Assembly (NCBI RefSeq): GCF_027625995.1
Contig: NZ_CP115396.1
Location: forward strand, 4,611,001-4,675,000
Direction of reading: 5' to 3'
DNA length: 64,000 bases
Source: Hymenobacter yonginensis
Lineage (GTDB): Bacteria; Bacteroidota; Bacteroidia; Cytophagales; Hymenobacteraceae
A program made the position numbers and the translations under genes. Each line of letters starts with the position of its first letter. The stretch's first letter is position 1. Shown here piece by piece: positions 1 through 64,000 of the stretch. The notes under the pieces are model-generated. The model was given only the letters and a program-made list of their open reading frames with translations. It did not search any database and was not told where the DNA came from.

Positions 1-227
1 TGCTTCTGGCGCTGGGTCTGCTCCAGGATGCGGCTGGCTTCCTGAATCCGGCGCAGCGTGTTGCGCCGCTCGCGCTCCAGCTGGGCTTTTGATTTCTGGG
101 CCGGGCGCTTTCTGGACGACGCGCTCCGCTGCGCCAGCACGCGGCTGGCGGGCACCAAACCCAGCGGAGCCAGCTGGCTCAGCAGCAACAGGGCCGCCGC
201 CAGCCAGCGCTTACTTCTTACGGGCAT
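1..227 (-). CDS. EnvC/M23-type murein hydrolase activator, N-terminal part
   Basis: Only the first 75 codons lie in the window; the gene runs off the left edge. The start is the ATG at 227, which lies inside the end of the DUF4292 gene (17-nt overlap, different frame), so translation is probably coupled. The peptide opens with a basic residue cluster and a hydrophobic stretch ending in VLAQ (signal peptide), then a Lys/Arg/Gln/Glu-rich segment with LERERRNTLRRIQEASRILE that looks like the start of a coiled coil. In Bacteroidota the gene after TPR and DUF4292 genes is commonly a coiled-coil plus LytM/M23 protein acting on peptidoglycan at division. The catalytic or degenerate M23 domain is outside the window, so the family call rests on context and the coiled-coil start. 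Confidence 0.6.
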   Translation of the reverse strand, partial: MPVRSKRWLAAALLLLSQLAPLGLVPASRVLAQRSASSRKRPAQKSKAQLERERRNTLRRIQEASRILEQTQRQK

Positions 228-981
228 AGCCTTTCGGAATCGAAAACGGAAACTGCAGCCGCTCCTTGTCGACATCGACGGTGCGGTAGCTGATGGTGGC
301 GGCCGTGGGCTTGGTGGTACCCTGCTGCAGCTGCAGCTGCGTGGTGTAGGCAAACGACTGCGGCGTGCGCTCCACCACCCGGAAATCGGTGTAGTCGACT
401 GTCACCTTGTTCTGCGTAGCCGGGTCGTTCACAGTGAGCTGCTGCACCCGGGCCTTGCCCAGCTCAATGAGCTGCTGCACCAGCAGGCCGGCCTGCTCGT
501 AGCTGACGCGCTGCACCGAGCCATCGGTCTGCACGGTGGGCTCGGTGGCGGGGTTGAGGGGCGGCAGGTAGTTGCCGAGCAGCAGGGCCTGCACCATCTC
601 GAAGTTGACGGGCACGTTCAAGCGCTGGCTCAGGTAAGCGAAGTCGCCGGCGTAATACTCGCGGTGCAGCTTGTCGAGCACCTGCACCGAGTCGCGGGTG
701 ATGTAGGCGCGCACGCCCTCAAATCCAATTAGCGACGCCGAAATCCAGATAACGCTGTCTTTGCGGATGCGCACGTTGATGTTGGCCGCCTGCTGATTGC
801 CCTGCATATCAAACTGGGCCTTGCCTTTCGCCGACAGAAAGCGGAAGTCGACGTTCATGGCACGCACCGCCTCGGGCATGGGGCGGTTGCTGGCCTTCGA
901 CTTGGTGGGGATGGCTTTCTTCTGGCAGCCGCCCAGTACGGCAGCGGCCAGAAACAGGCCAAGGGCAATGCGTTTACTCAT
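211..981 (-). CDS. DUF4292 lipoprotein
   Basis: 256-residue protein starting at the ATG at 981; a longer in-frame opening exists but this start gives a proper lipoprotein signal, with hydrophobic core and lipobox LGGC at about residues 17-20. The body, with alternating beta-type segments such as GKAQFDMQGNQQAANINVRI, matches the DUF4292 family, conserved in Bacteroidota and resembling LolA/LolB-like outer-membrane lipoprotein folds. The start overlaps the stop of the TPR gene by 8 nt (ATGAGTAA), and its own end overlaps the EnvC-like gene, so the three are almost certainly cotranscribed and translationally coupled. Likely at the outer membrane, with a role in envelope biogenesis; the precise function is unknown. 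Confidence 0.8.
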   Translation of the reverse strand: MSKRIALGLFLAAAVLGGCQKKAIPTKSKASNRPMPEAVRAMNVDFRFLSAKGKAQFDMQGNQQAANINVRIRKDSVIWISASLIGFEGVRAYITRDSVQVLDKLHREYYAGDFAYLSQRLNVPVNFEMVQALLLGNYLPPLNPATEPTVQTDGSVQRVSYEQAGLLVQQLIELGKARVQQLTVNDPATQNKVTVDYTDFRVVERTPQSFAYTTQLQLQQGTTKPTAATISYRTVDVDKERLQFPFSIPKGYARKK

Positions 982-2791
982 ACAATTTCCTGTCTTTGAT
1001 TTTGCGGTCAATCAGCGAAGATGCGCCGCCGATCTGCTTGGCCCGCTGCCATTCGGCGTAGGCTTTGTCTTTGTCGCCAAGCTGGTAGAGCACGTCGCCG
1101 TAGTGTTCGATGACGGTGGCGTCTTTGCTGGTGAGCAGCGCTTTTTCCAGGTACTGGCGGGCGCCGGCGTAGTCTTTCTGCTTGTAGAGCACCCAGGCGT
1201 AGGTGTCGAGGTATGTGTCGTTGTCGGGGAACTGCTTCACCAGCTTGCCCGACATCTCCTTGGCGCGGTCCAGCTTCTCGCCCCGCATCGACAGAAAGTA
1301 GCTGTAGTTGTTGAGCGCCTGCGCATTGTTGGCATCGAAGGTCAGCGCCGCCTCGTAGGCCGCGTCGGACTTGCTGTACTCCTTCAGTTCGTGGTAGGCG
1401 TCGCCGAGCTGGGTGTCGAACTGGGCCAGCAGCTCGGGGTTGTCGGTGGCCAGCTTGCGGCCGTATTCCAGCGCTTTCACGCCTTTGGCCGGCTGCTTGG
1501 CCAGGATGTAGCCCACGCCGTTGTAGAACCACAGCGGCGCCTGGTTCGGGAACAACTCCAGCGCCTTCTCGGAGTGCCGTAGCAGCGAGTCGGTCTGGTT
1601 GAGCTCGGCATCGATGAGCACTACCTGCTGCCAGATCTGGTAGCGGGAGTTGTCGAGCCGGATGGCCTGCAGATAGGTGTTGCGGGCCTGCTCCTTGCGG
1701 TTGGTCAGGGTCTGGATGTCGCCGGCCACGGAGTAGGCCTTGGCCTCCTTGGGGTGCACGCGCACCGTAATGGCGGCCAGGTCCAGCGCCGTTTGCTCGA
1801 TTTTGGGGTTGGGCAGCTGCTTGATGTAGTCGACCAGCACCCGCACCTTGTCGTCGATGTCGAGGCCTGGGCTTTCAAACGCCCGCTTGATCTGCTTTTC
1901 CGACTCGGTGGTATTGCCCTGCTGCCGGTACACGTCGGCCAGAATCATGCGGGCCTGCGGGTTTTCGGGGTCGGTGCGTAGGGCCTGCTCGGCTACGCGC
2001 ACGGCATCGGGCAGGCGGTTGTTGGCAGCGTACATTTCGGCCTGGGCCAGCACGTACCGGATTTCGTCGGGGTTGGCCGCAATCAGCACCTCGCCCTCTT
2101 TCAGGGCTTTGTCGAGGTTGTTCTGCTTGAGGTAAATCTGCTGCTTCTTGAACGACACCTCATCCAGCGGCCCGAACTGCTTTTCGGCCCGTTCCAGCGT
2201 GGCCAGGGCGTCGTCGAGCTTGCCCTGGGCCAGGTACAGGTCGGCTAAGTTGAACAGGTAGTAGCCGGAATCCGGCACGTCCTGAATCAGCTGGGCATAG
2301 ACCTTGGTGGCCTGGTCGTACTGCTTCTGCGAGGCGTAGGCCTGAGCCAGCAGCAGGTAGTAGTAGGCATTTTTGGGGTCGAGCCGGACGGCAGCCTGCG
2401 CGAAGTTGGTGGCATCCTTGAGGTTGCCGCTGAGCAGATTGGTTTCGGCTATTTTGTAGCTGATGGCCGCGTTGGTCGGGTTGAGGGCGTAGGCCTTTAG
2501 CAACCGTTCCAGGGCCTTGTTGTAGTCTTCGAGCAGCACGTATTTCACGCCATCCACGAAGAACGCCTCGCTCATCTCCCGGTCGCGCTCCGTTAGCTGG
2601 CGCTGGCGGCCGGCGGCGTCCAGCTCGGCCCGGCGCGCCAGCTCCTTCCGCTCTTTGCGGGTAAGCTTGCGCGGCTTGAGCTGGTCGGCCGGAGCCGGGG
2701 CAGCAGACGCAGGACGCTGCTGTGCCTGCCCCTCGGAGGGCAGATACAGCAGCGCCAGCAACAGAAATAAAGAAGAGAAGACGCTACGCAT
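974..2791 (-). CDS. TPR-repeat protein, exported
   Basis: 605 residues from the ATG at 2791, chosen because it gives a clean signal peptide (MRSVFSSLFLLLALLYLPS, cleavage near GQAQ). After a charged linker (about 30-65) the rest is a run of tetratricopeptide repeats with the usual Ala/Gly/Tyr spacing and Asp-Pro-x-Asn turns, for example around ALNPTNAAISYKIAE and RLDPKNAYYYLLLAQAY. TPR solenoids hold protein partners together; this one would act in the periplasm. It is coupled to the DUF4292 lipoprotein by an 8-nt overlap, which suggests the two work together at the envelope. The partner is unknown. Confidence 0.85.
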   Translation of the reverse strand: MRSVFSSLFLLLALLYLPSEGQAQQRPASAAPAPADQLKPRKLTRKERKELARRAELDAAGRQRQLTERDREMSEAFFVDGVKYVLLEDYNKALERLLKAYALNPTNAAISYKIAETNLLSGNLKDATNFAQAAVRLDPKNAYYYLLLAQAYASQKQYDQATKVYAQLIQDVPDSGYYLFNLADLYLAQGKLDDALATLERAEKQFGPLDEVSFKKQQIYLKQNNLDKALKEGEVLIAANPDEIRYVLAQAEMYAANNRLPDAVRVAEQALRTDPENPQARMILADVYRQQGNTTESEKQIKRAFESPGLDIDDKVRVLVDYIKQLPNPKIEQTALDLAAITVRVHPKEAKAYSVAGDIQTLTNRKEQARNTYLQAIRLDNSRYQIWQQVVLIDAELNQTDSLLRHSEKALELFPNQAPLWFYNGVGYILAKQPAKGVKALEYGRKLATDNPELLAQFDTQLGDAYHELKEYSKSDAAYEAALTFDANNAQALNNYSYFLSMRGEKLDRAKEMSGKLVKQFPDNDTYLDTYAWVLYKQKDYAGARQYLEKALLTSKDATVIEHYGDVLYQLGDKDKAYAEWQRAKQIGGASSLIDRKIKDRKLYE

Positions 2792-2905
2792 GCAGGCAGA
2801 AGCGCGGAACAAGTCCGCCAATCAGGAGAAACGGATGAAGATCAAGGTACCCAAAACGGCGGAATAGCCCCGGGCTTCTGCGTAACGTAAGCGGCTACGA
2901 AATTA

Positions 2906-3916
2906 TCATACCCGCAGCGTATTGTAGTCGCCCAGGCTCAGGTCGTCGGGCGTGCCCGTGACGGTGGCGTGGTTGCCGATCATGGAGTTGGCCACGTTGG
3001 CGTGCAGCACTGTAGCCGACGTCTGCACGATGGAGTTCGACACCACCGACGCGCGCACGTTGGAATGGTTGCCCAGCGACACGTGCGGCCCCACCACCGA
3101 GTCGGTGATGATAACGCCTTCGCCCACGTACACTGGTGGAATCAATACGGAGTTGGTGACCTTGGCAGATTCCGCAACCAGGTTTTCGCCGCGCTCCTGC
3201 AGGTACTCCAAGTAGCGCTGGTTGGTGAAGACGGTGGCGTCCTTGTTGCCGCAGTCCAGCCACTCGGTCACGCGGCCGGGCACAAATGTGGTGCCCTTGT
3301 TCTTCATGTTTTCGAGGGCATTGGTGAGCTGGTACTCGCCCTTGTCCTTGATGTCGTTGTCGAGCAGGTACTGCAGCTCGCTGCGCAGGTACTCGCCGTC
3401 CTGGAAGTAATAGATGCCGATAATGGCGAGGTCGGACACAAACTCCTGGGGCTTCTCTACGAAGTCGGTAATCTGGCCCTGCTCATTGAGCTTCACTACG
3501 CCAAACGGCTTGGGGTCTTCTACTTTCTGCACCCAGATGGTGCCAGGTACGCTGGAATCAAGCGTGAAATCAGCCTTGAACAGGGTATCGGCGAAGGCTA
3601 CTACCACCGGGCCGGTCAGGGCGCTTTGGGCGCACAGGATGGCGTGGGCGGTGCCCAGCGGCTCGTCCTGGTAATGGATGGTGCCTTTCGCGCCTACCGA
3701 CTCAGCAATCTGCACCAGGCTCTTCTCGGTTTCAGCCCCGAAACGCCCGATGATGAAGGCCACTTCCTGCACCGGCTCGCCGCACACTTTGGCAATGTCC
3801 TCCACCAGCCGCTGTACAATTGGCTTGCCCGCAATCGGGATAAGCGGCTTGGGAACGGTAAGGGTGTGCGGGCGCATACGCTTGCCCATGCCGGCCATCG
3901 GAACGATAATTCTCAT
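2906..3916 (-). CDS. Sugar-phosphate nucleotidylyltransferase
   Basis: 336 residues from the ATG at 3916. The N-terminus MAGMGKRMRPHTLTVPKPL is the nucleotide-binding signature of the RmlA/GalU/GCD1 type (GxGxRxxPxTxxxPKPL). The central part carries the catalytic fold, and from about residue 250 a hexapeptide-repeat left-handed beta helix is seen (VKVTNSV..IIPPVYVGEGVIITDSVVGPHVSLG type), as in glucose-1-phosphate thymidylyl- or mannose-1-phosphate guanylyltransferase relatives. It activates a sugar phosphate with an NTP for polysaccharide or glycoconjugate synthesis. It lies between dut and the TPR gene and downstream of a MOP flippase, which fits a surface polysaccharide role. The exact sugar cannot be read from sequence. 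Confidence 0.82.
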   Translation of the reverse strand: MRIIVPMAGMGKRMRPHTLTVPKPLIPIAGKPIVQRLVEDIAKVCGEPVQEVAFIIGRFGAETEKSLVQIAESVGAKGTIHYQDEPLGTAHAILCAQSALTGPVVVAFADTLFKADFTLDSSVPGTIWVQKVEDPKPFGVVKLNEQGQITDFVEKPQEFVSDLAIIGIYYFQDGEYLRSELQYLLDNDIKDKGEYQLTNALENMKNKGTTFVPGRVTEWLDCGNKDATVFTNQRYLEYLQERGENLVAESAKVTNSVLIPPVYVGEGVIITDSVVGPHVSLGNHSNVRASVVSNSIVQTSATVLHANVANSMIGNHATVTGTPDDLSLGDYNTLRV

Positions 3917-4015
3917 GTCTGAAAGTGTTTCGGGTTGCTTATGAAGAGTAAGGGGTAATAAGCCGGTACGCAAATGGCGCAGGAAAGTAGCGCGCCAGCG
4001 GCAGGCCTGGGGGAT

Positions 4016-4450
4016 TTATTGCACGCCGGTGCTGCCGTAGCCGCCGGCACCGCGCGCCGTTTCGCTCAGCGTTTCGGCGGGCTGCCACTCAATCACCTCA
4101 TGGCGGGCCACCACCAGCTGCGCGATACGCTCGCCATCCTGCACCACAAAGTCGGTATCGGAGAGGTTTACCAGCAGCACCTTCAGCTCGCCGCGGTAGT
4201 CGGCATCAATGGTGCCGGGGCTGTTCACGATGCCGATACCATGCTTGTAGGCCAGGCCGCTGCGGGGGCGCACCTGCATTTCGTAGCCCACCGGAATTTC
4301 CATGAACAGGCCCGTGGGGATAAGGGCGCGCTGCAAGGGCTTCAGCACCACGGGCTCGTCCAGGTTGGCCCGCACGTCGAGGCCGGCGGCGTAGGCCGTC
4401 TGGTACTCGGGCAGTGGGTGTCTGGAACGGTTGATGACGGGTAGTTGCAT
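4016..4450 (-). CDS. dut: dUTP diphosphatase
   Basis: 144 residues, the usual length for a trimeric dUTPase. Motifs in order: AAGLDVRAN (motif 1), RPRSGLA (motif 2), [16 protein letters not shown] (motif 3, uracil binding with catalytic Asp), RIAQLVV (motif 4) and the C-terminal [10 protein letters not shown] (motif 5, phosphate-closing arm). It hydrolyses dUTP to dUMP and PPi, keeping uracil out of DNA and feeding thymidylate synthesis. A promoter box TATCTTTG ends four bases before the start codon, so the message may be leaderless or nearly so. It is followed by the nucleotidyltransferase gene on the same strand with a 99-nt gap. Confidence 0.96.
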
Positions 4451-4454
4451 GCCG

Positions 4455-4462
4455 CAAAGATA
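4455..4462 (-). promoter_or_regulatory. -7 box TATCTTTG, dut
   Basis: Exact match to the Bacteroidota -7 consensus TAnnTTTG. It ends only 4 nt before the dut ATG; no TTG was seen at the -33 distance. Confidence 0.5.
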
Positions 4463-4535
4463 GATTTCTGTGGTAGTTGTTGGTTTTTAGTTGTCAGCTG
4501 GCAGTCCTTCCTGTTGATTTCTGACAACTGACAAC

Positions 4536-6038
4536 TCATTTCCCCAACACCCGCTGGGGTTTCTCGATGAGTACAATCAGGCCCACGAAGCCGGCGCACA
4601 GGGCTAGGTGCCAGCCCTGGCGCAGCCAGTAGCCGCTCACGGGCACAAACCAGCCCAGCGCCACCACGCCCGAGGCCAGCGCCAGCCAACCCAGCAGCCG
4701 GGCCACCGGGTAAGGCACCGGGAAGTGCCGCTCGCCCAGCCACCAGCACACGGCCGCCATCATAAAGTAGCAGGCCAGCGTGGCAATGGCCGAGCCCATG
4801 TAGCCCAGCACCGGAATCAGCAGGAAGTTGAGGGCAATGGTGAGCACCGCCCCGGCCGCCCCGATGTAGGTGCCGATGTAGGTTTTGTCGGTGAGCTTAA
4901 ACCACACCGACAGGTTCCAGTAGACGCCCAGAAACAGGTTGGCCAGCAGCAGCACCGGCACCACGGCAATACCCTCGCGGTATTCGGCGCGCTTCAGAAA
5001 CTGCTCCCCCAGGATTTCCAGGTTCAGACTCACGCCCACAAAAATGACGGCGCAGCACAGCGTAAACCACTTCAGCACCATAGCAAACGTGGCCGGCGAG
5101 TTTTTTTCAGAACTCTGCGAAAAGAAGAACGGCTCGGCCGCGTAACGGAACGCCTGAATGACGAGCTGCATAAAAATACTCAGCTTGTAGCAGGCCCCGT
5201 AGATGCCCACCGCCGTGAGGCTACTCTTGCCGGGGTAGAAGCCTTCGGGCAGCCACGAGGGCAGCATGATGCGGTCCAGCGTTTCGTTCACCATTCCGGC
5301 CATACCCATCAGCATGATGGGGTAGGCGTAGGTGAGCAACGGCCGCAGCGGCGCCACACTCAGCCGGAACCGCAGCTGCAGCAGCTCCGGCGCCAGCAGC
5401 AGCAGCGTGAAGGCGCTGGCCGCTAGGTTAGCCAGAAACACATAGCCCACGCCAATGCTGGGGTCGTAGAGGCGGGCCACCAGCGGCTGCAGCGCCGTCA
5501 GGTATTTGCCAGCCAGGATATCGGGGCAGGCTACGATGAAGAACATGTTCAGCGCCACGTTCAGCACGATGCTGGCCATGCGGATGCTGGCAAAGCGCCG
5601 CGCCTGGTTGCGCAGACGCAACTGCGCAAACGGAATGGCCGCCACGGCATCGAGGCCCAGCACCAGCGCCAGCCACAGCACGTACCGCTCGTGGCCGGCC
5701 GGCAGCCCCAGCAGCTGCAGCAATGCCTCTGCCTGCCAGGCCAGCAACCCCGACAGTACCACGCTGCTCACCAGCAGCAAGCTTAGCACCCGGTTGTAGA
5801 GCTCCTGGCGGTCGGCGCCGGCGCGGTTGGCAAACCGGAAAAACGTGGTTTCCAGCCCGTAGGTAAACACCACGTTCAGAAACGACACGTAGGCGTACAG
5901 CCCCGTCACGATGCCGTAGTCGGCGGCCGCAAACCGCGCCGTGTACACCGGTACCAGCAAATAGGTGAGCACCCGGCCCACAATGCTGCTGATGCCGTAC
6001 ACGGCCGTCTGGGAGGCCAGTTTCTTCGCTACACTCAT
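4536..6038 (-). CDS. MOP/MATE-superfamily polysaccharide flippase
   Basis: 500 residues, strongly hydrophobic, with about 12-14 predicted membrane segments. The opening (ASQTAVYGISSIVGRVLTYL) is typical of the polysaccharide-synthesis (Wzx-like, Polysacc_synt) branch of the MOP superfamily, as are AVYTARFAAADYGIVTGLYAY-like residues in TM1-2. Such proteins move lipid-linked oligosaccharides across the inner membrane. The gene heads the minus-strand run leading to dut and the nucleotidyltransferase; the gap to dut is 85 nt. Upstream lies a perfect inverted repeat of family A. The substrate is unknown. Confidence 0.85.
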   Translation of the reverse strand: MSVAKKLASQTAVYGISSIVGRVLTYLLVPVYTARFAAADYGIVTGLYAYVSFLNVVFTYGLETTFFRFANRAGADRQELYNRVLSLLLVSSVVLSGLLAWQAEALLQLLGLPAGHERYVLWLALVLGLDAVAAIPFAQLRLRNQARRFASIRMASIVLNVALNMFFIVACPDILAGKYLTALQPLVARLYDPSIGVGYVFLANLAASAFTLLLLAPELLQLRFRLSVAPLRPLLTYAYPIMLMGMAGMVNETLDRIMLPSWLPEGFYPGKSSLTAVGIYGACYKLSIFMQLVIQAFRYAAEPFFFSQSSEKNSPATFAMVLKWFTLCCAVIFVGVSLNLEILGEQFLKRAEYREGIAVVPVLLLANLFLGVYWNLSVWFKLTDKTYIGTYIGAAGAVLTIALNFLLIPVLGYMGSAIATLACYFMMAAVCWWLGERHFPVPYPVARLLGWLALASGVVALGWFVPVSGYWLRQGWHLALCAGFVGLIVLIEKPQRVLGK

Positions 6039-6068
6039 TTAAAGAAGTGGTAAACCGCTGCCAAAAGA

Positions 6069-6154
6069 ACGTCATTCCGAGCGGAGCGAGGAATCTCGCT
6101 AGTGTGGTGATTATACTACACTAGCGAGATTCCTCGCTCCGCTCGGAATGACGT
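6069..6154. repeat. Palindromic element, family A copy 1
   Basis: Perfect inverted repeat with 37-bp arms and a 12-nt loop. The arm begins ACGTCATTCCGAGCGGAGCG. It fills most of the gap between the flippase start and the enoyl-CoA hydratase stop. Related copies lie at 14761, 19724, 21470 and 53247. Confidence 0.9.
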
Positions 6155-6173
6155 ACCAATCAACCTTCGGATT

Positions 6174-6965
6174 CTAATTGCCTTTGAACGCGGCCGGCCG
6201 TTTTTCCAGGAATGCCTGGGTGCCCTCTTTGAAGTCGTTGGACGCAAAGCACTGCCCGAAGGCGTTGGCTTCTACCTGGTAGCCGTGGCGCGTATCCGAG
6301 TACAGCGCATTCACGCTGTCGATGCACAGGCCGAGGGCCAAGGGCGCTTTCGTCAGGATGCGGCTCAGCAGAGTCCGCGTAAAGGTCAGCAGTTCGGCGG
6401 CGGGCACCACGTGGTTCACGAGGCCCAGGCGCAGGGCCTCGTCAGCCTTCACCATGTCGGCGGTCAGCAGTAGCTCCAGAGCCTTGCCTTTGCCGATGAG
6501 CTGGGCCAGCCGCTGGGTGCCGCCGTAGCCTGGAATCAGGCCCAGGTTCACTTCCGGCTGCCCGAAGCGCGCCGTGTCGGAGGCAATGCGCATGTGGCAG
6601 GCCATGGCCAGCTCGCAGCCGCCACCCAGCGCAAACCCGTTCACGGCCGCAATAACCGGTTTGGAGCTTTCCTCAATCATGCAGAACACTTCCTGGCCCT
6701 GCTCGGAGGCCCGGCGGGCCAGCGCCTCGCTCGGAATGGCAGCCAGCTCGGCAATGTCGGCGCCGGCCACGAAGGCTTTGTCGCCGCTGCCGGTCAGGAT
6801 GATGCCCCGCACGGCCTTGTCGTTGAGGGCCTGCTGCATGGCCTGCCCGATTTCCGTAATCGTGGCGGCGTTGAGGGCGTTGAGCTTGGTGGGGCGGTTG
6901 AGCGTGATGGTCTGGATGCCGGTTTCAGCGTCGAGCTCAACCAGCAGATTTTCGAAAGAAGCCAT
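6174..6965 (-). CDS. Enoyl-CoA hydratase/isomerase family protein
   Basis: 263 residues from the ATG at 6965; the open frame extends upstream, but this start gives the standard crotonase N-terminus and lies just after a promoter box. Crotonase features: FVAGADIAELA (oxyanion hole region), ALGGGCELAMACHMRIA with the first catalytic Glu, and FGQPEVNLGLIPGYGGTQRL with the second catalytic Glu. The N-terminal TITLNRPTKLNALN is also typical. It probably hydrates trans-2-enoyl-CoA in fatty-acid or amino-acid breakdown. It stands alone between the flippase and mscL, so its pathway is open. Confidence 0.88.
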   Translation of the reverse strand: MASFENLLVELDAETGIQTITLNRPTKLNALNAATITEIGQAMQQALNDKAVRGIILTGSGDKAFVAGADIAELAAIPSEALARRASEQGQEVFCMIEESSKPVIAAVNGFALGGGCELAMACHMRIASDTARFGQPEVNLGLIPGYGGTQRLAQLIGKGKALELLLTADMVKADEALRLGLVNHVVPAAELLTFTRTLLSRILTKAPLALGLCIDSVNALYSDTRHGYQVEANAFGQCFASNDFKEGTQAFLEKRPAAFKGN

Positions 6966-6999
6966 GAAGGAAAGGGTAGGTGGGGCCGCAGATGATGCC

Positions 7000-7007
7000 C
7001 AAAGATA
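7000..7007 (-). promoter_or_regulatory. -7 box TATCTTTG, enoyl-CoA hydratase
   Basis: Exact TAnnTTTG match on the minus strand, about 35 nt before the ATG at 6965. No clear -33 TTG. Confidence 0.45.
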
Positions 7008-7115
7008 GCGCAAAACCGCATCCGTATTTGAACGCTTCGGCGTGGCAGTGCCCCGGTTCACCGCTTGTTGACCACTGTCCGGCTAAACCTCGTCACCCTG
7101 GGCAAACCGGCCTTC

Positions 7116-7123
7116 TACCTTTG
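7116..7123 (+). promoter_or_regulatory. -7 box TACCTTTG, mscL
   Basis: Exact TAnnTTTG match, giving an 80-nt or so leader before mscL at 7209. No -33 TTG at the right spacing. Confidence 0.4.
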
Positions 7124-7208
7124 AGAAAAGTCCGCAGGAGGTTAGATCGTAAAAATCTTATATTGCCTGCGGTATTCTCTCGTTTTCTCCACCAAATCCT
7201 TCTTAATC

Positions 7209-7631
7209 ATGGGCTTCGTCTCAGAATTCAAAGAATTTATTTCCAAGGGCAACGTGCTCGATCTGGCAGTGGGTGTGATTATCGGCGGGGCGTTCGGCAA
7301 GATCGTCACCTCGCTGACGGATGATATCCTGATGCCCGTGCTCAGCATCCTGACCGGCGGTATGGATTTCAAGGATTGGTTTCTGGCCCTCGACGGCACC
7401 ACCTATAAAACGCTGGAAGACGCCAAAAAAGCAGGTGCTGCCACCATCAACTACGGCCTGTTTCTGAACGCCGTTATCACCTTCCTGCTGATGGCCTTTG
7501 CCATTTTCTGGATTGTGAAGCTGGCTAACCGCTTCAAAAAGCCGCAGGAGGTAATCGTGGCCGAGCCCGGCCCAACGAAAGACCAAGCGCTGCTGATGGA
7601 AATCCGCGACGCGCTGCGCACCCGCAGCTAG
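7209..7631 (+). CDS. mscL: Large-conductance mechanosensitive channel
   Basis: 140 residues, normal for MscL. The N-terminal helix [20 protein letters not shown] leads into TM1 ([21 protein letters not shown]), whose small residues form the pore constriction. A periplasmic loop ([20 protein letters not shown]) is followed by TM2 ([23 protein letters not shown]) and a charged C-terminal helix. It opens under membrane tension during osmotic downshock and releases solutes. It is a single gene, divergent from the enoyl-CoA hydratase, with its own terminator. Confidence 0.97.
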
Positions 7632-7672
7632 CATCTAGGCTTGCCGCACCTCGTCACTACGTCTTTGCAAAG

Positions 7673-7717
7673 CCGGCCTTTGCCCTCCACCACGGCAGGG
7701 CAGAGGCCGGTTTTTTT
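7673..7717 (+). terminator. Intrinsic terminator after mscL
   Basis: 14-bp stem with one G-T mismatch (CCGGCCTTTGCCCT pairing with AGGGCAGAGGCCGG) followed by seven T. Confidence 0.85.
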
Positions 7718-7877
7718 GGGCGGGCGCGGGGCAGAGCCGCATTACTGGCCATCGGGCCGGTAAGTTTCCCGGAATTTGAACTAACTTCCCTGCCGGCCCG
7801 TTGCCGCGCTGATGGCTCCGCAGCTGACAGCTAGCGTATTACGGCCCTTTCCTTTGGATTTTCTTCTGCTTCAGCGC

Positions 7878-8339
7878 ATGAAAAAACTTATTGCCACCTC
7901 GCTGCTGGCATCTGCCGCTTTGCTCAGCAAGCCCGCCGCCGCGCAGGCACCCCGCTCCGTTATTGCCCCCGATGCGCCCGGCCGCCAGCCCAACGAGCAG
8001 GTGCAGCGCAAAGGCAAGCGCAAAGCTTCGGACACCGACATTGCCAACATGCAGCGCCGCATGAACATGAACCCGGACGACGCCAAGCGCGACCAGCAGG
8101 TAGAGCTGCTGGAGGCCCGCGCTGGCGGCGGCTCCGCCAACACCAGCTTCGGCCGCGCCTCCGGGCCCGCCCGCCAGTATGAGAAGGGCGCCGGCGGCTT
8201 CACGGTACGTAAGTTCAAAGCCGGCAAGCACACCCGCAATGCCATGATGAAGAAAGGGCAGGGACGCCCGGCGCCCGGCATCGACCCCAAAGGCAAGCCG
8301 CTGACACACAAGAAGAAAAAGAAATTTCTGTTTTTCTAA
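7878..8339 (+). CDS. Small basic exported protein of unknown function
   Basis: 153 residues from the ATG at 7878; the frame opens earlier, but this start gives a signal peptide (MKKLIATSLLASAALLSKPA, cleavage near AAAQA). The mature part is low in hydrophobic residues and rich in Lys, Arg, Gly and Pro, with no recognised domain. It ends in a strongly basic tail THKKKKKFLFF. The composition suggests an intrinsically disordered or polyanion-binding secreted protein. It is a single gene between two terminators. I do not recognise a family. Confidence 0.65.
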   Translation: MKKLIATSLLASAALLSKPAAAQAPRSVIAPDAPGRQPNEQVQRKGKRKASDTDIANMQRRMNMNPDDAKRDQQVELLEARAGGGSANTSFGRASGPARQYEKGAGGFTVRKFKAGKHTRNAMMKKGQGRPAPGIDPKGKPLTHKKKKKFLFF

Positions 8340-8682
8340 GCCGCCGCAAGGCCATAGCTGGCAGATAGATACCACACAAAAAAGCCCCGTCGCAAAGCGT
8401 CGGGGCTTTTTGCATCTTTAGCTGTTTCGAGACCACCGTTCGCTCCCGATGCAGCCAAAGAAGAACTAAGTATTGGGCCTGCCCGCTACGAAAGCTGGCG
8501 TTTGGCGGGGTCCCAGCCGGGGCCGGGCAGGGCCGGTGTGCTAGCCTCGCGGCTTCCGTTCAGCGACAGGTAGCACACGGGCACTGGCATGAATGTGTGG
8601 CGTCTGGCAACAGGTGCTAGTGAGTAGGAGGGGGCAGGCATAGCGCGACAAATAAAGAGGTGAAACAAAACAGCAGAAGCCA
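8340..8682. other. Intergenic stretch
   Basis: Contains the terminator at 8379-8411, then about 270 nt with no convincing gene. A 65-codon frame on the minus strand begins with GTG overlapping the stop of the 8683-9315 gene, but its composition is not convincing. Confidence 0.5.
8379..8411. terminator. Bidirectional-looking intrinsic terminator
   Basis: AGCCCCG-T-CGC-AAA-GCG-T-CGGGGCT stem with A-tract before and T-tract after; placed after the 7878-8339 gene and downstream of the minus-strand 8683 gene. Confidence 0.85.
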
Positions 8683-9315
8683 CTACAGCTTAGCCAACGC
8701 ATTCAGGTCAATAGTGCGGGCGACTTGCTTCACGAAATCTGTGTTGTTCTGCCCGTCCGATTCCACGGCCACAAAAAAACGGTCGCCTACGCCCAGGGCT
8801 ACGCTGGCTTTGCGCTCTTTCTTCTGCAGCGTCTCCCACCCCCGGATGTTGCCCACCCCCAGGTCGAAGCTCCGCATGAGTTGCGCATCATCTTCCTGCG
8901 CAAAGCCCGCCGATAGCATGGCCGTAGTGCCGGCGTACAGGGCGTTAGCGCCGTTGTAGTCTACCAGCCGCACCTTCAGGCGCTGGCTACCGTGGCGGTA
9001 GTGCCGCTCGCAGGTGGAATAGTTGATGCCATGCAGGCTGACGGATTCGCCCTTCGGCTCGCCCACTGCCTCGAAGCTGGCTAACCTAGCCGGTAGGTAA
9101 CGCGCCAGCTCTTGATACGGCAGCGAGGTGGTATCGCCGTGGGCCATGCGGGCGGCGTGTTGCCGCTGTTGCCTTCTTATCGCCGCTCCCACGTGGCGGG
9201 CGGCCCGAATGCTACTGCTGGCGGTAGTGTAGCGGCTGCGTGCCTCTTGTAGCTGCCCACAGGCGGCCAATAACCCTAATTCGGCGCAGACCAGAAGAAG
9301 TCCTAAACGGTTCAT
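8683..9315 (-). CDS. Lipoprotein of unknown function
   Basis: 210 residues with a lipoprotein signal: MNRLGLLLVCAELGLLAACG, lipobox LAAC, lipid anchor at Cys19. Residues 25-60 form an Arg/Gln/Ala-rich helix. The C-terminal two thirds look alpha/beta, with VRLVDYNGANALYAGTTAML near the middle and TIDLNALAKL at the very end. This pattern (one domain ending in DLxxLAxL) occurs in uncharacterised Bacteroidota lipoproteins, but I cannot name the family. It is a single gene bounded by terminators on both sides. The product should be anchored in the envelope. Confidence 0.65.
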   Translation of the reverse strand: MNRLGLLLVCAELGLLAACGQLQEARSRYTTASSSIRAARHVGAAIRRQQRQHAARMAHGDTTSLPYQELARYLPARLASFEAVGEPKGESVSLHGINYSTCERHYRHGSQRLKVRLVDYNGANALYAGTTAMLSAGFAQEDDAQLMRSFDLGVGNIRGWETLQKKERKASVALGVGDRFFVAVESDGQNNTDFVKQVARTIDLNALAKL

Positions 9316-9458
9316 GGCGGGTAGGGTATAGGGGAGCAGGATCGGGGCTGTCTGCTGACTGATCTTAGGTGCAATTCAATCTATTTATGATGCTAAAATA
9401 GTTTCCTCTGCAGGTGAGATCAATAGCATGATGATGTGACGTGTTACCAGATACAAAC

Positions 9459-9494
9459 GAAAAGGCCCCTACTGCACGCAGTAGGGGCCTTTTC
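9459..9494. terminator. Intrinsic terminator after infB
   Basis: Perfect 17-bp inverted repeat (GAAAAGGCCCCTACTGC and its complement) with a 2-nt loop; A/T tracts on both sides, so it can work in both directions. It lies 20 nt after the infB stop. Confidence 0.9.
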
Positions 9495-9513
9495 ATTGAA
9501 ATCGGGAGGCTGC

Positions 9514-12500
9514 TTACAGCGTCCGTTTCACTTCCTGTTCTTCGAAGCCTTCGATGTTGTCACCTTCCTGGAGGTCATCGAAATTCTTAAGCGAGATACC
9601 GCACTCGTAGCCCTGGCGTACTTCCGACACATCGTCTTTGTAGCGCTTAAGGTCTTTGATTTCGCCCGAGTACACCACAATGCCGTTGCGAACAAGCCGC
9701 ACTTTGGTTTTGCGGGTGAAAGTACCGTCCGTCACCATGCAGCCACCAATGGCGCCCACTTTGGTGATGTTGAATACCTGGCGAATCTCGGCGTTGGCTA
9801 CCACTACATCTTTCACCGTCGGGGCCAGCATGCCTTCCATGGCATCCTTCACCTCGTTGATGGCGTTGTAGATGATCGAGTAGAGGCGGATGTCGATCTG
9901 CTCCTGCTCGGCCAGCTTGCGGGCGCTCTGCGACGGCCGCACCTGGAAACCGATGATGATTGCGTCGGAGGCCGAAGCCAGCAACACGTCGGATTCCGAG
10001 ATGGCACCCACGCTCTTGCTGAGGATGTTCACGGCCACTTCTGGCGTGCTCAGCTTCAGTAGCGAGTCGGCCAGTGCTTCCACCGAGCCATCCACGTCGC
10101 CTTTCACAATCACATTCAGCTCCTTGAACGAACCGATAGCCAGACGGCGACCAATCTCGTCGAGGGTGATATGCTTCTTAGTGCGCATGCTCTGCTCGCG
10201 GGCCAGCTGCTGACGCTGGGTGGCCAGCTCGCGGGCTTCGCGCTCAGTTTCCATCACCTGGATCTTGTCGCCGGCCTGTGGGGCCCCGGTCAGACCAAGT
10301 ACCTGCACCGGAGTAGCCGGGCCGGCGGTTTTCATTTTCTTACCGCGGTGGTCGGTCATGGCCTTCACGCGGCCGAAGTGCGGACCAGCCAGCACGATGT
10401 CGCCCACTTTCATGGTGCCCGTCTGTACCAGGATGGTAGTTACGTAGCCCCGGCCCTTGTCGAGCGAAGCTTCAATAACGGCACCCACGGCGTTGCGGTC
10501 CGGGTTGGCTTTCAGTTCCAGAATCTCGGCTTCCAGCAGGACTTTCTCCAGCAGGTCGTCGATGCCCAGACCGGTTTTGGCCGATACTTCCTGGCTCTGG
10601 TACTTACCGCCCCATTCTTCCACCAGTACGTTGATCACCGACAGCTCCTCACGGACTTTGTCGGGGTTAGCGCCAGGCTTATCGATTTTGTTGAGGGCAA
10701 TTACAATCGGAACACCAGCGGCTTGCGCGTGGTTGATGGCCTCTTTGGTTTGTGGCATCACCGAGTCGTCGGCAGCTACCACAATGATGGCAATGTCCGT
10801 AATCTTGGCACCACGGGCACGCATGGCCGTAAAGGCTTCGTGACCCGGCGTATCCAGGAAGGTTACGCGCTTGCCCGACTTGGTCATTACATCGTAGGCG
10901 CCGATGTGCTGCGTGATACCGCCGGCTTCGCCTTTGGCCACGCTGGCGTTGCGGATGTAGTCAAGCAGCGAGGTCTTGCCGTGGTCGACGTGGCCCATGA
11001 TGGTCACAATCGGAGCGCGCGGCTGCAGATCCTCTTCGTTGTCGGTGATTTCCACCACCGTGTCCTCTTCCTCAGCCGACAGGAATTCCACGTCGTAGCC
11101 GAACTCATCGGCAATAACGGTAATGGCTTCGGCGTCGAGGCGCTGGTTGATGGACACGAACATGCCCATGTTCAGGCAGACCTTGATAATCTCGTTCACC
11201 GACACGTCCATCAGCGACGCCAGGTCGTTGGCGGAAATGAACTCGGTTACTTTGAGGGTTTTGGCGTCCAGCTCGTTTTGCGCGCGCTGGGCCTCGCGGT
11301 CCTCGGCTACACCAGCCCGCTTGTCGCGGCGGTACTTAGCACGGTTGTTATTGTTGCCACCACGGCCGCCGCTGAGCTTGGCCAGCGTAGCCTTGATCTG
11401 CTCCTGAATCTGCTTGTCGTTCTGCTCGGGCGTGAGCGGAACGGTTGGCTGCGTGCGCTGGCCGGGGCCACCGGGGCGCTGACCTGGGCCGCCGGGGCGT
11501 TGGCCGGGGCCACCACCGGGGCGCTGGCCGGGGCCACCTGCCGGGCGGTTGCCCTGGTAGCCACCGCTACCTTGCTGGGTGCCCTGGTTAGCCGAGCCCG
11601 GCTGGGTAGCACCTCCCGGGCCAGGCAGACGCTGGCGCTTCTTCTTGTCAGCAGCCAGGCCGCTTTTGCGCACGTCGGAGGACGCCACGGGGCGGGCACC
11701 GCGCCCACCACGCCGCGACGAATCGAGCGGTAGTTCAATCTTGCCCAATACCGTCAGGCCTTTCAGCTGGTCGGCTTTGGCTACAATGGTGCCGGCCGGC
11801 TCCTCTGCAGGAGCAGTAGGCTCCGCAGGCGCTGCCGCGGCAGGTGCCGGAGTAGCCGCTACTGGAGCAGGAGCTGCCGGAGCAGGCTGTGGGGCTGGAG
11901 TAGGAGCGGGGGCTGCAGCCGGAGCTTCAGCAACCGGAGCCTTAGCGGGCTCGGGTGCTACTGGGGCTGGCGCAGGCGCCGCTGCTACCGGAGTAGGCGC
12001 CGGGGCAGGGGTTTCAACAGGTTTGGGGGCCGGAGCAGGAGCTGGGGCTGCCACCGGAGCGGCCGGGGCCGGCTTGGTTTCAGCAACCGGAGCTTCAACT
12101 GGCTTGGGGGCCGAAGCCGCAACAGGGGCCGGTGGCGTAGCGGCGGCCACCGGGGCTGCAGGAGCAGCGGGGCGGGGCGCCATGGGCCGGCCTTTGGCAT
12201 CCAGCTCCAGCTTGCCCAGCACTTTGAGGCCGGGCACCTTGGGCGCTTCCTCAGTAGGCTGTGGGGCTGGGGCGGCGGCCACTACGGGCGCAGCAACCGG
12301 AGCCGCTGCCACCGGAGCGGGGGCAGGAGCTTCTACGGGCTTGGGAGCCGGGGCTTTCGGGGCAGCGGGCTCAGCCGGACGGGCATGGGCAGCCGCTTCC
12401 AGCTCGCTTTGGCGCTTGGCCTGGCTGAGCTTAGCGGCCTCCAGCTTGTCCTGGGCTGAAGACGCAAATTCCTTGTCCAGCAACGCTACCTGCTCGGGAG

Positions 12501-12627
12501 TGAGCTTGGTTGTGGGCTTGTTTTCTACCGGAAATCCCTTTTTCGTTAGTGTTTCCACTATCGTGGACATGCCAACGTTCAGGTCTTTGGCTGCCTGACT
12601 AAGCCGTTTGGTTGCTGCTTCCGCCAT
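9514..12627 (-). CDS. infB: Translation initiation factor IF-2
   Basis: 1037 residues from the ATG at 12627 ([11 protein letters not shown]). IF2_N domain at 1-55; Ala/Pro-rich low-complexity linker at roughly 85-310; Gly/Arg/Gln-rich stretch at about 340-400; then the conserved core. The G domain begins near residue 540 with [12 protein letters not shown] (G1), followed by DTPGHEAF (G3), ALNKIDKPG (G4) and SAKTG (G5). Domains II, III and IV (initiator fMet-tRNA binding) complete the C-terminus. The protein brings fMet-tRNA to the 30S subunit and promotes subunit joining. It is longer than E. coli IF-2 because of the linker. It is the last gene of rimP-nusA-infB, with its own extra promoter box in the gap. 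Confidence 0.97.
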
Positions 12628-12660
12628 TCTATGCTCGCGAACGATACTCTTATCTTGGTG

Positions 12661-12668
12661 CAAAGGTA
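12661..12668 (-). promoter_or_regulatory. -7 box TACCTTTG in front of infB
   Basis: Exact TAnnTTTG match in the nusA-infB gap, 33 nt before the infB ATG. It suggests an internal promoter that lets infB be made separately from rimP-nusA. Confidence 0.45.
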
Positions 12669-12757
12669 CTATATTAAATGGTGCCAGCCGGTGTTACGGT
12701 GTTAAAGCAGGCCGGCTGGCCCGATTTAACGCCTTTGCCGGGCCGAAGCCCGCGCGC

Positions 12758-14053
12758 TCATTGCGCGTTGTCGCTGGCAGTGGAGGTTTCTGCTTCGTCG
12801 GTGCTCTCTTCTTCGCCTTCAAATTCGTTGCGGATGACGCGGAAAACGTCTTCTACAGTTTCCTCTTCCAGCTCCGTGCGGCGCACGATGTCTTCTTTGC
12901 TTACGGCCAATACGGCGCGCCCGGTGTCGAGGCCAATTTTCTTGAGCTCGTCGATGATCCAGGCTTCGAGCTCATCCGAGAATTCATCGAGGGCAATGTC
13001 TTCTTCGTAGTCGCCGGCATCCCGGAACACGTCGATTTCCATGCCCACCAGCCGCGAGGCCAGCTTGATGTTGGCGCCGCCCCGGCCGATGGCCAGTGAA
13101 ACCTGGTCGGGCTTCAAGAACACCGAAACCCGGCCGGTTTGTTCGTTTATTTTCATCGACGTGAGCTTGGCCGGCGACAGGGCCCGCGCAATGTAGAGCT
13201 CCAGGTTGTCGGTGTAGTTGATGACGTCGATGTTCTCGTTTTCCAGCTCACGCACTACGGCGTGAATCCGGGAGCCTTTCATGCCTACGCAGGCACCTAC
13301 CGGGTCGATACGGTCGTCGTAGCTTTCTACGGCTACTTTGGCCCGCTCGCCGGGCTCGCGCACGATGTTTTTGATGGTGATCAGGCCATCATAAATCTCG
13401 GGCACCTCCTGCTCGAACAACCGCTCGAGGAAAGCAGGCGCCGCGCGCGACAGGATGATTTTGGGCGTGCCGTTGATGATTTCCACCTTGTGCACCACTG
13501 CCCGTACGGAGTCGCCCTTGCGGTAGCGGTCCTTCGGGATCTGCTCGCCTTTGGGCAGCACCAGCTCGTTTTCGTCTTTGTCGAGGATGAGGGCCTCGCG
13601 GCTCCATACCTGATAGACTTCGCCAGCGATGATTTCACCCACCTGGTCTTTGTAGGTCTGATAGAGGTGGTCGCGCTCCAGGTCCTTCACGCGCTGAATC
13701 AGCGTCTGGCGGGCCATGAGCACGGCGCGGCGGCCGAAGTCTTCCAGCTTCACCTCTTCCGTCACCTGCTCGCCTACTTCGAAGTCGGGCTCGATTTTCT
13801 GCGCCTCAGCCAGCGGAATTTTGTCGTGGTCCCAGATATCCTCCGAGTCATCGTCCACGATTTCGCGGTTGCGGTAGATTTCCAGGTCGCCCTTGTCCAC
13901 GTTGAGAATGACGTCGAAGTTGGCGTCATCGGTGTACTTTTTGCGAATCATGGTCCGGAACACGTCTTCGAGGATGCTCATCATCGTGGGACGGTCGATG
14001 TTTTTGCTCCGGGCGAATTCGGCAAACGATTCAATCAGGACGTTGCTGTTCAT
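12758..14053 (-). CDS. nusA: Transcription termination/antitermination factor NusA
   Basis: 431 residues. NusA N-terminal RNA-polymerase-binding domain (about 1-130, SFAEFARSKNIDRPTMMSIL at the start), S1 RNA-binding domain (about 135-200), then KH domains containing VGACVGMKGSRIHAVVREL and VSLAIGRGGANIKLASRL (GxxG loops). The tail is acidic (EEESTDEAETSTASDNAQ) and lacks the E. coli-type acidic repeats, as usual in this phylum. It slows RNA polymerase at pauses and helps both intrinsic termination and rRNA antitermination. It lies between rimP (101-nt gap) and infB (130-nt gap). Confidence 0.97.
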   Translation of the reverse strand: MNSNVLIESFAEFARSKNIDRPTMMSILEDVFRTMIRKKYTDDANFDVILNVDKGDLEIYRNREIVDDDSEDIWDHDKIPLAEAQKIEPDFEVGEQVTEEVKLEDFGRRAVLMARQTLIQRVKDLERDHLYQTYKDQVGEIIAGEVYQVWSREALILDKDENELVLPKGEQIPKDRYRKGDSVRAVVHKVEIINGTPKIILSRAAPAFLERLFEQEVPEIYDGLITIKNIVREPGERAKVAVESYDDRIDPVGACVGMKGSRIHAVVRELENENIDVINYTDNLELYIARALSPAKLTSMKINEQTGRVSVFLKPDQVSLAIGRGGANIKLASRLVGMEIDVFRDAGDYEEDIALDEFSDELEAWIIDELKKIGLDTGRAVLAVSKEDIVRRTELEEETVEDVFRVIRNEFEGEEESTDEAETSTASDNAQ

Positions 14054-14154
14054 CTGATTTAAACTGTTGAATTGTTGAATTGCTGCAGAAAAGGTGGCTG
14101 GCTTTCTTTTACGAAAAAAGACAACGGCTGGTCTGACAAGCTATTAAGTCCGTG

Positions 14155-14625
14155 TTACTTAAACGAAATGACGATCCGCGCTTCCGCAATGCTGGCAAAC
14201 GGCACGAGTGCGGCGGGCAGCGTTTTGGTTTTGCTTTTCTCCTTAATCACCTCGGCCAGCTGCAGCCCTTCGGCCTCAATGGCTTCCAGGGTACCGGTTT
14301 TTTCGGTGCCGTCGGCCAGCTTCAGGCTGAAGGTGCGGCCCACGTGCCGGGTGTACTGGCGCGGGTCGGTGAGGGGCTGGTCGGCACCGGGGGAGGTGAC
14401 TTCCAGCGAGTAGGCAGCATCTTCGCCGTAGGCTTCGTCGATGCGCTTAGCCAGCCGGCGGCTCACTTTGGCGCACTCGTCTATGCCCAGGCCCTGCTCA
14501 CTATCGAGCGTGACGGTGATTTTGGGCCGGATGGCGTCGGATACGCTCAGGTCTACCACGAACAGGTCGAAACCGGTAAGGCTATCCTGGAGCATCTCGT
14601 CGATGCGGTGTTGATCGAAATTCAT
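14155..14625 (-). CDS. rimP: Ribosome maturation factor RimP
   Basis: 156 residues from the ATG at 14625 (MNFDQHRIDEML). Typical RimP core DLFVVDLSVSD..ITVTLDSEQGLGIDECAKVSRRL in the N-terminal domain and YSLEVTSPGADQPLTDPRQY before the SH3-like C-terminal domain. It assists maturation of the 30S subunit. The start chosen avoids the upstream in-frame stretch, which is the leader hairpin. It is the first gene of rimP-nusA-infB, transcribed from a full promoter at 14695-14725 with a terminator-like hairpin between promoter and gene. Confidence 0.95.
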   Translation of the reverse strand: MNFDQHRIDEMLQDSLTGFDLFVVDLSVSDAIRPKITVTLDSEQGLGIDECAKVSRRLAKRIDEAYGEDAAYSLEVTSPGADQPLTDPRQYTRHVGRTFSLKLADGTEKTGTLEAIEAEGLQLAEVIKEKSKTKTLPAALVPFASIAEARIVISFK

Positions 14626-14642
14626 CGGGTCTTGAACCGGGT

Positions 14643-14676
14643 GATAAAAGAAAGAGGGGACGCTACGTCCCCTCTT
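14643..14676 (-). terminator. Leader hairpin with T-rich tail before rimP (putative attenuator)
   Basis: 11-bp stem AAGAGGGGACG / CGTCCCCTCTT with a 3-nt loop, followed on the minus strand by TCTTTTAT. It lies between the promoter and the rimP start, so read-through is needed for expression of the operon. Confidence 0.65.
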
Positions 14677-14694
14677 CACAATCAGAATACTGCG

Positions 14695-14725
14695 CAAATA
14701 TACTAGGATTAACCGCCGAAAGCAA
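14695..14725 (-). promoter_or_regulatory. Promoter of rimP-nusA-infB
   Basis: TTG-N20-TATATTTG on the minus strand: TTG at 14725-14723 and the -7 box at 14702-14695. This is the full Bacteroidota promoter form. Transcription would start near 14688, leaving a leader of about 60 nt. Confidence 0.75.
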
Positions 14726-14733
14726 GTAGGGGC

Positions 14734-14930
14734 TAGGTGATGGGGGTGATGGGGTGATGAGGTGACAAAGGAAGAACGTCATTCCGAGCGGAGCGAGGAA
14801 TCTCGCCTGCGGGCTAATCCGGGTCGTCCCAACTCAGCACGCGAGATTCCTCGCTCCGCTCGGAATGACGTTCTTCCTTTGTCACCTGTCACCTGTCACG
14901 ATTCACCCCATAACCTCATCACCTTATCAC
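14734..14930. repeat. Palindromic element, family A copy 2, with outer G-rich arms
   Basis: Core 14761-14886 has perfect 46-bp arms around a 34-nt loop. Outside the core the left flank holds GTGATGGGG-type units and the right flank holds CACCTGTCACC / CCCCAT / CATCACC units, so the inverted symmetry continues imperfectly outward. It lies between the stop of the T9SS protein gene and the rimP promoter. Confidence 0.9.
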
Positions 14931-14936
14931 CAGAAT

Positions 14937-17900
14937 TCACCGCGTGATTTCCACCCAGCCTTTGGCGCGGCGATTTTCGGTGTCGCGTAGGAGGTAATAG
15001 TAGGTGCCTTCGGGCAGGTTTTCGCCGCCCCAGTTGTTGTGGTAGTCCTGGGTTTCGTAGACCAGCGTGCCCCAGCGGTTGAAGATCTGCAGGCGGGTGG
15101 GCTTGCAGCTGAACAGGGGCTTGAACGTGTCGTTGAGCGAGTCGCGGTTGGGGGTGATGATGTTGGGGACCTTCATTTCGCCCACTTCCAGCGGCGAGAA
15201 GGCTGTTTCGACGACGCAGTTGGAGTACCGCGCCGTGAGCCGGACGGTGTAGGTGCCGGGCTGCTCGTAGAGGTGCGTGGGATTGGCGGTGGTGCCGTGC
15301 GGTGAACCGTCGCCGAAGTCCCAGTCGTAGGTGCCACCAGCCAAGGCAGGCTCAAACTCGCAGTTGAAGGGTGCTAGGCCGGCGTAGCGCGGCGAGGCCG
15401 AGCACACGGGCAGGTTGAGGGGGGCATTGGCCGAGGAAGTGGGCGCTAGCAGCACCGTCCGGACCGCCACGTTTTCGCAGCCGTTCTGCGAGTAAGTGTA
15501 GCGCAGCGGGAAAATGCCGCCGCGGTTGTTGGTGTTGGGTGGCGTGAACAGGCCGCCCGGCGTGACGCCGGTGCCGCTCCAGGTACCACCGGCCGGGGTC
15601 ATACCGCGAAGCTGGAAAGGAGCCATCTGGTCGGCACACAGAGTAGTGTCGCGGCCGGCGCGTACTTCCGGTACCAGGCTTACCACCACCGTCTGGGTGC
15701 CGACGCCGCAGCCCAGCGTATCAGAAATGGCGTAGCGGATGGTGTGCGTGCCGACGCCGGCCACGGTGGGGTTGAAGATGCTGCCCGACACGCCCGGTCC
15801 GCTGAACGTGCCGCCCAGCGGCGTGGCCGTGAGAGCCACACTGCCCGAGTTGACGCAGCGCGGCGGCAGTGGCGCCACCGTCACGGGCCGCTCCGGCGTG
15901 ACCGTGACGCGCAACGGCCGGGTGCTGACGCAGGTGCCGGTGGAAGCCACTGAGTAGGTGAGGATGTTTACTCCCAGCCGCGCCGGAGTGGGCGTGAACT
16001 GGTAGCCGCCGCCGGCCAGGGCCGTGACGCCGGGACCGGTCCAAGTGCCGCCGGCGGGGCTGCCGCCCAGCGTGATGGGCGCGCTGCCCACGCACACGTA
16101 GCGGTTCGGGCCAGGGTCGGCGGTGACGATGCCGAAGTCGATTTTGAAGGCCGCGTTGTTGCAGTTGGTGCTGCGGTTGGTGGTGGAGTAGGTGTTGGCG
16201 CCCGGCGGCATCGGGAAGCCTGATGAGCCGCCGCAGCCGCCGCATACGGCCTGATACACCACACCTTTCTTGTCGAAGCGCGAGGTGCCGCCGTCCACAT
16301 GCTCGCCGCTGCGGCCGCCCCGCTCACCGTAGAAGGTGGCGTATTCCAGAGCCGTCATGCCGGGGCGGAACTGGGCCAGGTAGAAGTCGGAGCCGTCGGT
16401 GGTGGGCTGGATGGCGTTGGGCGTGACGGGCAGGAATGTGGTGCCGCTGCCGCTGGCATCGTTGACGGAGCCGCCCCAGCCACTGATGTAAATTCGCTCG
16501 CAGTCATCCACCAGAAAGGCCGTGAGCGAAATGTCGGGGAAGAGGGTGCGGCCGCTGCCGAAACGAGTGTAGTACAGACTGCTGGATAGCGTAGGGTTGA
16601 GTTTCTGGATGAACTGGCGGCCGTTGGTTACGCCGTAAAGCCCCGCCGTCATGGGCAGGTTGCCCTGGGTCTGGCCCAGCAGATAGGCGTTGTTGGCCGC
16701 ATCCAATTCCACAAAGAAGGCTTGGTCATAGGCAGAGCTGCCGGCGAAGCTGCTTTGTAGCAGCGCGGTGCCGGTGCTGTTCAGGTGCGTGATAAAGCCG
16801 TCCGTAACGCCCTGAAACGTGGTGAGGTAGGCGCCCGGCGTAACGGGGAAGTTGGTGCTGGTGGTGCCGCCCGCCACGTATACCCCGCGCGTGGCATCTA
16901 CCTGCAGAGAATACGCTGCATCGGCGCTGTTGCCGCCCAAATAAGTGGCCCACACGAGCGTGCGCAGATCAGCCGAAAGCTTGGCCACGATGCCGTCGGA
17001 GGTACCGCCCTGGTAGCTGCTGCGGAAGCCGGTGCCGGCCGGGAAGTTCAGGCTGTTCGTAACGGACGCCAGATACACGTTGCCGTCGCTGTCTACGGTC
17101 ACGTCGCCACGGTATGGGTCGCCGTAGTTGACCACCGGTGAGTTGCCAAGCCGCTCGCTCGCTAGGTAGCCGTCGCTGCCCGAACCCCCCAGGAAGGTGC
17201 TGCCGGTAAGCACGCTGCCATTGGCCGACAGCTTGGCAATAAACAAATCAACGCCATTTGAATAAGTGGCCGAACTCATGTTGGAAGGCCTGACGGACGG
17301 CCCTCCATTGTGGCTGGTATCGTAGCAGCCAGTTGAAACCGGGAAGTTGGCAGAGCCGGTAGTGCCCAATATCACCAGCTCACCGCGCGGATTCACGACC
17401 ATGCTATGGGGGGCGTCCATGCTGGTGCCGCCCAGGTAGGTGGCGTAGAGGCGCGCCGTGGAGCCGCTGACGGCGGTATTGTATTTGATAATGCCAACGT
17501 CGGTGGCGCCGGCAAACGTAGTCTGAAACGAACCCAGCGTGGAGGGGTAGCCGGCCGCAAACACCACGCCGCCCGAGTACATATTACCCTGCGCGTCATA
17601 AGTGGCCGTGAAGCCCCAGTTGTCGGCCGTGGAGCCGGTAAACGACGAGAAGATAACGGTCGGGTCGATGACGAGCGGGCGGCGCCGGTCGTACTGGCCC
17701 AGTCGGAAGCTGACTGTGGTACCCTGCAGCACGAAGGCGCACGGTACGGCCACGCGCTGGCCGCGGGCGTCGGTCTGCCAGGCTTTGGGGGCCTGCTCGG
17801 TGAGGTGGCCAATAGACGTTTGCACCAGCAGGCTGCCGTCGGGACTAAGGCTGAGCTTGTCGAGGCCGGTGTAGCGCAGCCGGATGGCGGCGGGCTTGCT

Positions 17901-18431
17901 GTTGGGAGCCACCAGAAAGTCGTATTCCAGTTGCTGCTGCGTGTTTTCGTAGACTACGGCCCCGATGCCGGGGTACAGGTTCTGGTAGCGCACCCGCCGG
18001 AAGCCGCGGGCATTGCTGGCCCAGTGGTGCGGGTCGGAGCCCTGGAAGTAGTTGTAAGGCGCTGCCGTCCCGTCTTCGCCGGTCAGGTCGGGGGCGGGGC
18101 TGGCTCCCTCAAACGACACCGAATAGGCGTGGCCGCGCAGGTTGTCGTCGGTGGCCGTGGGCAGGGTCTCGGTTTCGGCGCCGTGGTGGGCGTGGCGGCG
18201 CAGGGCGGCGGGGTCGAGGAAGCTGTAGGTGAAGCCGGCTGGCCCCACGAACAGCTGGCCGCTGGGCAGTTGGGCGCCGTAGCGGGTGGCAGCGTCCCAC
18301 TGGCCTTTGTTTTCGATGAATTCCAGCGAGGCCTTCTCGGTGGGTACGGCCTGCGGGGGGCGGGCAGCCAGGGCCGGCAGCGCGGCCAGTAAGGTGCTGA
18401 ATGTAAGAACCCGGAATGTAGAAAGGAGCAT
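14937..18431 (-). CDS. Giant exported protein, T9SS type B (gliding-associated) C-terminus
   Basis: 1164 residues with a signal peptide ending near LPALAAR. Residues about 30-240 match the domain that precedes SBBP repeats in Bacteroidota (FIENKGQWDAATRYGAQLP). About 245-700 holds several SBBP-type beta-propeller repeats with the recurrent YLGGS...D..Y pattern. About 735-1010 holds repeated Ig-like units with GGTWTGPGV or GGTFSGPGV. A PKD domain with WDFGDGSPHG lies near 1034. The last 80 residues, from VPNIITPNRDSLNDTFKP to the end, are the CHU_C / type B sorting domain, with FNRWGTLVYE and GTYYYLL. The protein should be exported by the T9SS and attached or released at the surface as an adhesin-like filament. 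Single gene. Confidence 0.9.
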   Translation of the reverse strand: MLLSTFRVLTFSTLLAALPALAARPPQAVPTEKASLEFIENKGQWDAATRYGAQLPSGQLFVGPAGFTYSFLDPAALRRHAHHGAETETLPTATDDNLRGHAYSVSFEGASPAPDLTGEDGTAAPYNYFQGSDPHHWASNARGFRRVRYQNLYPGIGAVVYENTQQQLEYDFLVAPNSKPAAIRLRYTGLDKLSLSPDGSLLVQTSIGHLTEQAPKAWQTDARGQRVAVPCAFVLQGTTVSFRLGQYDRRRPLVIDPTVIFSSFTGSTADNWGFTATYDAQGNMYSGGVVFAAGYPSTLGSFQTTFAGATDVGIIKYNTAVSGSTARLYATYLGGTSMDAPHSMVVNPRGELVILGTTGSANFPVSTGCYDTSHNGGPSVRPSNMSSATYSNGVDLFIAKLSANGSVLTGSTFLGGSGSDGYLASERLGNSPVVNYGDPYRGDVTVDSDGNVYLASVTNSLNFPAGTGFRSSYQGGTSDGIVAKLSADLRTLVWATYLGGNSADAAYSLQVDATRGVYVAGGTTSTNFPVTPGAYLTTFQGVTDGFITHLNSTGTALLQSSFAGSSAYDQAFFVELDAANNAYLLGQTQGNLPMTAGLYGVTNGRQFIQKLNPTLSSSLYYTRFGSGRTLFPDISLTAFLVDDCERIYISGWGGSVNDASGSGTTFLPVTPNAIQPTTDGSDFYLAQFRPGMTALEYATFYGERGGRSGEHVDGGTSRFDKKGVVYQAVCGGCGGSSGFPMPPGANTYSTTNRSTNCNNAAFKIDFGIVTADPGPNRYVCVGSAPITLGGSPAGGTWTGPGVTALAGGGYQFTPTPARLGVNILTYSVASTGTCVSTRPLRVTVTPERPVTVAPLPPRCVNSGSVALTATPLGGTFSGPGVSGSIFNPTVAGVGTHTIRYAISDTLGCGVGTQTVVVSLVPEVRAGRDTTLCADQMAPFQLRGMTPAGGTWSGTGVTPGGLFTPPNTNNRGGIFPLRYTYSQNGCENVAVRTVLLAPTSSANAPLNLPVCSASPRYAGLAPFNCEFEPALAGGTYDWDFGDGSPHGTTANPTHLYEQPGTYTVRLTARYSNCVVETAFSPLEVGEMKVPNIITPNRDSLNDTFKPLFSCKPTRLQIFNRWGTLVYETQDYHNNWGGENLPEGTYYYLLRDTENRRAKGWVEITR

Positions 18432-18524
18432 AGCGTAGTGGTAAAGCCGAAACTAAAAGTACAACGAAAAGCAGGGCCCGAAACGTGCGCAAGAATCGGG
18501 CCCGGAGCCTAGCCGGGTTCCGCT

Positions 18525-18532
18525 TACCTTTG
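18525..18532 (+). promoter_or_regulatory. -7 box TACCTTTG
   Basis: Exact TAnnTTTG match 39 nt before the GTG start at 18572. Confidence 0.45.
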
Positions 18533-18571
18533 TAGTCTCACCCCCGGCCACTCAGCCGGCTTGCTTCTGCC

Positions 18572-19693
18572 GTGCGTCGTTCGTTTGCTTTCACCTGCAC
18601 CCTGCTCCTGATTGGCTGGCTGCTCGCGGCCATTGCCTGCGTGCAGATACCGGCCTATACCTTCTGGCCGGCGGCTTTCGGGGCCCTCACGCTGCCCGTG
18701 GCGCTAGCCCTCAACCTGGTGGCTGCCTTCTACTGGGTGCTGCGCAACTGGCGGGTGGCGGCGTTGCCTATCGGAATAGCGGTGCTCACGTGGCCGCATT
18801 TTCAGCGCGGGCTGGCGGTGCATCCGCTGCGCCTAGCCCCGCTGGCTGCCGACAGCACGGCCGGCCCGCGGGTGCGGGTGCTGAGCGCCAACGTGCGCAT
18901 CTTCAACGTGTATCCGCAGCTGCGCGATAAAGACTTGAGCTCCTCGAAAAAGATGATTCAGTGGCTGGCCGACAGCCCCGCCGAAATCGTGTGTCTGCAG
19001 GAGTTCTACAACGAGCCGCGCACGTCCACGAGCCGTGAGAAAAACGTGTTCAACGCCGTGGAGCGGATTGGGGAGCGGAGCGGGCGGCAGGCGTTTCTGT
19101 CCAAGACCCTCACCAACGGGGCCGGCTCCGAGTTCGGCATGGCCATCTTCTCGCGCTACCCCATGCTGCGGCGCGGCACCGTGCAGTTTGGCAAGCTCAG
19201 CCAGAACCACGCCATGTGGGCCGACCTGCGCCTGCCCTCCGGCGACACTATCCGGGTGTTCAACTTCCACCTGCAGAGCATGAGCATGGACGAGCAGGAC
19301 ATCGTGGACAGCTACTCCAGCAAGTCGGGCCTGAAGAAGAAGGGCCTGGGGCTGCTGCGCCGCTTCAAGCGCGGGCTGGTGGCCCGCAGCTGGCAGGTGG
19401 ATACGCTGGTGCAGCGCTTCGAGCGCAGCCCCTACCCGCTGCTGCTCTGCGCCGACCTCAACGACCTGCCCTATAGCTACAGCTACGACCAGCTGGCCGA
19501 CCGGTTCCAGAATGCCTGGGCTACCGTGGGCAACGGCGTGGGCGCCACCTACAACGGCCGCCTGCCCTTCGTCCGCATCGACAACCAGTTTGCCGGCCCC
19601 GAGTGGCAGGTGGATGAGTTCTGGGTGCACTACGAAATTCCGTACTCCGACCACTTTCCGACGCTGGCCACGTATCGGTTGGTTGAAAAGTGA
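18572..19693 (+). CDS. Endonuclease/exonuclease/phosphatase family protein, membrane-anchored
   Basis: 373 residues with a GTG start at 18572; no better ATG precedes the first membrane segment. Three hydrophobic segments lie in the first 80 residues (LLLIGWLLAAIACVQIPAY, LPVALALNLVAAFYWVL, AALPIGIAVLTW). The EEP domain starts near 95: LSANVRIFN (Asn), VCLQEFYNEP (metal Glu), FNFHLQS (His), LCADLNDLP (Asp-x-Asn) and YSDHFP (catalytic His near the end). The catalytic set is complete, so a Mg-dependent phosphodiesterase or nuclease activity facing the periplasm is likely. Its substrate is unknown. It is followed by a palindromic repeat, then cysS. Confidence 0.85.
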   Translation: MRRSFAFTCTLLLIGWLLAAIACVQIPAYTFWPAAFGALTLPVALALNLVAAFYWVLRNWRVAALPIGIAVLTWPHFQRGLAVHPLRLAPLAADSTAGPRVRVLSANVRIFNVYPQLRDKDLSSSKKMIQWLADSPAEIVCLQEFYNEPRTSTSREKNVFNAVERIGERSGRQAFLSKTLTNGAGSEFGMAIFSRYPMLRRGTVQFGKLSQNHAMWADLRLPSGDTIRVFNFHLQSMSMDEQDIVDSYSSKSGLKKKGLGLLRRFKRGLVARSWQVDTLVQRFERSPYPLLLCADLNDLPYSYSYDQLADRFQNAWATVGNGVGATYNGRLPFVRIDNQFAGPEWQVDEFWVHYEIPYSDHFPTLATYRLVEK

Positions 19694-19878
19694 TGGGGTG
19701 ATGGGGTGATGAGGTGAATGGTTGAACGTCATGCAGAGGCGCAGCCGAAGCATCTCGCTTGCTGACGCCTGATTACCGTTGCAACTTCAGCACGCGAGAT
19801 TCCTCGCGATGCTCGGAATGACGTTCTAACCTGACACTCACCTGTCACCCCATCACTTCATTACTTCATCACCTCACC
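19690..19878. repeat. Palindromic element, family A copy 3, with outer G-rich arms
   Basis: Core 19724-19827: the left half carries the GTCATGCAGAGG..GAAGCATCTCGC variant, while the right half carries the GCGAGATTCCTCGC..GGAATGACGTTC variant, so the halves are mismatched. GTGATGGG units lie at the left and CACCTGTCACCCCATCAC at the right. Confidence 0.8.
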
Positions 19879-19886
19879 AACCTGAT

Positions 19887-19894
19887 TACCTTTG
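19887..19894 (+). promoter_or_regulatory. -7 box TACCTTTG, cysS
   Basis: Exact TAnnTTTG match ending 5 nt before the cysS ATG, directly after repeat copy 3. It predicts a leaderless or nearly leaderless mRNA. Confidence 0.5.
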
Positions 19895-19899
19895 CGGCT

Positions 19900-21447
19900 A
19901 TGCAGCACCCTCTTTCGCTTTATAATACGCTTACCCGCCGCAAAGCCCCGTTCGAACCCCTGCACGCGCCCTTCGTGGGGGTGTACCTCTGCGGCCCGAC
20001 CGTGTACAGCGAGGCCCACGTGGGCAACGCCCGCGGGCCGGTGGTGTTTGATGTGCTGACGCGCTACCTGCGCCACCTCGGCTACACGGTGCGCTACGTG
20101 CGCAACATCACCGACGTAGGCCACCTCGAAGGCGACGCCGACGAGGGCGAAGACAAGATCAGCAAGCGCGCCCGCGCCCAGCAGTTGGAGCCTATGCAGG
20201 TGGCCGAGCAGTTCGCCAACCTCTACCAGGCCCATATGACGGCCCTGGGCTGCCTGCCGCCCGATATCACGCCCCGCGCCAGCGGCCACATCATCGAGCA
20301 GATTGAGATGGTGCAGCAGATCATCGACAACGGCTTCGGCTACGAGTCCAACGGCTCGGTGTACTTTGATGTGCCCGCTTACAACGCCGCCGGCCGCAAC
20401 TATGGCAAGCTCTCCAACCGCGTGGTGGAAGAGCTGCTGGCTGGCTCGCGCGACAACCTCGCCGGCCAGGAAGAAAAACGCAGCCCGCTGGATTTTGCCC
20501 TCTGGAAACGCGCCGATGAGCGCCACCTGATGCGCTGGGCTTCACCCTGGAGCGACGGGTTTCCGGGCTGGCACCTGGAGTGCTCGGCTATGAGCCGCAA
20601 GTACCTCGGCGCCGAGTTCGACATCCACGGCGGCGGGCTGGATTTGATGTTTCCGCACCACGAGTGCGAAATAGCCCAGAGCCAGGCCTGCAACCACCCC
20701 ACCAACGAGGCGCAGGTGTGGATGCACAACAACATGATTACGGTGAACGGCGCCAAGATGAGCAAGGCTGTTGGCAACTTCATCACCATGAGCCAGCTGT
20801 TTGAAGGCACCAACGCCACGCTGGCGCAGGCCTACTCGCCCATGACGGTGCGCTTCTTCCTGCTGCAGGCCCACTACCGCAGCACTGTGGATATCACCGA
20901 CGAAGGCCTGCAGGCGGCCCGCAAAGGCTACCGCAAGCTGATGAACGGCCTGCGCCTGCTGGATAAGCTGCGCGAAGCCAGCCTCTCGTCGGACGTTATC
21001 AAGGCGCGCACGGTGGCGCCCGTGGCCGAGGGCAAGGTGCCCGACACCACCACCGCCGACGCCGAGCTGCGCAAGCTGGTGCAGGATTGCTTTGTGGGTT
21101 TGAACGACGACCTGAACACGGCCCGCGCCATTGCCAGCCTGTTCAATCTGCTGCGTAAGCTCAACGGCTTCCACGCTAACCCGGCCACGCTGGCCACGGT
21201 CAGCGCCGCCGCGCTGCAGGAAGCCACCGACGCCTACCAGACGCTGGTAGCCGATGTGCTGGGCCTCGTGGACGAACCCCGCGCCAGCGCCGAAGACCTG
21301 CTCAGCCTCACGCTGGAGTTCTACCAGGAAGCCAAAGCCACCAAGGCCTACGACAAAGTAGACCAGATCCGCGCGGCCCTCAAAACCCAGGGCATCGTGG
21401 TGAAGGATACCAAAGCCGGCATCGACTGGGCTTACAGCGAAGAGTAA
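19900..21447 (+). CDS. cysS: Cysteinyl-tRNA synthetase
   Basis: 515 residues. Class I signature region [18 protein letters not shown] (HIGH-like HVGN, with the zinc-ligand Cys in LCGPTVY) and KMSKS-type loop [12 protein letters not shown]. Further zinc ligands are in WHLECSAMS and [16 protein letters not shown]-type anticodon-binding region follows from about 330. It charges tRNA-Cys. Its expression is relevant to the cysteine-rich leader ORF found before metY. It is flanked by family A palindromes on both sides. Confidence 0.97.
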
Positions 21448-21469
21448 ACAGCCCGTCATGTAGATTAGA

Positions 21470-21561
21470 ACGTCATGCAGAGCGGAGCATCTCGCGTGCT
21501 GACTACCAATTAGTAATCCAATGTCAGCAGGCGAGATGCTTCGCTCCGCTTTGCATGACGT
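21470..21561. repeat. Palindromic element, family A copy 4
   Basis: Variant arm ACGTCATGCAGAGCGGAGCA, with a T-rich loop near TACCAATTAGTAATCC. The right arm runs to 21561, 16 nt before the M28 peptidase ATG, so it lies in the leader of that gene. Confidence 0.85.
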
Positions 21562-21577
21562 CCCTTATTCTTGCCTA

Positions 21578-22597
21578 ATGAAAATCTTCCGCCTTGCGCC
21601 AGCTGCTCTGGCCGCGCTGCTGCTGCTCACCGGCTGCCCCGACAAAAAGCCCGCTACCACCGAGGTAGAAGCGCCGGCCAAGCTGCCCGCCGCGCCGGCC
21701 TTCAACCCCGACTCAGCCTACGCTTACGTGGCCAAGCAGGTGGCTTTCGGGCCACGGGTGCCCAACACGGCTGCCCACGTAAACACCGGCGACTGGGTGG
21801 TAGCCCGGTTTAAGGCGTTGGGCCTGACGGTGCGCGAGCAGCCGTTTGTGGCCATGGCCTTCGATGGCAAGATGCTGAAGTCGCGCAACATCATCGCGCA
21901 GTTTCAGCCACAGGCCGCGCGCCGCGTGGCCATCTTCACGCACTGGGACACCCGCCCCTTTGCCGATAAGGACACCAAGCGCAAAAACGCCCCTCTCGAC
22001 GGCGCTTCCGACGGCGCCAGCGGCGTAGGCATTGCCCTGGAAATGGCCCGCGTGCTGGCCGCCCAGCCCGACAGCCTCACGCCCGCCGTCGGTATCGACT
22101 TCATCTTGTTTGACTCCGAAGACTACGGCTACGATTCCAGCACCCAGAGCGAGCTGACCAACCAGCTGGCCAGCCAGGAAACGTCGGGCGGCTCCAGCTG
22201 GTGCCTGGGCTCGCAGTACTGGAGCAAAAACCTAGTGCCCGGCAACTACAAGCCGGAGTTCGGGATTCTGCTGGACATGGTGGGCGCCAAAAACGCCAAG
22301 TTCACCCGCGAAGGAATTTCCCGCGAAAGTGCCCGCGACGTGGTGGATAAAGTGTGGAACCTGGCCGCCCAAATCGGCTACTCCGACTACTTCCTGTTTC
22401 AGGATTCGCCGGGCATCACCGACGACCACGCCTTCACCAACCAGGCCGGCATCCGCACCATCGACATCATCGACTACCTGCCCACCGGCCAGTTCCAGCC
22501 CTATCACCACACCACCGACGACAACATGAGTGTCATTGACCGGCGCACGCTCAAGGCCGTGGGCCAGACCGTGCTGCAGACGGTGTACGGCGAGTAG
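21578..22597 (+). CDS. M28-family peptidase / glutaminyl cyclase-like lipoprotein
   Basis: 339 residues from the ATG at 21578, giving a lipoprotein signal with lipobox LTGC. The M28 fold is shown by VAIFTHWDTRPFADKD (metal His and Asp), DGASDGASGVGIALEMAR (bridging Asp), FILFDSEDYGYD (Glu/Asp), LLDMVGAKNAKF (Asp) and TDDHAFTNQAGI plus PYHHTTDDN (last ligand). The HWDTRP motif is typical of the glutaminyl-peptide cyclotransferase branch, which cyclises N-terminal Gln, rather than of aminopeptidases. Probably anchored in the periplasm. Between repeat copy 4 and a bidirectional terminator. Confidence 0.88.
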   Translation: MKIFRLAPAALAALLLLTGCPDKKPATTEVEAPAKLPAAPAFNPDSAYAYVAKQVAFGPRVPNTAAHVNTGDWVVARFKALGLTVREQPFVAMAFDGKMLKSRNIIAQFQPQAARRVAIFTHWDTRPFADKDTKRKNAPLDGASDGASGVGIALEMARVLAAQPDSLTPAVGIDFILFDSEDYGYDSSTQSELTNQLASQETSGGSSWCLGSQYWSKNLVPGNYKPEFGILLDMVGAKNAKFTREGISRESARDVVDKVWNLAAQIGYSDYFLFQDSPGITDDHAFTNQAGIRTIDIIDYLPTGQFQPYHHTTDDNMSVIDRRTLKAVGQTVLQTVYGE

Positions 22598-22614
22598 TTG
22601 GTGGTTGACGAATA

Positions 22615-22654
22615 CTAAAAACGCCCCTGCGTAGATACGCAGGGGCGTTTTTAG
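22615..22654. terminator. Bidirectional terminator between convergent genes
   Basis: Perfect 18-bp inverted repeat (CTAAAAACGCCCCTGCGT and its complement) with a 4-nt loop; T-runs in both directions. Confidence 0.95.
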
Positions 22655-22669
22655 TAATTGGCTCATTGT

Positions 22670-23191
22670 TTACTTCAGCAGCTTATAGTACACCACCGTA
22701 GCTTCCAGCGCGCCGCTGGCCACGCGTGCGAACTGCGGGATGGCGCCCACGGCCACGTAGCCGAGCTGCTGGTACAGCTGCTCGGAGCCGGCGCCCTGCA
22801 GGGTGTCGAGGACCAGCGTGCTGCGCTGGTGCTGGCGGGCCAGCTCTTCCACGGCCAGCATCAGCTGCCGCCCGATGCCGCGACGCTGGAATTGGGAGTG
22901 CACGAGTAGCTTGGCCACTTCGGCGCGGTGTAGGCCGTTGGGTTTAGTGGCCAGCACCAGTTGCACGGTGCCCACCAGCTGGCCGGCCTCTGCAGCTACC
23001 AGCAGCAGCGTAGTTTCTGCGGCCACATCCTTTTCCACGCCCGCCCAGAACTCCCGGGCCTCCGCCGCAGCCAGCGGCGGCAGAAAGCCCACCGAAGCGC
23101 CTGAATCAACAGCATCGCGCAGCAACTCGGTCAGGCCAGCGGTATGTGCCGCAAAATCTGCGGCCGTGACAAGGTGAAGGTTGACAGACAT
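22670..23191 (-). CDS. GNAT-family N-acetyltransferase
   Basis: 173 residues. The GNAT fold is shown by GQLVGTVQLVLA (beta4), VAKLLVHSQFQRRGIGRQLM (motif A, acetyl-CoA pyrophosphate loop Q/RxxGxG/A as QRRGIG) and LVLDTLQGAGSEQLYQQLGYVAVG (motif B, with YxxxGF-like YQQLGY). It transfers an acetyl group from acetyl-CoA to an unknown amine. It starts 18 nt after the LD-carboxypeptidase stop, on the same strand, so the two are probably cotranscribed. Confidence 0.9.
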   Translation of the reverse strand: MSVNLHLVTAADFAAHTAGLTELLRDAVDSGASVGFLPPLAAAEAREFWAGVEKDVAAETTLLLVAAEAGQLVGTVQLVLATKPNGLHRAEVAKLLVHSQFQRRGIGRQLMLAVEELARQHQRSTLVLDTLQGAGSEQLYQQLGYVAVGAIPQFARVASGALEATVVYYKLLK

Positions 23192-23209
23192 TGAGTGGAA
23201 ATTTACGGG

Positions 23210-24115
23210 TTACATATACTCCAGCCGGCTGCCGGTGGCATCCACGGTGAGGCGGGCGGGGCGGCCGCAGATCAGGGCCATGTTCCGGGGCTCGTGGCCG
23301 ACGGGAAAGCCGTGGGCTACCGGAAAATCGTACTTATCGGCGTAGTGCTGGATGATTTCGTTGGGCGTCTGGCCGTAGGGGATGGTGTTGTCCTGGGGGT
23401 TGGTGAAGTGGCCCACCAGCAGGCCGGCTAGGTGCTGTAGCTTACCGGTGCGGTCCAGGTGCACCATCATCCGGTCGATGGCATACAGGTACTCGTCGAT
23501 GTCTTCCAGGAACAGGATGCGGCCGGCCGTGGCCACGTCGGAGCGGGTGCCGGTGAGGGTCTGCAGCAAACTCAGGTTGCCGCCCACTAGCTCGCCGGTG
23601 GCCGTGCCGAAGCGGTTGAGCGCGTGCGGCGCCACCTCGTAGCGCACCGGCTCCCCAAACAGCGCCCGCCGCAGACTTTCCAGCGACTCCTCGCCGCCGG
23701 TTTGCCCAAACAGCAGCGGCATCACGCCGTGGATGCTCTGGTGGCCCAGCGCCAGCAGGTGGCAGTTGAGGGTGGTGATGTCGGAGAAGCCGGCTACCCA
23801 TTTGGGGTTTTCGGCGAAGCGGGAAAAGTCGATCTGGTCGATGATGCGGGTGGTGCCGTAGCCGCCGCGGGCGCTCAGGATGGCCCGGATTTCGGGGTTG
23901 TCGAGCTGCTGCTGGAAGTCGCGGCGCCGGATTTCATCGTCGCCCCCGAATTGGTGATGCGCCACATTGGTGCTTTCGCCCAGCACCACGCGCAGGCCCC
24001 AGCTTTCGAGGGTGGCCACGGCGGCGGCCAGTTCCTGGTGCGAGGCCGAGCGGGCGGGGCAAACAATGGCTACCTGATCATGAGGACGCAGGAAAGGAGG
24101 GGCGGTAGTAGGCAT
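23210..24115 (-). CDS. Muramoyltetrapeptide (LD-) carboxypeptidase, S66 family
   Basis: 301 residues. S66 features: FLRPHDQVAIVCPARSA at the N-terminus, ILSARGGYGTTRIID, the nucleophile Ser in WVAGFSDITTLN, the catalytic Glu in ILFLEDIDEYLYAIDRM and the catalytic His in HGFPVGHEPRN. It removes the terminal D-Ala from cytoplasmic murein tetrapeptides during cell-wall recycling; no signal peptide is present, in agreement. A promoter box lies 27 nt upstream. It is cotranscribed with the GNAT gene. Confidence 0.93.
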   Translation of the reverse strand: MPTTAPPFLRPHDQVAIVCPARSASHQELAAAVATLESWGLRVVLGESTNVAHHQFGGDDEIRRRDFQQQLDNPEIRAILSARGGYGTTRIIDQIDFSRFAENPKWVAGFSDITTLNCHLLALGHQSIHGVMPLLFGQTGGEESLESLRRALFGEPVRYEVAPHALNRFGTATGELVGGNLSLLQTLTGTRSDVATAGRILFLEDIDEYLYAIDRMMVHLDRTGKLQHLAGLLVGHFTNPQDNTIPYGQTPNEIIQHYADKYDFPVAHGFPVGHEPRNMALICGRPARLTVDATGSRLEYM

Positions 24116-24141
24116 GGCGTAAGCAGCAGAAGGAACCGCCG

Positions 24142-24149
24142 CAAACTTA
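24142..24149 (-). promoter_or_regulatory. -7 box TAAGTTTG, LD-carboxypeptidase
   Basis: Exact TAnnTTTG match on the minus strand, 27 nt before the ATG at 24115. Confidence 0.4.
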
Positions 24150-24185
24150 GAGGGGTTGGCCGGATTTCCGGCCGGCCCCGCAGCC

Positions 24186-24266
24186 GTAGCGCGAACTTTG
24201 TAGTTCGCGCCCCGCGCCGTTGCAACGATTGTCGTTCAGAGGCGCGAACTACAAAGTTCGCGCTAC
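24186..24266. repeat. Palindromic element, family B copy 1
   Basis: 25-bp arms containing CGCGAACTTTGTAGTTCGCG, each arm itself able to fold, around a loop that begins CCCCGCGCCGTTGC. It lies between two divergent genes. Confidence 0.9.
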
Positions 24267-24352
24267 GCCCGCCCGCATCGTGCCGGCGTACTTCCCGAAA
24301 ACTAGCCCGAACTTTGCGGGTGAGGTGGCTGCTGTTTCCGCCGATTCTGCCT

Positions 24353-25513
24353 GTGCGCTACCTGCTTCCTGTTTTGCTGCTGCTCCATATGCTGCTCTCG
24401 GCCCCGGCGGCCGCCCAGCGTATGCCCATCGATACCACCCACGGCCGCTACCACCGCCCGCTGTTCCGGCAGGTGCAGGTGCGCCGCAATGTGGAGTTTG
24501 CCCACGTCACGACCATGCTGGGCCTGCCCCAGACGCTGTACATGGATGTGTATGAGCCCGCCGGCGACACCGTGCGCCGCCGCCCGCTGGTAGTGCTGGC
24601 CCACGAGGGCGGCTTCCTGACCGGCACCCGCGACGATGCCGTGATGACGGCCCTCTGCACCCGGCTGGCCCGCCTCGGCTACGTCGCGGCCACCATTGAC
24701 TACCGGCTGTATTTCTTTCCGTTTGATACCGTGGGCATCGGCCGGGCGGCCATCCGGGCCACTCAGGACATGCGGGCGGCCGTGCGGTTTTTCCGGCATG
24801 ATGCGGCCACGGCCAAGCGGTTTCGGGTGCACCCGCAGTACGTGTTCGTGGGCGGTTCCTCAGCCGGCGGCTTCATGGCCCTGCAAACCGGCTACCTCAA
24901 CAAGCCCGCCGAAGTGCCCGCCTACCTCGACCTAGCCGCCTTGGGCGGACTGGAAGGCAGCGGCGGCCACCCCGGCTACAGCAGCCGCCCGCGCGGCGTC
25001 ATTAATCTGTGCGGGGCGCTGGCCCGGGCCAGCTGGCTGGAAGCCGGCGACCCGCCCCTGTGCAGCGTGCACGGCACCCGCGACGGACTGGTGCCTTACG
25101 CCCGGGGCACCATCGGGGCGCAGCTGCCGGCCCAGCTGGTGTACGGCAGCGGGGCGCTGCGCCTGCGGGCCAATGCCGTGGGCGTGCCCAACGTGCTGCG
25201 CCGCCTGCGTGGGGCCGGCCACGTGCCCTACTCCTTCGAACCCACCTACATCGACTCCGCCTACTTCGCCGTGCGCGACTTCCTGCGGCCCCTGCTGGGT
25301 AGCGGCGCACCCGGCCCGCTGTTGGCCGCTGCCCTCAACCCCCGCCGCGACGCGCAGGTAACGGCTCTATTGCTGCCGCGCCGTATCGGCCTGCAGGTGC
25401 CGCCCGCGCCGCCCCTGGCCTGGCAGCCCGATTTGCTGCAGGTCCCGCCCGATTCAGTGCAACAAGTGGCGCCGCCTGCTCCGGAAGCTACCGGAGCCGC
25501 CCCGCCGCAGTAG
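24353..25513 (+). CDS. Exported alpha/beta-hydrolase (carboxylesterase-like)
   Basis: 386 residues with a GTG start at 24353, chosen because it gives a compact signal peptide (MRYLLPVLLLLHMLLSAPAAAQ); another in-frame GTG lies at 24320. The fold is shown by RPLVVLAHEGGFLTGTRDD (oxyanion loop HEGGF), YVFVGGSSAGGFMALQTGY (nucleophile, GxSxG), SVHGTRDGLVPYARG (acid) and RGAGHVPY (His). The C-terminal 60 residues are proline-rich and probably disordered. It should hydrolyse ester substrates in the periplasm or outside the cell. Single gene between family B and family C palindromes. Confidence 0.8.
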   Translation: MRYLLPVLLLLHMLLSAPAAAQRMPIDTTHGRYHRPLFRQVQVRRNVEFAHVTTMLGLPQTLYMDVYEPAGDTVRRRPLVVLAHEGGFLTGTRDDAVMTALCTRLARLGYVAATIDYRLYFFPFDTVGIGRAAIRATQDMRAAVRFFRHDAATAKRFRVHPQYVFVGGSSAGGFMALQTGYLNKPAEVPAYLDLAALGGLEGSGGHPGYSSRPRGVINLCGALARASWLEAGDPPLCSVHGTRDGLVPYARGTIGAQLPAQLVYGSGALRLRANAVGVPNVLRRLRGAGHVPYSFEPTYIDSAYFAVRDFLRPLLGSGAPGPLLAAALNPRRDAQVTALLLPRRIGLQVPPAPPLAWQPDLLQVPPDSVQQVAPPAPEATGAAPPQ

Positions 25514-25595
25514 CGCGAAGCCTTTGCTTCGCGTGTAGCTGGCACTATCGTGCTGAAGCTGTTAGGCCATACGCGAAGCAAAGGCTTCGCGCTAC
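25510..25595. repeat. Palindromic element, family C
   Basis: Perfect 25-bp arms containing GCGAAGCCTTTGCTTCGC, each arm self-complementary, around a 36-nt loop. It starts at the stop codon of the hydrolase gene. Confidence 0.9.
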
Positions 25596-25659
25596 AATCC
25601 TGCTTCACCCAAAAGCTCCCAACATTGCGCAAACGTCAGGGGCTTCAATGTACTAAGGG

Positions 25660-25706
25660 TTAAGAACTGCGAGCAGGACGGTGTACGTCGTTCCGCTCGC
25701 AATGAC
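25660..25706. repeat. Degenerate half-copy of family A
   Basis: CGTTCCGCTCGCAATGAC matches the right arm of family A; the left arm (CTGCGAGCAGGACG) is short and eroded. It lies just after the hom stop codon on its minus-strand path. Confidence 0.6.
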
Positions 25707-25713
25707 AGGTTTA

Positions 25714-26955
25714 TCACGCCGAAACTTCGGCCACCAGCTCGTTGGTGCTGACGGGGCGCAGGCGGCCTGTGCGCACGATGAAGGCGCCGTACTTGCGCAG
25801 CGTGTCGCGGTGGCGGATGAGGTGGGCCAGGGCCACGTAGCCTACTACGTATTCGTCCTCGTCGGCTTCCTCGGAAATCTCGCTGAAGTCGAGCAGGTCG
25901 ATGATGCGGTCCTCGTCGGTGCGTAGGTAGATTTCCACTTCCAGGTCGGAGGCGTACTCCGGGGCTTCGGCGGCTTTGGGGTACTGGTAGGCGAAGCCCT
26001 GGCGCAGCGCGGCCAGATCGGCCAGCACTGCCGATCCGGTGGGGTGCCCGCCGGCCCCGCGGCCCCGCAGAAACTGCTCGCCGGCGAAATCGGCCTCAAT
26101 TACCACGCCGTTGAACTCGTCGTCTACGCTGTACAGCGGCGACTCAGGGCCCACCAGCTGCGGGGTCACCAGCACCGTCACGCGGCCGTCAGGCAAACGC
26201 TGCAGGCCGGCAATGACTTTGATTTTCTGGCCCTGGCTGGCGGCAAAGGCAATATCGACGGCGCTGATGCCCTCAATGCCCAGGTTCAGTACCTCGTCGG
26301 GGTTCAGGAACGCGCCGTAGGCGTGGGCAGCCAGCAGCACGGCTTTGGAGCGCGGGTCGAAGGCGCCCATGTCCAGGGTGGGGTCGGTTTCGGCGAAGCC
26401 TTTCTGCTGGGCCTCGGCCAGCGCCGGGGCGTAGTCGGCGCCGGCTTCGCCCATGCGGGTCAGCACGTAGTTGGACGAGCCGTTGAGGATGCCGGTCACG
26501 CTGCGCAGCGGCTCGGCCCCGAAGTAGGCATCGAGGGTGCGAATCACCGGAATGCTGCCGCACACGGCTGCTTCGTAGAGCAGCGTGCCGCCGGTTTGCT
26601 GCTGCAGCTGCACCAGCTCCGGCAAGTGGCGGGCCAGCATGGCCTTGTTGGCCGTCACCACGCGGCGGCCCTGGCACAGCGCCTCGCGCACCAGCCGGAA
26701 GGCCTCGTCGGCGTCGTCAATCACCTCCACCAGTACGTCCAGCGAGGCATCCTGCAGCAGGTCGTCGGCGCGGAAGTCGAACCGGTTTAGTGGCAGCGTA
26801 CGGGCTTTGGTGGGGTTCTTGACGGCAATGCGGGCAATTTCAAAGCCTGCTTCGGGCTGCTGCTGCAGAATGTCGTAGAGGCCCTGGCCCACGCAGCCGA
26901 ACCCAATCAGGCCAATACGAAGCGGGGCAGAAGCGGGAGCAGGATTAATGGACAT
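25714..26955 (-). CDS. hom: Homoserine dehydrogenase
   Basis: 413 residues. Nucleotide-binding GLIGFGCVGQGLYDIL at the N-terminus; NKAMLARHLPEL and YEAAVCGSIPVIRTLDAYF with the substrate-site residues; GILNGSSNYVLTRM, the HSD signature; FAETDPTLDMGAFDPRSKAVLL, which contains the catalytic Asp and Lys region. The C-terminus is short and only a remnant of the ACT regulatory domain can be argued. It reduces aspartate semialdehyde to homoserine with NAD(P)H. The start overlaps the metX stop by 11 nt, so it is last in metY-metX-hom. Its supplier, asd, is elsewhere at 47739-48737. Confidence 0.95.
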   Translation of the reverse strand: MSINPAPASAPLRIGLIGFGCVGQGLYDILQQQPEAGFEIARIAVKNPTKARTLPLNRFDFRADDLLQDASLDVLVEVIDDADEAFRLVREALCQGRRVVTANKAMLARHLPELVQLQQQTGGTLLYEAAVCGSIPVIRTLDAYFGAEPLRSVTGILNGSSNYVLTRMGEAGADYAPALAEAQQKGFAETDPTLDMGAFDPRSKAVLLAAHAYGAFLNPDEVLNLGIEGISAVDIAFAASQGQKIKVIAGLQRLPDGRVTVLVTPQLVGPESPLYSVDDEFNGVVIEADFAGEQFLRGRGAGGHPTGSAVLADLAALRQGFAYQYPKAAEAPEYASDLEVEIYLRTDEDRIIDLLDFSEISEEADEDEYVVGYVALAHLIRHRDTLRKYGAFIVRTGRLRPVSTNELVAEVSA

Positions 26956-27994
26956 AGGTCTGGACAGAAAATCGTTCGAGAAAGTGCGTGAGCTGGGTGG
27001 TTTCCAGTAGAAAGCCGTCGTGGCCGTACTGGGAGTCCATTTCGGCGTACATGGCGCCCTGAATGTGCTGGGCCAAAAGCTGCTGCTCAGCGGGCGGAAA
27101 CAGCACGTCGGAGGTGATGCTGATGACGAGGGTGCGGGCCCGGATGCGGCCCAGGGCCTCCCGCACGCCGCCGCGGCCGCGCCCCACGTGGTGCGAGTCC
27201 ATCGTGCGGCTCAGGGCCACGTAGGAGTAGGCGTTGAAGCGGGCCACCAGCTTGTCGCCCTGGTAGCGCTGGTAGGAGCTGGCCCGGAAGCCATCCAGCG
27301 CGTCGTCGGTGGTTTCGGTCTGGCTGCGCTGATAGGCGTCGTAGCTGCGGTAGCTGAGCAGGGCCATGGCCCGGGCCGCCCGCAGGCCGGCCGCGCCGCC
27401 CTCGGGCGTGGCCGCCGCGTACGTCGGGTCGGCGAAGATGGCCAGCCGCTGCGCCTCGTTGAAGGCAATGCCCCAGGCCGAATGGCGGGCGTTGGTGGCA
27501 ATCAAAACCAGATTCTCAAACAGCGTAGGCTGCTGCACGGCCCACTCCACGGCCTGCTGCCCGCCCAGCGAGCCTCCAATCAGCGTATTGATCTGGCGCA
27601 AAGCCAGGTGCTCGCGCAGCGCCTCGTGCACCGCCACCAGGTCGCGCACCGTCAGCAGCGGAAACGCATGGTACAGCGACTCGGCCGCAGAATCGGGCGG
27701 CGACACGGGGCCGGTGCTGCCGTAGCAGGAGCCCACCACGTTGGCGCATACTACAAACCAGTCGGCCGGATCGAAGTGGCAGCCGGCCCCGAACAGGCCG
27801 GGCCACCAGTCGAGCACGTTGGCGTTGGCCGTGAGGGCGTGGCACACCCACACCACGTTGTCGCGGGCGGCGTTGAGGCGGCCGTAGGTCTGGTAGGCTA
27901 TTTCCACCTGCGGCAGCAGCGCCCCGTTTTCCAGCCGCAGCGGCCGGGGCAACCGGAACACGTGCGGCGCGTCAGAAGAAATAGTAGAGCTCAT
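26945..27994 (-). CDS. metX: Homoserine O-acetyltransferase
   Basis: 349 residues from the ATG at 27994 (MSSTISSDAPHVF). Alpha/beta-hydrolase acyltransferase: substrate-site VCHALTANANVLDWWPGLFG, nucleophile elbow LIGGSLGGQQAVEW (Ser), acid in ISITSDVLFPP, His in SQYGHDGFLLE. It acetylates homoserine from acetyl-CoA, giving O-acetylhomoserine for MetY. The residues alone do not fully exclude succinyl use, but the pairing with metY supports acetyl. The start codon shares its A with the TGA of a small upstream frame (TGATG). Confidence 0.93.
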   Translation of the reverse strand: MSSTISSDAPHVFRLPRPLRLENGALLPQVEIAYQTYGRLNAARDNVVWVCHALTANANVLDWWPGLFGAGCHFDPADWFVVCANVVGSCYGSTGPVSPPDSAAESLYHAFPLLTVRDLVAVHEALREHLALRQINTLIGGSLGGQQAVEWAVQQPTLFENLVLIATNARHSAWGIAFNEAQRLAIFADPTYAAATPEGGAAGLRAARAMALLSYRSYDAYQRSQTETTDDALDGFRASSYQRYQGDKLVARFNAYSYVALSRTMDSHHVGRGRGGVREALGRIRARTLVISITSDVLFPPAEQQLLAQHIQGAMYAEMDSQYGHDGFLLETTQLTHFLERFSVQTYVH

Positions 27995-28317
27995 CAGAAA
28001 GAAAAAAGGAGCGCGAAAATCAGTTTCGCGACGTGCGAAGCGCGTGGCCGCCAGTCGGTGCAAGTGGCGCACCGGCTGCCCGCCTGCGGCGCGTATGCCA
28101 GGCCGGAGCCCGGCGGTGCAAATCGGCCACCGGGGCCGTGAGAATATCCATAGCCCGCAGGCTGAGCCGGCAGTGCCGGCCCAGCCCCGGCCATGGGCGG
28201 GCAGGGAGTATTGGCTTCCTCTCTCACAAAAAAGCCGACGTCCTGCCCGCGTGCCGCGAGGCTGGAGGCGGGGCGGGCTGCCCTCTCAAAACAGCCCGCC
28301 CGTAACCCCACTCTCAC
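27995..28317. other. metY-metX spacer with strong hairpin
   Basis: 323 nt without a recognised gene. At 28271-28301 there is a hairpin with a perfect 10-bp stem (GGGCGGGCTG and its complement) right after the metY stop. A 66-codon Gly/Pro/Ala-rich frame (ATG at 28194) ends in TGATG at the metX start. No riboswitch motif was found here. Confidence 0.6.
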
Positions 28318-29914
<1,597 letters not shown>

Positions 29915-30076
29915 CTAGCAACAGCAACAACACGCGCCGCAACAGCCGCGCATTCGCATTCGGCCGGCAGCTGGGGCCGTAGCCGCAGAAACGCGCAAAC
30001 CCCACGGCGAAGCAGCAGGCCCGAAGGCGGCCGAAGCGGTGGGGTACTGGGGGGCGAAAGCGAGTGTGTTTTCCAT
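29915..30076 (-). CDS. Cysteine-rich leader ORF before metY
   Basis: 53 codons from the ATG at 30076 to TAG at 29917-29915. The first 38 residues are Ala/Pro-rich (MENTLAFAPQYPTASAAF at the start). The end reads RMRMRGCCGACCCCC: two Cys, Gly-Ala, then five Cys. Seven of the last nine codons are TGT or TGC. A Shine-Dalgarno-like GGAG lies 4 nt before the ATG. Cysteine-codon runs in short upstream ORFs are known from cysteine-responsive attenuation in mycobacteria; here the gene controlled would be metY. The codon read and stop were checked base by base. That it is translated and senses Cys-tRNA is inference. Confidence 0.65.
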   Translation of the reverse strand: MENTLAFAPQYPTASAAFGPAASPWGLRVSAATAPAAGRMRMRGCCGACCCCC

Positions 30077-30235
30077 GGTACTCCGAGGTTATATGCCCCG
30101 CCGCCGGATGGCTGGTCGGGTAGGAATTGGCACCTTTCGCGCGGTCGAAGGTTGCCAGTGGGTCAGGGAGCCTATTCTCTCGCCACTTCTGTATAAATCC
30201 TATGAAAACTTCCCCGCCGCGAGCGGGGGAGTACC
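30077..30235 (-). promoter_or_regulatory. Complementary anti-SD and SD flanking the riboswitch
   Basis: On the minus-strand RNA, GGTACTCC (30235-30228) near the 5' end is the exact 8-nt complement of GGAGTACC (30084-30077), which is the Shine-Dalgarno region of the leader ORF. A hairpin (CCCCGC / GCGGGG) follows the anti-SD; the riboswitch sits between the two. Pairing would close a helix outside P1 and hide the ribosome site. Confidence 0.6.
30088..30200 (-). promoter_or_regulatory. SAM-I (S-box) riboswitch
   Basis: RNA on the minus strand has the S-box core: GGCAACC (30156-30150) and GGTGCCAATTCC (30134-30123). P1 is supported by TTATA (30196-30192) pairing with TATAA (30093-30089). P2 is AGTGG/CCACT with a kink-turn-like CGA...TGA pair; its loop TAGG (30174-30171) pairs with CCTA (30124-30121) as the pseudoknot. 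P3 is ACCTT/AAGGT. SAM-I aptamers bind S-adenosylmethionine and lower expression of methionine genes. It lies before metY, as expected. Confidence 0.85.
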
Positions 30236-30247
30236 GGGTTGGTGTTG

Positions 30248-30279
30248 CAAAGGTATAGGCGCAGTTTTGATATCTGCAA
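30248..30279 (-). promoter_or_regulatory. Promoter of the metY-metX-hom leader
   Basis: TTG-N21-TACCTTTG on the minus strand: TTG at 30279-30277, -7 box at 30255-30248. The start would be near 30241, so the anti-SD begins within the first 15 nt of the RNA. Confidence 0.75.
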
Positions 30280-30560
30280 CAGCTACCGGTTATTTTTTTT
30301 GGCGCAAGCAAAAGAACGCCGTTTGCGCGCTCCTGATGGCTGTATCTGTAGTGGAGGTTGTGTGTATGTGTCTGATGATTTGATTTATATGCTTGATGAC
30401 TTATTCGGCTAGTCGGAGTTGCCGGCTTCTGTAATCCCCCGGTATGGCCCCGGCTACTGCCGCTGCAGCGGTAGTGGTAGCTGAAAATGCCGCCGCTGGC
30501 CAGCCGGTTTACGGGTGCGAAACCAGCCTGCTCAGCGGCCAAAGCGGCAGGAAAAGACAC
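30280..30560. other. Intergenic stretch upstream of the met promoter
   Basis: No convincing gene. One near-perfect hairpin (ACTGCCGCTG / CAGCGGTAGT, about 30456-30475) is present. A lone frame here is in shadow of the leader region. Confidence 0.4.
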
Positions 30561-30591
30561 AAAAAAAGCCGCCCTTTGCAAGGCGGCTTTT
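30561..30591 (-). terminator. Terminator after the LysM gene
   Basis: AAAGCCGCC / GGCGGCTTT stem with a run of seven A on the plus strand (T-run on the minus strand), 27 nt after the LysM stop. Confidence 0.88.
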
Positions 30592-30617
30592 AGAATATTT
30601 CCTGGAAAAGGAAACGG

Positions 30618-30896
30618 CTATTCTTTGGGCAGGGTCAGTACCTGGCCGATTTCGATTTTGTCGGGGTCGGCGCCGATGATGGCTTTGTTGGCTTCGTATA
30701 TCTGCTTCCATTTGGTGCCGTCGCCGTAGTGGTTGCGGGCAATTTTAGAGAGCGAGTCGCCGCTTACTACCGTGTAGGTTTCGCCAGCGGCGGCGTTGGC
30801 ATTGCCGAAGAAGTCGGTGTCACCGGTAGCAGCGGGCTTAACGGGTTCAACGGGTTTTTTTTCGCCTTCGTTCGAGAGAAAATCAAAGAGTCCCAT
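30618..30896 (-). CDS. Small LysM-domain protein
   Basis: 92 residues. No signal peptide; the N-terminus MGLFDFLSNEGEKK is followed by a short linker and then one LysM domain, about residues 42-91: YTVVSGDSLSKIARNHYGDG, then WKQIYEANKAIIG and the end IEIGQVLTLPKE. It resembles the YgaU/LysM type that often sits beside BON-domain proteins, but no BON domain is present. LysM binds N-acetylglucosamine in peptidoglycan; how it reaches the wall is not visible. Single gene with its own terminator. Confidence 0.92.
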   Translation of the reverse strand: MGLFDFLSNEGEKKPVEPVKPAATGDTDFFGNANAAAGETYTVVSGDSLSKIARNHYGDGTKWKQIYEANKAIIGADPDKIEIGQVLTLPKE

Positions 30897-31130
30897 AGTC
30901 GTGCGTTGGGTTGGAAGAGTGGGAAAAGAGCCGACTACCAGCTTCAGGGCCTGTCGTGTGGCTTCTTACGCCAAGATCCGCAATAAGTTATCAGGCCATA
31001 TATATCAGCTGTAAACATCTTGCCGCAACCTCCCGTAAGAAGCGCAACACTGGGGTTGCCAGTGGTCAGCCGGCACCCTCCGGCTCAGGCAAAACACGCT
31101 TTCCATCTCTCAACCATTTCACGGAATTCC

Positions 31131-31547
31131 ATGAAAACTCTCTCCCATCCGTTCCGCTACCTGGCCAGCCTCCTGATGCTCGTGTCGTTGTTTGCCGCCT
31201 CGTGTGGCAGCAAGGAAGGCAAAGTAGAAGGCGTAAACATGCTCTACGGCACGCAAAGCAAAGTCTGGAAAACGGATAAAGAACTGAGCGCCGCCGGCGA
31301 CAAAGTAAAGCAGACCGATGCCCAGGAAGATGAGCGCATCACCTTCTTCGCCAACGGCCAGTACAACATGACCTCGCCCGCTGGTGCCGTAAACGGCAAG
31401 TACACGTTCGATCAGGCCGGTAAAACCATCACCATGACCCCCGATGGCGCTGCCCAGAGCAACACGTTCAACGTAGTAACCCTCACCGACGACAAGCTGA
31501 CGCTGAAAAGCGCCGCCGGTGCTGAGCTGCGTCTCGAGAAGGAGTAA
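31131..31547 (+). CDS. Lipocalin-like lipoprotein
   Basis: 138 residues from the ATG at 31131, giving a lipoprotein signal with lipobox AASC. The mature part has the pattern of Bacteroidota lipocalin-like lipoproteins: KVWKTDKELSAAGDK, then ITFFANGQYNMTSPAG, GKYTFDQAGKTITMTP, FNVVTLTDDKLTLKS. The series of short strands ending in LTDDKLTLK suggests a small beta barrel. Its ligand is unknown. Followed by a strong terminator. Confidence 0.75.
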   Translation: MKTLSHPFRYLASLLMLVSLFAASCGSKEGKVEGVNMLYGTQSKVWKTDKELSAAGDKVKQTDAQEDERITFFANGQYNMTSPAGAVNGKYTFDQAGKTITMTPDGAAQSNTFNVVTLTDDKLTLKSAAGAELRLEKE

Positions 31548-31587
31548 GCTCCTGCAACCGGTTTGAAAAAGCCGTCTGAAAACACAG

Positions 31588-31623
31588 AAAAGCCCTTCTG
31601 CCCCGTGCGGAAGGGCTTTTTTG
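31588..31623 (+). terminator. Terminator after the lipocalin-like gene
   Basis: AAAAGCCCTTC / GAAGGGCTTTT stem followed by a T-run. Confidence 0.92.
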
Positions 31624-31782
31624 TTTTCAGGCCTCTCGGATGGCGCTGTTGCCGGTGCGCTAGGTGTAGGTGTAGCTACCTGCACCTTAGCAGTCAGGTA
31701 GCTGATAGTATAGTGGAGAGTATCCGGAATAGCTTATGTAGTTTGGCGGCAGAATTATTACTCCCTGAATTACTTGATTGTT

Positions 31783-34386
31783 ATGCCTGTGAATTTCCGG
31801 TTGCTGGCCGCCTGCTGCCTGCTCACCGCCGCTACGGCTCCGGCCCTGGCCCAACCCACAACCCCCGCCACCACGGCTCCGGCAGCCGCCCCGCTGCTCA
31901 CCCATGCCATCCGCAGTATCAATCCCGCCGACACCGACTTCTCGGACCTGGAGTTTCTGCGCCAGGAAATTGGCGGGGCGCGGGTGGTGATGCTGGGCGA
32001 GCCCACCCATGGCGTGGGCACGGCCACTGAGGCCAAAATCCGGCTGATTCGGTTCCTGAAGGAACGAATGGGCTTTACCACGGTGGCCTTCGAAAGTGGC
32101 TTCTATGCCCTGGACCGTGCCGAGCGGGAAATCCAGCGGGGCGCGCCGGTACCGGCGGCCATTTCGGCCTCGGTGTATCCGGTCTGGACCCAGACGCAGG
32201 AGTTTCAGGCCATGCTGCCGCTGCTGGGCAAAGGCGGCTTGCGCGTCACCGGTTTCGACTCGCAGGTGAGTTGGAACGACGACGAGATGCTTGAGGAACT
32301 GGAAGTGTTCCTCAAGCCCGAAAAAGGTGCCGACGGCATTGCCTACGACTACCTCGACGAGTGCGTGAGCATGATGGGCGAGCATAACATCTTCCCACCC
32401 TCGCACCAGATTCTGCTCTTTGATATGCAGCTGGGGAAGGCCCGCAAGCTGCTGACCAAAGTAGCGGCCGGCCCCGATGCCCGGCGGCGGGAGCGGGCCA
32501 CCTTCTGGCTGCAACAGGTACGCAGCCTGCAAGCTTTAGCGCACGATTACGCCACCAACGACCCGGCCGTGAAAGACTCCGCTGAGTTCAAGGCCAAAGA
32601 CAGCAACGCCCGCGACGCCCAGATGGCCGATAACCTACTATGGTATCTGCGCCAGCACCCACAGGAAAAGGTGGTCTGCTGGGGCGCTATCGGGCACCTG
32701 GCCGGCAAAGTGATCGGACTGGAACAACCGGAGCTGCAGGAGTTCAAGCCCATGGGCCAGACCGTGAAAGCGGCGCTGGGCCCCGAGGCGGTGTATGTGC
32801 TCAGCACGCTGGCCGGCGGCGGCACCCACGGCTTCGGCTACTGGGGCAAGCACCAGCTGGTGCCACCGCCCGCCTCCGGTTCTCTGGAAGCCGACCTGCT
32901 TGCCCAGGGGCAGGACTACAGCTTCATTAGCCTCAAGCACGACGCGCCTAGCCGCCGCCTGACCACGCATGCATTCGAGTTTCTGCCGGTTGCCGGCCCT
33001 TGGAGCGAGGCCGTGGATGGGTTTCTGTTCCTGAAAACCATTGAGCCGCCGCACGCCGCTACGGGTATTGTCGCGGATGCTACACCAGCGGCGGCCGAAA
33101 CACCCGCCAACCAGCCGCCGGGCCGGTTGGGCCAGCAGAATGCCGCTACCCAGCGCCCCGTTGCCAAAACCGGCGCGGCTTTCCCTCTCAGCGGTGTGGT
33201 GCTCGACCGCAAAACCGGGCAGCCAGTGCCCTTTGCCACGGTGGCCGTGCCCGCCCGCAGCGCCGGTACCGTGACGGATGCGCAGGGCCGGTTCCGGCTG
33301 GAAGTGCGCCGGGGTGAGTTGGTGCAGATCAGCAGCATCGGCTACGAGCCGGCTACGCTGGTGGCGGCAGCTGGTTCCGCGCTGCAGGTGCGCCTCGCGC
33401 CGGCTGCTTTTGCTTTGGCCGATGTGCGCGTGAGTGCCCAGTCGCAGGACCCGAAGCGGATTATGAAAAAGGTGATTAAGGCTGCGGAAACCAACTACGA
33501 GCGGCAGGATTACACCCAGCAGGCCTACACCCGGCGGCGGGCCATCAACTTTGATACGCTACGAAGCGACGTGGAGTATACCAGTCAGCTATGGACTCCA
33601 GCTGGTTATCATAACTGGGGTGGCGGCTTTCTGATGATGGAGCCAACACCAATCGAACAGGTGCAGCAGAAGAACGATCTGGCTCAGGTAGTTTCCGCTA
33701 CGCGACCTGCTACTCTTGAGGAAGGCGGCCATGGGTTTGCGGGCGGCTTCGATCCAGTGCGTATTTCGCCATTGTTCAAGAACAGTATGCTGGGCAAGTA
33801 CCAGCTGCGCCTGGATACTATTGAGCAACGTGACGGGCAATCGGTATACGTGATTCGCTTCGCGGCCAAGCGCGCTAGCCACCGGGCTACTGGTATGTAT
33901 CTGACGGCAGGCTACTCCGGTCGGGTTTATGTGCGCCAGGACAATTACGCGGTAGTACGCTACGAAGCCTTGTGGCAGGATGATACCATCCAAAACAACT
34001 CGATTGCGCGCAAATACTATGGTCGGGGCAATACGATTGCCCGCCTCTACGACCGGGTGTATACGACAAGTCGCACGACCCATGTGGTCATGTATCAGCA
34101 GGCGGTAAATGGCCGGTACTATGCGGCTGGCAGTATTGCCCAAGCTGCTTCTATCGGACGCGTGCTGGGCAATTCTCCCTTCCACGGTCAGCTGACCTGC
34201 GAGGTATACTTCACGCCCCCCAAGTTGGTAAATGCGGCTGAAATACCGGATCCGAAGCTAAAGGGTGACTTGGGTGGTGGTGGCCGTTGGCAGCTCGCCA
34301 AAGTGCCTTACCGCCCTGAGTTCTGGCAAACCTACCAGCGCCCCGTGCCCGCCGAGCCGGCCCCGACGCTGGAGGCGGGCAAGTAA
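31783..34386 (+). CDS. Exported erythromycin-esterase-like protein fused to a CarboxypepD_reg-like domain
   Basis: 867 residues from the ATG at 31783 with signal peptide (LLAACCLLTAATAPALAQ). Residues about 40-420 match the erythromycin esterase (Ere/EreA-like) superfamily: VVMLGEPTHGVGTATEAKIR with the catalytic His/Glu region, TTVAFESGFYALDRAE, and VVCWGAIGHLAGK. A linker rich in Ala/Pro follows, then from about 467 a CarboxypepD_reg-like beta sandwich (FPLSGVVLDRKTGQPVPFAT). The last 300 residues (from MKKVIKAAETNYERQDY) resemble the domain after such sandwiches in surface proteins of the phylum. The part from about 590 on has a less GC-rich codon use. This domain combination is unusual. 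First of three plus-strand genes. Confidence 0.8.
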   Translation: MPVNFRLLAACCLLTAATAPALAQPTTPATTAPAAAPLLTHAIRSINPADTDFSDLEFLRQEIGGARVVMLGEPTHGVGTATEAKIRLIRFLKERMGFTTVAFESGFYALDRAEREIQRGAPVPAAISASVYPVWTQTQEFQAMLPLLGKGGLRVTGFDSQVSWNDDEMLEELEVFLKPEKGADGIAYDYLDECVSMMGEHNIFPPSHQILLFDMQLGKARKLLTKVAAGPDARRRERATFWLQQVRSLQALAHDYATNDPAVKDSAEFKAKDSNARDAQMADNLLWYLRQHPQEKVVCWGAIGHLAGKVIGLEQPELQEFKPMGQTVKAALGPEAVYVLSTLAGGGTHGFGYWGKHQLVPPPASGSLEADLLAQGQDYSFISLKHDAPSRRLTTHAFEFLPVAGPWSEAVDGFLFLKTIEPPHAATGIVADATPAAAETPANQPPGRLGQQNAATQRPVAKTGAAFPLSGVVLDRKTGQPVPFATVAVPARSAGTVTDAQGRFRLEVRRGELVQISSIGYEPATLVAAAGSALQVRLAPAAFALADVRVSAQSQDPKRIMKKVIKAAETNYERQDYTQQAYTRRRAINFDTLRSDVEYTSQLWTPAGYHNWGGGFLMMEPTPIEQVQQKNDLAQVVSATRPATLEEGGHGFAGGFDPVRISPLFKNSMLGKYQLRLDTIEQRDGQSVYVIRFAAKRASHRATGMYLTAGYSGRVYVRQDNYAVVRYEALWQDDTIQNNSIARKYYGRGNTIARLYDRVYTTSRTTHVVMYQQAVNGRYYAAGSIAQAASIGRVLGNSPFHGQLTCEVYFTPPKLVNAAEIPDPKLKGDLGGGGRWQLAKVPYRPEFWQTYQRPVPAEPAPTLEAGK

Positions 34387-34430
34387 GCATCCGCCGGCAG
34401 ACTGGTTGCCGGACGGCCGTATATTGCCTG

Positions 34431-35588
34431 ATGGCAGCAGTGCAGTTGCCCAACCTCAGGGCTCTTTTTATGGCTTTTTCCCTCCGCAACGCGTTTCAGG
34501 TGGCCGCTACGTCGGCCGAGCTGGCCCACTTCCGGCAGGCGGCCTGGCGGCTGTACCAGCCCGCCGTACCGGTGCCGGTGCAGGCGTTTGGGCAGGCGTG
34601 GCAGCTGCGGCCGGGCCTCACATTTACGCCGTTTGCCAACGCAGTGCGCTGCAATGCGCACTGCGCTTTCTGCTCGGAAGAGTTGCAGCGCGACGCCGAC
34701 CACCGCCTCACGGCCAAGCGTCTGATTGATGACTACCCGGCGTATTTCAAGCGGTTGGCCGATGTGCTGCGGCCTTTTCGGGGCTTTCCGCTGGGGTTGA
34801 GTTTGTCGGGTCTGGAGGCGACGGCCGAGCCGCGCTGGCTGCGCGACCTGCTGGTTTGCCTGCGCGGGCTGGAGCAGGAGGGCGTAGTGTTTGACGAGAA
34901 GGTGCTCTACACCAACGGTAGCGGCCTGGCCACCAGCCCTGATCTGGGGTTGGCTTTGCAGGATTTCGGGCTGACCCGATTGGAACTCTCCCGCTGCCAC
35001 CCCGACGAAGCAGTGAACCAAGGCATCATGCGCTTCAACCGCAACCAGCCCATCCGGCACAACGCCGTGTACGAGGCCACCGTGCGGTGGCTGCACGCGC
35101 ATTTGGCTATCAAAAACTCGTGCATCCTCACCCGCGCTGGCGTGGCCACGTTGCCTGATGTAGAGCAATATTTGGCGTGGGCGGCTGGGTTGGGGGTGCG
35201 ACAGGTGGTGTTCCGGGAGCTGAGCCGGCTGGAAGGTAGCTATCTGCCTAACGTGTTTACGGAGTGGATTGAAGCCCAGCGGGTGCCCATCGAGCCCCTG
35301 CTGGCGGCCGTGGTACCCTCGCTGGAAAACCCGCGGGCCGGCTGGCAGTATGCGGGCAGCACCTTCGGATACTATTATTATAACGAGCACTACCGCTATC
35401 AGGGCCTTGATGTCATCTTCGAAACCTCCAGTTATCCCGCCCTGCAGGCCGCTACCGCCACGGATGTCGTGCAGAAGCTTATCCTGCACTCCGACGGCAC
35501 GCTTTCCGGCGACTGGGACCCGCAAAGCCGGGTATTGAGCTGTATGGCGGCCCCGCAGATTGTGGAGACCTTGTCAGACAAAGCGTAA
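34431..35588 (+). CDS. Radical SAM protein of unknown function
   Basis: 385 residues; ATG at 34431, with another in-frame ATG at 34470. The radical SAM cluster motif CNAHCAFC (CxxxCxxC) lies near residue 68, following FTPFANAVR. SLSGLEATAEPRWL then gives the GGEP-type SAM-binding strand in diverged form; LTRLELSRCHPDEAVN and IKNSCILTRAG follow as barrel strands. Only one cluster motif is seen and no SPASM-type Cys set. It probably cleaves SAM to start radical chemistry on an unknown substrate. It is 44 nt after the esterase fusion and 80 nt before a nucleotidyltransferase-like gene, suggesting an operon. Confidence 0.82.
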   Translation: MAAVQLPNLRALFMAFSLRNAFQVAATSAELAHFRQAAWRLYQPAVPVPVQAFGQAWQLRPGLTFTPFANAVRCNAHCAFCSEELQRDADHRLTAKRLIDDYPAYFKRLADVLRPFRGFPLGLSLSGLEATAEPRWLRDLLVCLRGLEQEGVVFDEKVLYTNGSGLATSPDLGLALQDFGLTRLELSRCHPDEAVNQGIMRFNRNQPIRHNAVYEATVRWLHAHLAIKNSCILTRAGVATLPDVEQYLAWAAGLGVRQVVFRELSRLEGSYLPNVFTEWIEAQRVPIEPLLAAVVPSLENPRAGWQYAGSTFGYYYYNEHYRYQGLDVIFETSSYPALQAATATDVVQKLILHSDGTLSGDWDPQSRVLSCMAAPQIVETLSDKA

Positions 35589-35668
35589 GCGGGCCAGGGA
35601 AGCGCGGCAAATCCAGCCGCCCGCCTCTGCCGACTCTCTGCAACCCAAGCTGATTTTATTTCTTCTCG

Positions 35669-36154
35669 ATGACGGCCACCCACGAACAACGTTATCTGCG
35701 CACGCTCCACGAGCTGGTGGCGGCGGGGATAGTATTTGGGGTGCTAGGCACGTTTGCGCTGCGCTGCCAGGTGCCCGCGCTTCCGCGCCGTCTGGTGGCC
35801 GACTGCGACATTCAACTGCCGTTCGAAGTCGGTAACCTGACCCGGCTGGTGTGCTGCCTGCAGGCGGCTGGCTGGGAGGTGAGAATGTGGGACGAGCCGG
35901 TGGCGCTGCCGCTGTCGGCCGGGCAACTGGCTGGAAAATATTATCTGCGCGCCCGAAAAGCCGGGGCCATCCTCGACTGCACCTACGAAAACGCGCTCCT
36001 GGGCTGGCCCGAATTCTGGGCGCGCTGCCACTGGCAGCAAGGGCTGCCGTTGCTGGATAAAGAAGCCGTGTTGCGGCAAAAAGCCTTGGTCAACCGTCCG
36101 GCCGACCGGCGGGTACTTCGCTGGATGCAGCAGGCCCGCAGCTCGGCCAAGTAA
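35669..36154 (+). CDS. Nucleotidyltransferase-like protein (small)
   Basis: 161 residues, no signal peptide. IVFGVLGTFALRCQ followed about 20 residues later by LVADCDIQLPFEVGN resembles the Gly-x-x-Ala-Leu and Asp-x-Asp elements of minimal nucleotidyltransferases, as in the MNT/AbiEii-like folds, in diverged form. AILDCTYENALLGWPEFW could supply the third acidic residue. Family assignment is tentative. It follows the radical SAM gene and may act on its product or a linked substrate. It ends 20 nt before the stop of the convergent flippase-like gene. Confidence 0.55.
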   Translation: MTATHEQRYLRTLHELVAAGIVFGVLGTFALRCQVPALPRRLVADCDIQLPFEVGNLTRLVCCLQAAGWEVRMWDEPVALPLSAGQLAGKYYLRARKAGAILDCTYENALLGWPEFWARCHWQQGLPLLDKEAVLRQKALVNRPADRRVLRWMQQARSSAK

Positions 36155-36174
36155 TGGAATGGCTGGCTACAAGG

Positions 36175-37254
36175 CTATAGCACCTGCTCCGCCTTCCTCT
36201 TGCCGTAGATGCGCGTCACCCAGCGGGGCAGGAACACCGCGCCCAGCACCAAGTAGAGGTAGTACGTGACGATGCGGTAGAGCAGCACCATGAAGTTGGT
36301 CATGGTGGCCGTGCCGATGAACTTGCCGAAGAACGTGGGAAACGCGCCCTCGGCAATGCCCGCGCCGCCGGGCGTAATGGCAATCAGCAGGATGACTTTG
36401 TAAGTGAGGTTGCGGCCGAAAATCAGCCAGAACTCCGGCCAGCTCACGTCGATAAACGCCGCAATCAGGCAGCCGATAACCAGGTAGCGGGCCGTCCAGA
36501 CGAAGGCCGTGCTGAGGGCCGCGCGCAGCCAGTAGGCGCGGCCGTTGTTGCGCAGCTCCCCCGAGGCCAGCACCATTTCGTTGCCCATCTTATAGGCCTT
36601 GTTGCGCCAGCGGCGCAGGCCGCGCATCGAAAACAGCCGCACCAGCAGCCGCTTCACCGACTGCGGATTGATGAAGATGGCATACAGCATCAGCAGCGCG
36701 TACACCGTCACGAACACGTAGCTCAATATAAACCCGATGCGCAGCGTGGCCACTAGCCCGCCCTGCAGGGCCTCGTGCGGATACAGCGCGTCGCCCCCGA
36801 TGAGCACCACCAGCGGCACGGCCAGCACATAATACAGGTTGTCGAGCATGGCCGTGGCCATGATGTAGGCCACCGATTTGCCCAGCGGAATGCCCTCCTT
36901 GTGCAGCAGCACCGGCGCCACGGCCGTGCCGCCCACCGCCGAGGGCAGCACGCATGACGAGAATTCCCAGAGCATAATCACATCGAGGGCGGCGCGCCAG
37001 CTCAGCACCCGCTGGGTGAGGTAGCGGATGCGGTACACGTAGCCGGCGTCGCGGGCCACCAGCACCACCAGCATCAGCAGCAGCCAGAGCGGCTTGGCGT
37101 TTGCCAGGGGGGCCAAGTCGCCGGGCTTGTAGCTGCGCCAGAACATGAAGCCCACCACGCTCAGGCCGATGAGCACCGGCAGCACAATCCGCGAGGGGCG
37201 GAGCTTGTCGAGCAGCTGCTGGTCTTCGGACTGGGTTTCGGTTAGCTGGGGCAT
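36175..37254 (-). CDS. LPG-synthase-TM / UPF0104-type membrane protein
   Basis: 359 residues from the ATG at 37254, with about eight membrane segments. Family signatures: FSSCVLPSAVGGTAVAPVLL in the middle and LLIAITPGGAGIAEGAFPTF near the C-terminus (PGGxGxxE). This family includes the membrane part of lysylphosphatidylglycerol synthases and flippase-like proteins. The soluble synthase domain is absent, so a lipid flippase or transport role is more likely. A near-consensus box TACCTTTA lies at 37281-37288. Confidence 0.85.
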   Translation of the reverse strand: MPQLTETQSEDQQLLDKLRPSRIVLPVLIGLSVVGFMFWRSYKPGDLAPLANAKPLWLLLMLVVLVARDAGYVYRIRYLTQRVLSWRAALDVIMLWEFSSCVLPSAVGGTAVAPVLLHKEGIPLGKSVAYIMATAMLDNLYYVLAVPLVVLIGGDALYPHEALQGGLVATLRIGFILSYVFVTVYALLMLYAIFINPQSVKRLLVRLFSMRGLRRWRNKAYKMGNEMVLASGELRNNGRAYWLRAALSTAFVWTARYLVIGCLIAAFIDVSWPEFWLIFGRNLTYKVILLIAITPGGAGIAEGAFPTFFGKFIGTATMTNFMVLLYRIVTYYLYLVLGAVFLPRWVTRIYGKRKAEQVL

Positions 37255-37332
37255 CGGAAACGGAAAACGGGTGGGTCGGGTAAAGGTACGGATTTGGGTA
37301 GGGGAGCGGTGGTAGAATAAATGACCGGCGGC

Positions 37333-37419
37333 AGTAGCGCGAACTTTGTAGTTCGCGTCCCCGCGCCGTTCGGACAGTTGCAACGGCGCGGAGGCGCGAA
37401 CTACAAAGTTCGCGCTACT
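37333..37419. repeat. Palindromic element, family B copy 2
   Basis: Arms with CGCGAACTTTGTAGTTCGCG; the loop is itself palindromic (CCGCGCCGTT and AACGGCGCGG), so the symmetry continues inward. It lies between two divergent genes. Confidence 0.9.
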
Positions 37420-37463
37420 ACCGCCCGCTGCTCCCCACATCAACCGCCGGAACGGAAAACCCG

Positions 37464-37471
37464 TAACTTTG
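37464..37471 (+). promoter_or_regulatory. -7 box TAACTTTG, dxs
   Basis: Exact TAnnTTTG match 94 nt before the dxs ATG; the rest of the 37420-37565 gap shows nothing else. Confidence 0.4.
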
Positions 37472-37565
37472 TCTGCGGCACTCCCTGCGGAAGGCAGAAA
37501 CCATAACCTTCTGCTTCCGTTACCTGTTGCCACGCTACTAATATCCCTTTTCCTACCCCCGAAGC

Positions 37566-39500
37566 ATGATTGTCGAACCTGGTGCCCTGCTGGCGGAAAT
37601 CAACTCGCCCGACGACCTGAAAAAGCTCAGCCCCGACCAGTTGGTGCAGGTGAGCCAGGAGCTGCGGCAATTTATTGTGGACACCGTCTCGATTTACGGC
37701 GGCCATTTCGGGGCCTCACTCGGGGTGGTGGAGCTGTCGGTGGCGTTGCACTACGTGTTCAACACGCCCTACGACCAGTTGGTGTGGGACGTGGGACACC
37801 AGGCTTACGGCCACAAAATCCTCACCGGCCGCCGCGACCGGTTCCCGACGAATCGCCGCTACCACGGCATGTCGGGCTTTCCCAAGCGCAGCGAAAGTGA
37901 GTACGACGCCTTCGGGGTGGGCCACAGCAGCACCAGCATCGGGGCGGCGCTGGGCATGGCCGTGGCTTCCGACTATAAGAAGGAGTTCGACCGCCAGCAT
38001 ATTGCCGTGATTGGTGATGGCGCCATGACGGCCGGTATGGCCTTCGAGGCCCTGAACCACGCCGGCGTGGCCAACTCCAACCTGCTGGTCATCCTCAACG
38101 ACAACTGCATGAGCATCGACCCCAACGTGGGCGCGCTCAAGGAATACCTCACCGACATCACCACCTCCCGCACTTACAACAAGGTGCGCGACGAGCTGTG
38201 GAACGTGCTGGGCAAGCTCAGCAAGTTCGGCCCCAACCCCCAGCAGATTGCCCGCAAGGTGGAGTCGGCCATGAAGGCCACGCTGCTCAAGCAGAGCAAC
38301 CTGTTCGAGGCCCTAAACTTCCGCTACTTCGGCCCCGTGGACGGGCACGATGTGCAGCACCTGGCCACCATCCTGCAGGACCTCAAGAGCATTCCGGGCC
38401 CCAAAATCCTGCACTGCGTGACGGTGAAGGGCAAGGGCTATGCGCTGGCCGAGAAAGACCAGACCCTGTGGCACGCCCCCGGCCTGTTCGACAAGGTGAC
38501 GGGCGAAATCCACACCAAGACCTACGAGAAGCCCCAGCCGCCCAAGTACCAGGATGTGTTCGGGCACACCATCGTGGAGCTGGCCGAGCAGAACGACAAA
38601 ATCATGGGCGTGACGCCGGCCATGCCTTCGGGCTGCTCGCTGAACATCATGATGAAGGCCATGCCCGACCGCGCCTTCGACGTGGGCATTGCCGAGCAGC
38701 ACGCCGTGACCTTCTCGGCCGGCCTTGCCACGCAAGGGCTAGTGCCGTTCTGCAACATCTACTCCTCGTTCATGCAGCGCGCCTACGACCAGGTGCTGCA
38801 CGACGTGGCCCTGCAGAAGCTGCACGTGGTATTCTGCCTTGACCGCGCCGGTTTTGCCGGTGCCGACGGCCCTACCCACCACGGCTGCTACGACTTGGCC
38901 TACATGCGCTGCATCCCGAACATGGTGGTATCGGCCCCCATGAACGAGGAGGAGCTGCGCAACCTGATGTACACGGCCACCCTGCCCGAAAACGCCGGCC
39001 CGTTCAGCATCCGCTACCCCCGCGGCGAAGGCGTGATGCCGGAGTGGCGCAAGCCGCTGAAGAAAATTACCGTGGGCACTGGCCGCGTGGTGCGCGAGGG
39101 CGAAGGCGTGGCGGTGCTCAGCATCGGCCACATCGGCAACTACGCCGTGAAAGCCACCCAGCAGCTCGCCGCCGAAGGCCTCAACCCCGGCCACTACGAC
39201 ATGCGCTTCTGTAAGCCGCTGGACGAAGAAATGATGCACCACATCTGCCGCCAGTATAAGGCCCTCGTGACGGTGGAGGATGGCTGCCTGCCCGGCGGCT
39301 TCGGCACGGCCGTGCTGGAGTTCATGGCCGACCACGGCTATTCCCTGCCCGTGAAACGCCTCGGCATTCCGGACCGCATTGTAGAGCACGGCACCCAGGA
39401 CGAGCTCTACAAAGAGTGCGGCTTCGACGCCGCCGGTATTGCCGCCGCCCTGCGCGAGATGAGCGGGAAGGTGGTAGCCGCTGCGCCGGTGTTGGTGTAA
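37566..39500 (+). CDS. dxs: 1-deoxy-D-xylulose-5-phosphate synthase
   Basis: 644 residues. TPP-binding and transketolase features: GHFGASLGVVELSVALHYVF near the start, WDVGHQAYGHKILTGRRD, the TPP-Mg site GDGAMTAGMAFEALNHAG to NDNCMSIDPN, then the pyrimidine-binding domain (IAEQHAVTFSAGLATQG with catalytic Glu, DRAGFAGADGPTHHG) and the C-terminal domain (GCLPGGFGTAVLEF). It joins pyruvate and glyceraldehyde 3-phosphate to DXP at the head of the MEP isoprenoid pathway. Single gene with strong terminator. Confidence 0.97.
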   Translation: MIVEPGALLAEINSPDDLKKLSPDQLVQVSQELRQFIVDTVSIYGGHFGASLGVVELSVALHYVFNTPYDQLVWDVGHQAYGHKILTGRRDRFPTNRRYHGMSGFPKRSESEYDAFGVGHSSTSIGAALGMAVASDYKKEFDRQHIAVIGDGAMTAGMAFEALNHAGVANSNLLVILNDNCMSIDPNVGALKEYLTDITTSRTYNKVRDELWNVLGKLSKFGPNPQQIARKVESAMKATLLKQSNLFEALNFRYFGPVDGHDVQHLATILQDLKSIPGPKILHCVTVKGKGYALAEKDQTLWHAPGLFDKVTGEIHTKTYEKPQPPKYQDVFGHTIVELAEQNDKIMGVTPAMPSGCSLNIMMKAMPDRAFDVGIAEQHAVTFSAGLATQGLVPFCNIYSSFMQRAYDQVLHDVALQKLHVVFCLDRAGFAGADGPTHHGCYDLAYMRCIPNMVVSAPMNEEELRNLMYTATLPENAGPFSIRYPRGEGVMPEWRKPLKKITVGTGRVVREGEGVAVLSIGHIGNYAVKATQQLAAEGLNPGHYDMRFCKPLDEEMMHHICRQYKALVTVEDGCLPGGFGTAVLEFMADHGYSLPVKRLGIPDRIVEHGTQDELYKECGFDAAGIAAALREMSGKVVAAAPVLV

Positions 39501-39521
39501 TCCTCAACCGAATGAGCATAG

Positions 39522-39555
39522 AAAAGCCCCGCCGGATTCGTCCGGCGGGGCTTTT
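39522..39555. terminator. Bidirectional terminator after dxs and the hybrid kinase
   Basis: Perfect stem AAAAGCCCCGCCGGA / complement with TTCG loop, between two convergent genes. Confidence 0.95.
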
Positions 39556-39576
39556 TCACTTAATGGGTTAGAGTGC

Positions 39577-42500
39577 CTACTCCAGTTCCGGCTGCAGCGT
39601 TTGCAGCTCCAGCTGCATCTGCCAGATCAGCTCCTGCAGCTGGGCTACCACCTGCTCGACCAGCTGCGGCAGGTGTTCCGCATCGAACGGGGTGCGCCAG
39701 GTATCGAGCTCGACAACCAGCGGCAGCAGGCGGTACACCTGCAGGTGGTCGAGGCTGGGCTTGAGCTTGTGTGCCGCCATGCGGATCTGTAGGATGTCCT
39801 GCTCGGCAATGGCCGTCCGTAGCTCCTCAACGGCTTCGCGGCAGCTTTCGATGAACGATTCCAGCATCAGGATGGTGAACGACACGTCGTTCTGCCCGAT
39901 CTGGCGCACGATGTCGAGGTTGTAGAGCGTGCCCGGGCCCGCCATAGTGGCCGCCGCCGCAGAGGGCAGCTCAACCGCCTCGGGCAGCTGCTCGCCCAGC
40001 GTCCAGAGGCAAAGTACTTTCAGCAGGTCGTCTTCCTGGAAAGGTTTGGCCAGGTAGTCGTTCATGCCGGCGTGCAGGCACTTTTCCCGCTCGCCTTTCA
40101 CGGCATTTGCCGTGAGGGCAATGATTGGGGTGCGCAGGCGCAGGTGCTGGCGCAGGTAGGCCGTGGCTTCCAGGCCATTCATCACGGGCATCTGCACGTC
40201 CATCAGCACGGCGTCGAAGGAGTAGTGGCGCGCCAGCTCCACAGCTTCGGCGCCGTTTTCGGCCTCCTGCACCTGCAGGCCGGCATTGTGCAGAAAGCCT
40301 TTCGCAATCTGGCGGTTGAAGTGGTTGTCTTCGACCAACAGCACCCGCTGGCCGCGCAGCTTCTCCCGGACACCGGCCGTGATGAGCGTTTTGCGCGGCA
40401 GGTCCTGGGTTGTGCCAATGGGCAGCCGCAGCCGGAACTGGCTGTTGGTGCCGCGGTGCTTCTGGCTATCGATGCTGATTTCGCCGCCCATCAATTGCAC
40501 AAGCTGCCGGCTGATGCTCAAACCCAGGCCGGTGCCGCCGAAGCGGCGCGTCACTGACGGATCTTCCTGGCTGAAGTCCTTGAAGATATCAACCAGATAC
40601 TCGGCATCGATGCCAATGCCGGTGTCGGCCACGGACCATTGCAGCTCTACGTGAGTATCGTCGGCGCAGGCCTGCGTGCACGTAATCGTGACGGAGCCTT
40701 TTTCGGTGAACTTGATGGAGTTGCCGGCTAGGTTGAGCAGCACCTGCGTGATGCGGTAGGGGTCGCCGAGCAATACGGCGGGCAGCCGCTCATCCAGCAC
40801 CACCCGAAACACAAGGCCTTTTTCCTCGGCCTTGAAGTGCAGACTTTTCTCCACCTGCAGCAGCAGCTCGGCCAGGCTGAAGCCGATCCGCTCAATATGC
40901 AGCTGACTGGCCCCGATTTTCGACAAGTCCAGAATGTCGTTGAGAATGACCAGTAGATTCTCGCCGGAGGTTTCGATGGCCTGCAGATAGGTGTGCTGCA
41001 CCGTGTCGAGCGGCGTCTTGGCCAGCAGCTGGCCCATGCCCAGAATGGCGTTCATGGGCGTGCGGATTTCGTGGCTCATGTTGGCCAGAAAAAGCTCCTT
41101 GGCCCGGGCCGAATCCTCGGCCTGCTCCTTGGCGGCCCGCAGATTGAGTTCCAGCGCTTTCTGGTGTGTGATGTCGAGCACGATGGCAATGCTGCCGTAC
41201 ACTTGGCGGTCTTCGTCGTAGAGCGGGGCCGCGCTTACCAGCAGCCACTTCAGCTCGCCGGCGCTGTCGGTGATGGAAATTTCATACGTCTCCGACTCGC
41301 CCCGCCGGCGCCGCTGGTCGCGCTGCCGCGCCTGGGCCACATCTTCGGGCGTCATCAGCCGGTCGATGGTGTGGTGCTCGTTGAAGGAGGCGCGGTCGTA
41401 GCCGGTGATGTCGCTGAACGCTTGGTTGACGAACAGCACGCGCCGGTCGAGGTCCATCTCCACCAGGCCCATGTTCATGTTCTCGATGATGCCCCGGTAC
41501 TTTTCCTCGCGCTGGCGCAGGGCGTCGTCGTTGCGCTTGCGCTCCGTAATGTCCTGAAACTTCCACAGGTGCCCGATATAGCGCTCCGCCACATAAATCG
41601 GCACAAAGTCGCCCTGAATAACGTGCCCGTTGGCCAACTCAAACAGCTCGGCCGTGAGCAGCTGCCGCTCCCGCACGATGGTGGCGTAGCGCTGTGCAAA
41701 GGCCTCGGGGTGCCGGAACTGGTGTTGCATGCGCTGCCCCAGCAGGCGCGTGTTGTAGCCTACCAGCTGGTCGGGCGTAGTGTTGAGGGCGAATATCTGG
41801 CACAGGGCGTCATTGGCCAGCACCACCTGCTGGTGCTCGTCTTCCAGCAGAATGCCTTCCTGGAAGTTGGCAATGGTGGTGGAGAAGCGCAGCATACTGG
41901 CTTCCAGCGCCAGCGTGGTTTCCTTCACCGCCGAAATATCGGTGTGCACCCCAGTCATGGTGCGGGGCTGGCCCTGGGCGTCGCGCTGCGTGATGAGGCC
42001 GCGGGTGAGCACCCACTTGTAGCTACCGTCGCGGCAGCGTAGGCGCCGCTCCACGGAGTAGAGGGGTTTTTCGCCCCGCAGGTAGGCATCTGCCGCCTCC
42101 AGGCTCAGGGCGCGGTCGGCGGGGTGTACGTGCTGCTCCCAGCTGGCCGGCAGCGGCTCGGGGCTGTCGGGCGTGTATCCCAGCATGGCGTGGTAGGCCT
42201 GCGAGAAGTATTCCTCGCCGGTAGCGTAGTCGAATTCCCAAGCTCCATCGCCAAACCGTTCCATGGCCTGGCGCCAGCGCTGCTCCTGGTTGTACACGGC
42301 TTCTTCGGCCTGCTTGAGCGGAGTGATATCCGTGAGCAGGCCGCTGTAGAGCGCGCCGGTGGCGTCGGTGCCGGACAGCTGGGCACTGGCCCGCAGCCAG
42401 CGCACCGGCTGCCCCGGTACCAGCAGTCGGCCCTCGAAGGCGAAGGGCTCACCCAGGCTGCGGGTGCGGCTGGCGGCCCGGCGCCAGCGGTACGCATCAG

Positions 42501-43056
42501 TGGGGTGCAGCAGGTGGGGCAGCGTGTGGGCATGCTGCGGGCCAAGCCCAAACAGCGGCTCCAGCTGCGAGCTGACGTAGCGCAGGCCCGCCGTCGGGCC
42601 CTGGCCCTCGCGCCACTGAAACAGCACGCCCGGTGCCTGCCCAGCCAGATAGCTCAGGCGGGCTTCCTGCTCCTGCTGCTCGCCGGTAGGGGCCGAAGCC
42701 GGGGGCAAAACTTCCAGCAGCCCCAGCAGCCCCGCCTCATGCGGTGCTAGTTTCAGCCGCACCGGTACGTAGCCGCCGGTGGCCTGCCGCAGCTCCAGCG
42801 TGTAGTGGAGCGGCTGCGCGCCGGCCAGCTGCTGTTGAAACGCCGCCGGGGAGACACCAGCGCCGGCCAGGCCTTCCCGCAGCAGAGCCGCCACGGCGGG
42901 CACCTCGGCCACGCCCGTGAGGCGCCCGAAACCTGCGCTGGCCCAGCGTACCTGCCCGTCAGGCGACAGCAGAATAAGGGCGTCGAAGAGGCTTTCCAGC
43001 AGCGCAAAGGAAGAACGGCCGGTTTCGGAAAGGAAGCTGGGCGGGATGGAATTCAC
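39577..43056 (-). CDS. Hybrid sensor histidine kinase with PAS repeats, REC and HPt domains
   Basis: 1159 residues, no membrane segment. About 1-630 holds several PAS/PAC modules: SLFDALILLSPDGQVRWAS, later HAMLGYTPDSPEP and RCRDGSYKWVLTRG and FSDITGYDRASF. HisKA H-box MSHEIRTPMNAILG gives the phospho-acceptor His662; the HATPase has NLAGNSIKFTEKG (N box) and DTGIGIDAEYLVDIF (G1). REC domain: VLLVEDNHFNRQ, phospho-acceptor Asp953 in AVLMDVQMPVMNG. HPt at the end with MAAHKLKPSLDHLQV, His1096. It is a cytoplasmic phosphorelay sensor; the output regulator is not next to it. A 19-bp palindrome lies 61 bp before the start. Confidence 0.94.
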   Translation of the reverse strand: MNSIPPSFLSETGRSSFALLESLFDALILLSPDGQVRWASAGFGRLTGVAEVPAVAALLREGLAGAGVSPAAFQQQLAGAQPLHYTLELRQATGGYVPVRLKLAPHEAGLLGLLEVLPPASAPTGEQQEQEARLSYLAGQAPGVLFQWREGQGPTAGLRYVSSQLEPLFGLGPQHAHTLPHLLHPTDAYRWRRAASRTRSLGEPFAFEGRLLVPGQPVRWLRASAQLSGTDATGALYSGLLTDITPLKQAEEAVYNQEQRWRQAMERFGDGAWEFDYATGEEYFSQAYHAMLGYTPDSPEPLPASWEQHVHPADRALSLEAADAYLRGEKPLYSVERRLRCRDGSYKWVLTRGLITQRDAQGQPRTMTGVHTDISAVKETTLALEASMLRFSTTIANFQEGILLEDEHQQVVLANDALCQIFALNTTPDQLVGYNTRLLGQRMQHQFRHPEAFAQRYATIVRERQLLTAELFELANGHVIQGDFVPIYVAERYIGHLWKFQDITERKRNDDALRQREEKYRGIIENMNMGLVEMDLDRRVLFVNQAFSDITGYDRASFNEHHTIDRLMTPEDVAQARQRDQRRRRGESETYEISITDSAGELKWLLVSAAPLYDEDRQVYGSIAIVLDITHQKALELNLRAAKEQAEDSARAKELFLANMSHEIRTPMNAILGMGQLLAKTPLDTVQHTYLQAIETSGENLLVILNDILDLSKIGASQLHIERIGFSLAELLLQVEKSLHFKAEEKGLVFRVVLDERLPAVLLGDPYRITQVLLNLAGNSIKFTEKGSVTITCTQACADDTHVELQWSVADTGIGIDAEYLVDIFKDFSQEDPSVTRRFGGTGLGLSISRQLVQLMGGEISIDSQKHRGTNSQFRLRLPIGTTQDLPRKTLITAGVREKLRGQRVLLVEDNHFNRQIAKGFLHNAGLQVQEAENGAEAVELARHYSFDAVLMDVQMPVMNGLEATAYLRQHLRLRTPIIALTANAVKGEREKCLHAGMNDYLAKPFQEDDLLKVLCLWTLGEQLPEAVELPSAAAATMAGPGTLYNLDIVRQIGQNDVSFTILMLESFIESCREAVEELRTAIAEQDILQIRMAAHKLKPSLDHLQVYRLLPLVVELDTWRTPFDAEHLPQLVEQVVAQLQELIWQMQLELQTLQPELE

Positions 43057-43116
43057 AGAAGCAGCAGAGCATATTGGTGACGTGCCAGAGCTCGTCAGGA
43101 ACGGGAGTAAGTTACT

Positions 43117-43135
43117 ATAACTTACGATTTCCGGC
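43117..43135. promoter_or_regulatory. Palindrome before the hybrid kinase
   Basis: GTAAGTTACTATAACTTAC: perfect 8-bp arms around CTA. AT-rich and short, more like an operator than a terminator. Single copy in the window. Confidence 0.45.
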
Positions 43136-43273
43136 CCTCGTCAGCCTAGCTTCACTGCCCGGGGCGCCGCCAGGTATAGGAGTGGAGGTAGCTGAACCAT
43201 TGCGCCCGCCCCGGCTCTGTAGTCAGCCCGGAAGCTAGGAGAAAACGACAGTGAGCCTGAGAAAAAAAATAGT

Positions 43274-43314
43274 CGTGTAGATACACGTATGTATGTACAT
43301 TGTTTATACCTTTG
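43274..43314 (+). promoter_or_regulatory. yceI-like gene promoter with small palindrome
   Basis: -7 box TACCTTTG at 43307-43314. A short palindrome CGTGT-AGAT-ACACG lies at 43274-43287, about where the -33 region would be. The remaining part of the 43057-43392 gap shows no gene. Confidence 0.45.
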
Positions 43315-43392
43315 ATTTGTTGCTGGCGGCCACGGTGTCGTGGCCGCGGCGCAGGCGTCTTTCATAATTTTCCCTCTTTTTCACTTATTCGC

Positions 43393-43926
43393 ATGGCAGC
43401 TACCCAGTGGGCTCTTGACCCAACGCACTCCGAAGTTCAGTTCAAAGTGAAGCACCTGGTGATTTCCACCGTAACGGGCTCGTTCAAGCAGTTTTCGGGG
43501 GAGGCAATCACTGAAGGCGACTCGTTCGACAACGCGCAGGTGAAGTTCACGGCCCAGATTGACAGCATCGACACCAACCAAGCCCAGCGCGACGAGCACC
43601 TGAAGAGCGCCGAGTTCTTCGACGCCGCCACGTATCCGGAGCTGTCGTTTGTGTCGACCTCGTTTGTGAAGGAGAGCGAAGGCGAATACAAGCTCACCGG
43701 CAACCTGACGCTGCACGGCGTTACGCAGCCTATCACGCTGGACGTGGAGTATGGCGGCCAGGCCGGCGACTTCTATGGCAACCAGAAAGCCGGCTTTGAA
43801 GTGAGCGGCAAGCTCAACCGCAAAGATTTCGGCCTGACCTGGAGCGGCATCACCGAGGCTGGCTCCATTGTGGTGAGCGACGAGGTGAAGCTGCTGGCCA
43901 GCCTGCAGTTTGCCAAGCAGGCCTAG
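43393..43926 (+). CDS. YceI-family protein
   Basis: 177 residues from the ATG at 43393 (MAATQWALDPTHSEVQF). YceI features: WALDPTHSEVQFKVKHLVIS at the start, GSFKQFSGEAI, HLKSAEFFDAATYPELSF and LTGNLTLHGVTQPITLDVEY, ending with the GFEVSGKLNRKDFGL strand. This is a lipocalin-like barrel that can hold polyisoprenoid lipids in its cavity. No signal peptide is seen, so it is probably cytoplasmic, unlike E. coli YceI. Single gene. Confidence 0.95.
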   Translation: MAATQWALDPTHSEVQFKVKHLVISTVTGSFKQFSGEAITEGDSFDNAQVKFTAQIDSIDTNQAQRDEHLKSAEFFDAATYPELSFVSTSFVKESEGEYKLTGNLTLHGVTQPITLDVEYGGQAGDFYGNQKAGFEVSGKLNRKDFGLTWSGITEAGSIVVSDEVKLLASLQFAKQA

Positions 43927-44029
43927 CATCGCCTTTCTTATCCTCGGCCGCTGAGTCGGCACACCTACGGCCCGTTCAGTCGGGCTGCTCGGCGCGCAGA
44001 GGCTATCCTTTTGTTATTGTTATTGAAAG

Positions 44030-44062
44030 CGCCCGTTTCCGATTCCGGAAACGGGCGTTTTT
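44030..44062 (+). terminator. Terminator after the YceI gene
   Basis: 12-bp perfect stem CGCCCGTTTCCG / CGGAAACGGGCG with ATTC loop and a T-run. Confidence 0.92.
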
Positions 44063-44160
44063 ATAGTTCGGCAGCCAGCACGCAACAGCCAACCTGCGTA
44101 AATGTGCGTACTTGTGCGCACCACAACCACTTGGCCGCTGGCAAGCGGCGGCATTCTTCT

Positions 44161-44913
44161 ATGACTTCTCACCCTACTATTCTGTTCCTGCACGGCTTTG
44201 GCGAGTCGCGCGAGGTATGGACCGAATTCACTCGCGAATTCCCCGACGACCACCGCCTGCTGACCCTCAATCTGCCCGGCCACGGCACCAACGTGCACGA
44301 TATCCGCGACTACAGCATGGAGGCGCAGGCCCGCTACGTGGCCGAGCAGTTACGCCAGAAAAGCGTCGACCGTGCCCTGCTGGTCTGCCACAGCATGGGC
44401 GGCTACGTGGCCCTGGCCTTTGCCGAGCGCTACCCCGAAATGGTGGCTGGCCTCGTGCTCTTCCACAGCACCGCCCTGCCCGATACCGACGAGAAAAAAG
44501 CGAACCGCGACAAGAACATGGACTTTGTGCGCCGCCACGGCGTCGAGAAGTTCATGGAGTCGTTTATCCGGCCGTTGTTTGCGCCTGCCAACCGCGAGCG
44601 GCTGTTGGAGCAGCGCGAGTTTCTGGAAGACATCGGCCGGGCCACGCCCGAAGCCACGGTGCTGGGCGCGCTGGAAGCCATGAAAAACCGCCCCGACCGC
44701 ACGCAGGTGCTGCGCGATGCCCGGTTTCCGGTGCTCTTTATTGTGGGCAAAGAAGACGTGGCGGTGCCCACCGACAGCATGCTACCCCAGCTGGCGCTGC
44801 CGGCCCAGAGCCACGCCCTGCTGCTGAGCGACGTGGGACACCTCGGCTTCTTTGAGGAGCCCGACCTCACGCGCCGCGCCGTGCTGGACTTTGCGGGCGG
44901 CGTGTTCAGCTAG
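44161..44913 (+). CDS. Alpha/beta-hydrolase
   Basis: 250 residues from the ATG at 44161 (MTSHPTILFLHGFG); the frame upstream of it runs through the terminator. ILFLHGFGESREVW (oxyanion), ALLVCHSMGGYVALAF (nucleophile Ser), LFIVGKEDVAVP (Asp) and LSDVGHLGFFEEPDL (His) are the catalytic elements. Cytoplasmic, with no lid-type insertion beyond the usual helices. The substrate is unknown. Single gene before icd. Confidence 0.9.
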   Translation: MTSHPTILFLHGFGESREVWTEFTREFPDDHRLLTLNLPGHGTNVHDIRDYSMEAQARYVAEQLRQKSVDRALLVCHSMGGYVALAFAERYPEMVAGLVLFHSTALPDTDEKKANRDKNMDFVRRHGVEKFMESFIRPLFAPANRERLLEQREFLEDIGRATPEATVLGALEAMKNRPDRTQVLRDARFPVLFIVGKEDVAVPTDSMLPQLALPAQSHALLLSDVGHLGFFEEPDLTRRAVLDFAGGVFS

Positions 44914-44974
44914 CCGAAAACCGGGCTAATTTGCCGGTCCGGCCAGGGCCGGGTGCGCACATCGTGGTAGCCCA

Positions 44975-44982
44975 TATCTTTG
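44975..44982 (+). promoter_or_regulatory. -7 box TATCTTTG, icd
   Basis: Exact TAnnTTTG match, about 143 nt before the icd ATG. No -33 TTG at the right spacing. Confidence 0.4.
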
Positions 44983-45125
44983 CGGCGGCGCATAACCTGT
45001 AGTCGTGTCGGCGGTTACTGACCGATGCGGCCGTTGCTGAGGTCATTTCGGCCCTTGGCGCGCCGAAACCGTACGTACTGTCACTCCCGCACCGAACCGA
45101 TTTACCACATATTCCCCTCTGACCC

Positions 45126-46358
45126 ATGACCAAAATCAAAGTAGCAAACCCGGTAGTAGAGCTGGATGGCGATGAAATGACGCGCATCATCTGGAAGTTC
45201 ATCAAGGACAAGCTGATTACGCCTTATCTGGAGCTCGATATCAAGTACTACGACCTCGGGATTGAGTACCGCGACGAAACCAACGACCAGGTAACCATCG
45301 ACGCCGCTAATGCCATCAAGCAGTACGGCGTGGGCATCAAGTGCGCCACCATCACCCCCGACGAGGAGCGCGTGAAGGAGTTCAACCTGAAGCAGATGTG
45401 GAAGTCGCCGAACGGCACCATCCGCAACATCCTCGACGGCACCGTGTTCCGCGAGCCGATTGTGATGAACAACGTGCCGCGCCTCGTGCCCAACTGGACG
45501 GCCCCGATCTGCATCGGCCGCCACGCCTTCGGCGACCAGTACCGCGCCACCGACTTCGTGACCAAAGGCAAAGGCAAGCTGACCGTGACCTTCCAGCCCG
45601 AGGACGGCGGCGAGGCACAGTCGTTTGAGGTCTACAACTTCAAAGGCGACGGCGTAGCCCTGGCCATGTACAACACCGACGAGAGCATCCGCGGCTTCGC
45701 CCACGCCTGCTTCAACCAAGCCCTGAGCAAGGGCTGGCCGCTGTACCTGAGCACAAAGAATACCATCCTGAAAAAGTACGATGGCCGCTTCAAGGACATC
45801 TTCCAGGAGATTTATGAGCAGGACTACCTGGCCAAGTTCCAGGCCGCCGGCATCACCTACGAGCACCGTCTGATCGACGACATGGTGGCCTCTGCCCTGA
45901 AATGGAATGGCAACTTCGTGTGGGCCTGCAAAAACTACGACGGCGACGTGCAGTCTGACACCGTGGCCCAGGGCTTCGGCTCGCTCGGCCTGATGACCTC
46001 CGTACTGGTTACGCCCGACGGAGGCACGATGGAAGCCGAAGCCGCCCACGGCACTGTAACGCGCCACTACCGCGACCATCAGAAAGGCAAACCGACTTCG
46101 ACCAACCCGATTGCGTCGATTTTCGCCTGGACGCGCGGCTTGGAGTTCCGCGGCAAGCTGGATAACAACCAGGAGCTGATTGACTTCTGCCACGCGCTGG
46201 AGCAGGTGTGCATCGAAACCGTGGAAAGCGGCAAGATGACCAAAGACCTCGCCGTCTGCATTCACGGCAACAAAGTGGAGCACGGCAAAGACTACCTCTA
46301 CACAGAGGAGTTCCTGGCTGCGCTGGACGAGAATCTGAAAGCCAAGCTGGCCAAGTAA
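45126..46358 (+). CDS. icd: NADP-dependent isocitrate dehydrogenase
   Basis: 410 residues, of the dimeric eukaryotic-like subfamily ([20 protein letters not shown] at the start) rather than the E. coli type. Substrate- and Mg-binding residues are in [20 protein letters not shown] and in [14 protein letters not shown]; the NADP site includes [20 protein letters not shown]. It oxidises isocitrate to 2-oxoglutarate with NADP. It stands alone between two terminators. Confidence 0.96.
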
Positions 46359-46384
46359 GTCAGTTTAGGCTTAAGGCTGAATAG

Positions 46385-46421
46385 CAAAAAAGCTCTTCCG
46401 GGTATCCGGAAGAGCTTTTTT
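46385..46421. terminator. Bidirectional terminator after icd and the TonB-domain gene
   Basis: Perfect stem (AAAAAAGCTCTTCCG and its complement) with a GGTAT loop, T-runs in both directions. Confidence 0.95.
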
Positions 46422-46453
46422 GTGTGATGATAAGAATGGCTGAGGTGTTTTTT

Positions 46454-47608
46454 TCACTCCCGAATCTCGAACACCACCGGTAGCAAATAGTAGCTGCGTA
46501 CCGGCTTGCCTTGCTCCAGCGCTGGAAACACGGGTGGCAGCAGAGTTGCTACGCGTAAGGCTTCTGCATCAAGCTCCGGCGATACTGGCCCGACCACCAA
46601 GGGCTGCTCCAGGCGGCCTGCTTCACTGACTTGCAGAAACAGCACCACTTTGCCCTGCCGCTGGTTGCGCAGTGCTTCCATGGGGTACTGCAGCCTCTGC
46701 GACATGGTTCTAAGTAGGGCTTCGGGCCCGCCCGGTACCGCAGGGCCTTCGTCGGGAAACAGCCGCAGCCCGGGAACGATGGACACGGTGCCACTGGCGG
46801 CGTCAAACTGCAGCGGAATCTGGATGTTGCTGGATACGTTTTTGCCCTTCAGCTGCCCCGGCACCCAGGCGGGAGCGTCGTTGAGCAGGCTGATGGCGGC
46901 GAAGCGCAGCGTGGGCATCAGGCGTGTAGCCTGCCCGTTCTGCAGGCCGATGCCGTTATCGGTGCCCACCTTGCTTACCTTGCCGTCGGCACCTACGGTT
47001 ACATCTACCACGATGAGTCCGGAGGCCTGGGCCTGCTGAGCGTCTGCGGGGTATGCTACGGTTTTCAGGTACTCGGCCAAGGCTTCCTGTCCGCCCTGCA
47101 GGTGCGGGCTACGGCCTTCCTTAGCGGCCGGACGCGGGCCCGTGAGCAGCGGCGCCACCGGGGCCGTTGCTGCCGGCGCAGCTTCCGCGGGCACTCTGAA
47201 CGCAATGGGCAGCGTGTAGGCTACTGCCACTGGGCGGCCGTTCTGCTTACCGGGCACGAAAGCCGGCAGCGCCTGCACGGCTCGCAACGCCTCGGCATCG
47301 AGCAGCGGGTGCACACTCTTGCTCACCTTCACGTCCTGTACCTGCCCCGACACGGCCACCACAAACGACACAAACACCTTGCCCTCCAACCCTTGCTGCA
47401 GCGCCTCCGCCGGGTACACTATCGTCTGGCCCAGCGTCCGGAACAGTGCGGGCTGGCCGCCCGGAAATTCGGGCATCTGCTCCACGTAGGTGTAGATTTT
47501 ATTGACAACCTGCTCGGTGCCGGGGCGGGTAGGGGAGGCGGTTTGCGCCACGGCCGAAGCCGGGCCGCACAGGGCTATAAATGCAAGGGTACGGACTGCG
47601 GAATGCAT
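46454..47608 (-). CDS. Exported protein with three TonB C-terminal-like domains
   Basis: 384 residues. The N-terminus is a cleavable signal peptide (MHSAVRTLAFIALCGPASAVAQ), not the long membrane anchor of a classical TonB. Three TonB_C-like repeats follow, with YPAEALQQGLEGKVFVSFVV (about 65-145), YPADAQQAQASGLIVVDVTV (about 190-270) and YPMEALRNQRQGKVVLFLQV (about 305-380). The first repeat includes VSGQVQDVKVSKSVHPLLDA and the third has AEALRVATLLPPVFP, the typical turn before the last strand. Such periplasmic TonB_C proteins are common in Bacteroidota; energy coupling is doubtful without an anchor. Confidence 0.85.
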   Translation of the reverse strand: MHSAVRTLAFIALCGPASAVAQTASPTRPGTEQVVNKIYTYVEQMPEFPGGQPALFRTLGQTIVYPAEALQQGLEGKVFVSFVVAVSGQVQDVKVSKSVHPLLDAEALRAVQALPAFVPGKQNGRPVAVAYTLPIAFRVPAEAAPAATAPVAPLLTGPRPAAKEGRSPHLQGGQEALAEYLKTVAYPADAQQAQASGLIVVDVTVGADGKVSKVGTDNGIGLQNGQATRLMPTLRFAAISLLNDAPAWVPGQLKGKNVSSNIQIPLQFDAASGTVSIVPGLRLFPDEGPAVPGGPEALLRTMSQRLQYPMEALRNQRQGKVVLFLQVSEAGRLEQPLVVGPVSPELDAEALRVATLLPPVFPALEQGKPVRSYYLLPVVFEIRE

Positions 47609-47661
47609 GAAAGTTGGATAAGCTCGGATAGATGATATAGCGGGTAAGCGCTGAGTGATAG

Positions 47662-47724
47662 GTAGCGAGTATTCAGGCTGTCATTAACTGGTTTTATGGC
47701 AATGACAGCCTGAATACTCACTAC
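47662..47724. repeat. Single-copy 24-bp palindrome
   Basis: Arms with GAGTATTCAGGCTGTCATT and its complement, 19 bp perfect, extended to 24 bp with one G-T mismatch; 15-nt loop. It lies between the asd stop and the TonB-domain gene start. Confidence 0.85.
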
Positions 47725-47738
47725 TTGAAAAGGCCGTT

Positions 47739-48737
47739 CTAGGTCGTCAGCAAGCCCATTTCTAGCATGGCTTCGGCAATCTGCACGGCGTTGGTGGCGG
47801 CGCCTTTGCGCAGGTTGTCGGCCACCACCCACAGGTTGAGGGTGCGGGGCTGGGTTTCGTCGCGGCGGAGGCGGCCGACGAGCACGGCGTCGCGGCCGTG
47901 GGCGTCTTTGGGCATCGGGTACACGTTGTTTTTTACGTCGTCCACCAGCTCCACGCCGGCGGTGCGGCGCAGGATGTCGCGCACTTCGGCCAAGTCGAAT
48001 TCCTCGGCGAATTCTACGTTCACGGCTTCCGAGTGGCCGCCCATCACGGGGATGCGCACGGTGGTGGCCGTCACGCGGATGGAGTCGTCGCCGAAGATTT
48101 TCTTGGTCTCGTTCACCATCTTCATTTCCTCCTTGGTGTAGCCGTTGTCCTCGAACACGTCGATGTGGGGCAGCACGTTCAGGTCGATGCGGTGGGGGTA
48201 GGCGGGGTTAGTGGGCGTCTGGCCGGCACGCTCTTCCAGCAGCTGGTCTACGGCCTGCTTGCCGGTGCCCGTCACGCTCTGGTAGGTGCTCACCACAATG
48301 CGCTGCACCTTGTAGCGCTGGTGCAGCTCGTTGAGGGCCACCACCATCTGAATGGTGGAGCAGTTGGGGTTGGCAATGATTTTATCGGCGGCGGTCAGCT
48401 CCCGGGCGTTGATTTCGGGCACCACCAGCTTTTTAGTGGGGTCCATGCGCCAGGCTGAGGAGTTGTCGATGACCACGGTGCCGACTTCGGCGAAGCGGGG
48501 CGCCTCCTGCTTGCTGATGGAGCCGCCGGCCGAGAAGATGGCTACGGCGGGGCGGGCCGCAATGGCGTCGTCCATGCTCACTACCTTGTATTTCTTGCCT
48601 TGGAACTCTATTTCCTGGCCCACCGAGCGGGCGGAGGCCACGGGCAGCAGTTCGGTGACCGGGAAGTTGCGCTCGGCCAGTACTTTCAGCATCTCGGTGC
48701 CCACCAGGCCGGTGGCACCTACTACGGCTACTTTCAT
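47739..48737 (-). CDS. asd: Aspartate-semialdehyde dehydrogenase
   Basis: 332 residues from the ATG at 48737 (MKVAVVGATGLVG); another ATG lies two codons upstream at 48743. NADP-binding GATGLVGTEMLKVL, FSAGGSISKQEAP, VIDNSSAWRMD, catalytic Cys in IIANPNCSTIQMV, VSTYQSVTGTGKQAVDQL, and VRIPVMGGHSEAVNVEF with the catalytic His. It makes aspartate semialdehyde, the branch point to lysine, threonine and methionine, and so supplies the homoserine dehydrogenase at 25714-26955. A near-consensus box TACCTTTA lies at 48758-48765. Confidence 0.96.
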   Translation of the reverse strand: MKVAVVGATGLVGTEMLKVLAERNFPVTELLPVASARSVGQEIEFQGKKYKVVSMDDAIAARPAVAIFSAGGSISKQEAPRFAEVGTVVIDNSSAWRMDPTKKLVVPEINARELTAADKIIANPNCSTIQMVVALNELHQRYKVQRIVVSTYQSVTGTGKQAVDQLLEERAGQTPTNPAYPHRIDLNVLPHIDVFEDNGYTKEEMKMVNETKKIFGDDSIRVTATTVRIPVMGGHSEAVNVEFAEEFDLAEVRDILRRTAGVELVDDVKNNVYPMPKDAHGRDAVLVGRLRRDETQPRTLNLWVVADNLRKGAATNAVQIAEAMLEMGLLTT

Positions 48738-48832
48738 GTGCATCAAGGATTAGGGCATAAAGGTAAAGCGGTTATCTTTCATGCCATCGTTCTCCCTATC
48801 AGGCCCCGCCTGCTTTCCCGACGTTATTGCCC

Positions 48833-51442
48833 GTGAAAAAACTGCTACTCCTGCTGCTGCTGAGTCCGTTCACGGCCGCGGCCCAGCTCACCGATTCCTT
48901 TGCCGACGGCGACTTCACCCAGAACCCCGCCTGGACCGGCGACGCGGCCGCCTTCCAGGCCACCACCCAGCAGCTGCAAAGCAACGGCCCTGCCGTTACG
49001 GGCACCCAGCTGCAGCTGGCCACGCCCTGCCAGGCTGCCGCGGGCGGCACCACCTGGGAGTTCTGGGCCAACCTGCGGCTAGCCACCAGCAGTGGCAACT
49101 TCGCCGACGTGTGGCTGATAGCCGAGCAAGCCGACCTGAAAGCCAGCGGCAACCGCGGCTACTTCGTGCGCCTCGGCGGCACCCCCGACGAGGTGGCGCT
49201 GTTCCGCAAAGACGCCACCGGAAGCCCCGCCTACGTCATCAACGGTGCCGATGCCACGCTCAGCTCTGCCACCAACAACCTCGTGCGGGTGCGCGTCACG
49301 CGCTCCGCCACCGACGTCTGGACGCTGGAGCGCGACCTGACGGGCGGCACGACGTTCGTGAGCGAAGGCACGGCTACCGATGCCGCCTACCAGCGCGGGG
49401 CCTGGTTTGGGCTGACGCTCACGTATTCGTCGGCCAACAACCGGGCGTTTCTCTTTGACGATTTCCGGGTGACGGATACGGCGGCGCCCCGCGCCATCAG
49501 CGCGGGCGCCACCGGTCCGCAGCAGCTCGATGTGACGTTCAACGAGCCGGTGGCGGCCACCCAGAGCGCCGCCAGCTACCGCCTCACGGCCACAGGCGCA
49601 CCCGCCGTCACGGCCGCCCAGCGCGACGCTACCGACCCCGCCATCGTGCACCTGACGCTGGCCGGGCCGCTGCCGCTGGGCAGCAGTGCCGTGGAAGCCC
49701 GTAACGTGCCTGACCTCTACGGCAACACCGCCGCCGGCCCGCTCACGGCCACCTTCAGCTACAGCGGCACGGCCGTGGCCCCGGGTTTCAGCCAGATAAT
49801 CATCACCGAAATATTTGCCGACGAAACGCCGGTGGTAGGGCTGCCGGCCTCGGAGTACCTGGAAATCCATAACCCCTCGGCCACGGCCGTGCTGGACCTG
49901 GCGGGCGCGCAGCTGCTCAAGCCGGGGCAGACTGGTAACCCGGCAGTGTTTCCTGCCGGGGCCACGCTGCTGCCTGGCGAGTACGCCGTGGTGTGCGGCA
50001 GCACCCGGGCCCCGCAGTTTGCGGCCTTCGGCAAGGTGTTCGGGCTAAGCAATTTCCCCAGCCTCAGCAACGCCGGCGACCAGCTGCTGCTACGCACCCG
50101 CACCGGCCGCACGCTGTTTGAAATCAGCTATTCCGACACATGGTACAAAGACAGCCGCAAGAAAGACGGCGGCTGGAGCCTGGAAATGGTGGATACCGCC
50201 AACCCCTGCGGCGGCATTGAAAACTGGACGGCCAGCACCGACGCCAGCGGCGGCACGCCCGGCCGCGCCAACTCGGTACGCGCCGCCAACCCCGACCGTA
50301 CCGCGCCCGCGCTGCTGCGCGCCCTGGCCCTCAATGCTACCACCGTGCGGCTGTTTTTCGGGGAGAAGCTCGACAGTCTGACGGCGGCCAATGTGGCTCT
50401 GTACACGCTCACGCCCGCGGTGGCCGTCACGCGGGCCGCGCCCGTCTCGCCCGATTTCCGGGTGGTGGACCTCACGCTGGGCGCGGCCCTACAAGCCAGC
50501 CAGCCCCTGACCGTGACCGTGCAGCGCGCCCTCGACTGCGTGGGCAACGCCGCCGGCCCGGCCACTTCGGCTACGTTCGGGCTGCCCTCGGCCGTGGCCC
50601 CCGGCGACGTGGTGGTCAACGAAATCCTGTTCAACCCGCGCACCAGCGCCGTGGATTTTGTGGAGCTGCTCAACCGCTCCGGCAAGTACCTGGATGTGCA
50701 GGGCTGGCAGCTGGCCAACATCCGCCCCGACAGCACCGCCGACTCTGAGCCCATCAGCGCCGGGCCCTACGTGCTGGCGCCCGGCCAGCTGCTGCTGCTC
50801 ACCACCCGCCCCGACATCGTGCAGCGCGAGTACCCCACCAGCTCCGACCCCGCCGTCTTCCTGGCCATACCCGGCTTCCCCACCTTCCCAGACGATGCCG
50901 GCATCGTGGCCGTATTCGACGGCCAAGGCCGCCGCCTGGACCGCTACGCCTACAACGAAACCCAGCACCTGCCGCTGCTCACCGACCTGAACGGCGTGTC
51001 GCTGGAGCGGATTCGGGCTGCGGGGCCCAGCACGGCGGCCAACTTCCACTCGGCGGCGGCCAGCGTTGGCTACGCCACGCCCGGCCGTCCCAACTCCCAG
51101 CAGCAGGACGCGGCCGGCGGCAGCCAGCAGTGGAGCGTGGTGCCCGAAGTATTCACCCCCGATGAGGACGGCCAGCAGGATTTCACCACCCTCAACTACC
51201 AGCTCGATGGCCCCGGCTACGCGGGCAGCGTGAGCATTTACGACGCGCAGGGCCGCCTCACGCGCCGCCTCGCCCGCAACGAAACGCTGGCTACCACCGG
51301 CTTTTTCCAGTGGGACGGCCTCACCGATAAAGGCCAGAAAGCACCCGTCGGCTACTATGTGCTGCAGATTGAGCTGTTCAAGCCTAACAACGGCAGCAAG
51401 CAGGAATACCGCAAAACGGTGGTGCTGGGCGCGCGCTTCTAG
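48833..51442 (+). CDS. Exported lamin-tail-domain protein with gliding-type C-terminus
   Basis: 869 residues with GTG start at 48833, giving a signal peptide (MKKLLLLLLLSPFTAAAQ). Residues 20-220 look like a lectin-type beta sandwich (LTDSFADGDFTQNPAWTGD). Two lamin-tail (LTD) domains follow: about 321-480 (IIITEIFADETPVVGLPASE) and about 590-750 (VVVNEILFNPRTSAVDFVEL), separated by Ig-like strands. The last 100 residues from about 769 (VVPEVFTPDEDGQQDFTTLN) are a FlgD-Ig/gliding-associated C-terminus with GFFQWDGLTDKG. It should be exported by the T9SS. Followed by repeat D and then DUF1800-DUF1501. Confidence 0.88.
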   Translation: MKKLLLLLLLSPFTAAAQLTDSFADGDFTQNPAWTGDAAAFQATTQQLQSNGPAVTGTQLQLATPCQAAAGGTTWEFWANLRLATSSGNFADVWLIAEQADLKASGNRGYFVRLGGTPDEVALFRKDATGSPAYVINGADATLSSATNNLVRVRVTRSATDVWTLERDLTGGTTFVSEGTATDAAYQRGAWFGLTLTYSSANNRAFLFDDFRVTDTAAPRAISAGATGPQQLDVTFNEPVAATQSAASYRLTATGAPAVTAAQRDATDPAIVHLTLAGPLPLGSSAVEARNVPDLYGNTAAGPLTATFSYSGTAVAPGFSQIIITEIFADETPVVGLPASEYLEIHNPSATAVLDLAGAQLLKPGQTGNPAVFPAGATLLPGEYAVVCGSTRAPQFAAFGKVFGLSNFPSLSNAGDQLLLRTRTGRTLFEISYSDTWYKDSRKKDGGWSLEMVDTANPCGGIENWTASTDASGGTPGRANSVRAANPDRTAPALLRALALNATTVRLFFGEKLDSLTAANVALYTLTPAVAVTRAAPVSPDFRVVDLTLGAALQASQPLTVTVQRALDCVGNAAGPATSATFGLPSAVAPGDVVVNEILFNPRTSAVDFVELLNRSGKYLDVQGWQLANIRPDSTADSEPISAGPYVLAPGQLLLLTTRPDIVQREYPTSSDPAVFLAIPGFPTFPDDAGIVAVFDGQGRRLDRYAYNETQHLPLLTDLNGVSLERIRAAGPSTAANFHSAAASVGYATPGRPNSQQQDAAGGSQQWSVVPEVFTPDEDGQQDFTTLNYQLDGPGYAGSVSIYDAQGRLTRRLARNETLATTGFFQWDGLTDKGQKAPVGYYVLQIELFKPNNGSKQEYRKTVVLGARF

Positions 51443-51609
51443 ATCACAGATGGTGCAGATGCAGCCGCAGATGCCGCAGATGATGTTCTGGTGGATGGAT
51501 GGATGGATGGATGGATGGATGGATGGATGGATGGCAAACTCGTCTGTCATCACATCCCCACCAGAACATCATCTGCGCTATCCGCGGCTTAATCTGCACC
51601 ATCTGTGAT
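51443..51609. repeat. Long inverted repeat (family D) with (GGAT)10 tract in its loop
   Basis: Arms of about 52 bp with 5 mismatches (starting ATCACAGATGGTGCAGAT). Between them lies the tandem GGAT tract at 51493-51534, about 10.5 units, and a short unique part. It lies between two plus-strand genes, right at the stop of the lamin-tail gene. Confidence 0.92.
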
Positions 51610-51643
51610 TTAAACCCGGAGCCACAATCTGCGTCCAACCACC

Positions 51644-53215
51644 ATGACGACGACGCAACAACAGCTCCAGCATCTGTACTGGCGGGCCGGCTTCGGGCCG
51701 CGGCCCGAGGATGTGGCGGCCGGCCTCACGCCCCGCAAAGCCCTGCGCCAGATGCTGCGCGATTCCGAGAAAGTGGAGCTGCTCGACAGCCCGCAGATGC
51801 GCTATACCGAGCCGCTGGCCCAGTTCCAGCCCGTGGTACCGGCCGCTGGCAAGCCGCAGTCGGACATGGTGACCACGCCCGACCAGACGGCCATGAGCGC
51901 CGGCATGGAGGCACCCGTGGCGGCGTTGCCGGCCCGTTCGGCGCTGGCGGGGCCGCAGAAGGGCCGCCCGCAGCCGCCGTTGCTGCGCCGCCAGGACATG
52001 AGCGCCCAGCAGCGCAAAATGCAGAACCAAAGCATCCAGCAGGCCTTCTATGCCATGAACACCGGCTGGCTGGCTCGCATGGCTAACTCGCCGGCCCAGC
52101 TGCGCGAGAAGCTGACCTTCTTCTGGCACGGGCACTTTGCCTGCCGGGTGCGCCGGCCCGATGCGGCCCTGCACCTCAACAACACCATCCGGCAGCTGGC
52201 GCTGGGCAAATTCTCCGACTTGCTGCTGGCCGTGAGCAAGGAGCCGGCCATGCTGCAGTTTCTCAACAACCAGCAAAACCGCAAGCAGCGCCCCAACGAA
52301 AACTTCGCCCGCGAGGTGATGGAGCTATTCACGATGGGCCGCGGCAACTACTCCGAAACCGACGTGAAGGAGGCCGCTCGTGCTTTTACGGGCTGGGGTT
52401 ACAATGCCCAGGGTGAGTTCGTGTTCCGGGAGAACCAGCACGACGACGGCTCCAAAACCTTCCTGGGGCGCACCGGCAACTTCACCGGCGAGCAGGTGCT
52501 GGCCATCATCCTGGAGCAGCCACGCACGGCCGAGTTCATTGCTACCAAGCTCTACCGCTTCTTCGTGAATGACACGCCTAATCCGGCCCACATTCAGCCG
52601 CTGGCGCAGGCGTTCTTCAAGAGCGGCTACGATATCAGCGCGCTGCTGGAGCAGATGTTTACGGCAGAGTGGTTTTATGAGCCCGCCAACGTGGGCACGC
52701 GCATTAAGTCGCCGGTGGAGCTGCTGGCGGGCATCAAGCGCACGATGGGCCTGCAACTGGTGGACGACAAGCCGCTGATTGTGTTTCAGAAGGCGCTGGG
52801 CCAGACGCTGTTTCAGCCGCCGAACGTGGCCGGCTGGCCCGGTGGCCGCAACTGGATTGACTCGTCGTCGCTGCTGTACCGGCTGCAGTTGCCGTCGGTG
52901 CTGCTGAAGAATGCTGAGTTCAATGTGGCGCTCAAGCAGGACGAAAACGACATTGCGCCCAACCTAACCAAAGCCGAGCGGACGTTTCAGCAGCAGGTGA
53001 AAACCACCGTGAAGCTGGCGCCGGTGCAGGCCCTACTCGCCAAAACGCCGGCCCCGCAGCAGTCCGCCGAACTCAGCCGCTTCGTGCTGCAGGCCCCCAT
53101 CCGCCCCGAAAACCGGGCCCTCATCCAGCAGGCCGCCGACAAAGCCCCCGCCGAAGGCCGCCTCCGCACCATGGTGACCAGCCTGCTGAGCTTGCCGGAA
53201 TATCAATTGATGTAG
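51644..53215 (+). CDS. DUF1800-domain protein
   Basis: 523 residues. LQHLYWRAGFGPRPEDVAA at the start, then LREKLTFFWHGHFACRV with a conserved His, LLAVSKEPAMLQFLNNQQNR, NENFAREVMELFTMGRGNYSE, and FTGWGYN are family hallmarks. Probably acts in the envelope or in export; no ordinary signal peptide is seen. DUF1800 genes are regularly followed by DUF1501 genes as here, and the two products are thought to act together. Function is unknown. Confidence 0.92.
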   Translation: MTTTQQQLQHLYWRAGFGPRPEDVAAGLTPRKALRQMLRDSEKVELLDSPQMRYTEPLAQFQPVVPAAGKPQSDMVTTPDQTAMSAGMEAPVAALPARSALAGPQKGRPQPPLLRRQDMSAQQRKMQNQSIQQAFYAMNTGWLARMANSPAQLREKLTFFWHGHFACRVRRPDAALHLNNTIRQLALGKFSDLLLAVSKEPAMLQFLNNQQNRKQRPNENFAREVMELFTMGRGNYSETDVKEAARAFTGWGYNAQGEFVFRENQHDDGSKTFLGRTGNFTGEQVLAIILEQPRTAEFIATKLYRFFVNDTPNPAHIQPLAQAFFKSGYDISALLEQMFTAEWFYEPANVGTRIKSPVELLAGIKRTMGLQLVDDKPLIVFQKALGQTLFQPPNVAGWPGGRNWIDSSSLLYRLQLPSVLLKNAEFNVALKQDENDIAPNLTKAERTFQQQVKTTVKLAPVQALLAKTPAPQQSAELSRFVLQAPIRPENRALIQQAADKAPAEGRLRTMVTSLLSLPEYQLM

Positions 53216-53246
53216 CCTTGTGTGCTGAAAAGCATGAGTAATGAAC

Positions 53247-53337
53247 GTCATGCTGAGCTTGTCGAAGCATCTCTACCGCTTCGTTGCAGTAGTAATTCGA
53301 CGAAGCGGTAGAGATGCTTCGGCAAGCTCAGCATGAC
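53247..53337. repeat. Palindromic element, family A copy 5 (diverged)
   Basis: 37-bp arms with one mismatch, beginning GTCATGCTGAGCTTGTCGAA; 17-nt loop. It lies between the DUF1800 and DUF1501 genes. Confidence 0.9.
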
Positions 53338-53352
53338 CAAACGCAATAGAAT

Positions 53353-54564
53353 ATGCCTACCACCCGCCGCGACTTCCTTAAAACCTCCGTGCTGGCCAGC
53401 AGCCTGCTGTTTGTGCCTTCGTTCCTGCACGCGCTCGACCGCCAGGGCCTCAAAGACCTGCGCGACGCCCGCGGCCGCCGGCTGGTGGTGGTGCAGCTCG
53501 GCGGCGGCAACGACGGCCTCAACACCGTCATTCCGTACCGCAACGACCTGTACTACAAAGCCCGCCCCACGCTCGGCATCCGGGAGACGAGCGGCATTCT
53601 GGCTCTTGACAAGGACCTGGGCTTCAACCCGGCCATGACGCGCCTCAAGGGCCTCTACGACCAGGGCCAACTGGCCGTGCTTAACTCCGTGGGCTACCCC
53701 AACCCCGACCGGTCGCACTTCCGCTCCATGGACATCTGGCAGAGCGGCTCGGCCTCCGACCAGTACCTGAGCACCGGCTGGCTCGGCCGCTACCTCGACT
53801 CGAACTGCCCCAGCTGCCCCACCGCCTACAACGGCCTGGAAGTGGACGACACGCTGAGTTTGGCCATGAAGGGCGACCTGCGCAAGGGCCTGGCGCTGAA
53901 GAATCCGGACAGGTTTCATCAGCTGACCCAGAACCAGTTTATCAAGCAGGTGAGCCGCCAACAGCCCGCCGGGACATTATCGGAGTTGGACTACCTCTAC
54001 AAGACGCTGGCCGAAACCTCATCGTCGGCCGACTATCTGCACCAGACCAGCAAGGTGTATAAGTCGGCGGTGGCTTACCCGAACAGCGAGTTTGGCCGCA
54101 ACCTCAAAACCACCGCCGAGCTGATCAACTCTGGCGTGGGCTCGCGCGTGTTCTACGTGTCACTCACGGGCTTCGACACCCACGTGCGGCAGCAGGAGCA
54201 GCAGGGCAAGCTGCTCGGGGATTTGTCGGACGTGCTGGGCTCGTTTGCCGAGGACTTGCAGAAAGCCGGCAACTTCGACGACACGCTGGTGCTGGTGTTT
54301 TCGGAGTTTGGGCGGCGTGTGAGCCAGAACGCCAGCAACGGCACCGACCACGGCACCGCCAACAACGTGCTGCTGCTGGGCGGCGGCCTCAAACAACGCG
54401 GCATCCTCAACAATGCCCCCGACCTGCAGAACCTACTCGACGGCGACCTGCGCCACCAGCTGGACTTCCGCAGCCTCTACGCCACCGTCCTGCACGACTG
54501 GCTGGAAGCCGACGACAAAGCCATCCTCGGCAACCAGTTCGAGCGGTTGAAAGGACTGGTTTAG
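53353..54564 (+). CDS. DUF1501-domain protein, Tat-exported
   Basis: 403 residues. The N-terminus MPTTRRDFLKTSVLASSLLF contains a twin-arginine motif (RRDFLK) and hydrophobic core, so Tat export is likely. VVVQLGGGNDGLNTVIPYRN, then AVLNSVGYPNPDRSHFRSMD and SLTGFDTHVRQQEQQGKLL, and VLVFSEFGRRVSQNASNGTDHG are DUF1501 hallmarks, with the metal-type His/Asp residues of the alkaline-phosphatase-like fold. Pair of the DUF1800 gene. It is probably an envelope hydrolase; its substrate is unknown. Confidence 0.92.
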   Translation: MPTTRRDFLKTSVLASSLLFVPSFLHALDRQGLKDLRDARGRRLVVVQLGGGNDGLNTVIPYRNDLYYKARPTLGIRETSGILALDKDLGFNPAMTRLKGLYDQGQLAVLNSVGYPNPDRSHFRSMDIWQSGSASDQYLSTGWLGRYLDSNCPSCPTAYNGLEVDDTLSLAMKGDLRKGLALKNPDRFHQLTQNQFIKQVSRQQPAGTLSELDYLYKTLAETSSSADYLHQTSKVYKSAVAYPNSEFGRNLKTTAELINSGVGSRVFYVSLTGFDTHVRQQEQQGKLLGDLSDVLGSFAEDLQKAGNFDDTLVLVFSEFGRRVSQNASNGTDHGTANNVLLLGGGLKQRGILNNAPDLQNLLDGDLRHQLDFRSLYATVLHDWLEADDKAILGNQFERLKGLV

Positions 54565-54576
54565 TTGTCAGTTGTC

Positions 54577-54663
54577 AGTAGCGCGAACTTTGTAGTTCGC
54601 GTCCCCGCGCCGTTAGAATCGTCTGAATGGCGTGTGGACGCGAACTACAAAGTTCGCGCTACT
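54577..54663. repeat. Palindromic element, family B copy 3
   Basis: 25-bp arms with CGCGAACTTTGTAGTTCGCG around a 37-nt loop that starts TCCCCGCGCCGTT. It lies between convergent genes; no ordinary terminator is seen there. Confidence 0.9.
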
Positions 54664-54665
54664 GC

Positions 54666-55514
54666 TTACCGCCGGATAACTAGACCGGCGAAATACTCCC
54701 GGTCGGCGCCAGAGGTGAGGGCCATGTGGCGGCCGAAATCCAGCTGTATGTTGCGGCTGACGTGGAAAACCGGGCCCAGATTCAGGGCCGACTCCCAGCG
54801 GTTGGTGCGCACGTCGTGGCGGCTGGTGCCCTCCACGAAGGCCGCCAGCCAGGGCGTGAAGCCGTAGTCGAAGGTGAGGGACGGGGCGAGGTCCAGGAAA
54901 TGCTCCTCGGCGTCACGGTCGTAGCTGAGCGAGGTTTCCCACTGGGCGCTCAGGTGTGCATCCTGCGTGAACGTAAACGTCACGGGCAGCAACACGCCGT
55001 ACTCGAAGCCACCGCTGCCCTGGCGGCCGCCGGCCGGAATGCGCGTGTAGCCAATAACGGCTGCCGCCCAGCGCCCGGCACTACACGAGTCGTTGCCCAG
55101 AAAGTTGTGCTTGATGCGCAGCGCCACGTCGCCGAAGCCGCGGCTGGTAGCGGCGGGCTCGCCGGCATCGGCCCACTGCTTTTCCACCACAAACGGATCC
55201 ACGAACACCTGCACCTCGGTGCGGTCGGTGAGGCCAGTGCGCAGGGCAAAGGCGTTCAGGCGCAGCGCCCGGGTGCGGGGCAACGAGCCGGTCTTGCTGT
55301 TGATGAGCCGCAGCGCATCCGTTTCAAACTGCCAATGGCCGGGGTCAACGGTGATGGGACTTTCCGTGACGCCGGGGCGGTCGGCGCTGAGCGGGCGCAG
55401 CAGGCGCGCCGGGGCCGGCTTCCGCCACGAATACGGCTGCTCCGGCCGCTTCAGCGTGTCGGGGGTGGCGGTGGGGGAGTGCAGCGCCAGGGCCAGCAGG
55501 GAAGTCAGAAACAT
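54666..55514 (-). CDS. Outer-membrane porin/transporter-like protein (MetA-pathway type)
   Basis: 282 residues with an N-terminal hydrophobic stretch (MFLTSLLALALHSPTATP) as a possible signal peptide. LSADRPGVTESPITVDPGHW near residue 45 is the typical start of the putative MetA-pathway outer-membrane family (pfam Phenol_MetA_deg). The rest has alternating aromatic beta strands, e.g. WETSLSYDRDAEEHF and FVEGTSRHDVRTN. The end AGLVIRR is short. It follows the TonB receptor on the same strand with a 92-nt gap, so it may take part in the same uptake. Confidence 0.72.
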   Translation of the reverse strand: MFLTSLLALALHSPTATPDTLKRPEQPYSWRKPAPARLLRPLSADRPGVTESPITVDPGHWQFETDALRLINSKTGSLPRTRALRLNAFALRTGLTDRTEVQVFVDPFVVEKQWADAGEPAATSRGFGDVALRIKHNFLGNDSCSAGRWAAAVIGYTRIPAGGRQGSGGFEYGVLLPVTFTFTQDAHLSAQWETSLSYDRDAEEHFLDLAPSLTFDYGFTPWLAAFVEGTSRHDVRTNRWESALNLGPVFHVSRNIQLDFGRHMALTSGADREYFAGLVIRR

Positions 55515-55606
55515 AGGGAAAGTGGTATGGTGCGCTGCGTACGGAATTATGGCCTTTGGCGTTCAACATTCCCGCTGCAAACGGCCGATTGGCCTGTTTG
55601 CAGATG

Positions 55607-57859
55607 CTACAAGCTGTAGCGCAGCCCCAGAAATGTGCGCCGGCCCTGCAGCGGCGCAAAGTTATAGCTGGTATCGAAAGTGTAGCCCTGCGGATTGTTC
55701 TGGTCCACGGTTTTGTCGAAGGGGTCGAAGGCGCGCAGCAGCGCGTGGCGGGGCAAAAAGTCGAGTAGGTTTTTCACGCCGCCGTACATTTCCAGGTGCG
55801 GCCCCAGCCGCTTGGTGGCCTGCAGGTTCTGCAAGGAAAACCACGGCGAGCGGCCGGGCCGGAAGTCGTTGGGCTGCACCGGCAGGCGCATGGGCCCGCT
55901 CACCTGCCCGGTGTAGTCCACCGAAAGCCCCAGCTGCGTGAAGCTGTAGCTGACCGAATACGTGCCCGAAAACACCGGCGCGTGCAGCTGCGCCACCCGC
56001 CGCCGCGCGCCGCCACCCACGGGCCGCTCCATCCGGAAAACGTCCATCAGCGTGATGCCCGCCAGCAGCTTCAGCGGCTTCGTGAACGTAACGTCGGTGT
56101 TCAGCGAAACGCCCCGCGAAATGGCGTAGCCGTCGAGGTTGCGGTACACAATCTGGTTGGGGTCGGTGTCGTAGTCGGGGCTGATTTTGTTGGTGAAATA
56201 GGTGTAGAACGCGCTGCCATCCAGCGAGAATGTACCGGTTTTGGTGCTGAAGAAGCGGGTGTAGTTGAGGTTGGCGTTCCAGCTCCGCTCCGGCCGCAGC
56301 GCCTCCGGCACCACCACCTCCCGCGCCCCGGTCAGGGCCGCGTGGTCTTCCGTAAACAGGTTCACGACGCGGTAACCGTTGCCCACGCCCACCCGCAGCA
56401 CGCGGCTGCCATCCACAGTGCCCCACTTGTAGTTGAGGCGCGGCGTGACGATGCTGCCGTGGCGCGGGTTGTAGTCGTAGCGCAGGCCGGCCAGCAGCGT
56501 GGCGTCGGGCGTCAGCCGGAACTCGTCCTGCGCAAACACGCCGGGCAGATGGATCAGGTCGGGCTGGTTGCGGGTTTCGGAGCCGGTGGCCGGCGTGTTG
56601 TCGTCGTACCAGGTGCTGCGGAAGGCCGCGCCCAGCAGCAGGTTGTGCCGGATGCTGGGGCTCTTGGCCCAGGTCAGCTGCCCGAATCCCACGCGCTGGG
56701 TGGCGTTGTAGCGCGTGGTGCCGTAGGCCGAGTTCTGGCGGTGCTGGTTGAAGGAGCCGCTCAGCAGCAGCTTCTGGCCCGCCACCGGCAACTGGTACTG
56801 GCCCAGCAGCTCGTAACGGCTGGTGTACACACTCTCGCCGTAGATACTGTCGCCGCCCCGGAACTCGGGGCGCCAGCTCAGCTGGCCACCAAACCGGTCT
56901 TCGTAGTAGTAGCGGGCCGCCAGGCTGGCCGCGCGCTGCTCGGGCCGCTGCCAGCTCCACTTATTGAACACCGACACCCGCTGCTGGGTGGGCACGTCCG
57001 TGAAGCCGTCCTGGTTCACGTCGCGGCGCTGGTTGTAGCCGTAGAGGTTGGTGCTGAGCAGGGTAGAGGCCGCGCCTACCTTGGCTGCGGTGGCCAGGTC
57101 CACGTTCAGATCCTGGTGCGAGGTGCCGAAGATGTCGGCCGAAAAGCGGGGCGCCTTTGCCGGGTTTTTGGTGATGACGTTGATGAGCCCGCCCACCGCC
57201 TCGGAGCCGTAGAGCGTCGAGGCGGGGCCTTTCACCACTTCCACCCGCTCCACCAGACTACTCGGGATGCCGCTCAGCCCATACACTGTGCTCAGCGAGC
57301 TGACGATGGGCATGCCGTCAATCAGCACCATTGTGTAGGGCCCTTCCAGCCCGTTGATGTGGATGTCGCCGGTGCCGCACACGTTGCAGTTCAGCTGGGG
57401 CCGCACGCCGTTCACCATCGTCAGGTTCTCGAACAGGCAAGGGCTGGGGTTTTTCTGGAAGTAGCGCGGCGTGTACAGCTCCACCGCCACTGCCGACTCG
57501 CTCCGCACCACCTCGCCCAGCGTACCACTCACCACTACCTCGCCCAGCGCGCTGCTGCTGGCTGCCAGCGCTATGCTGACCGTGGCCGGCTGGCCGGCCA
57601 CCACCGTTACACTGCGTTCGGCAGGCTGGTAGCCCACAGCGCTGGCCACCAGCCGGTAGCTGCCGGGCGCCACTTTCGGCAGCACAAACGCGCCGTTTTC
57701 ATCGGCCGAAGCCCCCAGGCTGCTGCCCTTCAGCCCCACGCTGGCAAACGGCACCACCTTGCCCTCGGCCCGCACCGTCCCGCGGATGCTGCCGGTCTGG
57801 GCCTGGGAAGCCAGCAGCACACCAAAGCAGAGGTATAGAAAGAGGAAGAAGTGTTTCAT
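55607..57859 (-). CDS. TonB-dependent receptor
   Basis: 750 residues with signal peptide (FLYLCFGVLLASQAQ). CarboxypepD_reg-like domain at about 22-105, plug at about 115-240 with LNCNVCGTGDIHINGLEGPY (two Cys) and RVEVVKGPASTLYGSEAVGG, then a 22-strand barrel ending in FLGLRYSL. It brings a chelated metal or other ligand over the outer membrane, powered by TonB. It lies 90 nt after mntH, with an operator of the same kind as that of mntH in the gap, so its ligand is likely an iron or manganese compound. Confidence 0.92.
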   Translation of the reverse strand: MKHFFLFLYLCFGVLLASQAQTGSIRGTVRAEGKVVPFASVGLKGSSLGASADENGAFVLPKVAPGSYRLVASAVGYQPAERSVTVVAGQPATVSIALAASSSALGEVVVSGTLGEVVRSESAVAVELYTPRYFQKNPSPCLFENLTMVNGVRPQLNCNVCGTGDIHINGLEGPYTMVLIDGMPIVSSLSTVYGLSGIPSSLVERVEVVKGPASTLYGSEAVGGLINVITKNPAKAPRFSADIFGTSHQDLNVDLATAAKVGAASTLLSTNLYGYNQRRDVNQDGFTDVPTQQRVSVFNKWSWQRPEQRAASLAARYYYEDRFGGQLSWRPEFRGGDSIYGESVYTSRYELLGQYQLPVAGQKLLLSGSFNQHRQNSAYGTTRYNATQRVGFGQLTWAKSPSIRHNLLLGAAFRSTWYDDNTPATGSETRNQPDLIHLPGVFAQDEFRLTPDATLLAGLRYDYNPRHGSIVTPRLNYKWGTVDGSRVLRVGVGNGYRVVNLFTEDHAALTGAREVVVPEALRPERSWNANLNYTRFFSTKTGTFSLDGSAFYTYFTNKISPDYDTDPNQIVYRNLDGYAISRGVSLNTDVTFTKPLKLLAGITLMDVFRMERPVGGGARRRVAQLHAPVFSGTYSVSYSFTQLGLSVDYTGQVSGPMRLPVQPNDFRPGRSPWFSLQNLQATKRLGPHLEMYGGVKNLLDFLPRHALLRAFDPFDKTVDQNNPQGYTFDTSYNFAPLQGRRTFLGLRYSL

Positions 57860-57882
57860 TTTTAGTGAAGGCTGTTATTTAT

Positions 57883-57900
57883 TTTTAGACTTATCTAAAA
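57883..57900. promoter_or_regulatory. DtxR/MntR-like operator before the TonB receptor
   Basis: TTTTAGACTTATCTAAAA: perfect 7-bp arms around CTTA, 24 nt before the ATG at 57859. It differs from the mntH copy at only three positions. Confidence 0.65.
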
Positions 57901-57910
57901 TGATAAACAC

Positions 57911-57947
57911 AAAAAAGCGCGGAGCCGTAATGGCTGACGCGCTTTTT
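57911..57947 (-). terminator. Terminator after mntH
   Basis: AAAAAGCGCG..CGCGCTTTTT stem with inner GAGCC/GGCT pairing, directly after the mntH stop; it separates mntH from the TonB receptor. Confidence 0.85.
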
Positions 57948-57948
57948 G

Positions 57949-59319
57949 CTAGCCGAAGAACGTCTTGTACAGCAGGTAGATGTTCAGCACGATGATGATG
58001 CCCGACACCATCCAAGCCACCACCTGCACCCAGGGCCGGTTTACGAATACGCCCATCTTGGCCTTGCTGCTCGTGAACAGCACCAGCGGCACCACCGCAA
58101 AGCTCAGCTGCAGACTCAGAATCACCTGGCTGAGCACCAGCAGCTCGCCGGTGCCTTTCTCGCCGTACAGGATAGTCACAATCAGTGCCGGCACCACGGC
58201 AATGCCGCGCGTGATGAGGCGCCGCAGCCAAGGCCGCAGCTTCAGGTCGAGGAAGCCTTCCATCACAATCTGGCCGGCCAGCGTGCCCGTGAGGGTGGAG
58301 TTCTGGCCCGAGGCCAGCAGCGCTACCGCAAACACCACGCTGGCCGCGCCCGCGCCCAGCACCGGCGCCAGCAGCTTATGCGCGTCGCCGATGTCGGCCA
58401 CGTCCTGCAGGCCGTTGCGGTGGAAAGCCGCGGCCGAGGTAATGAGGATGGCCGCATTCACGAAAAACGCCAGAAACAGCGCCACCGTCGAGTCGATGGT
58501 GGCAAACTTGATGGCCATGCGCTTGCCGGGCTCGGTCTGCTCGATGGCGCGGGTCTGCACGATGCTGGAGTGCAGGTACAGGTTGTGGGGCATGACGGTA
58601 GCGCCCAGAATCCCGATGGCAATGTAGAGCATCTTGGGGTTGGTGACGACTTCCGGCTGCGGCACCAGCCCACCCAGAATCCCGAAATAGTCGGGATTCG
58701 AAACGATGATTTCGTACAGGAAACACCCAAAAATCACCACGGTAAGGCCCGCCACAATGCTTTCAATCACGCGGAAGCCGCGGCTCTGGAATAGCAGCAC
58801 TACCAGCACATCCAGAATGGTGAGCACCACGCCCCAAGGCAGCGGCAGCCCAAACAGCAAATTCAGGGCAATGGCCGAGCCGATGACTTCGGCCAGGTCG
58901 CAGGCAGCAATGGCCACTTCGCACAGAAACCACAGCACCATCGCCACTGGCTTGGAGTAATGGTCGCGGCAGGCCTGCGCCAGGTCGCGCCCGGTCACGA
59001 TGCCGAGCTTGGCGGCCAGGTGCTGCAGTAGCATGGCGAAGAGGTTGGAAATCAGGATTACCGACAGCAGCGTGTAGCCAAACTGCGAGCCGCCGGCAAT
59101 ATCGGTGGCCCAGTTGCCGGGGTCCATGTAGCCCACGGCCACCATCAGGCCCGGCCCCCAAAAGGCCATCAGCTTGCGCCAGAACGAGGCGCTGGCGGGT
59201 GGCACCTTGATGCTGCCGTGCACTTCGCTCAACGACAACGACGTGCGGGCCCGCCGCCAGCCGGCTTCCGCCACCGGAGGATTTTGCTGTACGGGAGGAG
59301 ATTGTACTGTTGGAGGCAT
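57949..59319 (-). CDS. mntH: Nramp-family divalent metal transporter
   Basis: 456 residues from the ATG at 59319 (MPPTVQSPP); the frame upstream opens with TTG only. About 11 membrane segments. The metal-site motifs are [18 protein letters not shown] (DPGN in TM1) and [16 protein letters not shown] (MPH in TM6), as in Mn/Fe transporters. It imports Mn(II) or Fe(II) with protons over the inner membrane. A DtxR/MntR-like palindrome lies 36 nt upstream, overlapping a TATCTTTA promoter region, so metal-dependent repression is likely. Confidence 0.95.
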
Positions 59320-59340
59320 AAAAGGAAAAAGAGGCAATGA

Positions 59341-59372
59341 AACGTAAAGATACGTTTTAGGCTTGCCTAAAA
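59341..59372 (-). promoter_or_regulatory. mntH operator and promoter region
   Basis: Operator TTTTAGGCTTGCCTAAAA at 59355-59372 (perfect 8-bp arms, TT centre). Next to it a second palindrome AACGTA-AAGA-TACGTT at 59341-59356 contains the -7-like box TATCTTTA (59352-59345). Repressor binding here would block RNA polymerase. Confidence 0.65.
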
Positions 59373-59461
59373 ATATTTTTAAGACACCATGAATACTGTT
59401 TCACGCGAAAAATGTTTCAGCTGCCTTCCCGAACCCCGGCGCATGAGTATCAGCGCCCTAT

Positions 59462-59511
59462 AAAAGCCAAAGCCGGCAGCAGCCCTGGAAACCAAGGCCG
59501 CCGCCGGCTTA
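59462..59511 (-). terminator. Terminator after the PQQ-type dehydrogenase gene
   Basis: AAGCCGGC / GCCGGCTT stem extended by GGC and GGCC pairs with G-T wobbles, followed on the minus strand by TGGCTTTTAT. Confidence 0.65.
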
Positions 59512-59524
59512 CAGGCCTGGCACG

Positions 59525-60940
59525 TTACTCCACCATCAGCTTGCGCTGCACCGGCGTGCCGTCCAGCGTAGTCCGGATGGTGTAGAGGCCGGGCGCCACG
59601 CGGCGCAAATCCAGCCGGGCTTCGGCGCGGCCCGTCATCGGCACGGTTTGGGTGAGGCGGCCCAAGGCATCGTGCAGGGTGAGTGGGGCGCTGGCCGGGG
59701 CCGGCAGGCGCACGGTGGCGGTTTGCGCGGCCGGGTTGGGCCACACGCTCAGGGCCGCCGACTGCGCGTTGCGGGTAGACGCGTTGCGGGTAGAGTTGGG
59801 CGCGAAGGCCCGGTTTTCCAGTACCAGCAGTCGGTCGTCGGTGGCGCCGGGCGTGGCGCGGCCGTCGCGGTTGCTGGTTGTCAGGTACACCTTGCCCTGC
59901 GGCGACACGCAGATGGCCCGCAACCGTCCGTAGGTGCCGGTCCAGAGGTCGGATTGGCTGGCTACCTGGTCGCCGGCGGCGTTGAGCTGCAGGTTGGTGA
60001 GCTTGCCGGCTTTCAAACTCACCATCAGCAGGGAGTTGGCCCACTGCGGAATGGCCGGGCTGTTGTAGGCCGTGATGCCCGCCACCGCAATGGTGGGCGT
60101 ATAGGCGACCAGCGGCGGCCGCACGTTGTTTGCGGTGCAGAACGCCTGCTCGGCGGGCAGGTTGCAGAAGCCTTCCACGTTGGGCCAGCCGTAGTTGCGG
60201 CCCGGCTCAATCAGGTTCACTTCGTCGTCGTTGTTGGGGCCGTGCTCCGAGCTATACAGGCGGCCCGAGGTGGCGCGCACCAGCCCCTGCGGGTTGCGGT
60301 GGCCCAGCGTGTACACTAGGCTGCCGGGCGTGGGGTTGTCGGTGGGCACGGTACCGTCGAGGTTCAGGCGCAAAATCTTGCCGTTGAGCGACGCCGGATT
60401 CTGGGCTTCGGGCTGCTGCTGGGCGTCGCCGGTGGTCATCAGCAGAGTGCGGTCGGGCAGTATAAGCAGGCGCGAGCCGCTGTGCGTGGTCACGGCCGGA
60501 ATGTTGCCCAGCAGCACCAGCGGGCTGCCCAGGGTGCCCGCCGTGGCCGAATACGTGTAGCGCACCAGCTTTTCCTTGAGCAGCCCGCCGTCGGTGTAGT
60601 TGTACACGATGTACACGAAGGGCGAAGCGGTGAAATCGGGGTGCAGGGCCATGCCCAGCAAGCCGCTTTCGCCGGTTTCGGTCACGTCGGCCACGGTCAG
60701 CAGCGGCAGCACCTGGCCGGTGTTGGGGTTTACGCGGCTGATGCGGCCGCCGCGCTCCGTCATCCAGAGGAAGTTGTCGGGCCCCCACAGCAGCTCCCAG
60801 GGCGTATCCAGGTTGTTGGCGACGGCCGACAGCGTAAGCGTGGTGGTGCCCACCGTGTAGGTGGCCAGCGCCGGGTTTTGCTGGGCCACGGCCGGAGCCG
60901 ACAGGCCGGCAATCAGCAGGAAAGTAGCAGTGCGTTTCAT
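59525..60940 (-). CDS. PQQ-dependent glucose/sorbosone-dehydrogenase-like protein, T9SS type A
   Basis: 471 residues from the ATG at 60940 with signal peptide (FLLIAGLSAPAVAQQ). Six-bladed propeller: LDTPWELLWGPDNFLWMTER at the first blade, ESGLLGMALHPDFTASPFVY, THSGSRLLILPDRTLLMTTG, GHRNPQGLVRATSGRLYSSE (HRNPQG, near the PQQ pocket) and GWPNVEGF. From about 400 a T9SS type A sorting tail follows: LSVWPNPAAQTATVRLPAPA, ending TLDGTPVQRKLMVE. It oxidises aldoses or related compounds outside the cell if PQQ is available. Divergent from the GNAT gene at 61098. Confidence 0.92.
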   Translation of the reverse strand: MKRTATFLLIAGLSAPAVAQQNPALATYTVGTTTLTLSAVANNLDTPWELLWGPDNFLWMTERGGRISRVNPNTGQVLPLLTVADVTETGESGLLGMALHPDFTASPFVYIVYNYTDGGLLKEKLVRYTYSATAGTLGSPLVLLGNIPAVTTHSGSRLLILPDRTLLMTTGDAQQQPEAQNPASLNGKILRLNLDGTVPTDNPTPGSLVYTLGHRNPQGLVRATSGRLYSSEHGPNNDDEVNLIEPGRNYGWPNVEGFCNLPAEQAFCTANNVRPPLVAYTPTIAVAGITAYNSPAIPQWANSLLMVSLKAGKLTNLQLNAAGDQVASQSDLWTGTYGRLRAICVSPQGKVYLTTSNRDGRATPGATDDRLLVLENRAFAPNSTRNASTRNAQSAALSVWPNPAAQTATVRLPAPASAPLTLHDALGRLTQTVPMTGRAEARLDLRRVAPGLYTIRTTLDGTPVQRKLMVE

Positions 60941-61025
60941 GATAAAGAGTCTGAAGGTGAACGTGGTATACTTCCATACGCGCCCCGGCCGATTACGGAT
61001 TAAACGGCCGCTGCCTGTTGGTTTG

Positions 61026-61033
61026 TAGCTTTG
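61026..61033 (+). promoter_or_regulatory. -7 box TAGCTTTG, GNAT gene
   Basis: Exact TAnnTTTG match 64 nt before the ATG at 61098. Confidence 0.4.
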
Positions 61034-61097
61034 AAAACACCGCTCGCCGGCTGAGGTTGCCTCCGCCGGCTTTCCGTTTCCATTCCCCTGCTTCGCC

Positions 61098-61559
61098 ATG
61101 TTGCTTACCGAGTCCCGCCCCGACGGCTTCACCATCAGCACCGACCCCGCCCGCCTCGACGTGGCCGCCATCCACCGCTACCTGGCCCACGACTCCTATT
61201 GGGCCAAAGGCATTCCGCTGGATACCGTGGAGCGGGCCATTGCCAACTCGCTGCCGTTTGGGCTCTACACGCCCGAGGGCCAGCTGGCCGGCTTTGCCCG
61301 CGTCGTTACGGATTACGCCACGTTTGCCTGGCTCTGCGACGTATTTGTGCTGCCGGCGCACCGCGGCCAGGGCTTATCGAAGTGGCTGATGCAGGTGGTG
61401 TGGGCCCACCCGCAACTGCAAGGCCTGCGCCGCCGCCTGCTGGCCACCCTCGATGCCCACGGGCTGTACGAGCAGTTCGGTTTCGCCCCATTGGCCGCCC
61501 CCGACCGGTTTCTGGAGATTCGCCAGCACAATCCCTACGGCGTCGAAACGGCCAATTAG
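61098..61559 (+). CDS. GNAT-family N-acetyltransferase
   Basis: 153 residues. Short GNAT domain: AAIHRYLAHDSYWAKGIPLD at the start, GQLAGFARVVTDYATFAWL (beta4), CDVFVLPAHRGQGLSKWLM (motif A with RGQGLS acetyl-CoA loop) and DAHGLYEQFGFAPLA (motif B with YEQFGF). This branch resembles small acetyltransferases that modify an unknown amine. Divergent from the PQQ-type dehydrogenase gene, with a promoter box of its own. Confidence 0.9.
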   Translation: MLLTESRPDGFTISTDPARLDVAAIHRYLAHDSYWAKGIPLDTVERAIANSLPFGLYTPEGQLAGFARVVTDYATFAWLCDVFVLPAHRGQGLSKWLMQVVWAHPQLQGLRRRLLATLDAHGLYEQFGFAPLAAPDRFLEIRQHNPYGVETAN

Positions 61560-61654
61560 CCGGTGCGCCAGCATTTCGGCGTTGCGCCCGGGCACTCGCG
61601 CTGAGACAAGCTGGCTCTGTATCTTGCCGCTCTCCTCACTCCCCACTCTGTTTC

Positions 61655-62866
61655 ATGCCAATTCCCGCCCCCCGGTTCCTGCTGCCTGCCGCGCTGCTGT
61701 TCCTCGCCGCCTGCTCCGAGCAGAAGAAAGCCCCCGCCGAAACCGCCGCCCCCGCGCCCCCGCCGCGTCCCGATACCACCTTAGCCGCCGCCCCGCCCGC
61801 CACCCCCGCGCGCCCCGATACCGCCTACGTGCACGACGTGGCGGCCTACCTCGCCGGCCAGTCGGTCAGCAAATCCAGCGACCTGCAGCCACTCGCCGCC
61901 CAGCCCGCCTGGCAGGCCTTCGCCACCGATGCGGATAAGAGCTGGACCAGCTACCACGCCACCCGCACCACCAAAATCGAGCAGTGGGCCGCCACCGAGC
62001 TGGATTCAGTGCGAACGGCCAGCCCCACCGTGTTCTACCCCTTCAGCGGCCCCGATTTGCTCAACGTCGTGACGATGTTTCCGAACAGCAGCACCTACGT
62101 GCTGGTGGGGCTAGAGCCGGTGGGCTCCGTGCCGCGCCGCGCCACGCTCAGCAACCCCCGGCTGTTTCCGGCCCTCAAGGCGTCGTTGTGGTCGGTGCTG
62201 AACTTCAGCTTCTTTCGCACCAACGACATGGCCGTCGACCTCAAATCGGTGGAGCTGGATGGGGCTCTGCCGCTCATCATGCTGTTTGCGGCCCGCACCG
62301 GCCACCAGATTCAGGAGGTGCGCTACGTGCAGCTCTCCACCGAAGGCCAGCTGACCGCCGCCGACAGCACCGTTATCCGTCGGCCCGGTCCCAAGGTCAT
62401 TCCCGGCGTCGAGCTGACCATGCTCAGCCCAGCCGGCAAAGAGCAGAAGGTGCAATACTTCTCTGCCGACATCAGCGACTGGAAAATGGGTACCAATAAG
62501 GAAGCCGTGGTGCAGTACGTGGCCGGCCTCGGGCCGCTGGCTACCTACGTGAAATCGGCCACCTACCTCATGCACAAGCCCTATTTCAGCAAAATCCGCA
62601 ACCTCATCCTCACCCGCAGCAACTACCTGCTCCAGGATGATTCCGGCATTGCCATGAAGTACATTCCAGCCGTCGACTGGCGCTTCACCTACTACGGCAC
62701 TTACAAGCGCCCCATCAACCTGTTTGCCAAGCACTACCAGCCCGAGCTGACCCGCGTCTACACCGATACCACCAACCGGCCGCGCCCCCTCCCTTTCGGC
62801 ACCGGCTACAACTGGCGCCAGAACGATTCCAACCTGCTGCTGGCCCGCCGCAAAACGATGCTGTAG
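61655..62866 (+). CDS. Lipoprotein of unknown function
   Basis: 403 residues from the ATG at 61655, chosen because it gives the lipoprotein signal with lipobox LAAC. A Pro/Ala-rich linker follows (about 25-60). The body is one large folded region with VFYPFSGPDLLNVVTMFPNS, LNFSFFRTNDMAVDL, ALPLIMLFAARTGHQIQEVR, VQYFSADISDWKM and YLLQDDSGIAMKYIPAVDWR. It resembles an uncharacterised family of Bacteroidota lipoproteins; I know no function. It is 95 nt after the GNAT gene on the same strand. Confidence 0.75.
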   Translation: MPIPAPRFLLPAALLFLAACSEQKKAPAETAAPAPPPRPDTTLAAAPPATPARPDTAYVHDVAAYLAGQSVSKSSDLQPLAAQPAWQAFATDADKSWTSYHATRTTKIEQWAATELDSVRTASPTVFYPFSGPDLLNVVTMFPNSSTYVLVGLEPVGSVPRRATLSNPRLFPALKASLWSVLNFSFFRTNDMAVDLKSVELDGALPLIMLFAARTGHQIQEVRYVQLSTEGQLTAADSTVIRRPGPKVIPGVELTMLSPAGKEQKVQYFSADISDWKMGTNKEAVVQYVAGLGPLATYVKSATYLMHKPYFSKIRNLILTRSNYLLQDDSGIAMKYIPAVDWRFTYYGTYKRPINLFAKHYQPELTRVYTDTTNRPRPLPFGTGYNWRQNDSNLLLARRKTML

Positions 62867-62905
62867 CGCGCAGGCCCCAGCAAACCATCAAATAGCCACC
62901 CCACG

Positions 62906-62939
62906 CAAGCCACGGCCATTGCCGTGGCTTGTTTCGTTA
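62906..62939 (+). terminator. Terminator after the lipoprotein gene
   Basis: 11-bp stem CAAGCCACGGC / GCCGTGGCTTG followed by TTTCGTT. Confidence 0.75.
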
Positions 62940-63088
62940 TTGAGTTGCGCCTGCAGCCAACCAATCAACACTTCATTGCCAGCTCCGCTGTGGGGCAGGG
63001 GAGAAGAAGCCTGCTTATGAGGCCTACTTATATAGAGTATGTTTTCGCGCAACTAATGTCTGTCTCGCTGATTGCGTAATTTTCGAAG

Positions 63089-64000
63089 ATGAGCCACTCT
63101 TATATAATAGGTGTACTCCGGTGCTGTATGCTGCTGCATTGCCTCGCGTGGCCATGCTTTGCGCTGGCGCAATCCGCTACCGGCTCGCCAACCGCAGTTG
63201 CGCCCAACTCAGCCACCCAGCAATCCGCCAACAGTCCGCTACTCGACAGCCTGCTGCACACCGACCCCCAACTAGTCCGCATCGCCGACAACCCCCGCGA
63301 ATACGAACTGCAGATCATCTACACCCAGATCAACCGCGACGAGCACAACCAGCCGCATTTCATCCAGCACAACTTCCAGCTTGACGCCCGCCAGTATTTC
63401 AACCCTGCCAGCCTGATAAAGCTGCCCACCGCCGCACTGGCCCTCGAAAAGCTCAACCAGCTGGCCCGGCCCGGCCTCACCCGGCGCAGCCCTATGGCCA
63501 CTGGCACCGCCTTCCGCTGCCAGACCGCCGCGCCCTACATCCCCGCCGCCGACTCCGACCAACTCAACACCGTCGGCAACTACATCAAGCGGATGCTGCT
63601 CGTCAGCGACAACAACGCCTACAATCGGCTCTACGAGTTCCTCGGCCAGCGCCCCCTCAACGAACGTCTGGCGCAATTAGGCTACACCGACACCCGCATC
63701 GTGCGCCGTTTCGCCCCCTGCGACCCGGAAGCCAACCGCCACACCAACCCCATCAGCTTTTTCACAGCCGCCGGGCAGCCACTCTACCAGCAGCCCGCGG
63801 CTATCAACCCTGAGCCGTTCAGTTATCCGCTAGGCCACATCACCAAAGGCCGCGCCCACCAGGCCGGCGGCCGCATCATCGCCCAGCCCTACGATTTCAC
63901 CACCGCCAACTACCTCCCTCTGCAGCACGTCACCGACATGCTCAAGGCCATCCTGTTTCCGCAAGCCACCCCCACCACCCAGCAGTTCCAGCTAACTCCC
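63089..64000 (+). CDS. Exported serine hydrolase, class A beta-lactamase-like (partial)
   Basis: The first 304 codons; the gene runs off the right edge. The start is the ATG at 63089, giving a signal peptide (MSHSYIIGVLRCCMLLHCLA, cleavage near ALAQ); another ATG lies 13 codons later. NPASLIKLPTAALALEKL holds the SxxK nucleophile, and LLVSDNNAYNRLYEFLG the SDN motif, as in class A beta-lactamases and related enzymes. The KTG triad lies outside the window. It may be a beta-lactamase relative, a DD-peptidase relative or an esterase. The upstream gap 62867-63088 holds only the terminator. Confidence 0.8.
   Translation, partial: MSHSYIIGVLRCCMLLHCLAWPCFALAQSATGSPTAVAPNSATQQSANSPLLDSLLHTDPQLVRIADNPREYELQIIYTQINRDEHNQPHFIQHNFQLDARQYFNPASLIKLPTAALALEKLNQLARPGLTRRSPMATGTAFRCQTAAPYIPAADSDQLNTVGNYIKRMLLVSDNNAYNRLYEFLGQRPLNERLAQLGYTDTRIVRRFAPCDPEANRHTNPISFFTAAGQPLYQQPAAINPEPFSYPLGHITKGRAHQAGGRIIAQPYDFTTANYLPLQHVTDMLKAILFPQATPTTQQFQLTP

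Follow-up and report, generated by a model that had tools for sequence, protein, structure and literature searches.

A Cysteine-Ended Leader ORF Directly Behind a SAM-I Riboswitch Before metY in Hymenobacter and Relatives: A Candidate Two-Input Leader RNA

Introduction

Poly-Cys leader ORFs of mycobacteria, which have a leaderless start, have reportedly been studied experimentally by Canestrari in 2020. The ORF described here resembles these mycobacterial leaders in being a short upstream ORF with a Cys run near its stop codon, found there before cys genes. It differs from them in occurring in Bacteroidota, in lying directly behind a SAM-I riboswitch, in preceding metY and cysH and in being enriched in Met codons. 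As far as the consulted part of the source goes, Cys leaders were predicted in mycobacteria, as the original prediction for this locus had stated, and in other Actinobacteria; a conserved terminator hairpin was not detected in the mycobacterial ones, for which Rho was proposed (PMC1262725). Cys codons within a leader ORF also define the uORFC-8-2 motif before cysS in Rhodobacterales. That system belongs to another phylum and has an intrinsic terminator and two Cys codons in tandem, for the most part at positions 14 and 15; a riboswitch is not mentioned in the sections of the paper at hand, whereas here a SAM-I aptamer adjoins the leader ORF (PMC8632094).

On the riboswitch side, placement of the ribosome-binding site within the 3' strand of P1 is a known SAM-I expression platform, which the excerpt consulted describes for riboswitches in general and not for a leader peptide (PMC2258182). 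Our locus shares with such riboswitches the aptamer and, as proposed here, a start region masked by P1 and its flanks, yet the masked start would belong to a leader peptide (PMC2258182). In the case of Sinorhizobium metA, a SAM-II riboswitch sequesters the Shine-Dalgarno sequence and translation starts 74 nt further down; a leader peptide with regulatory codons is not mentioned in the portion of the article consulted, whereas here a SAM-I aptamer is combined with a Cys-ended ORF (PMC9373788). Within the phylum, leader peptides have been suspected in Flavobacterium psychrophilum (PMC9723704) and in Bacteroides (PMC7366714). Both are short ORFs in 5' leaders, for which the available passages name neither a Cys run nor coupling to a riboswitch. 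The original prediction knew of no Cys leader beside a SAM riboswitch in Bacteroidota, and we likewise recognized no report of such coupling in the open-access literature, a scope outside which most subscription papers lie.

Results

The Leader ORF and Its Operon

The window, a stretch of 64,000 nucleotides of Hymenobacter yonginensis (NZ_CP115396.1, positions 4,611,001 to 4,675,000), contains a leader ORF of 53 codons at 30076..29915 on the reverse strand (-), which also carries all other features described below. As predicted, it runs from ATG to TAG and ends in RMRMRGCCGACCCCC; seven of its last nine codons are Cys, these nine and the stop codon being read at 29915..29944. The Shine-Dalgarno-like GGAG was likewise found 4 nt ahead of the ATG, and the start region around it, GGAGUACC at 30077..30084, is proposed to be masked when SAM is bound.

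The ORF had been placed between a SAM-I riboswitch and metY, and matches on both sides agree with this. Upstream, 9 nt from the leader ATG, an aptamer at 30086..30199 displays the conserved sequence and structure of the SAM-I (S-box) class (RF00162, 62.2 bits, E 5e-12, gathering score 44.4). Downstream lies metY (28318..29700) encoding O-acetylhomoserine sulfhydrylase (TIGR01326, 683.6 bits, cut-off 495.1), followed by a metX-like gene for a homoserine O-acyltransferase (26945..28072), with TIGR01392 as best match at 354.1 bits and hence under the cut-off of 500, and by hom for homoserine dehydrogenase (25714..26955; NF004976, 313.4 bits, cut-off 205). The family matches bear out the order metY-metX-hom, with the metX-like gene scoring below its family cut-off.

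A putative promoter of the leader is located at 30248..30279 (TTGC, 20 nt, TACCTTTG). We take it to be of the Bacteroidota -33/-7 type, and by eye a TTTG box was seen near the corresponding place in 11 listed leaders. Between promoter and aptamer, at 30212..30228, a GC-rich hairpin is followed by AAGTTTT and has a terminator-like appearance; one such site was found against 0.7 expected in shuffles of the region. A hairpin with AAGTTTT ahead of the aptamer recurs with altered arms in the leaders of relatives, and resembles a terminator preceding the riboswitch.

Conservation of the Cys-Ended Leader Before metY

Searches were centred on G001, the nearest relative genome used, and found metY in 73 of 80 family genomes and in 75 of 118 genomes of the order. 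They yielded 140 distinct metY matches, for 131 of which the upstream region was read, the remaining nine (seven from the family search, two from the order search) being left out. A covariance model built from 16 aptamers, including that of the window, detected an aptamer upstream of metY in 115 of the 131 loci (48/51 plus 67/80) and none in the other 16. Leader ORFs were defined by a rule blind to Cys: of the ATGs lying no more than 60 nt from the aptamer, the first to open a frame of at least 12 codons was taken. By this rule a short ORF directly follows the aptamer in all 115 aptamer-bearing loci. These leaders, like that of the window, show one mark of an amino acid attenuator, a short ORF that precedes a biosynthesis operon.

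Conservation of the Cys run among relatives had been set beforehand as the test of the original prediction. At least three Cys codons stand among the final 12 in 99 of the 115 ORFs and at least four in 93; after dinucleotide shuffling of the sequence downstream of the retained ATG, the same was seen in 77 (1.3%) and 10 of 5750 shuffles, respectively. The loci are related, and their counts are therefore not independent. The recurrence rules out a feature of a single genome, and the prediction was not refuted by this test. Across several genera and families the N-terminal parts of the peptides vary and only the terminal Cys run is kept at the 3' end. Such retention of regulatory codons in a drifting peptide is a further mark of an attenuator, and the comparison supports the reading of the ORF as a Cys-codon leader peptide.

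The Cys-ended ORFs of the 99 loci are 23 to 62 codons long (median 47) and stop at TAA in 66, at TAG in 30 and at TGA in three cases. Cys makes up 44% of their final 12 residues and 0.9% of the others, in loci that were picked for Cys. Met, which was not a selection criterion, rises from 2.2% elsewhere to 9.7% of the final 12, and Arg from 4.3 to 8.2%. In ten closely related leaders of the window's genus the Cys codons are all identical and offer no example of synonymous change within the genus. In seven of the 99 loci, over 420 nt separate the leader stop from metY, and another gene may intervene there; in the 89 loci retained for analysis of the intervening RNA, with loci at other distances left out, metY starts 91 to 329 nt past the leader stop.

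The other 16 of the 115 aptamer-bearing leaders also carry a short ORF in this position, one with fewer than three Cys among its final 12 codons (L093-L096, L104, L107, L109 and nine others). Met-Arg-Met immediately precedes the Cys run in several separate lineages. A search pattern based on MRMR matched 33 of 101 genomes, and several of the 30 loci read were unrelated genes; it was for this reason dropped as a basis for counts.

The cysH Leaders of the Genus

In the window's genus cysH is likewise found behind a SAM aptamer. With a query protein that matches the PAPS reductase domain (162.6 bits) the gene was found in 42 of 61 genomes, and the leaders of the best 30 of these 42 matches (L360-L389) were read. 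In this set the 3' end of the aptamer was recognized by a sequence pattern in 30/30, and a GTG-start ORF of at least 12 codons begins 7 to 13 nt past it in 29/30. At least four Cys occur within the final 22 codons in 27/30; by the stricter measure of at least three Cys in the final 12, the number is 21/30. Also in 21 of these best 30 of 42 leaders, QHGCC is followed by more Met and mostly more Cys codons. The Met codons stand among the Cys codons as if both amino acids were read.

Possible Coupling of the Aptamer to the Leader Start

Just before the GC hairpin and the aptamer, the window contains GGUACUCC (30228..30235), the exact complement of the start region GGAGUACC (30084..30077), which abuts the leader ATG. 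Segments of the type GGUACUC(C) and, ahead of the ATG, (G)GAGURCC allow seven to eight contiguous pairs, G-U included, in 19 of the 23 genus loci; pairs are fewer or interrupted in L085, L090, L072 and L206. At most five of 100 shuffles paired as well in 13 of the 23 loci, and two of 100 for the window, in a test made post hoc on the very sequences in which the GGUACUCC-type pairing had first been noticed. When all genera are considered, the aptamer flanks pair best in a helix that ends at most 4 nt from the leader ATG, or beyond it, in 94 of 109 loci.

Pairing of the flanks with the leader start surpasses 95% of the flank shuffles in no more than 27 of 99 metY loci and fails to do so in 72; among the best 30 of 42 cysH leaders it does so in one and not in 29. 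With these counts, an extended P1 was rejected as a general masking device. They also favor a reading in which the two signals act independently, low SAM or low Cys each sufficing for metY, and in which SAM exerts no control over the leader ORF. Against this stand the near-fixed distance between aptamer and ATG, 7 to 11 nt in 93 of the 99 Cys-ended loci, the complementary segments retained in the 19 of 23 genus loci, and the scarcity of terminator-like sites. In a set of 98 Cys leaders, which includes the window and a few loci picked by their Cys run, such a site lies between the aptamer and the leader stop in 13 and is absent there in 85. By comparison, 28 further high-scoring SAM aptamers were examined in the window's genus, and 25 have such a site within 110 nt downstream; the genes behind four of the 28 code for a homoserine dehydrogenase, a Cys/Met PLP enzyme, a homocysteine methyltransferase and a PALP-family enzyme. 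Independent action seems to us rather doubtful.

Under the preferred reading, in which SAM gates translation of the leader, the Cys-leader aptamers would use a platform different from that of neighboring SAM leaders of the genus. The complementarity suggests that the leader start is masked once SAM is bound, and the riboswitch may act on the leader ORF rather than on metY.

RNA Structure at and After the Cys Run

A hairpin (GCUGUUGCUAGCC / GGCUACGCAGC) lies at 29895..29925, with the final Cys codons and the stop codon in its 5' arm. The same hairpin sequence was folded in L035, L048 and L060. Of 30 relatives examined for a stop-codon hairpin, 14 have one that at most one of 30 shuffles equals in stability, and six have one that is equaled by six or more. 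By eye the arms co-vary in several relatives (UAGCC/GGCUA, UAAGC/GCUUA, AACCG/CGGUU). Right after the hairpin, at 29868..29894, the sequence forms a C-rich, G-poor tract, possibly a Rho-loading site. Past the leader stop, C outnumbers G in 75 of 98 leaders, a number that stands by itself without a background figure from other leaders of these genomes.

An intrinsic terminator was considered as the final step and set aside, a terminator-like site between the leader stop and metY occurring in 13 of the 98 leaders (L100 among them). We likewise set aside the Cys run as the element that masks the metY start: RNAalifold gives the corresponding helix in one genus, without any pair changed on both sides. 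In a duplex test, the best partner of the Cys run begins 42 to 224 nt ahead of the metY start. When 30 leaders of the window's genus were aligned and folded with RNAalifold, almost no consensus fold emerged downstream of the ORF (-4.1 kcal/mol); this stretch has diverged too far for alignment. These 30 were taken from 38 collected leaders, five from another genus with a different end being set aside together with L084, L087 and L089.

The Cys run might have been kept for its RNA alone, as a TGY repeat that pairs with other RNA, with the ORF being incidental. Some complementarity of the run to downstream RNA does exist and is clearest in one genus other than the window's, where a seven-pair helix has 86.7% of its cells paired and two pairs changed on both sides. 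This covariation is modest, its score being reached by five of 500 shuffles and its number of changed pairs by 28 of 500. Overall the pairing is weak: in 89 loci the mean z is -0.81 versus -0.39 for a control stretch. In addition, in the 99 of 115 leaders the Cys run shares the reading frame of the ATG behind the aptamer and lies near the stop codon, and both Cys codons are used (TGT 343, TGC 179). A role in RNA pairing alone is therefore highly improbable in our judgment, and we retain the reading of the run as codons for a translating ribosome.

Poly-Cys ORFs Elsewhere in Bacteroidota and Beyond

Two patterns were used to search for similar ORFs before other genes. The first, five Cys codons followed by a stop codon or TGG, matched 113 of 247 Bacteroidota genomes, and 30 loci and 20 stretches were read. 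Since this pattern admits TGG and meets (TGY)n repeats within genes, its matches were used as context alone; six (L119, L123, L128, L139, L154, L161) look like chance. Among the others, poly-Cys ORFs precede cysS (L116, L145), a sulfate-binding protein gene (L150), a PhyH-family gene (L129; L130 and L133 start similarly) and, together with a SAM aptamer, cysH (L117). Among the loci of this pattern that were given to it, the aptamer model matched L117 and left L116, L145, L129 and L150 unmatched.

The second pattern, six Cys codons followed by TAA or TAG, was run on one genome per species for 84,980 species and gave at least 118 stretches. Eighty listed loci were read, 31 with a downstream ORF and 49 with none within 500 nt. 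Among the matches listed, 12 of the 31 lead to sulfur genes: cysS in five (two of them cut by the end of the locus), a Cys/Met PLP enzyme in five, cysH in one and a nitrite/sulfite reductase in one; 11 of these 12 records are from Bacteroidota. In L303 a short ferredoxin-like ORF lies between the poly-Cys ORF and the gene for the Cys/Met PLP enzyme. Nine more of the 31 listed lead to PhyH-family genes (four, assigned by their N-termini and all from Flavobacterium), TonB receptors (two), OsmC, a CMD protein and a pyridine nucleotide oxidoreductase. The other ten of the 31 listed, nine of them outside Bacteroidota, precede no sulfur gene; two gave a Pfam match (PMT_2, PEMT) and eight gave none. 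Of 12 six-Cys loci given to the aptamer model, eight matched (L252, L260, L273, L274, L283, L303, L311, L320), and L255 and L308 had no match; the other cysS loci were screened for an aptamer by a crude pattern alone.

A closely similar poly-Cys ORF (..MRMCCCCCC) precedes the PhyH-family gene in L255, L268, L292 and L305 (Flavobacterium) and in L129, L130 and L133. This gene sits in a conserved operon, and the aptamer model found no SAM aptamer in L129 and L255, the two loci given to it. Poly-Cys ORFs also stand before TonB-dependent receptors or a SusC/RagA-type fragment (L143, fragment; L147, TonB; L265; L270), where the receptors may serve the uptake of sulfur compounds.

Attenuators are also expected before genes of the matching metabolism, and this is the place of the Cys leaders before metY, cysH, cysS, the nitrite/sulfite reductase and the sulfate-binding protein gene. 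The Cys and sulfur genes behind such ORFs, metY/metZ types among them, provide further backing for the Cys-leader reading; some others (TonB, PhyH, OsmC) are without a clear link to Cys.

The same set of genes bears on two other explanations. Copper-responsive Cys-rich leader peptides exist in other phyla, and the Cys-rich end of the ORFs described here, often preceded by Arg-Met-Arg-Met, could be imagined as a nascent chain that binds a metal or an oxidant. We found no conserved Cys spacing or peptide motif by which a metal or redox sensor would be recognized: the number of Cys varies from three to eight in the final 12 codons of the 99 loci, their spacing varies too, and the remaining peptide is unconserved. 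Together with downstream genes that, where identified, are largely sulfur amino acid genes, this makes a peptide sensor very unlikely; the TonB receptors, OsmC and the oxidoreductase may still have metal or redox roles.

The other explanation keeps the Cys codons as sensor and reverses the sign. Stalling at these codons would then lower metY and spare sulfide for cysteine synthesis, for which metY and cysteine synthase compete, and genes of the cysK/cysM type were indeed matched in 19 of 19 relatives, 14 of them above the cut-off. Yet similar Cys leaders precede cysS, cysH and a sulfate-binding protein gene, where induction by Cys shortage makes sense, and MetY-type enzymes, going by the family name, are also able to act as cysteine synthase. 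We therefore consider the reversed sign improbable and retain induction of the operon by Cys shortage.

Discussion

The original observation of a Cys-ended leader ORF between a SAM-I riboswitch and metY is correct. What this analysis adds to it is a possible action of the riboswitch on the leader ORF, the spread of the design to cysH and the enrichment of Met codons. The recurrence of an aptamer and a Cys-ended ORF before sulfur genes suggests that SAM and cysteine are both read in one leader.

We consider it likely that the leader RNA takes two inputs, with SAM gating translation of the leader ORF, a shortage of Cys-tRNA stalling the ribosome at its end, and the operon being switched on when both are low. 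In the first input, the expression platform of the SAM-I riboswitch would be the start region of the short leader ORF. As the complementarity suggests, paired aptamer flanks would mask this start when SAM is bound and leave the leader ORF untranslated, and at low SAM the ORF would be translated. In the second input, scarcity of charged Cys-tRNA, and perhaps of Met-tRNA too, would presumably cause the ribosome to stall on the terminal Cys run. The stalled ribosome would cover the stop codon, melt the hairpin beginning in the final Cys codons and reach over the first part of the C-rich tract. The RNA just downstream would thereby be kept from acting, so that transcription or translation could continue into metY-metX-hom. 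When Cys is plentiful, the ribosome would finish and leave, and the operon would be turned down. For the final step we favor Rho-dependent termination or masking of the metY start over a simple intrinsic terminator. The net result would be an operon that is on when SAM and Cys are both low, with the sign of the response as we infer it; such AND logic is not the sole logic with which the parts are compatible.

The same leader design probably serves cysH in the window's genus, and Cys leaders without a detected riboswitch may do so for cysS and other genes of the phylum. Whether a serial RNA gate, widespread in the order of the host, and its riboswitch-free versions together make up a ribosome-directed cysteine regulon of Bacteroidota is a question on which we see the case as evenly balanced. 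In this wider reading, the leaders of metY and cysH would each integrate one metabolite with one or two aminoacyl-tRNAs.

If true, a large phylum would coordinate its sulfur genes through ribosomes on short Cys-ended ORFs, which before metY and cysH would be coupled in series with a riboswitch. A simple sequence rule would then predict regulated genes, including the PhyH-family operon in Flavobacterium and TonB receptors, and the leader would represent a natural two-signal RNA gate testable by standard reporters.
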